From a virus, in IMG/VR virus record IMGVR_UViG_3300029927_000019, positions 1-40,075 of that record: a DNA stretch of 40,075 bases; one strand, written 5' to 3'. This document shows positions 1-40,075 of this stretch, in pieces. The notes beneath the pieces were generated by a model, which had not been told where the DNA came from, did no database searches, and was given only the letters and a program-made list of their open reading frames with translations. Numbering within the stretch: the stretch's first letter is position 1; each line of letters starts with the position of its first letter. Position numbers and translations under genes: made by a program.

Positions 1-99
1 GCTTTCCGGTAAGGGCCAAGATATGGCTGAGAAGGTCTACCTTCCTCTTGATACGGAAGGTACTGAGAAACCTAAAACCTACGCTGAAACTTTTAAGAA
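1..99. repeat. Terminal direct repeat (copy 1), circular-contig overlap
   Basis: The first 99 bases are identical to 39977-40075. The terminase large subunit gene runs through the junction in one frame, so the genome is circular or circularly permuted with a 39,976-bp unit. A length of 99 fits an assembler k-mer overlap better than a biological terminal repeat; that reading is inference. Confidence 0.95.
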
Positions 100-427
100 C
101 AACCGAGCGCAATACTATACCCTCTTAGCTGACAGGATGTATAACACCTACAAATGTGTGAAGCGTGGCAAGTACATTGACCCTGATGACATGATTAGCT
201 TTGATTCTGATGGCATTGAAGACATGGATAGCATTAGATCAGAGCTTTGTGCTATCCCTAGAAAGGATAATACGAATGATTTAATCCAGATATTAGCTAA
301 GTCAGATATGAAAAAGTTAGGGATTAGCAGTCCTAACATGGCTGATGCTATAATGATGACAATGCGACCACCTAAGCAAAAGCCTAAGTGGGGTAAACTC
401 GACTATCAGAAGGTGTCAGTAGCATGA
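2..427 (+). CDS. Terminase large subunit, C-terminal part (continues from the window end)
   Basis: Last ~141 codons of the terminase large subunit whose start is at 38847. Frame 2-427 is the same frame as 38847-40075 once the 99-bp overlap is removed, giving a protein of about 518 residues. This part is the end of the RNase-H-like nuclease domain and a basic tail (KPKWGKLDYQK). The internal ATG at 23 is not a real start. The stop overlaps the next start as ATGA at 424-427, typical of translational coupling in the packaging operon. Confidence 0.9.
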   Translation, partial: LSGKGQDMAEKVYLPLDTEGTEKPKTYAETFKNNRAQYYTLLADRMYNTYKCVKRGKYIDPDDMISFDSDGIEDMDSIRSELCAIPRKDNTNDLIQILAKSDMKKLGISSPNMADAIMMTMRPPKQKPKWGKLDYQKVSVA

Positions 428-603
428 GTATTAAGCAAGGTAACGAGATCAAAGAGCTTCGCGGTAGAATTGAAGCGCTGGAAGGCAAGATCAACGAGCT
501 AGGTTTAGAGCCTCGCAAGGTAGCAGGCTTTTCAGACGTAGAAGTTAAGCCAGCTCCTAAGAAAGCCAAGAAGACTAAAGCGAAGGTTGAAGGAAGCGAA
601 TAA
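424..603 (+). CDS. Small coiled, lysine-rich protein between terminase and portal
   Basis: 59-residue ORF. The first ~30 residues form a charged amphipathic helix (IKELRGRIEALEGKINEL) with heptad-like leucine/isoleucine spacing. The tail is lysine/alanine-rich (PAPKKAKKTKAK). It overlaps both neighbours by a few bases (ATGA with terminase at 424, TAATG with the portal at 603), which supports real translation. Function unknown; position suggests a packaging or head-assembly accessory protein, which is inference. Confidence 0.75.
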   Translation: MSIKQGNEIKELRGRIEALEGKINELGLEPRKVAGFSDVEVKPAPKKAKKTKAKVEGSE

Positions 604-2633
604 TGCCTAAAATGTCAGATAGTGAATTGTTAGCACTGGTCAATGAAGCCGAGCGCGATGCGGTTCGCTATTCTGCTGAGTTTATGAACGAGAACGAAAA
701 CCTGCTGAAACGTTATAATGGCGAGCCTTACGGTGATGAGGTGGAAGGGCAAAGTCAGGTTGTTACGTCTGACGTTCAAGACACCGTAGAGTCAGACATG
801 CCCAGCCTGGTTAGAATCTTCTTAGGCTCTAAGGACATAATGACCTTTGATCCGGCTACCAATAGTGATGCTGACAAGTTAGAAGCAGAACAGAAAACTA
901 AGTACGTTAACTGGTTAATACGCAATCAGGCCACATCATTTAAAGTTATACATGATTGGATAAAAGACGCTGAAATACAGAAGTTAGGCGTTGTTAAGTT
1001 TGGCTATGAAGAGGTCGAGCGCACAGAGATCGACGAATGGGACGGTATTAACGAGGAAGAGCTGGAGATAATCGATATACAGCTCAAAGTGCAGTCCGAG
1101 AAAGGCGTCAAGGTTGAATACATTGAACAAGCTGATAACGATGATGACACCAAGTATATAAAGGTTCGGCAAACATTCATTGATAAGCGCTTCTTTGTTC
1201 GCGGTGTACCTACTGAAGACTTTATTATTTCACGAAATGCAGCTGATGAAGATGACGCAGAGATAATCGGCGATACTTCATTGGTGACTCGTGGTGAGTT
1301 GGTGGCTGCTGGTTATGATGAAGCCATAGTTAAACAGCTACCTTCAGTTAATGACCAAGACGAAGTAAGCACCATGAAGGCCATCCGCTTTCGTGATCAA
1401 GGTGGCGACAAAGACAGTGAAGATATAAGTCATTGGGCAAGTCAATTAATACAAGTGTTCTATCTCTATGTGAAAGTTGACTATGATAATGATGGCATTG
1501 CAGAGCGCCGATATATCGTTAAAGCTGGGAATGTAATACTTGAAAACGAACAGCATGGAATGGTTCCTTATGCTATTAACAGCGCTATTCTTATGCCCCA
1601 CAGTGCTATTGGTCGTGGTCGTGCTGAGTTAGTCACTACACACCAACGGGTATCTACCGTACTCACTCGCAACATACTGAACAATATTTATAACGTGGCA
1701 AATGGTCGCGTAGTTGTTAACGACGAACAAACGAACATTGACGACTTATTAACCGTTAGGCCTAATGGAATTGTTAGGACTGAAGGCGACCCAACAAGTG
1801 CAGTGTTCCAGCTCCAGACGCCGTATATTGGCGATCAAGCGCTACAAGTTATTCAATACTGGGATAGTCTCAAATCTCAATCAACTGGCAATCAGCTAGC
1901 TAATCAGGGCTTAGACGCTGACAGATTCGGTGAAGAGTCAGTTGCTAGATTCGAAGGCATGAGCAAAAGCGGGGCGGCTAAGACTGAGTTGGTAGCGCGC
2001 GTCATGTCTGAGACAGGATTTAGGAAGCTGTTTGACGGTATGGCTTGGTATGTAAGCCGGTATCAGGTCGAAGATTTAGAGATAATGATTCTCGGCAAGC
2101 CTATGACTATCCAGCCTTTAAAGTGGGTATCTCACAACTCCATCACTAGTAACGTGGGTTTAGCTGCTGGCGATGACGAAGCAATGCTGCAAAACATGGG
2201 GCAATTGTTCCAGATACTTCAGCAATTGAAGGCTACAGGATCGACAGTTACCGACGATAAGAAGATTTACAATGTCATGGTCAAGATACTAGGCAGCATG
2301 GGTATTAGTCGAATTGGTGACTTTGCCAATGATCCAGAGATACCACAAGAAGTATTAATGGCTGAGAATGCGCAAATGAAGGGTATGCTGCAACAGCTAC
2401 AAGGCCAAGAAGATCCATTGGCTAAGGCCGCAATGATAGAGCAGCAAGGCAAGATTGCAGTAGCTCAAGGAACATTACAGCTGAAGGCCGCTGAACTAGA
2501 AGAGAAGCGGCGACAGGCTAACGTTAAAGAATTGGCAGATGCTAACCAAACAATCGCAGATTTAGAGTTCAAGTACTCTGAATTAGAATTGAAATTTAAC
2601 ACTGACATACCAGGCCAAGGCCAAGGGGCATAA
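603..2633 (+). CDS. Portal protein (P22-like)
   Basis: 676 residues, the usual size for a P22-type portal, directly after terminase. The N-terminal half has the pattern common in podovirus portals (GEPYGDEVEGQSQVV, then DVQDTVESDMPSLVRIFLGS). A central region with an NQLANQGLDADRF stretch follows. The C-terminus is a long glutamine/glutamate-rich helix (residues ~590-660), as expected of a portal barrel. A ring of these subunits forms the DNA channel at the unique capsid vertex and docks terminase. Start overlaps the preceding stop (TAATG). Family assignment is from sequence pattern and gene order. Confidence 0.9.
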   Translation: MPKMSDSELLALVNEAERDAVRYSAEFMNENENLLKRYNGEPYGDEVEGQSQVVTSDVQDTVESDMPSLVRIFLGSKDIMTFDPATNSDADKLEAEQKTKYVNWLIRNQATSFKVIHDWIKDAEIQKLGVVKFGYEEVERTEIDEWDGINEEELEIIDIQLKVQSEKGVKVEYIEQADNDDDTKYIKVRQTFIDKRFFVRGVPTEDFIISRNAADEDDAEIIGDTSLVTRGELVAAGYDEAIVKQLPSVNDQDEVSTMKAIRFRDQGGDKDSEDISHWASQLIQVFYLYVKVDYDNDGIAERRYIVKAGNVILENEQHGMVPYAINSAILMPHSAIGRGRAELVTTHQRVSTVLTRNILNNIYNVANGRVVVNDEQTNIDDLLTVRPNGIVRTEGDPTSAVFQLQTPYIGDQALQVIQYWDSLKSQSTGNQLANQGLDADRFGEESVARFEGMSKSGAAKTELVARVMSETGFRKLFDGMAWYVSRYQVEDLEIMILGKPMTIQPLKWVSHNSITSNVGLAAGDDEAMLQNMGQLFQILQQLKATGSTVTDDKKIYNVMVKILGSMGISRIGDFANDPEIPQEVLMAENAQMKGMLQQLQGQEDPLAKAAMIEQQGKIAVAQGTLQLKAAELEEKRRQANVKELADANQTIADLEFKYSELELKFNTDIPGQGQGA

Positions 2634-2915
2634 ATGAGTGAATTGAAGGATAGACAGGAATTAGTACGGGGCGATCAAGCAAGCGCTGTACTGAACAACC
2701 CGATCTATCAGGAAGCTTTTGTGATGATTCGTGCGCGGTTAATGGAGGAATTCCAGAAGACCAAGTTTAAAGAGAATGACGAGCGTAACGAAATATGGCG
2801 CAAGATGCAGACTGTTGAATGGGTGGATAAACACTTTAAACAGGTCATGCAATCCGGCAACGTCGCAAAAGCAACCCTTGTCGAACGTGGCAAGAAATTC
2901 ATTCCAGGTATATAA
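2634..2915 (+). CDS. Conserved small head-operon protein, unknown function
   Basis: 93 residues, starting immediately after the portal stop and 2 bp before the scaffold gene. Mostly helical and charged (ARLMEEFQKTKFKENDERNEIWRKMQTVEWVDKHFKQVM). No signal peptide or membrane segment. Small helical proteins are common between portal and scaffold in podovirus head operons. I do not recognise a family. Confidence 0.75.
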   Translation: MSELKDRQELVRGDQASAVLNNPIYQEAFVMIRARLMEEFQKTKFKENDERNEIWRKMQTVEWVDKHFKQVMQSGNVAKATLVERGKKFIPGI

Positions 2916-2917
2916 TT

Positions 2918-3814
2918 ATGTCACAAGATATTTTAGATAAGATCAAAGCTTTAAATACTACAACGGATCTCCCAGAGACAACCGACGAAGTGATTGAGGC
3001 AGTAGACGTGTCAGATGATGACACTTTATCCGATGAAGTTGATGTTGACGAAGTCGAAGAGTTAGAAACAGAAGAGGAAGTTGAAGCGGTTGCAACGGAT
3101 GATGTAGAGGAATCCTACTTTGATATTAACGGAGTAGAGACAAGCCTTTCACAGATTCTAGAGTGGCAGCAAGGCAACCTTAGACAATCTGACTACACGA
3201 AAAAGACCACCAATGTAGCTGAGAAGGACAAGGCGCTAGATGCCAAGTCATTACAGCTAGACGCAGCACTTACCTCACTGAATGAGAAGGTTGCTACGTT
3301 AGATGGTCTTATTTCAGAAGAGGAAGCGAGTATTGATTGGGATGAATTAGCAGATGAAGACGCCAGCGAGTATCTGAAACAACGGCGGAAACTTGACGCT
3401 AAGAAGGCTAAGTTGGTAACGGCCAAGGCCCAGCAAAAAGAACAGTTTAATGCGAAGTTAGCAGAGGAAAGTAACATACTCATTGGTAAGATACCGGCCT
3501 GGTCAGATCCACAGGTTAGAGATAGTGAGTTTAAGGCAGCCCTCGAATACGCATCAAGCATAGGTATGGATTTAACAGGTGTTTCAGATCACCGTGTTTA
3601 TTTATCCCTGGTTCAAGCTTCCAAATTCAACGCAATCGACAGCAAAAAGGCATTAACTGCCAAGAAGGTGCGTAAAGCTCCGAAGGCTGTTAAAGCTGTA
3701 AAAGGCAGAGCAAAGGCTAAACCTACTGAGATGCAGGACGCTAAGGCGCGTTTACGCAAGTCAGGGTCTAAGTCAGACGCACTAGCCGCAATTAAACAAC
3801 TTTCCTCAAGATAA
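2918..3814 (+). CDS. Capsid scaffolding protein
   Basis: 298 residues between portal and major capsid protein, the standard scaffold position. The N-terminus is very acidic (residues ~15-65 rich in D/E). The stretch FDINGVETSLSQILEWQQGN followed by RQSDYTKKT is typical of marine podovirus scaffold-like proteins. The middle is coiled-coil and rich in E/K/A, and the C-terminus is strongly basic (KKVRKAPKAVKAVKGRAKAK), as in scaffolds that bind the inner capsid surface through a positive helix. Function by composition and synteny. Confidence 0.8.
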   Translation: MSQDILDKIKALNTTTDLPETTDEVIEAVDVSDDDTLSDEVDVDEVEELETEEEVEAVATDDVEESYFDINGVETSLSQILEWQQGNLRQSDYTKKTTNVAEKDKALDAKSLQLDAALTSLNEKVATLDGLISEEEASIDWDELADEDASEYLKQRRKLDAKKAKLVTAKAQQKEQFNAKLAEESNILIGKIPAWSDPQVRDSEFKAALEYASSIGMDLTGVSDHRVYLSLVQASKFNAIDSKKALTAKKVRKAPKAVKAVKGRAKAKPTEMQDAKARLRKSGSKSDALAAIKQLSSR

Positions 3815-3825
3815 GGTGACATAAA

Positions 3826-4773
3826 ATGACTCAACCAGCAGATACGTTTGACAGTTATGATGCAGTTGGTAACCGTGAAGACCTAGCCGACATTATAACA
3901 ATGATTTCTCCATCCACTACTCCATTGCTTTCTGGTATTGCAAAAGTGCCGGCAACAGCAACTAACCACGAGTGGCAGACCGATGTACTAGCGACTCCTT
4001 CAGCTACTAACGCAGTAATTGAAGGCGATGATGCGACTACTACCGCCTCTACTCCTACCGTTCGACTAGGTAACCGCACACAGATCAGTGATAAGGTGCC
4101 TCGTGTTACAGGTACTCAACGCGTCGTTGATTCTGCGGGTCGCTCTGATGAAATGGCGCTCCAGATTATGAAGTCTGGTTTAGAGCTTAAGACTGATGTT
4201 GAGTCTACTCTATTCGCTAACAATGCTCAGGTAACAGGTAATAGCTCAACAGCTCGTGAAGCTGCTGGTATCCCTGCATGGCTAGCAACTAACACCGACT
4301 TTGGTGGTGGTTCTGGTGCTGATCCTACTGGTGACGGTACTGATGCGCGTACTGATGGTGATCAACGTGCTTTCACTGAGTCTCAATTGAAGTCTGTATT
4401 GGCTTCATGTTGGGATGAAGGCGGCGAGCCAGATACTATCTTTGTTGGATCATTCAACAAGCAGACTCTATCTGCGTTCTCAGGTGGCGCTACTCGTAAT
4501 ATCGAAAGCAGCGCGAAGAAAATCATCAATGCTGTTGATGTATATGTGAGTGACTTTGGTGACTTGGTTATCATGCCTAGCCGACACATGCGATCTCGTG
4601 ATTGCTTAGTGTTAGAGATGGACAAGTGGAAGTTCGCTGTATTGCGTGATTTCCAATCCAGTGAGCTGGCTAAAACTGGTGATACTGATCGTGAGCAAAT
4701 GCTTGTCGAGTACACGCTTCAGTCTTCTAACGAAGCAGCTAGTGGTGGTATCTTCGATTTAACCACTTCTTAA
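3826..4773 (+). CDS. Major capsid protein (SU10-like / DUF5309 family)
   Basis: 315 residues directly after the scaffold. The N-terminal pattern (NREDLADIITMISPSTTPLL, then AKVPATATNHEWQTD) and the later NRTQISDKVPRVTGTQ and EMALQIMKSGLELKTDVE segments match the DUF5309 / SU10-like HK97-fold capsid family as I know it. The gene is followed by a UUCG hairpin, so its transcript may end here in part, raising its level over downstream genes. Main shell protein of the head. Confidence 0.9.
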   Translation: MTQPADTFDSYDAVGNREDLADIITMISPSTTPLLSGIAKVPATATNHEWQTDVLATPSATNAVIEGDDATTTASTPTVRLGNRTQISDKVPRVTGTQRVVDSAGRSDEMALQIMKSGLELKTDVESTLFANNAQVTGNSSTAREAAGIPAWLATNTDFGGGSGADPTGDGTDARTDGDQRAFTESQLKSVLASCWDEGGEPDTIFVGSFNKQTLSAFSGGATRNIESSAKKIINAVDVYVSDFGDLVIMPSRHMRSRDCLVLEMDKWKFAVLRDFQSSELAKTGDTDREQMLVEYTLQSSNEAASGGIFDLTTS

Positions 4774-4780
4774 TCTGGCG

Positions 4781-4800
4781 GGGGCTTCGGCCCCTTCTTT
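4781..4800 (+). terminator. UUCG-loop hairpin after major capsid gene
   Basis: Stem GGGGC (4781-4785), loop TTCG, stem GCCCC (4790-4794), then TTCTTT. The very stable cUUCGg tetraloop and short T-rich tail fit a partial intrinsic terminator or an mRNA-stabilising 3' hairpin. Downstream late genes must still be expressed, so any termination is probably partial. Confidence 0.65.
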
Positions 4801-4812
4801 GGAGGATACGAA

Positions 4813-5172
4813 ATGAGTACTTTTAATCTAAACAACGTCTTTCTGACAGTTCAGATTGCCGATGTATCAAGCGCGGATCAGGTCTATATCCCTATTACCG
4901 ACGAAACAGCCGGTGAAGTGGTAGAGATTCGTACTGCTATCGATGGTGCAATAACTTCGGTTGATGCGATCATAACCCCTAAGATCGGCGGCACAGCTAT
5001 GACCAATGGAGCAATTACTATTGCTTTCTCTGGTTCGGCTGCTGGCACTACTGATGTTTCACGGCCTACTGGCTTACGCACTGTTGCGGCTGGTGATGCT
5101 ATCGAAATAGAAACTAACGGGGCCTCAACTGGCACTCGTAAACTTGCGGTAACTATCGTAATTAAGAGGTAA
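4813..5172 (+). CDS. Probable capsid decoration protein
   Basis: 119 residues, beta-rich and low in charge, with repeated threonine/alanine/glycine-rich strands (GGTAMTNGAITIAFSGSAAG). It has a strong ribosome site (GGAGG at 4801-4805) just past the hairpin after the capsid gene, so high expression is likely. Small beta proteins following the major capsid gene are often decoration or head-fibre proteins. No specific family recognised; role inferred from position and composition. Confidence 0.65.
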   Translation: MSTFNLNNVFLTVQIADVSSADQVYIPITDETAGEVVEIRTAIDGAITSVDAIITPKIGGTAMTNGAITIAFSGSAAGTTDVSRPTGLRTVAAGDAIEIETNGASTGTRKLAVTIVIKR

Positions 5173-5176
5173 ATGA

Positions 5177-5500
5177 ATGTCTAAGTTCTTGTTCGACGTT
5201 AATGGCGATATTGTAAGCACGCTACATTATGACGAAATGTCTGATACTACGACTATCAAGCAGATTCAGGATGTGGACCCTTACCTTGAAGCCAATAAAG
5301 CCGAGCGGGATTCTCAGACTTCACTCTCTAAAATGGGGGATGGCTTGCAAAAGATCGCATCTATTCCCCTAGTCTTAATCGATCAATGGCGCAAAGAGAT
5401 TGGCAGTGATCCATTGCACCTATCTAATCGCGGTTGGTTAATGCGCAGGCTTAATGATCCAGCTTATTCGAAGTTAAGAACCAGAACAGGAAATTTCTAA
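5177..5500 (+). CDS. Conserved podovirus structural-region protein
   Basis: 107 residues. It starts with a strand-rich N-terminus (KFLFDVNGDIVSTLHYDEMSD) followed by a helical region and a C-terminal WLMRRLNDPAYSKLRTRTGNF. This FDxNxD...TTTI...DVxPxLEANK...LNDPxYxxLRT layout recurs in proteins next to capsid genes of marine podoviruses. Function not known to me. The stop overlaps the next start (TAATG). Confidence 0.75.
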   Translation: MSKFLFDVNGDIVSTLHYDEMSDTTTIKQIQDVDPYLEANKAERDSQTSLSKMGDGLQKIASIPLVLIDQWRKEIGSDPLHLSNRGWLMRRLNDPAYSKLRTRTGNF

Positions 5501-5787
5501 TGAAGATGATGAAGATAACAGGCGAAGGGTCAGGTGCTACCACTGGCGGTTCTAGTGCAACTATAGCAATACCGGTTGATGCTTCAGGCGTTAAAGCTGA
5601 AAAGGTTCTAATCACTGTTGAAGGTGCTACTTATGTATTGCCTGGATTAAGTGGCGCAACTGCTACAACCTCAAGCATTATCGTTTCACATGACGAACCA
5701 CTAGCGCTTGATGTGTTGGGACTATCCCATATTGCACACTTACAACTAACGGCAGCGCAGCGAATCACAGTAACCCCTATTGATTGA
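5500..5787 (+). CDS. Small beta-sandwich-like structural protein
   Basis: 95 residues with alternating hydrophobic and small residues (EKVLITVEGATYVLPGLSGA) suggesting an all-beta fold, and a glycine/threonine-rich N-terminus. It shares composition with the decoration candidate at 4813 and lies in the head-completion operon, overlapping the upstream stop. Probably a minor virion surface protein; unknown otherwise. Confidence 0.6.
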   Translation: MKMMKITGEGSGATTGGSSATIAIPVDASGVKAEKVLITVEGATYVLPGLSGATATTSSIIVSHDEPLALDVLGLSHIAHLQLTAAQRITVTPID

Positions 5788-5797
5788 GTAATTAACA

Positions 5798-6421
5798 ATG
5801 GCTTTAGATACGTTTGCTAATTTAAAGACTCAGATTATAGACTTCTCACATCGCGGTGATATCTCTAATAGGATAGATGATTTCATTGTGCTAGCTGAAG
5901 AGGCTATGTATGCCAATCCTGATTTCCCTTTGCAGTTACGGCAGATGGAGACTAGAGCGGAAGCGACTACAGGCCCTACCAGGTTCTTAGCCCTTCCTGA
6001 TGGCTTTATAACTATGCGTAGGCTTAAGCTTAATATCGGCGGTGGTAGTTGTGACGTTCAATACATGGCTCCAGATCAAATGGCCATCCAAAGCGCGAGC
6101 GGTCAACCTAGATTCTTTACTGTTACCTCACAATTAGAGTTTGACCGAGTGCCTGATTCTACTTATACGGTAGACATGCAGTATTCAGCCATACCCACTC
6201 CATTGAGCGCGGCTAATCCTACTAATATAGTTCTAACCAACCATCCTTCTGCCTATTTATACGGTGCATTGACTGCATTATTTGGATGGGCGAACGATAC
6301 CGAGAACGAGGCCAATTATCAGCGGAAGTTCTTCGGGATTATCCAAGGCATTAATAAGCGATACAAGCAAGGTCGCTATGGTCCGGCTCCTAAGATGCGC
6401 ATAGAAGGTGCCACCCCTTGA
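5798..6421 (+). CDS. Head-to-tail adaptor protein
   Basis: 207 residues. Opening helices (FANLKTQIIDFSHRGDISNR, IDDFIVLAEEAMYANPDFPL) are followed by beta segments (LALPDGFITMRRLKLNIGG) and a final helical part with NYQRKFFGIIQGINKRYKQGR. This is the pattern of the podovirus adaptor that sits under the portal ring (P22 gp4-like role; SU10-type adaptor families). It lies between capsid and gp10-like genes, as expected. The last codons overlap the TTG start of the next gene. Confidence 0.75.
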   Translation: MALDTFANLKTQIIDFSHRGDISNRIDDFIVLAEEAMYANPDFPLQLRQMETRAEATTGPTRFLALPDGFITMRRLKLNIGGGSCDVQYMAPDQMAIQSASGQPRFFTVTSQLEFDRVPDSTYTVDMQYSAIPTPLSAANPTNIVLTNHPSAYLYGALTALFGWANDTENEANYQRKFFGIIQGINKRYKQGRYGPAPKMRIEGATP

Positions 6422-7812
6422 CGTTCCAAACCGTACCGGTAAATTTCGTAGGGCAATCATACGCTCATAGGTCTAGGTCGTTATCTAGCCAGGTGACAAT
6501 GAATATGATTCCTGAGTTTGTGCCTACTGGTAAGACTGAGGCGGCAATGACCAGCTGGCCAGGTTCTAAATCGTTCTCTACTGCTGGTGGTATTGATCGT
6601 GGAATGCATGTTTTCGCTAAAGAATTGTACAAGGTTACAAATAACACCCTATTCAAGATTGATTCGCTAGGCAATCAAACAAGCTTAGGCACCATCCAAG
6701 GTACTAACCCCTGCATATTCGCTGATAACGGCACTACTATGCGGATTGCCACAGGTAGCCAAGATTACTTAGTGACTGCTGACGTATTGACCGAGCTAAC
6801 AGACCCAGATTTGAAGCCTGGTAACTCTGTTACTTTCCTTAATAACCTGATGATCAATGACTCTGACGGTGGGCAATTCCAGGTTTCAGACTTCGGTGTT
6901 CCTGGTTCGATTGCTCCGAATAACTTTGCCACTGCTGAAAGCGCACCTGATGACACTATCCGAGTGTATGCATTCAATGAGCGCATATTTCCATTCGGTG
7001 ATGTAAGCACCGTTGAGACTTGGTGGAATTCTGGCACTGGTAACCCGCCTGTTGATAGAGTGCAGGGCGGAACTATGCAAATAGGTCTAGCTGCTGTTTA
7101 CTCTGTAGCCAATAGCACAGACTTTGTATACTTCCTAGGCACTGATAGAACAGTTTATAGGTTCTCAGGTACTCAACCCCAACCAGTAACGCCACCAGCA
7201 ATAGCGGCAGAGTTTCAAAGCTATGCAGTATCAGATGATGCGCGGGCGGGCGTTGCTAATATCGAGGGCATGTACTTCTATATTATTTCATTCCCTACTG
7301 AGGGTAAGACGTGGGCATTCAATGAAACTGGTAACGCATGGTTTCAACTATCTACCGGCGCAGATGAAAAGCAATATATAGGTACATCATACGCTGAAGC
7401 ATACGGCAAGAAGCTCATAGCTGACGGTGGTAACGTTTTAGAGCTAGACAACAATACCTTTACCGATAACGGCCAGGTGATGATAAAGGAGCGTGTAAGC
7501 CCCCCTATTGTTAGCCCTACTGGTGGCAGGATAGAAATGTCATCATTCACGGCTATCATGGAAACCGGCGTAGGTCTTGTTACTGGTCAAGGTGAAGTTC
7601 CACAGGCTATGTTCTCGATCTCATTAGATGGCGGCAAGTCGTTTGCTCCAATGGGTAGCGTAGAATTAGGCAGGCAAGGCGAGGCACGCGAGAAAGTTAC
7701 TATTTATTACATGGCTTCAGCTTATGAAATTATTATAAAGATGCGTGTTAGTGATCCTGTTTTCATATCTATACATGGTGCGTCGATTGAATTACGCGAG
7801 GCTGGTTTCTAA
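6418..7812 (+). CDS. Packaged-DNA stabilisation / tail hub protein, P22 gp10-like
   Basis: 464 residues with a TTG start overlapping the previous stop (TTGA at 6418-6421). The N-terminus (VPVNFVGQSYAHRSRSLSSQ ... NMIPEFVPTGKTEAAMTSWPG) and later repeated strand motifs (RIATGSQDYLVTAD, NDSDGGQFQVSDF, VYFLGTDRTVYRFSG) match the phage stabilisation protein family (P22 gp10). The fold is a beta-propeller-like hexamer that closes the portal after packaging and carries the tailspikes. Confidence 0.85.
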   Translation: MTFQTVPVNFVGQSYAHRSRSLSSQVTMNMIPEFVPTGKTEAAMTSWPGSKSFSTAGGIDRGMHVFAKELYKVTNNTLFKIDSLGNQTSLGTIQGTNPCIFADNGTTMRIATGSQDYLVTADVLTELTDPDLKPGNSVTFLNNLMINDSDGGQFQVSDFGVPGSIAPNNFATAESAPDDTIRVYAFNERIFPFGDVSTVETWWNSGTGNPPVDRVQGGTMQIGLAAVYSVANSTDFVYFLGTDRTVYRFSGTQPQPVTPPAIAAEFQSYAVSDDARAGVANIEGMYFYIISFPTEGKTWAFNETGNAWFQLSTGADEKQYIGTSYAEAYGKKLIADGGNVLELDNNTFTDNGQVMIKERVSPPIVSPTGGRIEMSSFTAIMETGVGLVTGQGEVPQAMFSISLDGGKSFAPMGSVELGRQGEAREKVTIYYMASAYEIIIKMRVSDPVFISIHGASIELREAGF

Positions 7813-8393
7813 TGGTAGTTAAAGTAGACCCGTTTCTATATCCGATACCGCCGGAATTCCTAAAAGATCCAGAGGTTAGGGCGTGGTTTGAATACGATAA
7901 CCGATGGAAGCATGATATTTGGCTTAGAACTGGCGGCGGTGACGATGCAGTTGCTGAGTCACAAATAGGCGAGCTATACGAGCCAGGTATACAGACGTCT
8001 AGTGTCGATGAATTAGCTGAAGATTTAGAAGTTGCCCAGGAAATGGCCGCTCAAATGATTGACTTGATAGAAAGGGTTGAGGAATTAGAGGCGGCAAGCG
8101 ATTCGTCACAGTTAACCACTGATGGATTTGAGACTATTAATATATCTGCTGGCGTCACTGCGTTTACAGCTACTGGTAAGCAGATAATCACATGTAACAA
8201 TACTGGAGCATTAGACTTGACGTTAAACCCTGCCCCTGATGATGCTGAAGAATTGCACATAAAAAGAAATGCTTCTGGCGCTGTTAATTTTATTGGTACT
8301 ATCGATGGAATCACAACTGAGAATATAGGCTCTACTGGTGATGGAATACACTTAATTTACACCATTGCTCAAGGCGAGTGGGGTGCATCATGA
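7812..8393 (+). CDS. Virion protein with coiled-coil stalk and beta C-terminus
   Basis: 193 residues. The N-terminus PFLYPIPPEFLKDPEVRAWF with a WKHDIWLRTGG segment, a coiled helix (residues ~60-95, DELAEDLEVAQEMAAQMIDL) and a C-terminal beta domain occur in small tail/neck proteins of marine podoviruses. Starts directly after the gp10-like stop (TAATG). Probably part of the tail hub or a short fibre; exact role unknown. Confidence 0.65.
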   Translation: MVVKVDPFLYPIPPEFLKDPEVRAWFEYDNRWKHDIWLRTGGGDDAVAESQIGELYEPGIQTSSVDELAEDLEVAQEMAAQMIDLIERVEELEAASDSSQLTTDGFETINISAGVTAFTATGKQIITCNNTGALDLTLNPAPDDAEELHIKRNASGAVNFIGTIDGITTENIGSTGDGIHLIYTIAQGEWGAS

Positions 8394-9121
8394 CAGCCAT
8401 TAGAACTACAGACTTCTTAATTGAAGTAGCAAAAGGCAATGTCCCTGGGAATAGTTTGTTCAGTTGCATAGCCAGGGGTGCGGCGTCAACAGCGTTGAGG
8501 GATGTATGGGGTGGATCTGGCGACCTAATATACCCAACCACTGGGGAAACATGGGAAATAGTCAGTGATAACGCTGCCGATACATCGGCGGGTACTGGCG
8601 CAAGAACTGTTCTAATCACGTCACTTGATGCAAGTTATGTGCAGCAGACGGAGACAGTAACACTTAACGGGACTACCGCCGTAACTCTTGTGAATACCCA
8701 TTTCAGACCTGTTGGGGCCCAGGTTATAGACTCGGGAAGTGCTACGTGGAATGTTGGAGAGCTGAGCATTCAAGCATCTGGCGGTGGAAATCAAAGAAGT
8801 GTAATTGGCGCAACTCAGGGGAGAGCTTTCGACGGGAGCTTTACCGTACCAGCAGGCAAAACTGTCCTATTTTTGCAGAATTTCATATTGATGCCTAAGA
8901 ATTTAAGCGGAACGGTTAGAGCTAGGTTCAGGGATAGCGCCAACTCCAACGCGGCCTGGTTCTCAACAGGTGACTTGCCTGTATACCAAAACATGCTGAC
9001 ATTCCCGATAATGGCAAAGTTTCCGATAGCAGAGAAAACAGACTTTAGGTCTATAAGCCTGCTAGATTCTGGAGTGGGTGAAGTGACGGTCATATCAGAG
9101 CTATTATTGGTGGATAATTAA
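8390..9121 (+). CDS. Beta-rich virion protein, unknown
   Basis: 243 residues from ATG at 8390, which overlaps the preceding stop as ATGA; a GTG at 8378 in the same frame is less likely. The N-terminus TTDFLIEVAKGNVPGNSLFS and a later NMLTFPIMAKFPIAEKTDFR segment sit in an otherwise strand-rich, low-charge protein. Position between gp10-like and ejection genes suggests a tail or fibre-attachment component. No family recognised with confidence. Confidence 0.65.
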   Translation: MTAIRTTDFLIEVAKGNVPGNSLFSCIARGAASTALRDVWGGSGDLIYPTTGETWEIVSDNAADTSAGTGARTVLITSLDASYVQQTETVTLNGTTAVTLVNTHFRPVGAQVIDSGSATWNVGELSIQASGGGNQRSVIGATQGRAFDGSFTVPAGKTVLFLQNFILMPKNLSGTVRARFRDSANSNAAWFSTGDLPVYQNMLTFPIMAKFPIAEKTDFRSISLLDSGVGEVTVISELLLVDN

Positions 9122-9445
9122 ATGGTTGCACAAATAGGCACAAATACAAATACAAGCGATGTTGTTACAACGCCTTCGGCTATAAGCGTTGACGCTTCCA
9201 CGGCAGTGACTTTATTACCTGAAAGAACTGATACCACCCCGTTTATTAGAGCTACTATCTACAACAGCGGCAATCAAACTTTGTGGATAAGAAACTACCC
9301 TGCATCTCAGGATAATTTAAAAAGAGGCGAACGACTTATACCTGGTCAGCAGCTTACTTTGGAATTGCCTAACATGGGAATAAATGAATATTCTGGCATT
9401 TACAACAGCGGAGGCGCGAGAGATGTTTTCGTGCAATACATATGA
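9122..9445 (+). CDS. Small beta virion protein (paralogue-like A)
   Basis: 107 residues starting right after the previous stop. It contains FIRATIYNSGNQTLWIRNYP and a GINEYSGIYNSGGARDVFVQY C-terminus, consistent with a small beta sandwich. The YNSG-N/T-x-T-x pattern recurs in the 112-residue protein at 9984, so the two may be paralogues or share a fold. Likely a decoration or neck-spoke subunit; inference. Confidence 0.6.
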   Translation: MVAQIGTNTNTSDVVTTPSAISVDASTAVTLLPERTDTTPFIRATIYNSGNQTLWIRNYPASQDNLKRGERLIPGQQLTLELPNMGINEYSGIYNSGGARDVFVQYI

Positions 9446-9984
9446 AAGATGGCGGCGTCCAGAGTTTTATAGACGAGAAAACCGGTGATATCTCTTTTGA
9501 TGGAGGGTCTGACAATAGGCGCAATGTATCCGCCAGATCAGCATCTAGAAAGTTCTACATATCCCGCGACAAAAGTAATTTGTATAGCTGGAAATCTAGG
9601 ATGACGTCCGCTAATGGGACTAATATATTTTATTTGCGAAACGATAACTCAGACGAAGATTTGTACATTGAAGAGATATTTTGCTTTTCAGATGCAAAGT
9701 GTGACTTCGACGTTAAATGGGTAACTGGCACGCCAACAGGAACGACAGTAACCGGCATTAACTGGAATAAAAACAACGGTAAAACGATAAGTGTCACGGC
9801 GCTTAATTCGGGGGTTACTGGTCTTACTGGGGATGGTGATATAATAGACATAGAAGTGCCAGCAGGAACGAGACAAAGTTATGATTTTGATGGATCGCTA
9901 ATACTTGGTGATGGTGACGCAATAACAATTACAACCGATGCAATAGCGAACGTGTCTATTAATATTATTGGAGGGTTTGAGTAA
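9442..9984 (+). CDS. Beta-rich virion protein, unknown
   Basis: 180 residues, ATGA overlap with the upstream stop. Rich in N, D, T, G and aromatic strand residues (NGTNIFYLRNDNSDEDLYIE). The two central quarters contain NDNSDEDLYI and a pattern like the neighbouring small beta proteins. No catalytic motif. Member of a four-gene run of beta-rich virion proteins. Confidence 0.55.
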   Translation: MKDGGVQSFIDEKTGDISFDGGSDNRRNVSARSASRKFYISRDKSNLYSWKSRMTSANGTNIFYLRNDNSDEDLYIEEIFCFSDAKCDFDVKWVTGTPTGTTVTGINWNKNNGKTISVTALNSGVTGLTGDGDIIDIEVPAGTRQSYDFDGSLILGDGDAITITTDAIANVSINIIGGFE

Positions 9985-10322
9985 TGGCCAGAGCACCCCA
10001 GAATTATGCAAGTAACTTGCAATTATCAAGCACTGTCGCTGATATTGTCGGCACTGTCACAACAAACACGATGGTAGTGGTTAGAAAGCTATCATTCTAT
10101 AACTCAGGAACAGTTAACAGGACTGTGACTGTTCACGTTGTTGAGTCTAGCGGAGCGGCTGATACTGGCAATACTCTTGTCGTTAAAGCGATACCGCCAG
10201 GGAAAACTTGGAATGTTATCGAGATACAAGGCGAGATTCTTGAAACCGGAATGAAGGTGCAGGCAAAGCAGGACGTCGGTACCGATGTGAATGCAAACTG
10301 TAGCGGCGCGGATATTACTTGA
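9984..10322 (+). CDS. Small beta virion protein (paralogue-like B)
   Basis: 112 residues. The segment VVVRKLSFYNSGTVNRTVTV followed by HVVESSGAADTGNTLVVKAI and a PPGKTWN turn is a compact beta-sandwich pattern and resembles the 107-residue protein at 9122. Start overlaps the previous stop (TAATG); its stop overlaps the TTG start of the next gene. Structural role inferred from the cluster. Confidence 0.6.
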   Translation: MARAPQNYASNLQLSSTVADIVGTVTTNTMVVVRKLSFYNSGTVNRTVTVHVVESSGAADTGNTLVVKAIPPGKTWNVIEIQGEILETGMKVQAKQDVGTDVNANCSGADIT

Positions 10323-10765
10323 TATTTGAACGTACCACGGACATGGATTTGGTAAAACGAATACTAACCACTGACGGTATATGGGAAATGATCGGGGGCC
10401 ACAGGCTAAAAAAAGAAGAATATAAGCCTGATGACTCTTGGTTATATGTGACGGGTGCGGTTGATGACGAGGTGACAGGTATTGTGCTGGTTCATGACAC
10501 GCCAAACGGTTATCACCAAGTACATGTACAGATCATTCCGGAATATAGAGAGCAGCATAGCAAAGAATTTGGCGACAAGGGGATGCAGTGGCTTTGGGAT
10601 AATACTTACTATAATACATTGGTAGCTTCTATCCCTTCACTATACCCAAACGTCAGGCAGTACGCAGAATTACAGGGCTTCGAGCTGATCGACACCCTAA
10701 AAAACGCTTATGAAAAAGATGATACAATGTACAGTAAATGGTTGATGGCCATAACGAGGAATTAG
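10319..10765 (+). CDS. GNAT-fold-like virion assembly protein (P22 gp14-like)
   Basis: 148 residues with a TTG start overlapping the upstream stop. The order of a strand with SWLYVTGAVDDEVTGIVLVH, then YHQVHVQIIPEYREQHSKEF, then a C-terminal SLYPNVRQYAELQGFELIDT matches an acetyltransferase-like (GNAT) fold, including the EYR..hs..fg helix region. Proteins of this kind lie just before ejection genes in P22-like phages (gp14 position; I recall a DUF2824 label). Whether it is catalytic is unclear. The next ATG in frame is at 10343. Confidence 0.65.
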   Translation: MIFERTTDMDLVKRILTTDGIWEMIGGHRLKKEEYKPDDSWLYVTGAVDDEVTGIVLVHDTPNGYHQVHVQIIPEYREQHSKEFGDKGMQWLWDNTYYNTLVASIPSLYPNVRQYAELQGFELIDTLKNAYEKDDTMYSKWLMAITRN

Positions 10766-10767
10766 AT

Positions 10768-11655
10768 ATGGGTGCGGCAGAAGATTTAGGTTTAGGTGGC
10801 GTAGTAGAGAGCCTCGACCCGTTCGGAGTTGTAGAAACTGTATCCGGTCAAGGTGCAGCAAAAGCAGCAAAGGACGCGGCTAGACTTCAAGCGGGGGCGG
10901 GTGCTGAGGCTCGTGATATTGCAGAGGCCGCACAGTTTAGACTTGAGGAAGGTCTTCAGCCTTTTGCAGAGTTTGGCGTAGATCAGGGTATAGGCCAGCT
11001 TCCAGGCTTGTTTGAGCAGCAGCAGGCGGCAATAAGCGATCCTACTTCAGGCGTTCTCAACAACCCATTCTTTCAAGCATTAGCGCAGCAGCAAGAGCAA
11101 CGACTGTTAAACGTTCAGGGTTCCAGGGGCAAAGGGTTCTCGGGTGGTACTGAAGATGCACTGAACAGAAACCTACTGTTACTCGGCAATCAATTCAGCC
11201 AGCAGAACATAGGCAATATTCAAGGCCAGATACAAAACCAATTCAATGCAGCAAATATCGGCCAAAGTTCAGCGGCTCAGGTTGGCGTGTCCGGACTTAA
11301 TACGGCAGGCAATATCGGCGGCATCCTTGGTAATGTGGCAAATGCTCAAGCGGCTGGAGTTATCGGACAGCAGCAGGCGCAAGCTCAAGGTATTAATAAT
11401 ATTATTGGCATAGGTTCGGGCCTTGCTGGCGGGGGAGGCGGGTTTTCTGATCAGCGACTGAAAACGAATATAGAGTTCTCACACGTACATCCTAGTATTG
11501 GTGTAAATATATACACTTGGGATTGGACAGAGGAAGCCAAGGCGATTGTAGGCGATCAAGACGAAACCGGCCCAATAGCACAAGAGCTTCGATTGACTAG
11601 ACCTGACTTAGTAATAACCGACCCTGCAACTGGCTTTTTAAAGGTGCTAATGTAA
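10768..11655 (+). CDS. DNA ejection protein (P22 gp7-like) with S74-like C-terminus
   Basis: 295 residues from ATG 10768, chosen because GAGGA sits 7 bases upstream; an in-frame ATG at 10738 would overlap the previous gene and lacks such a site. The body is A/Q/G-rich with Q-rich helices (GLFEQQQAAISDP, LAQQQEQRLLNVQG) and the glycine-rich GKGFSGGTED and GIGSGLAGGGGG segments, as in podovirus injection proteins. The last ~70 residues carry SDQRLKTNIEFSH, the hallmark start of an S74-type intramolecular chaperone/peptidase domain (Ser then Arg-Leu-Lys). Confidence 0.75.
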   Translation: MGAAEDLGLGGVVESLDPFGVVETVSGQGAAKAAKDAARLQAGAGAEARDIAEAAQFRLEEGLQPFAEFGVDQGIGQLPGLFEQQQAAISDPTSGVLNNPFFQALAQQQEQRLLNVQGSRGKGFSGGTEDALNRNLLLLGNQFSQQNIGNIQGQIQNQFNAANIGQSSAAQVGVSGLNTAGNIGGILGNVANAQAAGVIGQQQAQAQGINNIIGIGSGLAGGGGGFSDQRLKTNIEFSHVHPSIGVNIYTWDWTEEAKAIVGDQDETGPIAQELRLTRPDLVITDPATGFLKVLM

Positions 11656-12944
11656 TGTCATTTAATTTGAATGCAGAAATACCATTACTTGCTCAAGTGG
11701 CTGACCCTTTAGGCTCGGCTCAAAGAGGATTACAGGTAAGCCAGCAATTCCAACAGGCACCCCTACAAAACCAACTGTTACAGCAGCAAGTAGATCAGCG
11801 ACAGCAGGCATTGGTGGCTAACCAGAAAGCAGCAGCAGCAACAGAGCAGGATAGAGTAATAACCTCTCTAGCTTCAGGCTTCCAAGAAATATCTGGGTTA
11901 GTTGATGCTGGTGATTTTAAAGGCGTTGTTGATGTGTTGACTACTCGTAGAGCAAGATTGGTATCAGAAGGCAAAGATACCGCCATAACTGATGAAGCTA
12001 TACAGGCTTACCAATCAGGCGATGCCACATTAATCAACAGGGCTAATATTAAAGGCAAACAGTTGGTTGATGCTGCTATTAGCCGTAATTTGTTACAGCC
12101 CACAGGTGGCAGTGCGAGAGGTGGCCTAGCATCTGCTAAAACTGAAATATTCGATAACGGCACCATTATTAGGCAGCTACCCGATGGAAGCTCGGAAGTA
12201 ACCAACCCTGCTGGGGATATAGTCACAGGTAAAAATCGAGTCAAAGTTTTAAAGACAGCACGTGAAGAGGAAATTGCTTTCGCGGGCAAGCAGGCAGCAT
12301 CGAAAGCGGGTGGCGCTCTTGATCCGAAAGTATCTGATTTAGCTGCTGACAAACAGGCCAAGCTTGATTTTCAAAAGTCTAAATCCAAGTTTAATGACAC
12401 CATCTCTAGCACTGTTAGCGCCATTGGATCAGCTAAGGCAACCAATGACATAATGACGGACACAGCGAACGAGATTAAATCGTTTATCAGCGGGCTTAAT
12501 GCTGTTTATGGTGCGTCACTATCTGGCATACCTGGCAGCGAAGCTAAGAGGCTAAAGGGTCTTATTACTACAATGAAGGCGAACAGTGCTTTCGGTACTC
12601 TGATCGATTTAAAAGCTTCAGGTGGTACGCTTGGTGCAATTTCAGCATCAGAGCTAGAATTATTAGCCGCTAAACTTGGTAATCTTGATCAAAGCGGCGA
12701 CATACCAGAAATGGTAAGAGTCTTAGATCAGATACTTGAGCAAAATTCATCGTCTATTGTACGTATGGAAACTGCATTTGCTAGCGAGAAGGATAGATTT
12801 TCAAGGGGCTTTGGGGTGGAAGCGCCACAGGCACAGGTAGCTGATGAAGCACCGGCACAGAGAGAAGGCGGCGTTCTGCAAGTCGATGCTAATGGAAATC
12901 GTGCAATGGTATTTCCAGACGGTACTTTTGAAGAGGTTCAGTAA
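11655..12944 (+). CDS. DNA ejection / internal virion protein
   Basis: 429 residues. The N-terminus has long glutamine-rich helices (SAQRGLQVSQQFQQ, QLLQQQVDQRQQALVANQ) followed by alanine-rich helical domain and a C-terminal PQAQVADEAPAQ linker and a short beta end (NGNRAMVFPDGTFEEV). This architecture and its place between gp7-like and gp16-like genes fit the second of three injected proteins that extend a channel across the cell envelope. Overlaps both neighbours by one base (TAATG). Confidence 0.7.
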   Translation: MSFNLNAEIPLLAQVADPLGSAQRGLQVSQQFQQAPLQNQLLQQQVDQRQQALVANQKAAAATEQDRVITSLASGFQEISGLVDAGDFKGVVDVLTTRRARLVSEGKDTAITDEAIQAYQSGDATLINRANIKGKQLVDAAISRNLLQPTGGSARGGLASAKTEIFDNGTIIRQLPDGSSEVTNPAGDIVTGKNRVKVLKTAREEEIAFAGKQAASKAGGALDPKVSDLAADKQAKLDFQKSKSKFNDTISSTVSAIGSAKATNDIMTDTANEIKSFISGLNAVYGASLSGIPGSEAKRLKGLITTMKANSAFGTLIDLKASGGTLGAISASELELLAAKLGNLDQSGDIPEMVRVLDQILEQNSSSIVRMETAFASEKDRFSRGFGVEAPQAQVADEAPAQREGGVLQVDANGNRAMVFPDGTFEEVQ

Positions 12945-14578
12945 TGGCTTTTGATCCATCGACAGCTAGACCGGTTCAGCAATCAGGCGGCTTTGATATC
13001 GCTACGGCTAAAAACGTAGAGCCTGAACAAGCGACAACCGAAGATCCTGGTATATTCGAGCAATTCGTAGCGCCCGTAGTTGCACCATTTGCGGAAGGTG
13101 CGGCAGCGGTATTACGTGGCGGCTTAACCTTGGCAGAAAGTCTTACTATTGACCCTGCTAACGCCGCATTACAATTGGCCGGTGTTGATGCTCAGATACC
13201 TAAACCTAGTGAGTCTGAATTTGGCCAGTTGGCAACGGCTGGCGGATTCTTGGAAGAAGGCGTAGCGAGAGACATTATTAGAGCTGGTGGAGAATTAGCT
13301 GCTCCAGGTGCAGCCATTGGACAATTTACAAGAGCAGCGGCTAGGGCTGTTCCTGTTGCTCAAGGTATAAAAAGCGGTATAGCTCAACAATTATCCCAGG
13401 GTACGGCGGCGGCTGATGTTGGTCTTTCGGCTGTATCCGGTGCAGGAGCTGAAGTTGGCCAGAAAGTAGGCGGTGATGTTGGATCTGCTATTGGGGCTAT
13501 TGCTGCACCATTGGCGATCGTAGTGCCTATACAAGCAGCTAAGAGCGCAGCTAGCAGCTTACTCAAGAAAGCAGCCCCTACTATTACCGAGCTTAAAGAT
13601 ACCGCTAGAGGCATATACAAATCACTAGACGACTCAGGCATCACCGTCCCATCTAGGTCATTCGATGATTTGGCTGATGACATTGTTGTAACCTTGCGAA
13701 AAGAGGGTTCTGATGTTGATTTGACACCAAAGGCAATAGCTTTAGGTAATCGATTAACCAGAGAAATGGGCAACGCTAAAACGTTAACCGAGCTGGATAC
13801 CCTGAGAAAAGTGGCAAGAGGCGCAGCTGATAGCTTAGACCCTAGTGAGCGAAGATTGGGTGCAATAGCAATTCAAAAGATTGATGATTTCTTAGATGAT
13901 ATTCCTGGTGAGGTACTTGGCGGCAAAGAAGCTGGCAAGGCATACCGCGCAGCTCGCGACTTATGGCAGCGAGCAAAGAAAGCTGAAGTGTTAGAAGCGG
14001 CAGTGGTTGATGCTGGTAGTCAAGCAAGTGGATTGGAGAACGGATTAAGAACACAATTTAGAGCGATATCTAAGAAGATAAACCGAGGCAAGCTGAAAGG
14101 CTTCACGGGTGAAGAAAAGCGGGCTATTGAGAAGGTAAGCAACGGCACCAACGCAGGAAATATAGCTAGATTCTTAGGCAAGTTTGGCATTTTAGATGGC
14201 GTTACTTCTAGGACTTTAACCACAATGGGTGGAATCGGTATAGCTGGTGCGGCTGGTGGTACGGGGGCGGCTGCGGCAGTCCCTTTAGTTGGTCAACTTT
14301 CTGGATTCCTGGCTAAAAGAATGACGCAAGGTAACGCAGGTATGGCAAGCGCCATCGTTAGAGCTGGCAAGAATAATAGAAAGGTTATCAGTGCATACCT
14401 AAAGTTCACCCCCAAGAGCGAGCGTCAAGCAGGTGAATTGTCTCAATTGTTCCTGGCTAACAAGGTTCCGGTAGGCATGATTAAATCATCAAATCCATTG
14501 ATATCGGATGCAGCAATTATTGCAACATTGGCAAAACAAAACGACAAGAAAGAGGCTCAATCTTCGTCAGCACCATAA
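12944..14578 (+). CDS. Large DNA ejection protein (P22 gp16-like position)
   Basis: 544 residues. An amphipathic N-terminal FEQFVAPVVAPFAEGAAAVL segment and two alanine/glycine-rich hydrophobic stretches (residues ~160-200 and ~430-460, AGAAGGTGAAAAVPLVGQLS) could insert in membranes. Between them lies a soluble helical domain (residues ~215-400). It is the third and largest of the ejection genes. The C-terminal codons overlap a small minus-strand gene (14557-14688) tail to tail. Confidence 0.7.
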   Translation: MAFDPSTARPVQQSGGFDIATAKNVEPEQATTEDPGIFEQFVAPVVAPFAEGAAAVLRGGLTLAESLTIDPANAALQLAGVDAQIPKPSESEFGQLATAGGFLEEGVARDIIRAGGELAAPGAAIGQFTRAAARAVPVAQGIKSGIAQQLSQGTAAADVGLSAVSGAGAEVGQKVGGDVGSAIGAIAAPLAIVVPIQAAKSAASSLLKKAAPTITELKDTARGIYKSLDDSGITVPSRSFDDLADDIVVTLRKEGSDVDLTPKAIALGNRLTREMGNAKTLTELDTLRKVARGAADSLDPSERRLGAIAIQKIDDFLDDIPGEVLGGKEAGKAYRAARDLWQRAKKAEVLEAAVVDAGSQASGLENGLRTQFRAISKKINRGKLKGFTGEEKRAIEKVSNGTNAGNIARFLGKFGILDGVTSRTLTTMGGIGIAGAAGGTGAAAAVPLVGQLSGFLAKRMTQGNAGMASAIVRAGKNNRKVISAYLKFTPKSERQAGELSQLFLANKVPVGMIKSSNPLISDAAIIATLAKQNDKKEAQSSSAP

Positions 14579-14688
14579 TGCTTTTTATGGTACGCGGCGG
14601 CGGTGAGCTTCATTTCTTTAATGATCGCATCCTTAACCCATATGCCAACTAGGGCTATGAATATTAAGGTGTAGATGAAGTAAGACAT
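14557..14688 (-). CDS. Small single-pass membrane protein
   Basis: 43-residue ORF beginning MSYFIYTLIFIALVGIWVKD, a clear transmembrane helix, followed by a basic/helical tail (AIIKEMKLTAAAYHKKHYG). GGAG sits 8 bases before the ATG. It overlaps the last 22 bases of the ejection gene and the 3' end of the broken HNH gene on the same strand, so it may use the HNH promoter. Function unknown. Confidence 0.6.
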   Translation of the reverse strand: MSYFIYTLIFIALVGIWVKDAIIKEMKLTAAAYHKKHYGADED

Positions 14689-15075
14689 TTGGCTGCTCCG
14701 TGGTTGGCGTGGAAACCGTATTTGATGTTGGCGGCTTTTCTTGCGGCTATGGCGTCATCTTTGTCGTCAAAAAAACCTAAATGCACAGCCTTGCCTTTTG
14801 ACATTATTCTGGCCTGCCAGTGACTCGTTCCTTTTTTGGTTTATATGATCTACGTGGCCTTCCGGCATGCTTCCAGTCATGTACAAAAACGCGAGTCTAT
14901 GCTGCAAATGGTTTATTCCTCCTGTATTTATAGCCGTGTATCCGTCCGACTTTGTACTTCCTGCTCTATCTCCAGGGCTTATTGATTTGGCCATGCAGTG
15001 AGGCTTAATCCAAGTAAAAACACCCGTATCAGGGCAATAGTGTAATTTATCTTTTAATTCTGATTGTGTGATCAT
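14664..15075 (-). pseudogene. Broken HNH-AP2 homing endonuclease (internal deletion and frameshift)
   Basis: The intact N-terminus (TQSELKDKLHYCPDTGVFTW, then HRLAFLYMTG...GHVDHINQ) aligns with the HNH protein at 17987-18502. The frame then reads into SLAGQNNVKRQ and stops at 14767. A shift by one frame gives SHWQARIMSKGKAVHLGFFD and AARKAANIKYGFHANHG, the C-terminal part of an AP2 DNA-binding domain homologous to the end of the other copy (KWQAFIKVSGKNHYLGRF...CGFHENHGD). The DNRW...LR part of the HNH and the first half of AP2 are missing. The join lies at or near an A6 run at about 14836-14841. Probably a non-functional free-standing homing endonuclease. Confidence 0.8.
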
Positions 15076-15078
15076 GTT

Positions 15079-15138
15079 AATTATCCGTTAAGTAATTATC
15101 GTTCTGATTTGGGGGCGACAAGCGGAGAACGAATCCGC
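15079..15138 (-). promoter_or_regulatory. Pseudoknot leader upstream of the broken HNH gene
   Basis: In plus coordinates: hairpin GCGGA 15122-15126 / TCCGC 15134-15138 with loop GAACGAA. Loop bases 15127-15132 pair with TCGTTC at 15099-15104, giving an H-type pseudoknot 16-17 nt wide. On the minus (sense) strand the second pseudoknot strand is followed by AATTACTTAACGGA, which includes the ribosome site. The same layout with compensatory changes precedes the second HNH gene at 18505-18564. Confidence 0.6.
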
Positions 15139-15180
15139 GTTTCGGGGTATCCCCCTAGTCACTTCGACAGTAAAGCCCAA

Positions 15181-15210
15181 TTTCCAGGCAATTGCAAGTA
15201 ATGCTATACT
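15181..15210 (+). promoter_or_regulatory. Putative sigma70 promoter for tailspike gene
   Basis: TTTCCA at 15181-15186, 18-base gap, then extended -10 TGCTATACT (TATACT at 15205-15210). It lies 33 bases before the ATG at 15244, with AAAGGA as ribosome site. This would let the tailspike be transcribed independently of the long late transcript, across the HNH insertion. Confidence 0.5.
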
Positions 15211-15243
15211 AAGCAAATACAACACTAAACAAAGGATTTCACG

Positions 15244-17577
15244 ATGGCCTTCACGCAAATCGCAGGTGATGCACTCCAATACATTGAGAATAACATTGCA
15301 GCAGTCGACGCATATATAAAGCTGTATGCCTCAGAAACCACTACACCTATATCAATGTCAACAGATTCAACGGGTGGAACGCTATTAGCCAAGGCCAAAG
15401 TAAACAGCCAAGGCAGAGCGGTTAATGGTTCGGATGCTGTATTTGTCCCTCATATTGATCAAAAGTATCGTTTCGTTCTATATCCGAATGCTACTGACGC
15501 CGATAATAACACCTTCGGCAATGCGCTTTATGATATTGACAAGATTTTCCCATTCTTAACTACACAGCAATTCGGCTTTGTTAAAGACTTCCCAACTTTG
15601 GCGCTAGCGGTATCTGATGCAGCGCTTGATGACGGTGATGTTTTAGACATAGCGGAGAGAGCTACCGGCATAGGTGGCGGCGGGAAGTGGAATGTTGTTC
15701 TAAGTTCTACTGTTACAGAGAACACTTTCACAGTCGTACAATGTACCGGCGTTGCTACTTTATCCTTGGTACTTAGAAAAGTATCCGGCAGCGTTGATTT
15801 GATTGCTGCTGGTGGTGACCCTGGTAACGTGACATTTATAAATTCCGCTTGGATTGCTGCGATGGAGTTATTTTCCGATGGCAAAGGCGGCAAGCTAATT
15901 ATTCCTCCTGGTGAATACCTTATAGAGCCTACATTCAGGGCTGCTGGTGATTTGGCCAAACAGATCGAATTCCCCTATGACAACGTAGAGGTTGAATTAA
16001 GAGGCTGCACGCTTAACGTCGATAGTCACGACAATAGATACATGGCTATATTATTTGGCCGCAAACGTGGCTCTACTTCGACCACACCCAATCGAGTTAG
16101 TAACATATCGTTAACGGGTACGGGAACCATCAAAGGTGAGAGATCGACACATTCCCCAGTAGATACCAACTACGGATTCGGCATTTTCATTGCGAACTGC
16201 CAAGATTCGAACATAACCACGCCGACTGTACTTGATGTATTTGGCGATGGGATAATGATTGACGCTCTACCCTATGGCCCTGCTGATGGTGACAATAACA
16301 ACGATTCTACCTGTATAAACGTAAATATATACGGTGGACTGATTAAGAATAACTTTAGAAATAACGTGTCCATCCTAAATAATAAGGGGATAGATTTCTG
16401 GGGAACTGTTGCCGATGGTGCTAACGGTGGATCACCTCAAGCTGGTTTTGATGTAGAGCCTGATTTCTTCCAAGTATCTGGTGATTTTATATGTGAACGC
16501 GTTGGGTTGCATGGCGTTAAATCCATTAACAATCTTGGCTCCGGTATAGAAATAGTTGATACCAGCCCAGGCCGCATTGATTCGGTCACTATTACAGCGC
16601 CTTACGTTAAGAACTGTGGCACGTCATCCAACGGTTTTGGTGGCATTCGAGTAGTTTCACCCGATGGCACAGGATCAGTCACCATTACGTCAGCAGAAGT
16701 GCTGGAGTGTTTCGGTGTTGGTATTGATATCGATGGTGCTGGTTCAGGTAGTCAGGCTTCAGCGCGACGAATCAAGGTTATCGCACCCTTTGTTAAAGGC
16801 ATACTTGAAGGCACTAAAGAAGGAACAACGCTAGGTCATGGCATAGGGGTTCGGAACGGCGTTAGAGGGGTTGATATTATCAATCCTACTGTTGAGCTTT
16901 GCGCCAGACAGGGAATTTATGTGAACGGTAACGGTGATGGCACAACCGCTGCTACTGGTGTTTCTGACATAAACATAACCCTACCCAATGTATATGCGAA
17001 TAGTCAGGTTACAGATGACACCTACGACAACATACTGATCAATCTTGGATGCCAAAACGTATCTGTACATGGCGGAACGATTCGTAAAGACCACCCAACG
17101 GAAACGACAACTAACCAGCCTAAATATGGTGTAAATGTTCTTTCTAATGAGTGTCATGTACTGGACGCAGATGTACTAGCTTCAGGTGCTACAGGTGATT
17201 TAAACGCACCTTTTGAAAAGATAGTAGACACCATTGCCGGTAGGGATTGTATTATTCGACCGCTGGCAGGCTATAAGAACGCGTGTGCAGTTTTATCAGG
17301 TGTACAGAATGTAGATGGCACTGGTACTTTCAGCGTAGCTATAGCGCATAACCTTGATACTTTAGCGCTGGCAACTCCGTCACTTCTCGATGATATTGCA
17401 TCTCAAATTAGAGTGACGATGATTGATGAGGGTACATTGACCGGTGATCCTGTTGTTGTTACTAGAGTCGTTTCGATTGACGCTACAAACATAAATGTTA
17501 AGTTTACAGTCGTAACAGCTGGATCAGGTGGCGATCAGATGCGCGTATCTGCAACTGTTAACCCTCCGGTTATATGA
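15244..17577 (+). CDS. Tailspike / receptor-binding protein
   Basis: 777 residues. The N-terminus (MAFTQIAGDALQYIENNIAA...ASETTTPISMSTDSTGGTLL...FGNALYDID) resembles particle-binding domains of podovirus spikes. Residues ~200-640 are a repetitive right-handed beta-helix pattern (short strands, N/G turns such as GIEIVDTSPGRIDSVTITAP and GIYVNGNGDGT). The last ~100 residues form a beta-strand end domain. The likely role is host surface polysaccharide binding and possibly cleavage. The stop overlaps the start of the M23 remnant (ATGA). Confidence 0.8.
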   Translation: MAFTQIAGDALQYIENNIAAVDAYIKLYASETTTPISMSTDSTGGTLLAKAKVNSQGRAVNGSDAVFVPHIDQKYRFVLYPNATDADNNTFGNALYDIDKIFPFLTTQQFGFVKDFPTLALAVSDAALDDGDVLDIAERATGIGGGGKWNVVLSSTVTENTFTVVQCTGVATLSLVLRKVSGSVDLIAAGGDPGNVTFINSAWIAAMELFSDGKGGKLIIPPGEYLIEPTFRAAGDLAKQIEFPYDNVEVELRGCTLNVDSHDNRYMAILFGRKRGSTSTTPNRVSNISLTGTGTIKGERSTHSPVDTNYGFGIFIANCQDSNITTPTVLDVFGDGIMIDALPYGPADGDNNNDSTCINVNIYGGLIKNNFRNNVSILNNKGIDFWGTVADGANGGSPQAGFDVEPDFFQVSGDFICERVGLHGVKSINNLGSGIEIVDTSPGRIDSVTITAPYVKNCGTSSNGFGGIRVVSPDGTGSVTITSAEVLECFGVGIDIDGAGSGSQASARRIKVIAPFVKGILEGTKEGTTLGHGIGVRNGVRGVDIINPTVELCARQGIYVNGNGDGTTAATGVSDINITLPNVYANSQVTDDTYDNILINLGCQNVSVHGGTIRKDHPTETTTNQPKYGVNVLSNECHVLDADVLASGATGDLNAPFEKIVDTIAGRDCIIRPLAGYKNACAVLSGVQNVDGTGTFSVAIAHNLDTLALATPSLLDDIASQIRVTMIDEGTLTGDPVVVTRVVSIDATNINVKFTVVTAGSGGDQMRVSATVNPPVI

Positions 17578-17677
17578 TAAGAATAAGAGGTCAGGATATC
17601 TGGGGCGCTGGTCATTACAAGGCCCCCAGAGGCAAGCGCACGCACAAAGGTATCGACATAGTATGGCAAAAGGGCTA
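17574..17677 (+). pseudogene. N-terminal remnant of an M23 peptidase lysin
   Basis: The ORF begins at ATG 17574 (ATGA overlap with tailspike) and reads MIRIRGQDIWGAGHYKAPRG then KRTHKGIDIVWQKG and a stop. The IRGxDxWGxG...PRGxRxHxGxD pattern is the start of phage M23 metallopeptidases, and HKGID is the first zinc motif (His, Asp). The remaining ~100 residues, including the HxH motif, are absent. The matching C-terminus lies at 18611-18691, beyond the M15-HNH cassette. Confidence 0.7.
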
Positions 17678-18010
17678 ACGCTAGGCGAAAAACAAAGAGA
17701 GTTTACCTTTATGGTGTCTCTGTTAATCCAGAGAGCTTATGAGCTAGGCTATGAAATGACGTTTGGGGATGCGTATAGAGACCCTAGGCTATTTGGTTGG
17801 TCAGGTGAAAAGAAAGGCTATGGTAGGTCCAGATCTAACCATAAGAAACGATTAGCTATAGACCTTAACTTATACAAGAACGGCGTTTACTTAAGAAAGA
17901 CTGAGGACCACCGAGAACTAGGAGAATTTTGGGAAAATATCGGGGGTTCATGGGGCGGCAGGTTTAACGACGGAAATCATTATTCGCTAGAACACAACGG
18001 GATGAGATAA
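17663..18010 (+). CDS. Endolysin, M15 L-Ala-D-Glu / D-Ala-D-Ala peptidase
   Basis: 115 residues from ATG 17663 (upstream codons in this frame are out-of-frame M23/tailspike sequence). Family hallmarks: LTLGEKQREFTFMVSLLIQR, then GDAYRDPRLFG, zinc motif SNHKKRLAIDLN (His and Asp ligands), and the C-terminal GRFNDGNHYSLEHNG with the third ligand and catalytic region. It is complete for this compact class. It cleaves the peptide stem of peptidoglycan at lysis. No signal peptide, so the 3-TM holin downstream presumably releases it. Its start lies inside the M23 remnant, with only a distant AAAGG upstream. Confidence 0.85.
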   Translation: MAKGLTLGEKQREFTFMVSLLIQRAYELGYEMTFGDAYRDPRLFGWSGEKKGYGRSRSNHKKRLAIDLNLYKNGVYLRKTEDHRELGEFWENIGGSWGGRFNDGNHYSLEHNGMR

Positions 18011-18502
18011 TGGATCTCCATGATTTTCATGAAACCCACACTTAATTTCTGCTGATTTTCTGGCACAGCAAGCCTCAAACTTTCCTTTAAATCTCCCCAA
18101 ATAATGATTTTTACCGCTCACCTTTATGAATGCCTGCCACTTCTCCCTATCTTTTGAGAAGGAAATTCCAGATATTCCGGACTTATTGTTTGAATGTAGC
18201 TTTGTATTTCTCCCGTTGTCGGAGTGAGTTGCGCATCGTAGGTTTTTCCATCTATTGTCTGTTCTTACATGATTTATATGATCACCCTGGTGTTCTGGCA
18301 TTTTGTTTTCCATATACAAAAACGCCAGCCTGTGGGCTTTGTAGTGCTTTCTATTGATGGTTATCAAAATATAGCCATGGCTATCAATGCTTCCTGCGAC
18401 ACTTCCAGGCTTAACCTTTATTCCTAATGGCTTGTTCCACGTAAAAACACCCGACTTAGGGCAATAGTGTAGAAATTCTTTGAGCTGTTCTTGGGTCAAC
18501 AT
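17987..18502 (-). CDS. HNH-AP2 homing endonuclease
   Basis: 171 residues on the opposite strand to the lysis genes. The N-terminus is LTQEQLKEFLHYCPKSGVFT; the HNH core is KAHRLAFLYMENKMPEHQGD followed by HINHVRTDNRWKNLR. An AP2-type DNA-binding domain follows (SGISGISFSKDREKWQAFIK ... HYLGRFKGKFEACCARKSAE). Free-standing enzymes of this type make a double-strand break in phages lacking the gene and spread by repair. Its 3' end overlaps the last 24 bases of the M15 gene. A 14664-15075 paralogue is broken. Confidence 0.85.
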   Translation of the reverse strand: MLTQEQLKEFLHYCPKSGVFTWNKPLGIKVKPGSVAGSIDSHGYILITINRKHYKAHRLAFLYMENKMPEHQGDHINHVRTDNRWKNLRCATHSDNGRNTKLHSNNKSGISGISFSKDREKWQAFIKVSGKNHYLGRFKGKFEACCARKSAEIKCGFHENHGDPLSHPVVF

Positions 18503-18504
18503 AG

Positions 18505-18564
18505 CAATTCTCCGTTAAGGAATTATCGTTAAGAATGTAAGCGGCAACAGGATAACGATTCCTG
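18505..18564 (-). promoter_or_regulatory. Pseudoknot leader upstream of the HNH gene
   Basis: In plus coordinates: hairpin CAGGA 18548-18552 / TCCTG 18560-18564 with 7-nt loop TAACGAT. The whole loop pairs with ATCGTTA at 18525-18531 (7 bp). The first two stem pairs differ from the copy at 15122 (GC to CA with matching partners), and the loop pairing also covaries. On the sense strand the ribosome site (ACGGAG) follows within about 15 bases, so the fold could control HNH translation. Confidence 0.6.
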
Positions 18565-18596
18565 AATTCGGTAATGAGCCTAGCCGCATGTATAAT

Positions 18597-18622
18597 GTAC
18601 TATAATATGATCATTTGTAAAA
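18597..18622 (-). promoter_or_regulatory. Weak candidate promoter for HNH gene
   Basis: Reading the minus strand, TTTACA (complement of 18617-18622) is followed after about 18 bases by CATTAT/ATTATA around 18593-18598. The area is AT-rich, with TATAAT on the plus strand at 18591 and 18601. No convincing plus-strand -35 was found, so orientation is uncertain. Confidence 0.3.
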
Positions 18623-18691
18623 GACGGTGAGCATAAATTTATTGACCCTGTGCCTGTACTTGAAGGGCTTGGCTACGAGATAGAGGTGTAA
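18611..18691 (+). pseudogene. C-terminal remnant of an M23 peptidase lysin
   Basis: The open stretch after TGA at 18608 reads SFVKDGEHKFIDPVPVLEGL then GYEIEV and TAA (18689-18691). The KDGE/Y-IDP-x-P-x-L pattern is the end of M23 phage peptidases, just after the HxH zinc motif, which is missing here. There is no start codon. It holds the AGGTG ribosome site of the holin gene. With 17574-17677 it brackets the M15-HNH cassette, as expected if the middle of an M23 gene was replaced. Confidence 0.65.
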
Positions 18692-18693
18692 TT

Positions 18694-19101
18694 ATGTTTA
18701 AACAGATTCTAAGCTTATTTACTGGCGGCGCGGTTAAATCTATTGAGAACATCGCTTCGGAGTGGATAGAAACCGAAATGGAGACAGCAGAGGCAAAAGC
18801 TCTAATGGTAAAAACGTTAGATCCTAATGGGCTTATGCGTAGAAACCTGTCTGACCGTGTTGCTTCGCTGTATACGCTTTACCTTGTGACTACGCTAATA
18901 CTATTAATATGTGAAAGCTTCGGGTTAGGGCCAAGTATCGGCGGGGAGCTGGCTAAAGGTGAGCTTATTGGTGGCAAACTATCTGTATCTATAGCTACTG
19001 AAAAAGTTACTCAGCTATTCATGCCAATAACTGGTCTATTCGGGGTTATTGTTAGTGCTAGTTTCGGAGTGAATTACCAAAACAGTAAGCAAGGGGCGTA
19101 A
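18694..19101 (+). CDS. Holin, three-transmembrane GTA/phage type
   Basis: 135 residues. An amphipathic N-terminal region (residues 1-45) is followed by a helix YTLYLVTTLILLICESFGLG, a middle polar part and a second hydrophobic stretch (FMPITGLFGVIVSASFGV). The RRNLSDRVASLYTLYL region and overall layout resemble the 3TM holin family (PF11351, gene transfer agent type). Strong AGGTG ribosome site. It would permeabilise the inner membrane and release the M15 endolysin. Confidence 0.75.
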   Translation: MFKQILSLFTGGAVKSIENIASEWIETEMETAEAKALMVKTLDPNGLMRRNLSDRVASLYTLYLVTTLILLICESFGLGPSIGGELAKGELIGGKLSVSIATEKVTQLFMPITGLFGVIVSASFGVNYQNSKQGA

Positions 19102-19103
19102 AA

Positions 19104-19115
19104 AGGATTAATCCT
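19104..19115. other. 12-bp palindrome at the convergent end of two operons
   Basis: AGGATTAATCCT is a perfect palindrome between the holin stop (19101) and the last minus-strand gene (stop 19108-19110). It may form a short bidirectional hairpin, but a T-run of terminator quality is absent. Confidence 0.35.
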
Positions 19116-19374
19116 CAACAGGATCGTGATCAGTAGCTCTGCGTTTTAATTGATCTTTCTTTATCTGTATATCTAGCTCAAGCCTTTCTCTATCTAAGCG
19201 AACATTAATAGACCTGTTGTAAAGATAAAATATAGTCATTGTTGAGATAATGACAGCCAAAATAAAAGTAACGTACGAGTTATATTGCGCGAATGCTGCT
19301 GCAAATCCAAATGATGCGGCCCCTGTTCCCGCTAATGCTGCGGGGTCAATTATCGCGCTCACTGGATTTGCCAT
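19108..19374 (-). CDS. Membrane protein with one TM and charged coiled tail
   Basis: 88 residues. The N-terminus is A/G-rich, followed by a transmembrane helix SYVTFILAVIISTMTIFYLY and a strongly charged helix NRSINVRLDRERLELDIQIK KDQLKRR. This layout (inner-membrane anchor plus periplasmic or cytoplasmic coil) is similar to spanin- or holin-associated proteins, and the gene abuts the lysis genes convergently. Role unproven. GGAT sits upstream of the ATG. Last gene of the Nin operon. Confidence 0.65.
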   Translation of the reverse strand: MANPVSAIIDPAALAGTGAASFGFAAAFAQYNSYVTFILAVIISTMTIFYLYNRSINVRLDRERLELDIQIKKDQLKRRATDHDPVED

Positions 19375-19409
19375 TCTGTTTATCCTGGTTAAGTTCTGAC
19401 TTGTAGCGT

Positions 19410-19871
19410 TTAATTATATATTTTAGCACGTACCAACTCAACTGACTGACGATATAGATTAGAAATGGCGTTACGAATTCTATCGTTGTCTGTTCCATGT
19501 CTCACCAGTAGTGATGCGGTTTGTATCGCGATGAAAATAGTTTCGGGCCACCACCTCAACTGGTATAGCCACTCTATTTGCATATTATAGGCTACCAACG
19601 ATACAACGTCGATTATGAGCAAAACTAATTCAGTTAAGGAAAGTATTAGCACTAGTTTGGTTATCTTAGTCATTACTGACATAGCTATTAGGAATAAGGG
19701 CGTTGTCGCTATCGACCATATGAGGTAATCAGGGGTTCCCTCATGTAAATATTTAATTACCAAGGCTATCGAATAGAAGAAAGCGAACACCCCACAGGCA
19801 GCAAGATTAGTTCTGTCTTTGTGAATGCACATAGCTAAACAAACTACGATGTAGGGGATTACGCTTTCCAT
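19410..19871 (-). CDS. Multi-pass membrane protein, unknown
   Basis: 153 residues with about four hydrophobic helices (IPYIVVCLAMCIHK, LAACGVFAFFYSIALVIKYL, WSIATTPLFLIAMSVM, LVLILSLTELVLLIIDVVSL) and a polar C-terminal helix. TAATG overlap with the gene upstream. Could be a superinfection-exclusion or accessory lysis protein; nothing in the sequence decides this. Confidence 0.6.
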   Translation of the reverse strand: MESVIPYIVVCLAMCIHKDRTNLAACGVFAFFYSIALVIKYLHEGTPDYLIWSIATTPLFLIAMSVMTKITKLVLILSLTELVLLIIDVVSLVAYNMQIEWLYQLRWWPETIFIAIQTASLLVRHGTDNDRIRNAISNLYRQSVELVRAKIYN

Positions 19872-20113
19872 TATGAGACCTTTGTTTTCTTCTTGGTTTT
19901 ACGTTTAACGAAACCTACCGGCTTTTTCTTAGCTGCTGGCTTTCGTTTAGTGGTCTTTGGTGCGCCATCTGATCTTGGCATAGTCTTATCCTCTAGGTTA
20001 TTGTCACAGCATAGTTTAGCACTCAATGGTTCAGGGTGCGTATTCCAGCACTCCACGCATTTGAACGTTATCACCGTTTTCCTTACGTGGATTATTCTGT
20101 TAGTCATCGTCAT
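19871..20113 (-). CDS. Small zinc-finger-like protein with basic tail
   Basis: 80 residues. CVECWNTHPEPLSAKLCC gives a CxxC and CC pair that could bind zinc. The C-terminal half is extremely lysine-rich (KTTKRKPAAKKKPVGFVKRK), pointing to nucleic-acid binding. Overlaps the upstream gene by 14 bases (ATGACTAA region). An in-frame ATG before PRSDGAPK could give a shorter basic peptide. Function unknown. Confidence 0.6.
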   Translation of the reverse strand: MTMTNRIIHVRKTVITFKCVECWNTHPEPLSAKLCCDNNLEDKTMPRSDGAPKTTKRKPAAKKKPVGFVKRKTKKKTKVS

Positions 20114-20261
20114 CCACTAAACGTCCAAGCTCTCTTAGCTCTTCAAGTCTTTGTCGCTCCCTTCTGTAGCCTTTAGTCGCTCGCGCCAAACAATCACTTG
20201 CAATCCACGCCACCCACATCATTAGCGCCCCCGCTGCCATTCCAGCCTCGAAATTATTCAT
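20100..20261 (-). CDS. Small single-pass membrane protein with charged coil
   Basis: 53 residues starting MNNFEAGMAAGALMMWVAWI (TM helix), then an arginine/glutamate-rich helix (YRRERQRLEELRELGRL) and DDDD. The start at 20261 overlaps the previous stop as ATGA, and GGGTG lies just upstream. The TM-plus-coil layout is seen in i-spanin-like and other phage membrane peptides; assignment not made. Confidence 0.6.
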   Translation of the reverse strand: MNNFEAGMAAGALMMWVAWIASDCLARATKGYRRERQRLEELRELGRLVDDDD

Positions 20262-20314
20262 ACACCCACCCCCATTACAAAAAAGCACAATATCAATAGT
20301 ATTAAGTCTTTCAT
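20258..20314 (-). CDS. 18-residue hydrophobic micropeptide
   Basis: ORF MKDLILLILCFFVMGVGV: one hydrophobic helix only. CCGGAG lies 7 bases before the ATG, and the stop overlaps the next gene's start as ATGA. Every gene in this operon is linked the same way, so translation is plausible despite the size. It may act as a membrane peptide or merely couple translation. Confidence 0.5.
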   Translation of the reverse strand: MKDLILLILCFFVMGVGV

Positions 20315-20317
20315 TGG

Positions 20318-20458
20318 TTACTCCGGTATATTCGTTGTGTATTTTATAAGCTGGTTGATTTTATCGTTTATTGACTTTGCTAGCGTCATTTCACCTTTGC
20401 TTAGTGCCGCCCTCATATTAAGACTTAACTCTTCTATTAATTTATCAGTATTAATCAC
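20318..20458 (-). CDS. Small helical protein, GTG start
   Basis: 46 residues (VINTDKLIEELSLNMRAALS ... KSINDKINQLIKYTTNIPE). GTG start overlaps the preceding stop as GTGA. Amphipathic helices, no cysteines or TM. Unknown; listed because the overlapping start and operon context support it. Confidence 0.5.
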   Translation of the reverse strand: MINTDKLIEELSLNMRAALSKGEMTLAKSINDKINQLIKYTTNIPE

Positions 20459-20601
20459 TTCAATTTCTCCAGAGCTTCTGTTAATTGATCCCTAAAATAA
20501 GTAGCTGATTCCTTCGTAAAAAACTTCTCGTCTTTGCCGATCATAGCTACGATAGGAAACGTTCTTTTATCTTGCGGTAGTACGGTTACTTCAATTTTCA
20601 T
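20455..20601 (-). CDS. Small hypothetical protein
   Basis: 48 residues (MKIEVTVLPQDKRTFPIVAM, IGKDEKFFTKESATYFRDQL, TEALEKLK): a beta-beta-alpha pattern. ATGA overlap with the upstream gene and GTGA overlap with the next. The 5' bases GGGGGTGAGCAATG contain a good ribosome site. Unknown function. Confidence 0.6.
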   Translation of the reverse strand: MKIEVTVLPQDKRTFPIVAMIGKDEKFFTKESATYFRDQLTEALEKLK

Positions 20602-20783
20602 TGCTCACCCCCAAAAAGTTCATTATGCACCGGCCATTCAGATGCTTTAGTATCGGTAAAATCCCTGGTTGTTTGCGCCTTGTATACATCAAACGCTTCC
20701 TTTGCTTTGACTCGCTTCGGAAAGCAGCTCCGACACAGCGTATGCAAGCAGCCCATTTTTTTACATTCTTCGCATAGTTTCAT
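20598..20783 (-). CDS. Small zinc-finger protein
   Basis: 61 residues from the ATG that overlaps the previous stop (ATGA, 20780-20783). KLCEECKKMGCLHTLCRSCF gives CxxC...C...CxxC, a likely zinc site. The remainder is polar with a C-terminal NELFGGEQ. Tiny zinc-finger proteins are common in nin regions. Role unknown. Confidence 0.65.
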   Translation of the reverse strand: MKLCEECKKMGCLHTLCRSCFPKRVKAKEAFDVYKAQTTRDFTDTKASEWPVHNELFGGEQ

Positions 20784-21085
20784 GCTTTCAGCTCCCATTC
20801 AATGTCAGATATAAAGCCTGCTATGTCTGTTATCTTGCCATGCAGGGTTACTTCTTGACTTTGATCAAGCGTTTTTAATGTATCGGCGGAAATGCGAAGC
20901 CATGACTTCAGTGATTTGCATTGCTCTCCATAGTCCTCTTGCGTTTCATAGTTGCACATGATCTCGGTGTTGGTTTCGTTCGCATCATTAAGCTCACAAT
21001 CAAGATCAGTGATATGTTCGTCAACATCCGATGCCAAGTAGTACAGCGTTCCATCTTTAAGCCTATGCTCTTTAAAATCATTCAT
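20780..21085 (-). CDS. Hypothetical acidic protein
   Basis: 101 residues, acidic, starting MNDFKEHRLKDGTLYYLASD. Mostly helical in the second half (SLKSWLRISADTLKTLDQSQ). Overlaps the previous gene's stop (ATGA at 21082-21085). No family recognised. Confidence 0.65.
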   Translation of the reverse strand: MNDFKEHRLKDGTLYYLASDVDEHITDLDCELNDANETNTEIMCNYETQEDYGEQCKSLKSWLRISADTLKTLDQSQEVTLHGKITDIAGFISDIEWELKA

Positions 21086-21291
21086 TTTCTCACCTTCTTA
21101 CCGGCTGCATTAGCCTGTTTTACATGATAGACAATTAGTCCATTTATCCAGCCGCTTTTACCTGCGCCTCGCTTATTTTTCATATAGTCATCGGTGGCAG
21201 CATCAGCGTGTATCTTCGCTATTAGTTCACTGTGGCCATTTTCTACTATCTGCCTGATTACCTCTTTTCCTATTAATTCAGATGGAGTCAT
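21082..21291 (-). CDS. Hypothetical helical protein after NinG
   Basis: 69 residues from ATG 21291 (an in-frame TTG at 21297 is less likely). Sequence TPSELIGKEVIRQIVENGHS followed by ELIAKIHADAATDDYMK and a basic end. Overlaps the NinG stop by 14 bases, so coupled to it. Unknown. Confidence 0.6.
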   Translation of the reverse strand: MTPSELIGKEVIRQIVENGHSELIAKIHADAATDDYMKNKRGAGKSGWINGLIVYHVKQANAAGKKVRK

Positions 21292-21874
21292 TCTCAAGTT
21301 CCCTTATTCGCTTGTTAAAAAACTGTCTACGCTCGATTAATTCGTCACACTTCCACTTCTTAACCTCTGTGTGAGTCTCGCAATAGTCGATAATCTTCTG
21401 GCCTTCGACCTCACCAAACCTTTCTAATAACCCTTTCTTATAACCACGAGTAGTTTTATTCCCTTCAATGTTTCCACTTAACGAACTGTTACAATATTTA
21501 TTGCACTGTAGATACGTGTTTATCGTGTCGTATCTCAGATTTCCTTGTGCTGCTACTGTTTTGAAGTGGCCGCAGCACCAATCCATATTTTCTTTGCCGC
21601 AACTTATGCAGACGGGTTTTAAGCCTCTTTCGTGGAACCATTTAAACTCCTCAAGTCGTCGCATCTTGTTAAATACAGGCTGTGTTAGTTCGTGCTGCTT
21701 CCCTATGTTATTGCCATAAAACGCCTTCTTTAGCTTGGTTGTTTCCTTGTCGTATGCCTTGCCCTTTTCTATCTGGACATAAGCAATGGCGCACGCAGGA
21801 GAACACACCTTTTCCATTGAGCTAAATCGATTCCAGGGCTTTTTACATATCGGACATGGTTTAGGCTTGGGCAT
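21278..21874 (-). CDS. ninG: NinG recombination protein
   Basis: 198 residues. Two cysteine clusters (PKPCPICKKPW and KVCSPACA) at the N-terminus, then the core of the lambda NinG (Rap) family: CISCGKENMDWCCGHF and YLQCNKYCNSSLSGN, with GYKKGLLERFGEVEGQKIID downstream. Lambda Rap is a structure-specific (Holliday-junction/D-loop) endonuclease acting in Red recombination. Here it pairs with NinB in one operon and probably serves RecT-dependent recombination. Confidence 0.9.
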   Translation of the reverse strand: MPKPKPCPICKKPWNRFSSMEKVCSPACAIAYVQIEKGKAYDKETTKLKKAFYGNNIGKQHELTQPVFNKMRRLEEFKWFHERGLKPVCISCGKENMDWCCGHFKTVAAQGNLRYDTINTYLQCNKYCNSSLSGNIEGNKTTRGYKKGLLERFGEVEGQKIIDYCETHTEVKKWKCDELIERRQFFNKRIRELENDSI

Positions 21875-22181
21875 AGCGTCTAACCTTCCTCATAAGCCAG
21901 TCAACATCGTTTTCTGATTTAATCCACCCGCCATCAACAAAGTAAAATAAGAAGTTAAAGCGGCCTATCTTGTACTTAAAGTGATTTACCAGGTATCGGT
22001 CGTTGCCAAGCACCTCAACAGATTGGCCATGTATCAAACTGTTATGTGCAGCACTAACGCAAGATTTACACGTATTGCTATACCAGGCTTTTGACTCATT
22101 CAGCATCTTGAAGTTATCAATGTTTTGACGCGCACCACTAACCTTGCATAGAGGCTTATCACAGACTTTAGTTTTCCTCAT
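21861..22181 (-). CDS. Zinc-finger-containing protein between NinB and NinG
   Basis: 106 residues from ATG 22181, chosen because AGGGAG lies 8-9 bases upstream; upstream codons in this frame are the shifted frame of the small gene at 22168. CDKPLC, then YSNTCKSCVSAAHN suggests a four-cysteine zinc site like HNH/recombination-directionality knuckles. C-terminal FVDGGWIKSENDVDWLMRK looks structured. Overlaps NinG by 14 bases. Function unknown, probably DNA-related. Confidence 0.65.
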   Translation of the reverse strand: MRKTKVCDKPLCKVSGARQNIDNFKMLNESKAWYSNTCKSCVSAAHNSLIHGQSVEVLGNDRYLVNHFKYKIGRFNFLFYFVDGGWIKSENDVDWLMRKVRRYAQA

Positions 22182-22284
22182 TCTGTAACTCCCTATGACG
22201 CTTATAAAGACCTGGAAGCATGACAACGAAGCCAAGCACGCAAGCATGAAACCATCCATCCATTTGTAATAAGGTGTCTATCAT
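22168..22284 (-). CDS. Small single-pass membrane protein after NinB
   Basis: 38 residues: MIDTLLQMDGWFHACVLGFV followed by VMLPGLYKRHRELQNEEN, a TM helix with a charged tail. Start overlaps the NinB stop (ATGA, 22281-22284) and it carries the ribosome site for the next gene. Unknown function. Confidence 0.55.
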   Translation of the reverse strand: MIDTLLQMDGWFHACVLGFVVMLPGLYKRHRELQNEEN

Positions 22285-22694
22285 TCTGATTGCTCCTTAG
22301 TAGGCCAAGGAATCGAGATCCCCCAGGTACTAGCTGTGTGTCGGTTAATTGTTTCGTAGATTAAAGTGTAGTCGGTGCGGTTAGCTTTCGTTGTACTCGT
22401 TTCGTCTATAGTCGCTTTCTGTACCACCTTCCAGATCAGCTCTTTAACCAGTAAGGCAGTCCAAGGCGTATCTATATCAGCGCTAAGGGTTTGCTTCATA
22501 TCAAGCCCAGCGGCGTTGAATGCGTCTGCTACCTGCTTCAGATACACATGAAGCGCTGCATTCTGTGGGTTAGTCCTCTTTGCCCCTGCCTTTATGCTGA
22601 ATTCAACATACTTATGCTGCTGATATAACTTTCTAGCATGAGCGATGAAGACCTCTTCAGTGTGGTCGCTGTTTACCACCCATTTGTCATTCAC
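22281..22694 (-). CDS. ninB: NinB recombination mediator
   Basis: 137 residues with the NinB (lambda Orf) pattern: RTNPQNAALHVYLKQVADAF then NAAGLDMKQTL, TPWTALLVKELIWKVVQKAT, YETINRHTASTWGISIPWP. Lambda Orf binds ssDNA and helps load recombinase on SSB-coated DNA, replacing RecFOR. Overlaps the upstream membrane gene by one base. It works with NinG in this operon and with RecT/SSB in the early region. Confidence 0.9.
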   Translation of the reverse strand: MNDKWVVNSDHTEEVFIAHARKLYQQHKYVEFSIKAGAKRTNPQNAALHVYLKQVADAFNAAGLDMKQTLSADIDTPWTALLVKELIWKVVQKATIDETSTTKANRTDYTLIYETINRHTASTWGISIPWPTKEQSE

Positions 22695-23128
22695 TATTCG
22701 CTATCCTTGTTAGTAAATCGGCCAACATTCATACAGAAGAAATACAGAGAGCATCCGATAAGTATCAGCTTGGAAATGAATCCTGCACTAGCGAACGTAG
22801 CGCTGTACTCGTCAGTATCTGGCACGTATGCAGACCCAGCCGCACCAAAGATAGGTATATAGCCATATTGTGCTGAAAACCTTTCGCCAATAGCTGTTCT
22901 TTTATATGTCACAGGGTGAACGCTAATGCTTCTCGGGCCGATTCCATCCCAATCTATGTATAGGTAGTGCGTTGAGCTTCTGCCGACTGAAACTGTTTTA
23001 TCTATCACGGTTCCTTTGTAATAACCTTCTTCGGATACTCGAAAAGATATTGCCTCATGCCAAAGACTGACACACAACAGCGCCACGATTGCCAATATTG
23101 ATAGCGCTGCTTTTTGATTCATTCTCAT
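22694..23128 (-). CDS. Membrane protein with extracytoplasmic beta domain
   Basis: 144 residues: TM helix near the N-terminus (AALSILAIVALLCVSLWHEA), a polar beta-like domain (YKGTVIDKTVSVGRSSTHYL, then IGPRSISVHPVTYKRTAIGE) and a second TM (GFISKLILIGCSLYFFCMNV). First gene of the Nin operon. I recognise no family with confidence; an exclusion or envelope role is possible. Confidence 0.6.
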   Translation of the reverse strand: MRMNQKAALSILAIVALLCVSLWHEAISFRVSEEGYYKGTVIDKTVSVGRSSTHYLYIDWDGIGPRSISVHPVTYKRTAIGERFSAQYGYIPIFGAAGSAYVPDTDEYSATFASAGFISKLILIGCSLYFFCMNVGRFTNKDSE

Positions 23129-23174
23129 CGTTCTTATCCCCGTTGCTTGATTCGATAACTGAAGCTTAGAGCAT

Positions 23175-23184
23175 GATTATAATC
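23175..23184. promoter_or_regulatory. Palindrome / minus-strand -10 in divergent control region
   Basis: GATTATAATC is a perfect 10-bp palindrome between the divergent Nin operon and the HTH gene. It contains TATAAT readable on either strand and is well placed as the -10 of a promoter for the minus operon (23128). A good -35 is not evident, so activation or repression by the adjacent HTH protein is plausible. Confidence 0.4.
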
Positions 23185-23223
23185 GGTGCAACCTTTTTGT
23201 TTATTTTAATGCATCAAATTTGC

Positions 23224-23252
23224 TTTACATGGAAATAAGTTTAAACTACTAT
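23224..23252 (+). promoter_or_regulatory. Sigma70 promoter for early plus-strand operon
   Basis: TTTACA at 23224-23229, 17-base spacer, TACTAT at 23247-23252, 27 bases before the ATG at 23279. Good spacing and near-consensus hexamers. It would drive the HTH gene and the early genes after it. Confidence 0.6.
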
Positions 23253-23278
23253 TACTGAAACAAACCAACGGGGATAGC

Positions 23279-23461
23279 ATGAAGTTATTGAGAGATCATA
23301 TAGATAAAAGTTATGGCGGCAATATCAGTCATTTTGCAGAAGCTTATGAAGAGTCAAGGCAGCAAGTACAGCGATGGCTTAGAAGAGATGCAATGTGGCA
23401 AAACGGACAGGTGTACTTAGAGCCTGCTAAACACAACAAGGCAATAGAGGCGGATAAGTAA
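23279..23461 (+). CDS. Small HTH regulator, Cro-like
   Basis: 60 residues. GNISHFAEAYEESRQQVQRW followed by LRRDAMWQNGQVYLE fits a helix-turn-helix with the recognition helix at ESRQQVQRW, as in small Cro/YdaS-type regulators. It is the first gene after a divergent control region. Expected to act on that region (palindrome at 23175). ACGGGGATAGC gives the ribosome site. Confidence 0.65.
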   Translation: MKLLRDHIDKSYGGNISHFAEAYEESRQQVQRWLRRDAMWQNGQVYLEPAKHNKAIEADK

Positions 23462-23739
23462 TGGATAGGCTATTTGAAGGTAAGGCGCATATAGGCACGC
23501 TTGGCAGCGGCGCTACAAGATCAGGCCTTATGGGCTTGGGGAACTCATTTGCTGAAGAGCAAAAAAAGAAGGACACCAGAGACAGGGCTAACGCTGAATT
23601 GCTTGGAGCTGCATTAAGGCTTTCGCAAACTAAGAATTGCCCACTGTACATAATGGAGGCAGCAGCAGACGTAATAACAGCCTTTGACCTTGATCATTTG
23701 CTGGATGAATCAACACATAAGGATAAAGACAATGGATAA
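23461..23739 (+). CDS. Hypothetical early protein
   Basis: 92 residues, TAATG overlap with the HTH gene. G-rich N-terminus (KAHIGTLGSGATRSGLMGLG) then helices (EEQKKKDTRDRANAELLGAA). No motif recognised. Confidence 0.6.
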   Translation: MDRLFEGKAHIGTLGSGATRSGLMGLGNSFAEEQKKKDTRDRANAELLGAALRLSQTKNCPLYIMEAAADVITAFDLDHLLDESTHKDKDNG

Positions 23740-23956
23740 CAAGAAAACACTGGAGCAATTCGAGAAGCTGGTAGCCAGAAGCGATGTGCTGGAAATGCTG
23801 TTTAAGATCGCTTTCGAGCAAGGTTATGCGCGCGGCCATTATGACTGCAACTATAGAAAAATAGAAAATCCAGATGAGTCTTGGTCTAATTCTGCTTTCA
23901 AACAAGACCTAGATGAAACGCTAACCAAGCTATCAATGACACCGAGGCAGATGTGA
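23732..23956 (+). CDS. Hypothetical early protein
   Basis: 74 residues from ATG 23732, preceded by AAGGA at a good distance; upstream in-frame codons overlap the previous gene. Helical (KKTLEQFEKLVARSDVLEML) with EQGYARGHYDCNY. Unknown. Confidence 0.6.
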   Translation: MDNKKTLEQFEKLVARSDVLEMLFKIAFEQGYARGHYDCNYRKIENPDESWSNSAFKQDLDETLTKLSMTPRQM

Positions 23957-24154
23957 ATGGCATTGGAAATAGCAAGTTATCGTGCATCTATGGAAATTAG
24001 CGATGAATTATTAGGTGATGAGCTAGAGGTTGAAATTAGCCATCAATGGGTTGCTGATGACATCCACCTATATTGGAACAAAGAAGGCGCAGAACAAATA
24101 GTAAACCACCTAATCACAGTATTCGACATAACCCCAGAGCAGAGGAATAAATGA
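23957..24154 (+). CDS. Hypothetical early protein
   Basis: 65 residues, starting immediately after the previous stop. MALEIASYRASMEISDELLG, then VADDIHLYWNKEGAEQIVNH suggests strand-helix alternation. The last four bases overlap the next start. Unknown. Confidence 0.6.
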   Translation: MALEIASYRASMEISDELLGDELEVEISHQWVADDIHLYWNKEGAEQIVNHLITVFDITPEQRNK

Positions 24155-24540
24155 TGGAGTCAAACTTTATTAAAATAACGTTAGACGTGCATGTCGGTAT
24201 GAATATTCGGAGTGTTTGCGTGGAAGTGGCTGGGATTACAGCTAAAACAGGGCTGCCAGTAGAGTTCAAGTTTAATGGCGTTCTCATTAGTTCAGGGACA
24301 AAAACGACTGTTGAGGAAATGGAAGCGGTTTACTACAACTTTAGGCCATTAGAAGAAGTTAAGCAGGACGCAAGGCCAGCTCTAGGGCTTATGCCTAGAA
24401 AGCTATTTGAAGAGCAGAGAATAGCCGATATAGGTGGAGCCATCATTAGATATGCGGCGCGTGGTGAAGTGGTTCCAAGGGAATGGATGGCTGAACTAGA
24501 TGATCTTGTTAATAACCAACCTTATCTGGAGGTTAAATAA
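24151..24540 (+). CDS. Hypothetical early protein
   Basis: 129 residues (ATGA overlap). The N-terminal half is beta-like (VCVEVAGITAKTGLPVEFKF, NGVLISSGT), and a helical C-terminus follows (LFEEQRIADIGGAIIRYAAR). Unknown function. Confidence 0.6.
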   Translation: MMESNFIKITLDVHVGMNIRSVCVEVAGITAKTGLPVEFKFNGVLISSGTKTTVEEMEAVYYNFRPLEEVKQDARPALGLMPRKLFEEQRIADIGGAIIRYAARGEVVPREWMAELDDLVNNQPYLEVK

Positions 24541-24785
24541 TGACACCAGTAACCAACCCAATCAGCTCCCTATCCGCCACCCCTTATGTAGATGCATTTA
24601 CCACGGGAGAAATCCTAGGCTTTGTAGTGCTTATAATATGCACGCAGATAGTTATAACGTGGATAGCTGTTAGATCGATTAGGCGCTACATGATCAGGAT
24701 GGGCGCGGCTCTTATGGAAGGTATTGTAACTTCTCACGAAGATGTAGCCACTGGAATAATGCTTGTTATGGAGAAAAAGAAATGA
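24540..24785 (+). CDS. Small single-pass membrane protein
   Basis: 81 residues with a TM helix GEILGFVVLIICTQIVITWI followed by RRYMIRM and a charged end. TAATG overlap with the previous gene and ATGA with the next. Possibly an early membrane-targeted factor; unknown. Confidence 0.6.
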   Translation: MTPVTNPISSLSATPYVDAFTTGEILGFVVLIICTQIVITWIAVRSIRRYMIRMGAALMEGIVTSHEDVATGIMLVMEKKK

Positions 24786-25192
24786 GTGATAATACATTTG
24801 GTGATTATATATTTGACGGCTGGATTCCTGGCCATGAGATGGAAAGCATACGGTCATTTTGGGGATGCATGGACAGAACGTATAAAGATTGGATCGAGAA
24901 CGGCGAGTTAGGTGCAACAGAAACCTGTCAGCATGGCCCTGGGCCTAATGGGTTTGGTAATCCGCCTTACGGCGCTACTGTTGACTACATGCTGACGAAT
25001 TATAAGCTTAGCAAAGATAGCGTTAATGCTGTTTATAATATTGTCCGTGGCCGGTACGTTCACGCATGGAATAACATGGGTAGATTGATCGATGAGAATG
25101 GCGAGTCACATTGCGTTTCAAGCTGCAATCATTGGGTTAGGGTTTATCTTCATGGCGAGATAAATCATAGAGAGCTAACTAAAAAAGGGTGA
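24782..25192 (+). CDS. Hypothetical early protein
   Basis: 136 residues, aromatic and histidine/cysteine-containing (CQHGPGPNGFGNPPYGATVD; CVSSCNHWVRVYLHG). No TM. The C-terminal CVSSCNH might bind metal. Last protein gene before the 790-nt structured stretch; its stop lies in a hairpin (25186-25207). Unknown function. Confidence 0.6.
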   Translation: MSDNTFGDYIFDGWIPGHEMESIRSFWGCMDRTYKDWIENGELGATETCQHGPGPNGFGNPPYGATVDYMLTNYKLSKDSVNAVYNIVRGRYVHAWNNMGRLIDENGESHCVSSCNHWVRVYLHGEINHRELTKKG

Positions 25193-25983
25193 CACAGTGG
25201 CCACCCTAGTCTAGTATAAATAACTAAAGCCGATGTCTTTGCAGGACACGGTTTGAATAAAATATGATGAGCACAATTCAAAACCGCTTCGGCTATGTCC
25301 TCATTATAGTGTATTCATCCCGTTTATAGCAAATCATCGGTTATAGATTTCAGAAATGATTTCTAGAGAGCGTATATGTGGTGGCACTTAATAGCTCGAC
25401 AATGAAGCAATCAAACGGCGACGGCGGGCTGATTGACGGATTTAGAAGGCTAGAGGTTACGGACACAGCACAGTGTTCAGGGTTCGACTCCCATTAGCTA
25501 GCGGTGAAACCGTGCGATAGTTGCTAGCTTGAATTGGTTCAAACCTCAAAGTGTCCCTTCATATACGCTCTTAACCGGAATGGTTATGCTGCTTTCTCAA
25601 CCGGAAAGTCTGCATTGATTAGAGTAACGGAAGGATAACGGCCTGAAAACCCGCCTTCTGCTGTTGGTCAGGTGGGACGTATTGTTAGCGCATACTCAGC
25701 CCCGTAAAAGTCTCCTGACAAGCTAACCAGCACTCTATTCAATGCAGATTTAAAACAATCGAAAAGCCCAACGCCTAGCAATGACCTAACCCTTGTCAAC
25801 TAGGGCACTTAATTCGGGCCTATTTATAGGTTCCAGGTAATTACTGATTGGAAATGAAAGTTTCTGGTGATTATCCCCTTAATTGGGAGGTGTGGATCAA
25901 CCTATTCAATAAAGCCTGTAGAGACTAGCAGTATGATTAGTCCAAGGTGTGGATAGTAGGGTTCTTATAACCGGAGGAAAGCA
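25193..25983 (+). ncRNA. Candidate giant structured RNA (~790 nt), GOLLD/ROOL-like or new class
   Basis: There is no credible ORF here in a genome where genes otherwise overlap. Perfect or near-perfect helices are dense: a three-way junction at 25228-25294 (AGCCGA/TCGGCT closing; 25249-25258 with 25276-25286); a 12-bp helix 25367-25378/25560-25571; a 10-bp helix 25609-25618/25739-25748 extended by 25621-25625/25732-25736; GTTAGC 25684-25689/25722-25727; CGGAAGG 25628-25634 with CCTTCTG 25654-25660; CCTA-loop-TAGG 25816-25833; and a 9-bp helix 25836-25844/25867-25876. A T-arm mimic and a repeated GGTGTGGAT lie inside. Length, phage location and tRNA-like part recall GOLLD (~800 nt) and ROOL; membership is inference. 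Strand + is assumed from neighbouring genes. Confidence 0.65.
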
Positions 25984-26313
25984 ATGTACAAGGTATATTT
26001 TATACAGCAAAAGCAGAAAGGCAGAAAAGGGATCCAACCTGTAAAGATTGGCTACTCACTGGATCCAGAAGCGAGGCTTAAAAACCTTCAAACAGGAAGC
26101 CCAGTAAAGCTAAAGCTATGTAAGACAATTGAGGTCGAAACAAAGAGGGAGGCCGAGATAGTAGAAAGGTGCTTGCATAGGCTTGGATCCAAGAAGCATA
26201 GAAGGCTAGAGGGTGAATGGTTCCTAATCTATGGTAGCTGGAAGGCGTTTATAGAGGCAGGGCTAAAGATGGCTAAGGATCCTATCAAAAAGAGCTTAGA
26301 AGCAAGGGCTTAA
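25984..26313 (+). CDS. GIY-YIG nuclease-like protein (T5orf172/MUG113 type)
   Basis: 109 residues. The pattern KVYFIQQ ... PVKIGYSLDPEARLKNLQTG followed by SPVKLKLCKTIE and RRLEGEWFLI matches the compact GIY-YIG families T5orf172/MUG113: strand pair, Arg in the helix (ARLKNLQ), and a distal Glu (EGEWF). Ideal ribosome site GGAGG at 25973-25977, preceded by a GGTT/AACC hairpin at 25960-25972 that ends the structured RNA. Could be a mobile nuclease or act on phage/host DNA. Confidence 0.75.
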   Translation: MYKVYFIQQKQKGRKGIQPVKIGYSLDPEARLKNLQTGSPVKLKLCKTIEVETKREAEIVERCLHRLGSKKHRRLEGEWFLIYGSWKAFIEAGLKMAKDPIKKSLEARA

Positions 26314-26362
26314 CCCTCTTCTAGTGATAGCTATAACTTAAATTAACAACATGGAGAACATT

Positions 26363-26590
26363 ATGGAATTATTAGACAAGCTTAAAGACCTTAAAACAGA
26401 TAAGCAGAAGTGGCAATTTATCATAGACGTCAAGCCATTGCTGGAAGTGGTGCTTGATAACGATGAAACATGGGTGCAAGTCAAAGGGGATGATGATTGC
26501 GGCTGGGTGGCATTCGATAAATCAGTGGGTTCTATGCCTGGTATCGTGCCATTGCTTGAGGCTATCGGTATCAGTGTCGATTACGTTTAA
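26363..26590 (+). CDS. Hypothetical early protein
   Basis: 75 residues from ATG 26363 (GGAG six bases upstream; the ATG at 26351 lacks a site). Helical N-terminus (LLDKLKDLKTDKQKWQFIID) and acidic middle (DDDCGWVAFDKS). Unknown. Confidence 0.55.
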   Translation: MELLDKLKDLKTDKQKWQFIIDVKPLLEVVLDNDETWVQVKGDDDCGWVAFDKSVGSMPGIVPLLEAIGISVDYV

Positions 26591-26621
26591 TTAACCCCCA
26601 CCCCAACTATAGGCGATAAGA

Positions 26622-26843
26622 ATGACATTTGAAAAGAAGCTAGAACCAGCGTTAAGGCAATACCGGCATAGCAGTGTTGATAATTTCATTGCCGCCTATG
26701 ACCGAGAAGAAACGCTGAAGATATTAAACGATATGATCGCTGGGTACGATAACTTGAGAATGGAAAACCTCGACCTTAAGGCTTCATTGAGAACCTGCGC
26801 TAATTCGGCTCAAGGTGTTCTCGATCAATATAAGATTAAGTAA
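26622..26843 (+). CDS. Hypothetical coiled-coil protein
   Basis: 73 residues, almost entirely helical (FEKKLEPALRQYRHSSVDNF; ILNDMIAGYDNLRMENLDLK). Probably a small coiled-coil oligomer. Unknown role. Confidence 0.55.
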   Translation: MTFEKKLEPALRQYRHSSVDNFIAAYDREETLKILNDMIAGYDNLRMENLDLKASLRTCANSAQGVLDQYKIK

Positions 26844-26877
26844 CATAATTTAACAAAACTCTACAGGGTGATTACAC

Positions 26878-27063
26878 ATGTACTACGAAGAAAAGTTAAT
26901 TGATGGGATTCTGCACTATAACAGTGTGGCACCTAAGCAGTCTGAACACTGGATACCATTCACTCCGGAAGTGTTGAGCTATCGAGTTTTAGTGGCAGAA
27001 AGGTCTTTAATGGATGTGCAGAGCCAAATGATGACTAGCTTATCTAATTTAGCCAAATCCTAA
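26878..27063 (+). CDS. Hypothetical early protein
   Basis: 61 residues, MYYEEKLIDGILHYNSVAPK, EHWIPFTPEVLSYRVLVAER, with a helical end. ACAGGGTG upstream is the ribosome site. The opening KDG/DGxLxY...W.PxT pattern is similar to small Ea-type phage proteins; function unknown. Confidence 0.55.
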   Translation: MYYEEKLIDGILHYNSVAPKQSEHWIPFTPEVLSYRVLVAERSLMDVQSQMMTSLSNLAKS

Positions 27064-27104
27064 TCATCAACTACGCTTATCTGATAACCAGAGGGGATAA
27101 GCTA

Positions 27105-27245
27105 ATGATCTGTAACCGATGCAAGCACAACAAAGTCACATACTGCGCACAGGATCGATTCAACGGTAAAAACATAGACCAGAAGAAGCCGACGATGGGC
27201 AAGTGTGAGAGCTTCGCAAGAATTAAAATTATTAAGGTGGAATAG
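27105..27245 (+). CDS. Small cysteine-rich protein
   Basis: 46 residues: MICNRCKHNKVTYCAQDRFN ... MGKCESFARIKIIKVE. CxxC...C...C indicates a zinc ribbon/knuckle. GAGGGGAT upstream serves as ribosome site; stop directly abuts the next ATG. Unknown. Confidence 0.6.
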   Translation: MICNRCKHNKVTYCAQDRFNGKNIDQKKPTMGKCESFARIKIIKVE

Positions 27246-27461
27246 ATGGATGATCAAAAGTTCACACCGTTAACCGGCAAAATAACGTACACAGGCGCAG
27301 ATACGCAGCACATATCCTTACTCAGAGATGAAGGGGAAACATTAAACGGCGTAAAAATGGAAGTGGGAAAAACTTATCCATTGAATCATGGTGATATTAT
27401 CGAGACAAAGGGCAGGGTGATAGGGGCTGATAACCTAAAATGGAGCTTTAGAGATGAATAA
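27246..27461 (+). CDS. Hypothetical small beta protein
   Basis: 71 residues: GKITYTGADTQHISLLRDEG, then VGKTYPLNHGDIIETKGRVI, a small beta-barrel-like pattern. Starts one base after the previous stop; last bases overlap the next gene. Unknown. Confidence 0.55.
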   Translation: MDDQKFTPLTGKITYTGADTQHISLLRDEGETLNGVKMEVGKTYPLNHGDIIETKGRVIGADNLKWSFRDE

Positions 27462-27753
27462 ATACAACAGCGAGTCATACGCAGCGGAAGCGCACAAGCC
27501 AGCTAAGAGGGCAAAGGAGGGTGATAGGGGATTACTATTGCCTACCGAGCAATCGGGCTATGACGTGCAAGGATGCCTTGCTGGTCCAGTTCTAAGCGGT
27601 CGATCAAGAAAGGTGTTTCTATTCGACAAAAATAGAACGCTAGTTGCCTGCCCTCATAAGCAGTTACTAAGCATCGAGCCAACGCTAGCAATTAAAGCCG
27701 AGCCTGATTATTTATTGATGGTAGAGCAGATTAACAAGCTCAAAAAGAGTTAA
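27454..27753 (+). CDS. Hypothetical early protein
   Basis: 99 residues: LLLPTEQSGYDVQGCLAGPV, SGRSRKVFLFDKNRTLVACP, HKQLLSIEP, then a helical end. Mixed alpha/beta, no motif recognised. Followed by a palindrome-rich control region. Confidence 0.55.
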   Translation: MNKYNSESYAAEAHKPAKRAKEGDRGLLLPTEQSGYDVQGCLAGPVLSGRSRKVFLFDKNRTLVACPHKQLLSIEPTLAIKAEPDYLLMVEQINKLKKS

Positions 27754-27789
27754 CTTTTTATTTAACTATGGTGCTAGCACTTGTTAACA
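27748..27789. promoter_or_regulatory. Palindrome cluster upstream of RHH gene
   Basis: Three perfect palindromes in 42 bp: AGTTAACT (27748-27755), GTGCTAGCAC (27771-27780) and TGTTAACA (27782-27789). A weak promoter, TTGTTA (27781) -17 bp- GATAAG (27804-27809), follows. Likely operator for the ribbon-helix-helix protein encoded just downstream; inference. Confidence 0.45.
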
Positions 27790-27828
27790 GATTGCACTAT
27801 GATGATAAGCAACACAGGAGAGCAGGCA

Positions 27829-28308
27829 TTGAAAACAAAACAATTTAATTTAAGAATGGATCTAGACGTTATTGCATGGGTCAATGAGCAGGCATTGAAG
27901 GATGATCGAACGCCAGGCATATGGTTATCACGGTTTATTAATCAGCACATGGGGAAGGTTAAGCCGGCTAAGAAGCAACAAACAACAATGCCGGCCGTAT
28001 CTAGACAATGGGTAGTTCCGGCCGGCTTAAATTGTAAAGCATGGGCGGAATTCGACCAGCACAGAAGGAAGCACAAATCCGCTTGGACTGACTTGGCTAA
28101 AACTAAATCAGCTAACATTCTGCTAAAGCTTACACACGATCAGCAGCAAGTAACGGTTGATAATAGCGTGCAAGCTGGTTGGCCAGGGCTTTACCCTGAG
28201 AAGTTAAAAAACACCAAGTCATTTATTGAGCAGCAGAATGATTCAACATTTGATTCACTGTTTGGTAACGATCAGGGCGCAATAGAGGGCGAATGTCATG
28301 CAGGATAG
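27829..28308 (+). CDS. Ribbon-helix-helix plus replication-accessory domain protein
   Basis: 159 residues from TTG 27829 (AGGAG 8 bases upstream; the in-frame TTG at 27781 and ATG at 27799 lack sites). Residues ~1-45 (TKQFNLRMDLDVIAWVNEQA, GIWLSRFINQHM) are Arc-like ribbon-helix-helix. The C-terminus (AWAEFDQHRRKHKSAWTDLA ... DNSVQAGWPGLYPEKLKN) matches the helical domain found at the end of phage replication initiators and DnaT-like proteins. Precedes the P-like gene. Probably origin binding and/or autoregulation. Confidence 0.65.
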   Translation: MKTKQFNLRMDLDVIAWVNEQALKDDRTPGIWLSRFINQHMGKVKPAKKQQTTMPAVSRQWVVPAGLNCKAWAEFDQHRRKHKSAWTDLAKTKSANILLKLTHDQQQVTVDNSVQAGWPGLYPEKLKNTKSFIEQQNDSTFDSLFGNDQGAIEGECHAG

Positions 28309-29077
28309 TGATCACAAGGAATTTTACCTAGCACTTAAGGATGCTTTAGAGGTTAAAGGAAAGGCATTATCCGCCGGCGCTTTCAAATTGTGGTGCCGGC
28401 TACTTCAGCCATATGAGCTAGACCACATCAAGGCGGCAATCGATCAAGCAATTATGGCACCTAGCTTTATGCTAGAGCCTGCTAAGATTCTGGAATTCTT
28501 GCCTGACATGTTAGGGCACGCCACACCAGAAATAGCCTGGTCACTCTATCCGAGAACAGAAGCCGATAGCGGCTATGTAACCGATGAGATTATGCAGGCT
28601 GGCAACGGTATTGATCCACTCGACAAAATGGCCAGGATGCCGTTTATCGAAGCCTACAAGCAAATTATCGCCAGCGCCAAGATGAACCAGAAGCCAGCCC
28701 ATTGGTTTTACTCAGTCAGCACGACTGGTACACGCGAAGAACAAAAAGAAACAAAAATACAACGCACTTTGGAAGCTATGCAATGTGGAAGACTGACCGA
28801 AGCAAGAGCAAAGAATACAGTGATGCTGCTATCGCAAGAGCTAGGAAAACAATCGAGTCAATATCTGCCAGGGCTGCCGGAACCGAAACAGAAGATGACA
28901 TTGACAGACCAAAGGCAGCAGATAGGGATTATTTCGAAAAGAATCAATACAGCATTTCAGCAAACTTCGGAGCCTTCCAACTTGACCGAAGAAGAAACGG
29001 AAAAGGCTAGGCTTGAGCGGGTGAAGAAAATACAGGCCGATTTTGATATTTACAATGCGGATGAGGGGCTGGCTTAA
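28298..29077 (+). CDS. Lambda-P-like replisome-loading protein
   Basis: 259 residues, overlapping the RHH gene by 11 bases. The N-terminal helical domain (FYLALKDALEVKGKALSAGA, FKLWCRLLQPYELDHIKAAI) and FLPDMLGHATPEIAWSLYPR then DEIMQAGNGIDPLDKMARMP and FIEAYKQI match phage replication-P-type proteins, which recruit host DnaB helicase. The C-terminus is a charged coil. No polymerase or helicase is encoded, so host replication machinery is probably used. Confidence 0.65.
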   Translation: MQDSDHKEFYLALKDALEVKGKALSAGAFKLWCRLLQPYELDHIKAAIDQAIMAPSFMLEPAKILEFLPDMLGHATPEIAWSLYPRTEADSGYVTDEIMQAGNGIDPLDKMARMPFIEAYKQIIASAKMNQKPAHWFYSVSTTGTREEQKETKIQRTLEAMQCGRLTEARAKNTVMLLSQELGKQSSQYLPGLPEPKQKMTLTDQRQQIGIISKRINTAFQQTSEPSNLTEEETEKARLERVKKIQADFDIYNADEGLA

Positions 29078-29079
29078 TT

Positions 29080-29295
29080 ATGGATCAGGTAGCAATAGCA
29101 TTAACTGGAGCGGTAGCAATATGGCTAACCCAGCAGCCTAACGAACAATGGAAAAAGTACGCATGCTTGTTCGGTATGGCTGGGCAACCGTTTTGGTTTT
29201 ATTCGGCATATCAGGCAGAGCAATGGGGAATCTTCGCTTTGTGCATATTTTATACGTATAGCTGGTGCTTAGGGGTTAAGAATCACTGGCTATAG
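29080..29295 (+). CDS. Small two-TM membrane protein
   Basis: 71 residues with two hydrophobic helices (DQVAIALTGAVAIWLTQQP; FALCIFYTYSWCLGV) and a conserved-looking GMAGQPFWFYSAYQAEQWGI. I have seen this WLTQ...QPFW...QWGIF pattern in hypothetical phage proteins. Tail-to-tail overlap of 20 bases with the minus-strand repressor. Role unknown. Confidence 0.6.
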   Translation: MDQVAIALTGAVAIWLTQQPNEQWKKYACLFGMAGQPFWFYSAYQAEQWGIFALCIFYTYSWCLGVKNHWL

Positions 29296-29479
29296 GCATC
29301 GGGCCAAGTTCTAAACCTAATCCAAGGTCTAGCGACAGGTTCAATATGGCAATAGCTTTACCTGGGGGAATGTAGCCTTTAGATATCCACTGGCTACAGT
29401 TAGATTCATCAATATCCAGCTTTGCGGCTAATACTCTGCCGCCACCCATTGTGCGTAAAACGTGTTCGACTGTGTACAT
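29276..29479 (-). CDS. HTH repressor, Cro/YdaS-like
   Basis: 67 residues: TVEHVLRTMGGGRVLAAKLD, then IDESNCSQWISKGYIPPGKA, AIAILNLS is a classic HTH with GGGRxLAxxL and SxxSQWxxKGxIP. It is the only gene on this strand here and faces an operator region with two TTAGCTAAAGTT sites. AGAGGTG precedes the ATG. Likely represses itself and the RecT operon. Confidence 0.75.
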   Translation of the reverse strand: MYTVEHVLRTMGGGRVLAAKLDIDESNCSQWISKGYIPPGKAIAILNLSLDLGLGLELGPMPIASDS

Positions 29480-29507
29480 ATATCACCTCTCGATTAATTA
29501 ATGTTAG

Positions 29508-29565
29508 TTTAGCTAAAGTTTTATTAAATATCTACTTGCTATAATACTTTAGGTTAGCTAAAGTT
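29508..29565. promoter_or_regulatory. Twin operators around a promoter
   Basis: TTAGCTAAAGTT occurs at 29509-29520 and 29554-29565, each centred on the palindrome TTAGCTAA (the first extends to TTTAGCTAAA). The extended -10 TTGCTATAAT (TATAAT 29540-29545) for the RecT operon lies between them, and the divergent repressor gene starts at 29479. This is the expected layout of an autoregulated lambdoid-type switch. Confidence 0.65.
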
Positions 29566-29596
29566 ACTACATCGAAACGCAACAGGGAAAAGACAA

Positions 29597-29944
29597 ATGT
29601 TAATCAGTGACTACCCAGAACTAAAGAATCTACTTATAGACATAATGTCAGGTAAAGCGATCAAGGAAACTGGAGGTTTTAATATATACATGGCCACCCT
29701 TTCAGATCAGAAAGCTTTGGCAGATATGTACCTTTTTGAAATCGAGAATGATGCCAAGATTGAATTGGATGTGTTTGTAAATAGCTTTGAGTTTTCTTCA
29801 TCTACAGATATGACGCTGAGATCCATAGGATCCTCTCTAGAAGATGAGGTTATGAATTACTTGATAGCTGAGATAGAAGAGCATTTTTTAGATAAAGTTC
29901 AACCGGCATTAGATAGCTACTGGGAGGATCAACGAGGTGAATAA
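29597..29944 (+). CDS. Hypothetical early protein before RecT
   Basis: 115 residues, acidic, LISDYPELKNLLIDIMSGKA, FNIYMATLSDQKALADMYLF; beta/alpha mix. First gene of the operon from the 29540 promoter and overlaps RecT by 8 bases, so probably co-expressed with recombination functions. Unknown family. Confidence 0.6.
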   Translation: MLISDYPELKNLLIDIMSGKAIKETGGFNIYMATLSDQKALADMYLFEIENDAKIELDVFVNSFEFSSSTDMTLRSIGSSLEDEVMNYLIAEIEEHFLDKVQPALDSYWEDQRGE

Positions 29945-30971
29945 TGTTACCCCAATGCAGGTTATAGCCAACCAGAAAGAGAAGTTTCTGAAGCTGAACA
30001 CTGCAAACAATGATTTATTGAGCTTTGAGCAGGAATGTATCTTTGCCAAGCAACAGGTGGAAAAGAGTAAGTTCTCATTAAGTGCAGCGCAATCTAACCC
30101 TGGGAGCCTTCAGGTAGCGATTTTAAACGTGGCGGCTATTGGTATTAGTTTGAACCCAGCGAAGCAGCACGCCTACTTGGTGCCTCGTGCCGGTGGTATC
30201 TGCCTAGACATAAGCTTTCAAGGCCTAAGAAAGATAGCTACAGACTCAGGCGCTATACTTTGGGCAAAAGTTGAGCTGGTTTATACCAACGATAAATTCA
30301 CTTGGAAGGGGCCAACAGAGAAACCAGATCATGACGCAGACCCATTTTCAGAGCGTGGCCCTATAAAGGGCGGTTACTGCATAGCCAAGTTGCCTAGCGG
30401 CGAATTCATGACAGAAGTGATGAGCGTTGAGGAAATAAACAAGGTTCGAGACACCTCAAAGGCTGCTAAAAATGGCCCGTGGGTTAACTGGTACGATGAG
30501 ATGGCAAAGAAAACCATACTCAAGCGAGCGTTTAAGCAGTGGCCTCAGTCATCCGATAACGTACAGGGCAGAGATCGACTAGAGGCGGCGGTTAGTGCCT
30601 CACATGACGCAGAAGGTACGGCATACACCCTAGAAGAACACGCCGAATACATGAAGCTATTCAACGGCGGCAACGGTCTAGAGTTCTACCTAATGCGAAG
30701 ACGCACAAGTGAGGATGTGTGGAACGCTTTATATAACTCATTCGAAAAAGGGAAAAAGGTTGCAAATAAGGCTACTGCTGATGATTTAGAGAAACATGGT
30801 ATAGCCTGCATGCAAGATTACGCACTACAAATCACAGACGGCTCGGTAAGCGGCGATACGTCAACAGTTGAAGAGCTAGTTCTAGAGCTGTCAGAGCAAG
30901 AAATGGGGCTAGTAATAGAGCATTTAAACCCGAAAGAAATATTATTAATCGAATCACTAAAGGATCAATAG
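29937..30971 (+). CDS. recT: RecT family ssDNA-annealing protein
   Basis: 344 residues. Hallmarks: SLQVAILNVAAIGISLNPAK followed by QHAYLVPRAGGICLDISFQG and LRKIATDSGAILWAKVELVY; later YCIAKLPSGEFMTEVMSVEE and PWVNWYDEMAKKTILKRAFK QWPQS. These are the RecT/Bet-type signature blocks. It anneals complementary ssDNA for phage recombination. No partner exonuclease (RecE/Exo) is visible in the window; NinB, NinG and the SSB-like gene are likely partners. Confidence 0.9.
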   Translation: MNNVTPMQVIANQKEKFLKLNTANNDLLSFEQECIFAKQQVEKSKFSLSAAQSNPGSLQVAILNVAAIGISLNPAKQHAYLVPRAGGICLDISFQGLRKIATDSGAILWAKVELVYTNDKFTWKGPTEKPDHDADPFSERGPIKGGYCIAKLPSGEFMTEVMSVEEINKVRDTSKAAKNGPWVNWYDEMAKKTILKRAFKQWPQSSDNVQGRDRLEAAVSASHDAEGTAYTLEEHAEYMKLFNGGNGLEFYLMRRRTSEDVWNALYNSFEKGKKVANKATADDLEKHGIACMQDYALQITDGSVSGDTSTVEELVLELSEQEMGLVIEHLNPKEILLIESLKDQ

Positions 30972-30972
30972 A

Positions 30973-31293
30973 ATGAAAGTAGGAATTGAATTACAAATCG
31001 ATGTAACAAAGATTGAAAAGCACAGGATTTATCAGGGGAAAAAAGGCAAGTATTTAACCATGACAGCCTTTGTCGATCTTGATAACAAAGACCAATACGA
31101 CCAAAACGGCATGATTACCCACAAGAAAGAGGAAAATGAGCAGCAAGCGCCCATTCTTGGCAATACAAAAGTGTTCTGGACTGATGGACAGCAGCAAGCG
31201 CCAGCGCATCACTCAGATTCAGCAAGCTACCAGGCTAGCCCATCGCAAGCACCAGCCCAGGGCGGCCTAGAAGATGATGATTTCCCCTTCTAA
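30973..31293 (+). CDS. Single-strand DNA-binding-like protein with acidic tip
   Basis: 106 residues, beginning two bases after RecT. Beta-rich N-terminus (KVGIELQIDVTKIEKHRIYQ; GKYLTMTAFVDL), a low-complexity Q/A/S/P linker, and the C-terminus EDDDFPF, the acidic tip that SSB proteins use to recruit partners. It is about the size of small phage SSBs. Expected to coat ssDNA for RecT and NinB. Confidence 0.75.
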   Translation: MKVGIELQIDVTKIEKHRIYQGKKGKYLTMTAFVDLDNKDQYDQNGMITHKKEENEQQAPILGNTKVFWTDGQQQAPAHHSDSASYQASPSQAPAQGGLEDDDFPF

Positions 31294-31314
31294 ATAAAGC
31301 CCTGTAATGGGGCT

Positions 31315-31351
31315 AACACTAAGTAATGTCGAAAGGACAAAGTTAATTATG
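31315..31351 (+). repeat. Repeated leader, copy 1
   Basis: AACACTAAGTAATGTCG, then AAAGGACAAAGTTAATT before ATG 31349. Nearly the same string precedes ATG 31718, and a shorter form precedes ATG 32193. It contains the ribosome site. A small hairpin AGCCC/GGGCT (31299-31303/31311 region) lies just upstream. Confidence 0.65.
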
Positions 31352-31690
31352 AGTGATTCATTTATCAAAAAGCCTTGCCAACATTGCCCGTTTCGCAATG
31401 ACGTTAAGCCCTTTCTTCACCCACAAAGAGCGGAAGAATTAGCGTACGGTGCGCAAAGAAAGTACAACACTTTCCCGTGCCATAAAACAACAAAGCATGA
31501 CGATGATGGCGACTCAATTACATCAGAAGGCGATAAAGAATGTGCAGGGTTCCTTACTCTTAAAGCCGCTGAAATTGGTGAAGAAAATGTATACGAATGT
31601 ACCAATGGGTTCGAGCCATCTTACGACATGGTCTATTCGGACGCCTATGATATGTCACTCGCATATGATGAAGCCGCACACCAACACTAA
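31349..31690 (+). CDS. Cysteine/histidine-containing hypothetical protein
   Basis: 113 residues from ATG 31349 (after the repeated leader; the ATG-like codons at 31307 lack a site). KKPCQHCPFRNDVKPFLHPQ and a later FPCHKTTKHDDD ... ECAGFLTL suggest a metal-binding fold with CxxCPFR. This CxxCPFR...PCH...CAG layout is found in small phage/bacterial proteins of unknown function. Role unknown. Confidence 0.65.
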   Translation: MSDSFIKKPCQHCPFRNDVKPFLHPQRAEELAYGAQRKYNTFPCHKTTKHDDDGDSITSEGDKECAGFLTLKAAEIGEENVYECTNGFEPSYDMVYSDAYDMSLAYDEAAHQH

Positions 31691-31720
31691 ATAATGTCGT
31701 AAAGGAGAAAGTTAATAATG
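31683..31720 (+). repeat. Repeated leader, copy 2
   Basis: AACACTAAATAATGTCGT, then AAAGGAGAAAGTTAATA before ATG 31718; same order and spacing as copy 1, with the TAATGTCG core identical. Confidence 0.65.
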
Positions 31721-31927
31721 TCGAAATCAATAGCATCAGCCCCTAAAGATGGCTCTAGATTTATTGCATTTGAAAAAGGCTACGGGTGGCAAACATGCTA
31801 TTGGGATAAGAATCACGATGGCGGAAATGGGGGCTTTAGGAATCCGCGCCACGGGTGGCGGCCAACCCATTGGGTGCCATTACCTAAAGAGCCTAAATCT
31901 AAAAAATGTCGGGGGTTTGAGTTATGA
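31718..31927 (+). CDS. DUF551-like small protein
   Basis: 69 residues: IASAPKDGSRFIAFEKGYGW, then RNPRHGWRPTHWVPLPKEPK. The AP-DG...W.PTHWxPLPxxP pattern is the DUF551-type motif common in phage accessory regions. Function unknown. Preceded by leader copy 2; ATGA overlap with the next gene. Confidence 0.65.
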   Translation: MSKSIASAPKDGSRFIAFEKGYGWQTCYWDKNHDGGNGGFRNPRHGWRPTHWVPLPKEPKSKKCRGFEL

Positions 31928-32163
31928 CTGATCAACTTTATTGTCCTATTTGCACTAACGAGCTGGATAAAAATGGGGATTGCTGGGTTCGCTGTGAGTA
32001 TGAGTCCGATGGAGCGCCACCAGAATATTCACCGCTAACTAATAGGCAGGCATTGGAAAGGCGAATAGCTGAAAGTAAAAGTAAACAGAAGAAATACAGA
32101 GGTATTGTAAAGCACATTAAATCAGAAATATTCGGATACGAGAATGAATTAAATCAGCTATGA
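31924..32163 (+). CDS. Zinc-ribbon plus coiled-coil hypothetical
   Basis: 79 residues. CPICTNELDKNGDCWVRCEY gives CxxC...C...C, a likely zinc site, followed by a basic coil (RQALERRIAESKSKQKKYRG). Start overlaps the previous stop. Unknown. Confidence 0.6.
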   Translation: MTDQLYCPICTNELDKNGDCWVRCEYESDGAPPEYSPLTNRQALERRIAESKSKQKKYRGIVKHIKSEIFGYENELNQL

Positions 32164-32169
32164 CGCTGA

Positions 32170-32195
32170 TTTGTCGAATAGGAGAAAGTTAGATG
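32170..32195 (+). repeat. Repeated leader, copy 3 (short)
   Basis: TTTGTCGAATAGGAGAAAGTTAG before ATG 32193; keeps TGTCGAA, the AGGAGAAAGTTA ribosome block and spacing of copies 1 and 2, but lacks the AACACTAA part. A degenerate TATGTCG also follows at 32452. Confidence 0.55.
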
Positions 32196-32441
32196 AGTAT
32201 TTCAAAATCAATATTTTGGGCTTTTATTTCCATGCTTTGTTATGTCTTGGTGATTACGTGTATAGGGTTCGGTATTGCGCACTTTGTAGGCATAGACATT
32301 AAGGCGACCGATGGCGAGGTCGGTTTAATTGTGACTAAGTTCTATCTTGGTTTGGCTTTTGCTGGCGTGTTTTATGGTGCCTTCTCTTGCTTGGATTTAT
32401 TTGAGCACATGTTCAAAGCGTGTCGTGAATTTAACGACTAA
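32193..32441 (+). CDS. Two-TM membrane protein
   Basis: 82 residues: FWAFISMLCYVLVITCIGFG and IVTKFYLGLAFAGVFYGAFS are membrane helices, with a cytoplasmic C-terminus (LFEHMFKACREFND). Third gene with the repeated leader. Unknown. Confidence 0.6.
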   Translation: MSISKSIFWAFISMLCYVLVITCIGFGIAHFVGIDIKATDGEVGLIVTKFYLGLAFAGVFYGAFSCLDLFEHMFKACREFND

Positions 32442-32557
32442 ATATAAGATATGTCGTATTAGCGATTTAATAACGTCTAAAAAACAACCCATTATAGCGA
32501 TTAAGTATTACGCAATTTCAGAAGTTCAACTAACGTTAAATTAACGGGAGCGACAAT

Positions 32558-32761
32558 ATGAAGAGGCTAATACTTATGACTATACGCAAACTAATTAATT
32601 TCATGGATGTTATCGATATACCAGATCAAACCGAGACGCGCGACTATGCCGAGATTGAAAGAATTACTAATCGAATTGGATCAAGAGCTATCTTCGCGCC
32701 ATTTTACCGAGTCAGAGAATGCAGGGTATCGAGAGCTTATAACGGTGGCGCTAATGGATAA
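32558..32761 (+). CDS. Possible small protein overlapping the next ORF
   Basis: 67 residues with a good ribosome site (GGGAGCG) before ATG 32558, but residues 30-67 overlap the 32646 ORF in another frame. Either a short real peptide, or the true N-terminus of the next protein separated by a frameshift. Low certainty. Confidence 0.35.
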   Translation: MKRLILMTIRKLINFMDVIDIPDQTETRDYAEIERITNRIGSRAIFAPFYRVRECRVSRAYNGGANG

Positions 32762-32930
32762 TGGGTGGTTGCACCTTCTAAAATCAGGCGTTAGAGCTGG
32801 GGTTAGGGTTAAATCTAAGAAGCGACAGGGCGTAACCCAGGCGGATATACTTATCGAGCTGATGAAATCGATAGCTGATGAAGGGGATACTGAGGTTGCA
32901 AGGCTATTGGGGGTGATTAATGGCAATTAA
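32646..32930 (+). CDS. Hypothetical helical protein
   Basis: 94 residues from ATG 32646 (in-frame upstream codons back to 32607 are possible). PRLKELLIELDQELSSRHFT, SENAGYRELITVALMDNGWL and basic RVKSKKRQGVTQADILIELM suggest a small helical, perhaps DNA-binding protein. Ends 11 bases inside the next small ORF. Confidence 0.5.
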   Translation: MPRLKELLIELDQELSSRHFTESENAGYRELITVALMDNGWLHLLKSGVRAGVRVKSKKRQGVTQADILIELMKSIADEGDTEVARLLGVINGN

Positions 32931-33003
32931 ATGGAAATGCACAGCGGTTAATATATGCACTGTACTTATTGGTCTTGGATTAGTGGCAATTGTGGCGATG
33001 TAA
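32920..33003 (+). CDS. 27-residue membrane micropeptide
   Basis: MAIKWKCTAVNICTVLIGLG followed by LVAIVAM: basic start and one TM helix. GGGGGTG lies six bases upstream. Last gene before the terminator. Function unknown. Confidence 0.5.
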   Translation: MAIKWKCTAVNICTVLIGLGLVAIVAM

Positions 33004-33019
33004 GCTATATTTAAGTAAA

Positions 33020-33080
33020 TCCCCGACAAGGACTTTCCCCCGAAAGGCTAGGTACATCCGCAAGGTGATATGTACAGCCG
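33020..33080 (+). ncRNA. Structured stretch before terminator
   Basis: CTTTC/GAAAG hairpin with a CCCC loop (around 33032-33045), then GGCT..GTACAT / ATGTAC..AGCC (about 33043-33079) with an inner CC-GCAA-GG GNRA-type loop. Together with the terminator this could be a small 3' UTR-derived RNA. Not a known ribozyme or riboswitch that I recognise. Confidence 0.35.
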
Positions 33081-33084
33081 AATT

Positions 33085-33109
33085 AGCCCACTTCAACGTG
33101 GGTTTTTTT
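33085..33109 (+). terminator. Rho-independent terminator of early operon
   Basis: CCCAC (33087-33091), loop TTCAAC, GTGGG (33098-33102), then seven T (33103-33109). Strong stem and T run. Ends the plus-strand early transcript just before the late promoter. Confidence 0.85.
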
Positions 33110-33123
33110 ATGTTTACTCGGTA

Positions 33124-33132
33124 TGCTATAAT
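33124..33132 (+). promoter_or_regulatory. Extended -10 promoter for late operon
   Basis: TGCTATAAT (TATAAT 33127-33132) is an extended -10 24 bases before the ATG at 33156. The -35 region is only T-rich (terminator tail). Probably starts the late transcript through fibre, packaging and head genes. Confidence 0.5.
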
Positions 33133-33155
33133 TTGTTTTATTTTGCGGGTGTTAA

Positions 33156-33647
33156 ATGCGGCAGGCTTACATCATAAAAACGTTTATAGGGCCGGTTTCA
33201 ATGTTGGGCATACCAAAGAACGGCACCCATACGCTAGAAATGTACAAATCCGGCACGATAGATGAGGGCAAAACTCACCAATTCCCCCTAAGAATAGCCT
33301 TTATAAGAGAACCTTTTGATAGGTGGCTAAGTGCGTTTTTCTTCATGGCTACCACAGGTTATCTATTAGACGGTGTGCGCTTATCATCATATGATCAGTT
33401 TGTTGATTTGGCGCTTGTTTCTGATGACGAACATTTAACCCCGCAATCCAGGTTTATTGATGGTTCGTTTGTTAACAAAATCATGTGTTTGAAATCAATG
33501 TCTGACGTATTAGGGCGGCTTTCTGATGTGAAGATAACAAAAGAGAATGCAGCACCTAGAGAGGATATAGACACAAGCTACAGAAAAGATGAGGTTATGA
33601 TGAGATATCAGGCTGACACAGAAATGTATAATAGGTTGGTGGCTTAA
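33156..33647 (+). CDS. Sulfotransferase-like protein
   Basis: 163 residues. MLGIPKNGTHTLEMYKSG resembles the PAPS 5'-phosphosulfate loop of sulfotransferases (PKxGTxS/T), and RIAFIREPFDRWLSAFFFMA matches the 3'-phosphate site (RxPxxRxxSxF/Y). It is shorter than most members, lacking the C-terminal part. If active it would transfer sulfate, perhaps to host surface glycan or the adjacent fibre. Starts at ATG 33156 with GGGTG upstream, directly before the giant fibre gene. Confidence 0.6.
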   Translation: MRQAYIIKTFIGPVSMLGIPKNGTHTLEMYKSGTIDEGKTHQFPLRIAFIREPFDRWLSAFFFMATTGYLLDGVRLSSYDQFVDLALVSDDEHLTPQSRFIDGSFVNKIMCLKSMSDVLGRLSDVKITKENAAPREDIDTSYRKDEVMMRYQADTEMYNRLVA

Positions 33648-33648
33648 T

Positions 33649-36600
33649 ATGGCGTTTCCAAAAGACTCTTTTGCTACAGCTGGTTCAAATACCATAACCC
33701 TACAATATAACGCCGATGAAGATGATTTTATGTTCCTCTCATTTTCGGGGCGTTATGTTACATTGCCGGCCACACCTACGGGCTGGACATTATTAACCTA
33801 TAACGCAGTAGCGGCCAACGCGGTATCCAGTAGATACTGGTTTAGGCGAGCCACATCTTCAGAGCCTACTAGCGTTACATTAGTGGGTAACGTTTCTGTA
33901 CAGTTCGCTCAGATTACTAGCTATGGGGAAGTTCATACAACTACCGCGTTTGATGTAACGCTGACTTCGAGAACTAGTTCTGTGGTTGCCACACCTTCCT
34001 CAACGGCTATAACTCCAGTAACCGCCAATACACTTATCGTATACCTAGCTACTGGTAACACCCGTACAATGGTTCCCGCTCCGGGGATTATAAAAACAGC
34101 CAGGAACACCGAGCTACTAGCTTACTATACTTATGGTGGGGCGGCTTTGGATGTAGTTCCCGCTAGAGAGTGGCAGGTTGTAGATGATGCAACCATAAAC
34201 CCAACAATAATAACTATTGCATTAAGGGACGCGGGAAGCGATATACGCAGGGGGTTTATCGATGTAGATAGTCCTCCTGCTGATTTGCTTCATGTTCTTG
34301 GTGAAAATGGTGTAACGGGTGCGCAAACAGGAACGGGGGTTATAAACTTTTCATCTACTGGGACCAATGTAATCCCTACGTTACAAGGGATAACTACAGA
34401 ATTTTCAAGCCTTCCGTCGCAGGGTCAGTTCGAGGATGGGATAGTTAGTAGCGGGTTTTTCACCTCTGCCAGCAATAAATCGGACATGTTTGTAAGAGGG
34501 AGCAGCACGAATGTCTCCTATGACATAGAAAGTGACATTATTTCCTTTTCAGGTAGTGGATCTCCGGTTATATATGGGACGTTCTCCGTAGATGCTAAAA
34601 GTTTTCTGATAGGCGATGGTACAAATTTTAGAGCTTGGAGGATTGACGCCAAAGATACCAAGCCTACAGGCTCTGTTGCCCCAGTGGTTCATTTGATTGA
34701 GGTTGATGGTGGGTTTGAGTCTGAAGAGTTCGGTACAGTTAACGCAACCGTCCTTCAGAATATTGATAATTACGCTCTAGGCAACCCTGGAAAAGAGAGC
34801 TACAGAGGCCAGAACTGGGGATTTTTGTATAGATTGAAAACTATGACGGTCTTAGGTGGAAGTACAACTACGCCGGTTGACATGTCTATAGGCGTAGAGT
34901 GTGCGGAAACATCATCCCTTAGAACCATATCGAACCAGGGCCAACAGTCACAAACCCAGTTCTTTTGTGCTCAGAAAATCAGGGTAGGGGATGGCGTAAG
35001 GCCCGTAATATGGAATAGCCAGCAGCATTCATTAGAGTGGCCAGCGATATCCAACCCAGCAACCAGGCGCGTACAAGTACAGATTAGCGCGGGGCTTCTT
35101 GGGTTCTCGATTCTGGCCAGTTCAGCAGATGATATCGATTTCTCGACTACTGTTTTTAACATGGGGAATCTTAATGTATGGGAGCTAGAGAGCGGCACCA
35201 GCACCTCTGCCACCTATAGCGAGGTAGGCGCGTTAATAATCAGTGGTGAGATAATATTACGGACTATTGGCCGAGCCATTGTTGGCATGACGTTTACAGC
35301 ATGCAATCAGATTACGCAAAATACAGCCGATTTGTCAGGCGGAAACACCATAGATAGCTGCATCCAGACTAACGCTATAGTGGTTACTTCAGAGGCTCTT
35401 TTTGAAAACCTAGCCAACTGTACATTCACTAACAATAACCGAGCCATACAGATAACCGGCAATCAGTCGGGAACATGGACAGATGACCCAAATTTAACGG
35501 TATCGGGCAACACGTTTGATATCGAATACACGGGGACCACTAACTTCTCGATTCCATCGGCTAACACGCTGACGGTTAATAATGCGTCGAGTGGTGTTTT
35601 AACAATTGTAACTCCAGTACTGACGCTAAATATCAACAGCGATACAGCAACGACACTAATTAGATACTTTGAAGATGATTCTCAAACCGTTGTAGATAGC
35701 GCAACAGGAACAACGTTAGCCTATAATTTCCCTGATACAGACGTTATTGACATTGAGCTAGTCAAGCAATCATACGTACCTATTAACAGCCAAGACGTTG
35801 TGCCTTTCGACGGTAATATCAATTTCATCATGGACTTTGACGAAAGCTATAATAGCGGTCACGGGCTAACGATTACCACCGAATATGATTATGTACGAGC
35901 TACCAAAGTATTAACCATCAACAGTGATCAAAACGCGCTCGATGTACGCTCAAGCCTAGCTGATGTAATCCGTACTAACTCAAGCTATTTCAACACGCCA
36001 TTGCTGATGATGTCTATACCAGGACTGACCCGCGTAGATTTGACTGATGGCATGACCATAACCAGTATGGCTACGTGGAAAGGCGCGGGAATGGAAATGT
36101 TCGACGCTGCTGATGCATTAAACCCATTAGAAAAGTGGTTTGTGCTGAAGTCAGGCGGATTCATTACAGGCTCAACAACTCACTTTAGGCAGACAGATTC
36201 GGGCAATTCCACAGCAGTAACGCTGACTAATAACGTTGTTGATGAAGCTTTCCAGTATTGGGACGATCCAAACCACGATGGTTCAACGGCTGACGGATTT
36301 GATTTCTCTGACTACATGGTCACAAAGGCATTCCTAGCAGGATCTAAGCAAGCAAGATCAGATTTATTGGTCGATGCCGGTATCAGTGCGATTGCGTCTA
36401 ACTCGTATCAAGTAGTTTTAGCTAATGAGGCTCATGGATACTCAGGCAGTGATCCAGGCGTATCGGGTGATATTACCCTTATAGCTGGCGGAACCTTTGG
36501 CGGTGAAGTATTCGCTTATGAGTGGGTAGATGGCGGCACAACTTCAGGCGTAGATATAGCTGATCAAATAAACTTCAATGGCGCTAATGATCCAAATGGA

Positions 36601-38088
36601 ATAATACCAGGCGGAACGGGCCTAAGATGGTTCGAATTGTCCGACATGGTTATACATAACGCAACGGCAGTTGAGACAGAAAGAGGCTTTGAAGAGGGCA
36701 CTACACCAACGCTGGTTGGATTCTATGCGTCTAGAGGTGGATTAGATCACCCTAGCTTTACACGATTCCAGGCTGATAATGGAAACTACTTTACACCAGC
36801 AGTAACGGCTAACGCGCAAACATTGGGCATAGAAGCAAATAGTTATCTACAGGTTATCAACAAGACAGCTAAAGAATCAGCCATATGGGTGCTATCAACT
36901 GCCTATGTAGCTGGTGATAGGCGATTACGCACGCTAGGAACCGGAACAGAGCTAACCACAGGGCTTTACATGCGTTGCACGACTGGCGGCACTAGTGGAG
37001 GTTCAGAGCCTACATGGGACACTACGCCAGGTAACACGACCAACGATAACACTGTGGTTTGGGAAACTATGGCCATTGCTGTAGAAGATGGCGTTCAAGG
37101 TAGTGATTGGAGCCTTGCATATACTGAGGGCGAAGAGTTCAAGGCCGGCGATCAAGTTAGATATCGGGTAGCCTTTGAAAATGGCGCGTCTTACAAATTC
37201 CCAATTGAGGCGATAACAATTGCAACCTCAACAGGATTTACAATTCTAATTAGCCAAGTCGATTGGGTAGAGGTTAATACATGGGCTATCGATGGTTCAG
37301 CGGAAACTAATTGGGTAAAAGATGGGACCAATATCGATATTGATATAGTCGGCAGTGGGTCAGGCACCAAGAAGTCACTGGTTGCATGGTGGGCGTTCCT
37401 AATAGCTAGTGACTCCGAAGGTATAGAGTTGTTTTGGGATGCTTACGATGTTGAAAGCTCGGCATCTATTAAGCAGGATGTTAGCGTAGTTGATGTGGTA
37501 ATTGAGAAGACCAGCGCCGGCAACTTCCAATTTACTGATAATGACATTCGATACTACAGAAGCGACTTTTCAAGCCCTTACGATACTACGGGCAATTCAA
37601 TATTTATGGATTATTCAGGTGTGCCGTTGATAGTTGAAACCGGCGTATCAGGGTTGACCGCTCCAGAATCAGCGCAATTAGGCGTCATTGATTCTGTAGA
37701 CGGAAAAGTAGACATTATTGACGGCATAGTTGATGCAATATTGGTTGATACTGGCACAACGTTACCAGCCCAAATAGATACAAGAATGCCAACAACTCAC
37801 ATAGACGCTACAGCGGGTAAGGTTGATGGCGTAGCACTGGTAGACACGACCACAACCAATACAGATATGCGCGGTACTGATGGAGCCAACACAATAGCTC
37901 CAGACAATGCGACTATTGCAACGATCGATGCAAAAGTAGATATAATTGATACTAACGTGGACGCAGTAAAGGCTAAGACTGACAGCCTGACATTCACGAA
38001 AGCGAATGAATTAGATTCTAATATTCAGAGCGTGAATGACACTACTGTAGTAGGTGACGGCCAAACAGGTAGCGAGTGGGGTTCATAA
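33649..38088 (+). CDS. Giant tail fibre / receptor-binding protein
   Basis: 1479 residues, the largest gene. N-terminal ~200 residues are a beta domain (MAFPKDSFATAGSNTITLQY) of a type found in virion proteins. Middle regions are repetitive beta (residues ~520-700 with N/T/S-rich strands GGNTIDSCIQTNAIVVTSEA). Residues ~1080-1150 include WVLSTAYVAGDRRLRTLGTG, a CBM-like or linker module. The C-terminus (GKVDIIDGIVDAILVDTGTT, TDSLTFTKANELDSNIQSVN, GDGQTGSEWGS) is a trimerising stalk and tip motif seen in many phage fibres. Confidence 0.75.
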   Translation: MAFPKDSFATAGSNTITLQYNADEDDFMFLSFSGRYVTLPATPTGWTLLTYNAVAANAVSSRYWFRRATSSEPTSVTLVGNVSVQFAQITSYGEVHTTTAFDVTLTSRTSSVVATPSSTAITPVTANTLIVYLATGNTRTMVPAPGIIKTARNTELLAYYTYGGAALDVVPAREWQVVDDATINPTIITIALRDAGSDIRRGFIDVDSPPADLLHVLGENGVTGAQTGTGVINFSSTGTNVIPTLQGITTEFSSLPSQGQFEDGIVSSGFFTSASNKSDMFVRGSSTNVSYDIESDIISFSGSGSPVIYGTFSVDAKSFLIGDGTNFRAWRIDAKDTKPTGSVAPVVHLIEVDGGFESEEFGTVNATVLQNIDNYALGNPGKESYRGQNWGFLYRLKTMTVLGGSTTTPVDMSIGVECAETSSLRTISNQGQQSQTQFFCAQKIRVGDGVRPVIWNSQQHSLEWPAISNPATRRVQVQISAGLLGFSILASSADDIDFSTTVFNMGNLNVWELESGTSTSATYSEVGALIISGEIILRTIGRAIVGMTFTACNQITQNTADLSGGNTIDSCIQTNAIVVTSEALFENLANCTFTNNNRAIQITGNQSGTWTDDPNLTVSGNTFDIEYTGTTNFSIPSANTLTVNNASSGVLTIVTPVLTLNINSDTATTLIRYFEDDSQTVVDSATGTTLAYNFPDTDVIDIELVKQSYVPINSQDVVPFDGNINFIMDFDESYNSGHGLTITTEYDYVRATKVLTINSDQNALDVRSSLADVIRTNSSYFNTPLLMMSIPGLTRVDLTDGMTITSMATWKGAGMEMFDAADALNPLEKWFVLKSGGFITGSTTHFRQTDSGNSTAVTLTNNVVDEAFQYWDDPNHDGSTADGFDFSDYMVTKAFLAGSKQARSDLLVDAGISAIASNSYQVVLANEAHGYSGSDPGVSGDITLIAGGTFGGEVFAYEWVDGGTTSGVDIADQINFNGANDPNGIIPGGTGLRWFELSDMVIHNATAVETERGFEEGTTPTLVGFYASRGGLDHPSFTRFQADNGNYFTPAVTANAQTLGIEANSYLQVINKTAKESAIWVLSTAYVAGDRRLRTLGTGTELTTGLYMRCTTGGTSGGSEPTWDTTPGNTTNDNTVVWETMAIAVEDGVQGSDWSLAYTEGEEFKAGDQVRYRVAFENGASYKFPIEAITIATSTGFTILISQVDWVEVNTWAIDGSAETNWVKDGTNIDIDIVGSGSGTKKSLVAWWAFLIASDSEGIELFWDAYDVESSASIKQDVSVVDVVIEKTSAGNFQFTDNDIRYYRSDFSSPYDTTGNSIFMDYSGVPLIVETGVSGLTAPESAQLGVIDSVDGKVDIIDGIVDAILVDTGTTLPAQIDTRMPTTHIDATAGKVDGVALVDTTTTNTDMRGTDGANTIAPDNATIATIDAKVDIIDTNVDAVKAKTDSLTFTKANELDSNIQSVNDTTVVGDGQTGSEWGS

Positions 38089-38499
38089 TTGGCTAGTAGT
38101 TGGGCGCAAAGCTGGGGTAGCTCATGGCTGAATGCGTGGGGAACCATATCCACAGAGCTATGGACGGTTCAAGATGACAGCGTTACTAATTGGACGGGGC
38201 AAAATGATGAAGTCGATAGCTGGATAGCTCAAGCTGATCAATCTACCGTATGGTCAGACCAGGCGAACGATACAAGCACATGGAGCCTACAAGCTGACGA
38301 ATCTAATACGTGGGCACAACAAGCAGACGAAACGCCAGCATGGGCAACACAGGCCGATACCGTGACTATTTGGGATGACCAGGCTAATAGTGTTACTATA
38401 TGGACAAAGCAGGCTGACAACTCTATTGCATGGGATGACAAAGACGACGAATCCGATACATGGACAAAGCAGCCTGACACCACAACAACGTGGAATTGA
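38089..38499 (+). CDS. Tryptophan decapeptide-repeat virion protein
   Basis: 136 residues, TTG start directly after the fibre stop. Residues 5-17 have Trp every four residues (SSWAQSWGSSWLNAWG). From residue 25 to 135 Trp occurs exactly every ten (25, 35, ... 135; twelve Trp, eleven repeats), consensus xWxxQADxxx, e.g. TWSLQADESN and TWAQQADETP. Acidic and Q-rich. It sits between fibre and terminase, so probably a fibre-associated structural protein; its function is unknown. Confidence 0.75.
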   Translation: MASSWAQSWGSSWLNAWGTISTELWTVQDDSVTNWTGQNDEVDSWIAQADQSTVWSDQANDTSTWSLQADESNTWAQQADETPAWATQADTVTIWDDQANSVTIWTKQADNSIAWDDKDDESDTWTKQPDTTTTWN

Positions 38500-38547
38500 G
38501 CAACCCATAGCGGGACTCATGCAGAACAACCTAAGAGGACTCTGTAT

Positions 38548-38850
38548 ATGGCTAAGACAAGAGCGCAAGAGAATCGCGCAGTTAGACAGGAGGCATTAAG
38601 AGAGTGGCTGTCTAAGAAGTGTACAGCACAACATCTTGTTGATAACATTGATAAAATCGAAGCGCTAGACCATACCTCTGAAACGTTCAGGAATGAGCTT
38701 GATAAGTACAAGGTAGCCAACGATCAAAGATTAAGAGTAATGAACAAATACTTGCCTGATGTAAGGACAGTTGAGTTAACAGGTGAGGCAGGCGAAGCAA
38801 TTCAAGTAGCCAGCACATTCGAATTTATCCCCGTAGGCTCTAACGCTTGA
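38548..38850 (+). CDS. Terminase small subunit (probable)
   Basis: 100 residues immediately before the large subunit, whose TTG start overlaps its stop. Helical N-terminus (ENRAVRQEALREWLSKKCTA) with QHLVDNIDKIEAL and NELDKYKVANDQRLRVMNKY, and KYLPDVRTVELTGE at the end, typical of small-terminase DNA-recognition proteins (the LPD...xVELTGE tail is common in TerS). It recognises the packaging site. GAGGA precedes the ATG by 8 bases. Confidence 0.7.
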   Translation: MAKTRAQENRAVRQEALREWLSKKCTAQHLVDNIDKIEALDHTSETFRNELDKYKVANDQRLRVMNKYLPDVRTVELTGEAGEAIQVASTFEFIPVGSNA

Positions 38851-40075
38851 ATAAGATCAGCATAGAGTACGTTAAGAACCTATATCCCATATTTACCAAA
38901 CCTAAGCGTATTAAAATCATTGTCGGCGGTCGTGGCTCAACTAAGAGTACCGGCATTGCTGACTATGTAGCTGCTAAGGTATCGAGTGGTGAATTGTGGT
39001 GTTGCGCTCGTGAGAATCAGAATTCAATTGAAGAATCAGTACACAGGACAATACTTGATGAAATTAGCAGGCTGGGCATACAAGGATTCGAAGATACAAA
39101 AACGTCTATTACTCATGAGACAAGCGGAGGACGCACATTTTATAGGGGGCTTGCTCGTAACATTACTAGCCTCAAGTCTACTCTTTCAGGTGTTGACGGC
39201 CTTTGGATAGAGGAAGGCGAAGATATAAGCGACAACACGCTAAGGGTATTGACAGCATCCGTTCGGCTTAATGCAGATGACACAGAGCGGCTATTAGATG
39301 GCAACAAACTAGAATCTATTGAACAGCTGGACGCATTGCTAGCTAATTCAGATATCAAGATGCCTGAAATCATTATTACAATGAACAGGGGGCAAAGATC
39401 TGGAGCTGTTGCTAAGAAGTGGTTGGCAAGGGCTGAGAGTGAGCTTAAACGTTGCGGGTATTACGAAGACGATACCGTGATGGTCGTGCAGATGAACTAC
39501 ACCGACATGCCACAATCATGGTTCATTGCCAGCGGATTAGAGCAAGAGCGGCTAGATGATTTAGATAAGTTATCTACAGCTCAGTACCGACATAAGTGGC
39601 ATGGCGATTATCTTGACGAAGTAGACAACAGCATAATCAAGCCTGAATGGTTCGATGCTTGTATTGATGCTCACAAGATTGAACACCTTAAAGAAACATT
39701 TGCCCCGCATGGTTCACGTATTGTCGCATTCGATCCTATGGACGATGGCAACGATGCACACGGTTACGCACAACGCAGAGGATCAATCATTGAAAGAGTA
39801 TTACAGAAGACTAAGGGTGAAATCGACGTTGGCACTGATTGGGCGACTGAATTGGCTATTAACAACAAGGCTGACCACTTCGCCTGGGATGCTGATGGAA
39901 TGGGTACCGGACTCAAGCGACAGGTCTCAGATGCATTTAATGGAACCCGTGTTAAGTTTGGAGGGTTCCATGGTGGGCTTTCCGGTAAGGGCCAAGATAT
40001 GGCTGAGAAGGTCTACCTTCCTCTTGATACGGAAGGTACTGAGAAACCTAAAACCTACGCTGAAACTTTTAAGAA
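38847..40075 (+). CDS. Terminase large subunit, N-terminal part (continues at 2-427)
   Basis: TTG start at 38847 overlapping the small-subunit stop (TTGA). Walker A GGRGSTKST at residues 27-35 and Walker B LWIEEGE at ~119-125 define the packaging ATPase. The nuclease domain has VAFDPMDDG (Asp 296) and WDADGMG (Asp 348/350). The frame runs to the window end and resumes at base 2, total ~518 residues. It pumps and cuts DNA at the portal. Confidence 0.9.
   Translation, partial: MNKISIEYVKNLYPIFTKPKRIKIIVGGRGSTKSTGIADYVAAKVSSGELWCCARENQNSIEESVHRTILDEISRLGIQGFEDTKTSITHETSGGRTFYRGLARNITSLKSTLSGVDGLWIEEGEDISDNTLRVLTASVRLNADDTERLLDGNKLESIEQLDALLANSDIKMPEIIITMNRGQRSGAVAKKWLARAESELKRCGYYEDDTVMVVQMNYTDMPQSWFIASGLEQERLDDLDKLSTAQYRHKWHGDYLDEVDNSIIKPEWFDACIDAHKIEHLKETFAPHGSRIVAFDPMDDGNDAHGYAQRRGSIIERVLQKTKGEIDVGTDWATELAINNKADHFAWDADGMGTGLKRQVSDAFNGTRVKFGGFHGGLSGKGQDMAEKVYLPLDTEGTEKPKTYAETFK
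39977..40075. repeat. Terminal direct repeat (copy 2)
   Basis: Exact second copy of bases 1-99, inside the terminase large subunit coding sequence. Joining the two copies restores a continuous reading frame. Confidence 0.95.

Follow-up and report, generated by a model that had tools for sequence, protein, structure and literature searches.

Between the stop codon at 25192 of a plus-strand gene (24782-25192) and the ATG at 25984 of the next gene (25984-26313), which carries a T5orf172/MUG113 domain, lies a gap of 791 nt (25193-25983) in which no ORF of at least 50 aa is found. With an ORF cut-off of 60 aa, the gap is the only uncovered stretch longer than 310 nt in the whole window, that is, the full 40,075 bases of phage DNA analysed here, and the original prediction that the region holds no credible ORF was thus confirmed. 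The preceding gene is without a Pfam or PHROG match, and the proteins of both flanking genes have no relatives in viral_contigs. A 14-nt repeat (TAGAAGGCTAGAGG) is identical at 25443-25456, within the large RNA described below, and at 26199-26212, within the T5orf172/MUG113 gene.

The window is the IMG/VR record IMGVR_UViG_3300029927_000019. Its two ends share 99 identical bases (1-99 and 39977-40075), so it is read as a complete circle of about 39,976 bp. This contig also stands, under the accession JAESRW010000141.1, in a MAG that bears the name Flavobacteriales bacterium NORP269; seven Ns are the only differences between the two over the 8 kb compared, and the host label is accordingly no more than that of the MAG bin. 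The portal and head proteins are closest to podovirus-type phages (SU10-type portal), with best matches in Pelagibacter and Octadecabacter phages at 28-51% identity. Lambda-like early genes are found in this podovirus-type genome at 19410-23128 (minus strand) and 27781-30971 (plus strand). In particular, the minus-strand block of this early region contains genes similar to NinB and NinG, and the plus-strand block RecT and an O-like replication gene. Elsewhere, an HNH endonuclease gene (17987-18502, minus strand) overlaps the 3' end of an endolysin-like gene.

A homologous locus in a second phage

A homologue of the gap was reached through RecT in a distantly related, likewise uncultured phage, IMGVR_UViG_3300002334_000047 (42,333 bp; hereafter G010), where the RNA was then detected by DNA search at L017:9590-10440. 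There too it lies in the early region, at a position matching that in the window. Its immediate neighbour genes on either side are not homologous in the two genomes, while over a longer distance both show the order ninB/ninG, RNA, O-like gene, recT. Most of the proteins detected in the comparison are 27-64% identical, and RecT 70%. At the DNA level three pieces of the RNA reach 86, 89 and 93% identity against 76% for recT. No other DNA match between the phages has a higher identity, and in strength the RNA core ranks second among them.

Other searches returned no further member. The window RNA had no blastn match in the phages and plasmids collections, and the G010 RNA had no homologue in the phages collection, its single match being a tRNA-Gln at E=3. 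Exact motifs of the RNA occurred only in G010 among viral_contigs and, among genome_contigs, only in the MAG copy of the window contig. A covariance model (R1) run over 49 related records recovered the window and G010 and none of the other 47, many of which are fragments, and a scan with degenerate motifs over 22 assembled relatives and stretches of other related contigs gave nothing. The search of related phages that had been proposed together with the original prediction thus yielded one homologue. ORF-poor gaps of 470-755 nt do exist in related phages (G034:36540-37010 and G044:30679-31223, both on the minus strand, G014:2820-3354 and G051:25855-26609), some with folding z down to -6; they are not homologous to the window RNA, and those scanned contain no Rfam RNA above cut-off except one tRNA.

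A probable minus-strand small RNA

The upstream edge of the gap is occupied by a candidate sRNA gene on the minus strand (25180-25332 including its promoter) that is conserved in G010. The predicted transcript (25180..25296, about 117 nt) comprises a three-way junction and a terminator and folds with a z of -3.3; its counterpart (L017:9549-9661, minus strand) has the same shape and a z of -4.6. A sigma70-like promoter lies at 25303..25332 (TTGCTA-18-TATAAT) and has its equivalent in G010 (TTGCAA-16-TATAAT), with 10 of 12 consensus matches in each phage and ACTATAATGAGG identical between them. At the other end, an intrinsic terminator (25186..25207, minus strand) is followed by a T-run to 25181, and in G010 by T5 after a stem at L017:9554-9584; in both phages the terminator extends into the 3' end of the plus-strand gene that precedes the gap. 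A promoter, a compact fold, a GC-rich hairpin with a T-run and conservation, as looked for in an intrinsically terminated sRNA, are therefore all found here.

The junction itself (25228..25294) folds in each phage from the sRNA sequence alone and displays a conserved loop, TTGTSCTCWTCATMTTTW, a sequence that suggests a seed or a protein site. Prediction of sRNA targets in the phage's own genome gave results no better than those for shuffled loops. Between the two phages 7 pairs of the junction are changed on both sides, a count that depends on the alignment, which was made by hand and fitted to the structure. A three-way junction at 25228-25294 had been part of the original prediction, and it is real, yet the best reading places it on the minus strand, within a separate sRNA; it probably belongs to a second RNA gene of the gap. 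When the whole region is folded, the plus strand forms a rod over 25228-25342 with a probability above 0.97. The sRNA was preferred to the rod because it is for the sRNA that a promoter and a terminator are conserved; the rod may nevertheless form in a plus-strand read-through transcript.

Fold and strand of the large RNA

The remainder of the gap is dominated by a large structured RNA on the plus strand, whose core (25344..25945) is homologous to, and co-folds with, L017:9705-10405. The RNA measures about 600-700 nt, and its true ends may reach across 25193-25983, up to 790 nt. The initial view of one RNA filling the whole gap is thereby revised: the large RNA at about 25344-25945 stands, and the stretch 25180-25332 goes to the separate minus-strand sRNA gene.

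The plus strand of the window folds to -251 kcal/mol (z -5.4, with none of 20 shuffles as good) and the minus strand with a z of -2.3; the corresponding values in G010 are -3.9 and -1.7, and RNAalifold on the alignment of both gives -6.8 for the plus and -5.1 for the minus strand. Covariation was counted on an alignment of the window and G010 (A1) that was built without use of structure. Over 69 named pairs, 97% of the cells are paired and 10 pairs are changed on both sides, as compared with 34-49% paired and 0-1 double changes when the partners are slid by 1-3 columns. Since a shuffle control is coarse with two sequences, for which the formal power of R-scape is also low, this result rests chiefly on the slid control and on the folds obtained independently. 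Thus, the giant structured phage RNA put forward in the original prediction finds support, through covariation of its helices, in an independent phage (n=2 sequences). Indeed, a long ORF-free region with a fold maintained by compensatory changes places the RNA among the large structured phage RNAs as a kind, and base changes that preserve the folds of both RNAs between the two phages argue for working RNAs and not junk DNA.

The same data bear on the strand. Conserved helices contain 11 G.U and no A.C combinations, the plus strand folds better in both phages, and a tRNA-type T-arm and, in G010, the D-to-T order of a tRNA-like arm read in the plus sense; the large RNA is therefore assigned to the plus strand. 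Selection of the fold at the DNA level, for a replication or packaging site or for recombination hairpins, would explain the long inverted repeats, but it would account neither for the 11:0 ratio of G.U pairs on one strand nor for strand-asymmetric folding in both phages nor for a T-arm in the RNA sense, and we regard it as very improbable.

In the large RNA, the hairpin P3 (25344..25365) is predicted with high probability and recurs at the same place, with another sequence, in G010. It is followed by the long helix P4/P4b (25366..25389 with 25549..25572), in which 8 of 21 pairs are changed on both sides in G010 and none is broken. The 12-bp helix first proposed at 25367-25378/25560-25571 is contained in it and extends to 13 bp plus 7 bp. 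Likewise, the 10+5 helix of the original prediction (25609-25625/25732-25748) lengthens to 13 + 6 bp as P10 (25606..25625 with 25732..25751), supported by fold and covariation; in G010 it has 20 pairs, with G-C where the window has T-A, and a T.T mismatch of the window is paired there. P4/P4b and P10 top an unbiased list of stems, and no inverted repeat within the gap is longer than these two. Another of the proposed elements, a hairpin at 25836/25876, is a 10-bp stem in the window and is not conserved in G010.

Enclosed by P4/P4b is a conserved core domain (25453..25547; 86% identical to G010 over 79 nt), on which model R1 draws. It is closed by P5, which reads GAGGTT/AACCTC in the window and AAGGTT/AACCTT in G010, a G-C to A-T double change. 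Within it lie the T-arm (25480..25492, GGG-TTCGAYT-CCC), whose stem is invariant, and P7 (25496..25529, AGCTAGC/GCTAGCT), whose pairing is kept in G010 with one G-C to G.U change. A pseudoknot is possible between GCAC (25468-25471) and GTGC (25512-25515), the bases being invariant and without covariation. Downstream, a near-invariant segment (25575..25604, CCGG-AATGGTTATGCNGCTTTCTCAA-CCGG) differs between the window and G010 at a single one of its 30 positions and may form the hairpin P9 and/or the 5' strand of P9', a long-range helix joining 25582-25598 to 25921..25938. Of the 16 pairs of P9', 10 are the same in G010, 2 are changed on one side, 1 on both sides and 3 are broken, and the double change involves the one base of the 5' strand that varies, so that support for P9' is weaker than for P4/P4b. 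A single-stranded linker, AACAATCGAAAAGCC (25754..25768), is identical in G010, and the closest sequence to it elsewhere among the related records differs at 2 positions.

The variable domains are the tip of P10, the junction between P4 and P9, and the 3' end; neither the variable domains nor the 3' domain shows a common fold between the window and G010. At the P4/P9 junction (insertion point 25572..25573), G010 carries by alignment a 111-nt arm (L017:9939-10049) that the window lacks, with a 23-bp stem (13 + 10 bp) capped by a degenerate tRNA in which a four-base loop replaces the anticodon loop. The arm scores 22.8 bits against RF00005, below the cut-off of 29 (E 0.012), and the T-arm of G010 gives a weak Rfam match to the tmRNA T-arm (10.9 bits). 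The closing stem of the arm (GAGACAGTATTGA) resembles P10 (GAGTCTGCATTGA), a likeness of sequence from which the arm is perhaps a duplicated one. That the T-arm motif and the below-cut-off tRNA and tmRNA matches are relics of degenerate tRNAs or tmRNAs is extremely improbable, as ARAGORN finds neither a tRNA nor a tmRNA in the window or in G010 and the core is strongly constrained and covarying, not decaying. Neither a recognised cloverleaf nor a tag ORF is seen, the sub-threshold Rfam matches being all that links the RNA to these classes.

No plus-strand promoter or terminator of the large RNA's own was found in the window or G010, apart from a weak promoter-like site at 25189-25217 in the window, and the RNA may consequently belong to an mRNA. 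As it runs in both phages directly into the RBS of the next gene and lacks a plus-strand terminator, the main rival reading is a structured cis-acting leader or intercistronic element controlling the T5orf172/MUG113 gene at 25984. We consider this unlikely, given that the genes downstream and upstream differ between the phages while the RNA is conserved, and that the size and interior position of the conserved core would be unusual for a leader.

The weak plus-strand site also touches on an improbable reading modelled on ColE1, where a long structured RNA (RNA II) has a short structured antisense RNA (RNA I) at its 5' edge. By this analogy the plus-strand RNA would be a long structured RNA II-like pre-primer and the minus-strand sRNA an RNA I-like molecule of about 110 nt that controls replication priming, in keeping with the geometry, in which a stem-loop RNA of 113-117 nt runs antisense to the 5' end of a long plus-strand RNA, and with an O-like replication gene close by. 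Yet the plus-strand promoter is not conserved in G010, the GC skew, which tracks gene direction, points to no origin at the RNA, and the phage has an O-like initiator.

Family assignment and possible function

The original prediction had offered two options, a relative of GOLLD or ROOL or a new class of the same kind. The first was not borne out by the cmscan proposed with it: Rfam 15 gave no match for the RNA at gathering thresholds over the whole window and the G010 region, and neither GOLLD nor ROOL appeared in the region or in G010 at E<=10. Directed searches at E<=10 with RF02032 (GOLLD, gathering score 150 bits) and RF03087 (ROOL, 99.1 bits) also found nothing in the window or G010; as no control genome matched in the ROOL search, which thus had no positive control, the ROOL negative rests mainly on cmscan. 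Among sub-threshold Rfam matches nothing was credible beyond the tRNA-like arm and the T-arm of G010. Group I and II introns and HEARO were rejected for want of an Rfam match, and a retron for the same reason and because no reverse transcriptase occurs in the profiled part of the window ORFs. Drift could have carried the sequence of a GOLLD or ROOL out of reach of the Rfam models, and such a very divergent member would fit the size, the phage location, the intricate fold and the tRNA-like insert; it is disfavoured by the lack of any match at E<=10 in either phage and is given little credence. The second option, a new class, has survived, as a covarying fold goes together with the absence of Rfam matches. 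Since no Rfam model matches the window RNA or its homologue, the best reading is a new two-member family within the large structured phage RNAs.

As to function, we favour, at a probability of roughly 0.55, two RNA genes in the gap, a trans-acting large structural RNA and a divergently oriented regulatory sRNA. The large RNA would be transcribed as part of the early operon and fold on its own around a fixed core made up of P4, the T-arm/P5/P7 domain, the P9 segment, P10 and the invariant linker. During infection it would then most likely work in trans, serving as a scaffold or as a particle in analogy to GOLLD and ROOL, which are known for a homo-oligomeric and an octameric cage, respectively; we infer the trans role because the RNA was retained although its flanking genes differ between the phages, as if neighbouring genes had been exchanged around it. 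In parallel, the sRNA, about 117 nt long and equipped with a sigma70-type promoter and an intrinsic terminator at the upstream edge of the large RNA, would most likely regulate the opposing transcript, as lambda OOP does, tuning or shielding it. A bolder and doubtful version of the two-gene reading is a third, unrelated phage RNA class that would self-assemble into an RNA-only particle, display or enclose optional tRNA-like arms and be controlled by its own divergent three-way-junction sRNA.

To our knowledge, no large ornate phage RNAs other than GOLLD and ROOL have had their structures solved, we know of no role assigned to these two, and we know of no description of an sRNA partner as a handle on their regulation. 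If uncultured phages do carry an unrelated family of comparable size, big structured RNAs would have arisen more than once in phages, and what GOLLD, ROOL and the new RNA have in common could be tested independently; the paired sRNA would offer a handle on the regulation of a large RNA.

Several known systems resemble parts of this arrangement. Lambda OOP, a short antisense RNA that has a promoter and a terminator to itself, runs against the early operon and touches the 3' end of the preceding gene. The window sRNA shares this antisense geometry and differs in having a three-way junction; the preceding gene of the window, without a Pfam or PHROG match, is not known to resemble cII. An abundant noncoding transcript of about 800 nt comes from an ORF-less gap of ICP1, a lytic phage without tRNA genes (PMC7567579); the likeness is one of description, blastn of the phages collection with either RNA having found no homologue. 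With GOLLD (RF02032) the RNA has in common that it is a large phage RNA with a complex fold and with conserved and divergent parts. However, GOLLD is recognised by a universally conserved 3' domain and a variable 5' domain, while here the conserved part is central and the 3' part diverges between the two phages. GOLLD linkers sometimes contain tRNAs (PMC12286853); here no tRNA genes lie near, and a degenerate tRNA arm is present in G010 only. ROOL (RF03087) shares the size class of about 600-660 nt, the phage location and a variable linker, and differs in that its model does not match and neither sequence nor visible topology is in common. As regards architecture, the likeness is one of plan only: a core-plus-linker organisation has been reported for both ROOL and GOLLD (PMC12286853), and the RNA of the window and G010 similarly combines a fixed core with three variable modules.
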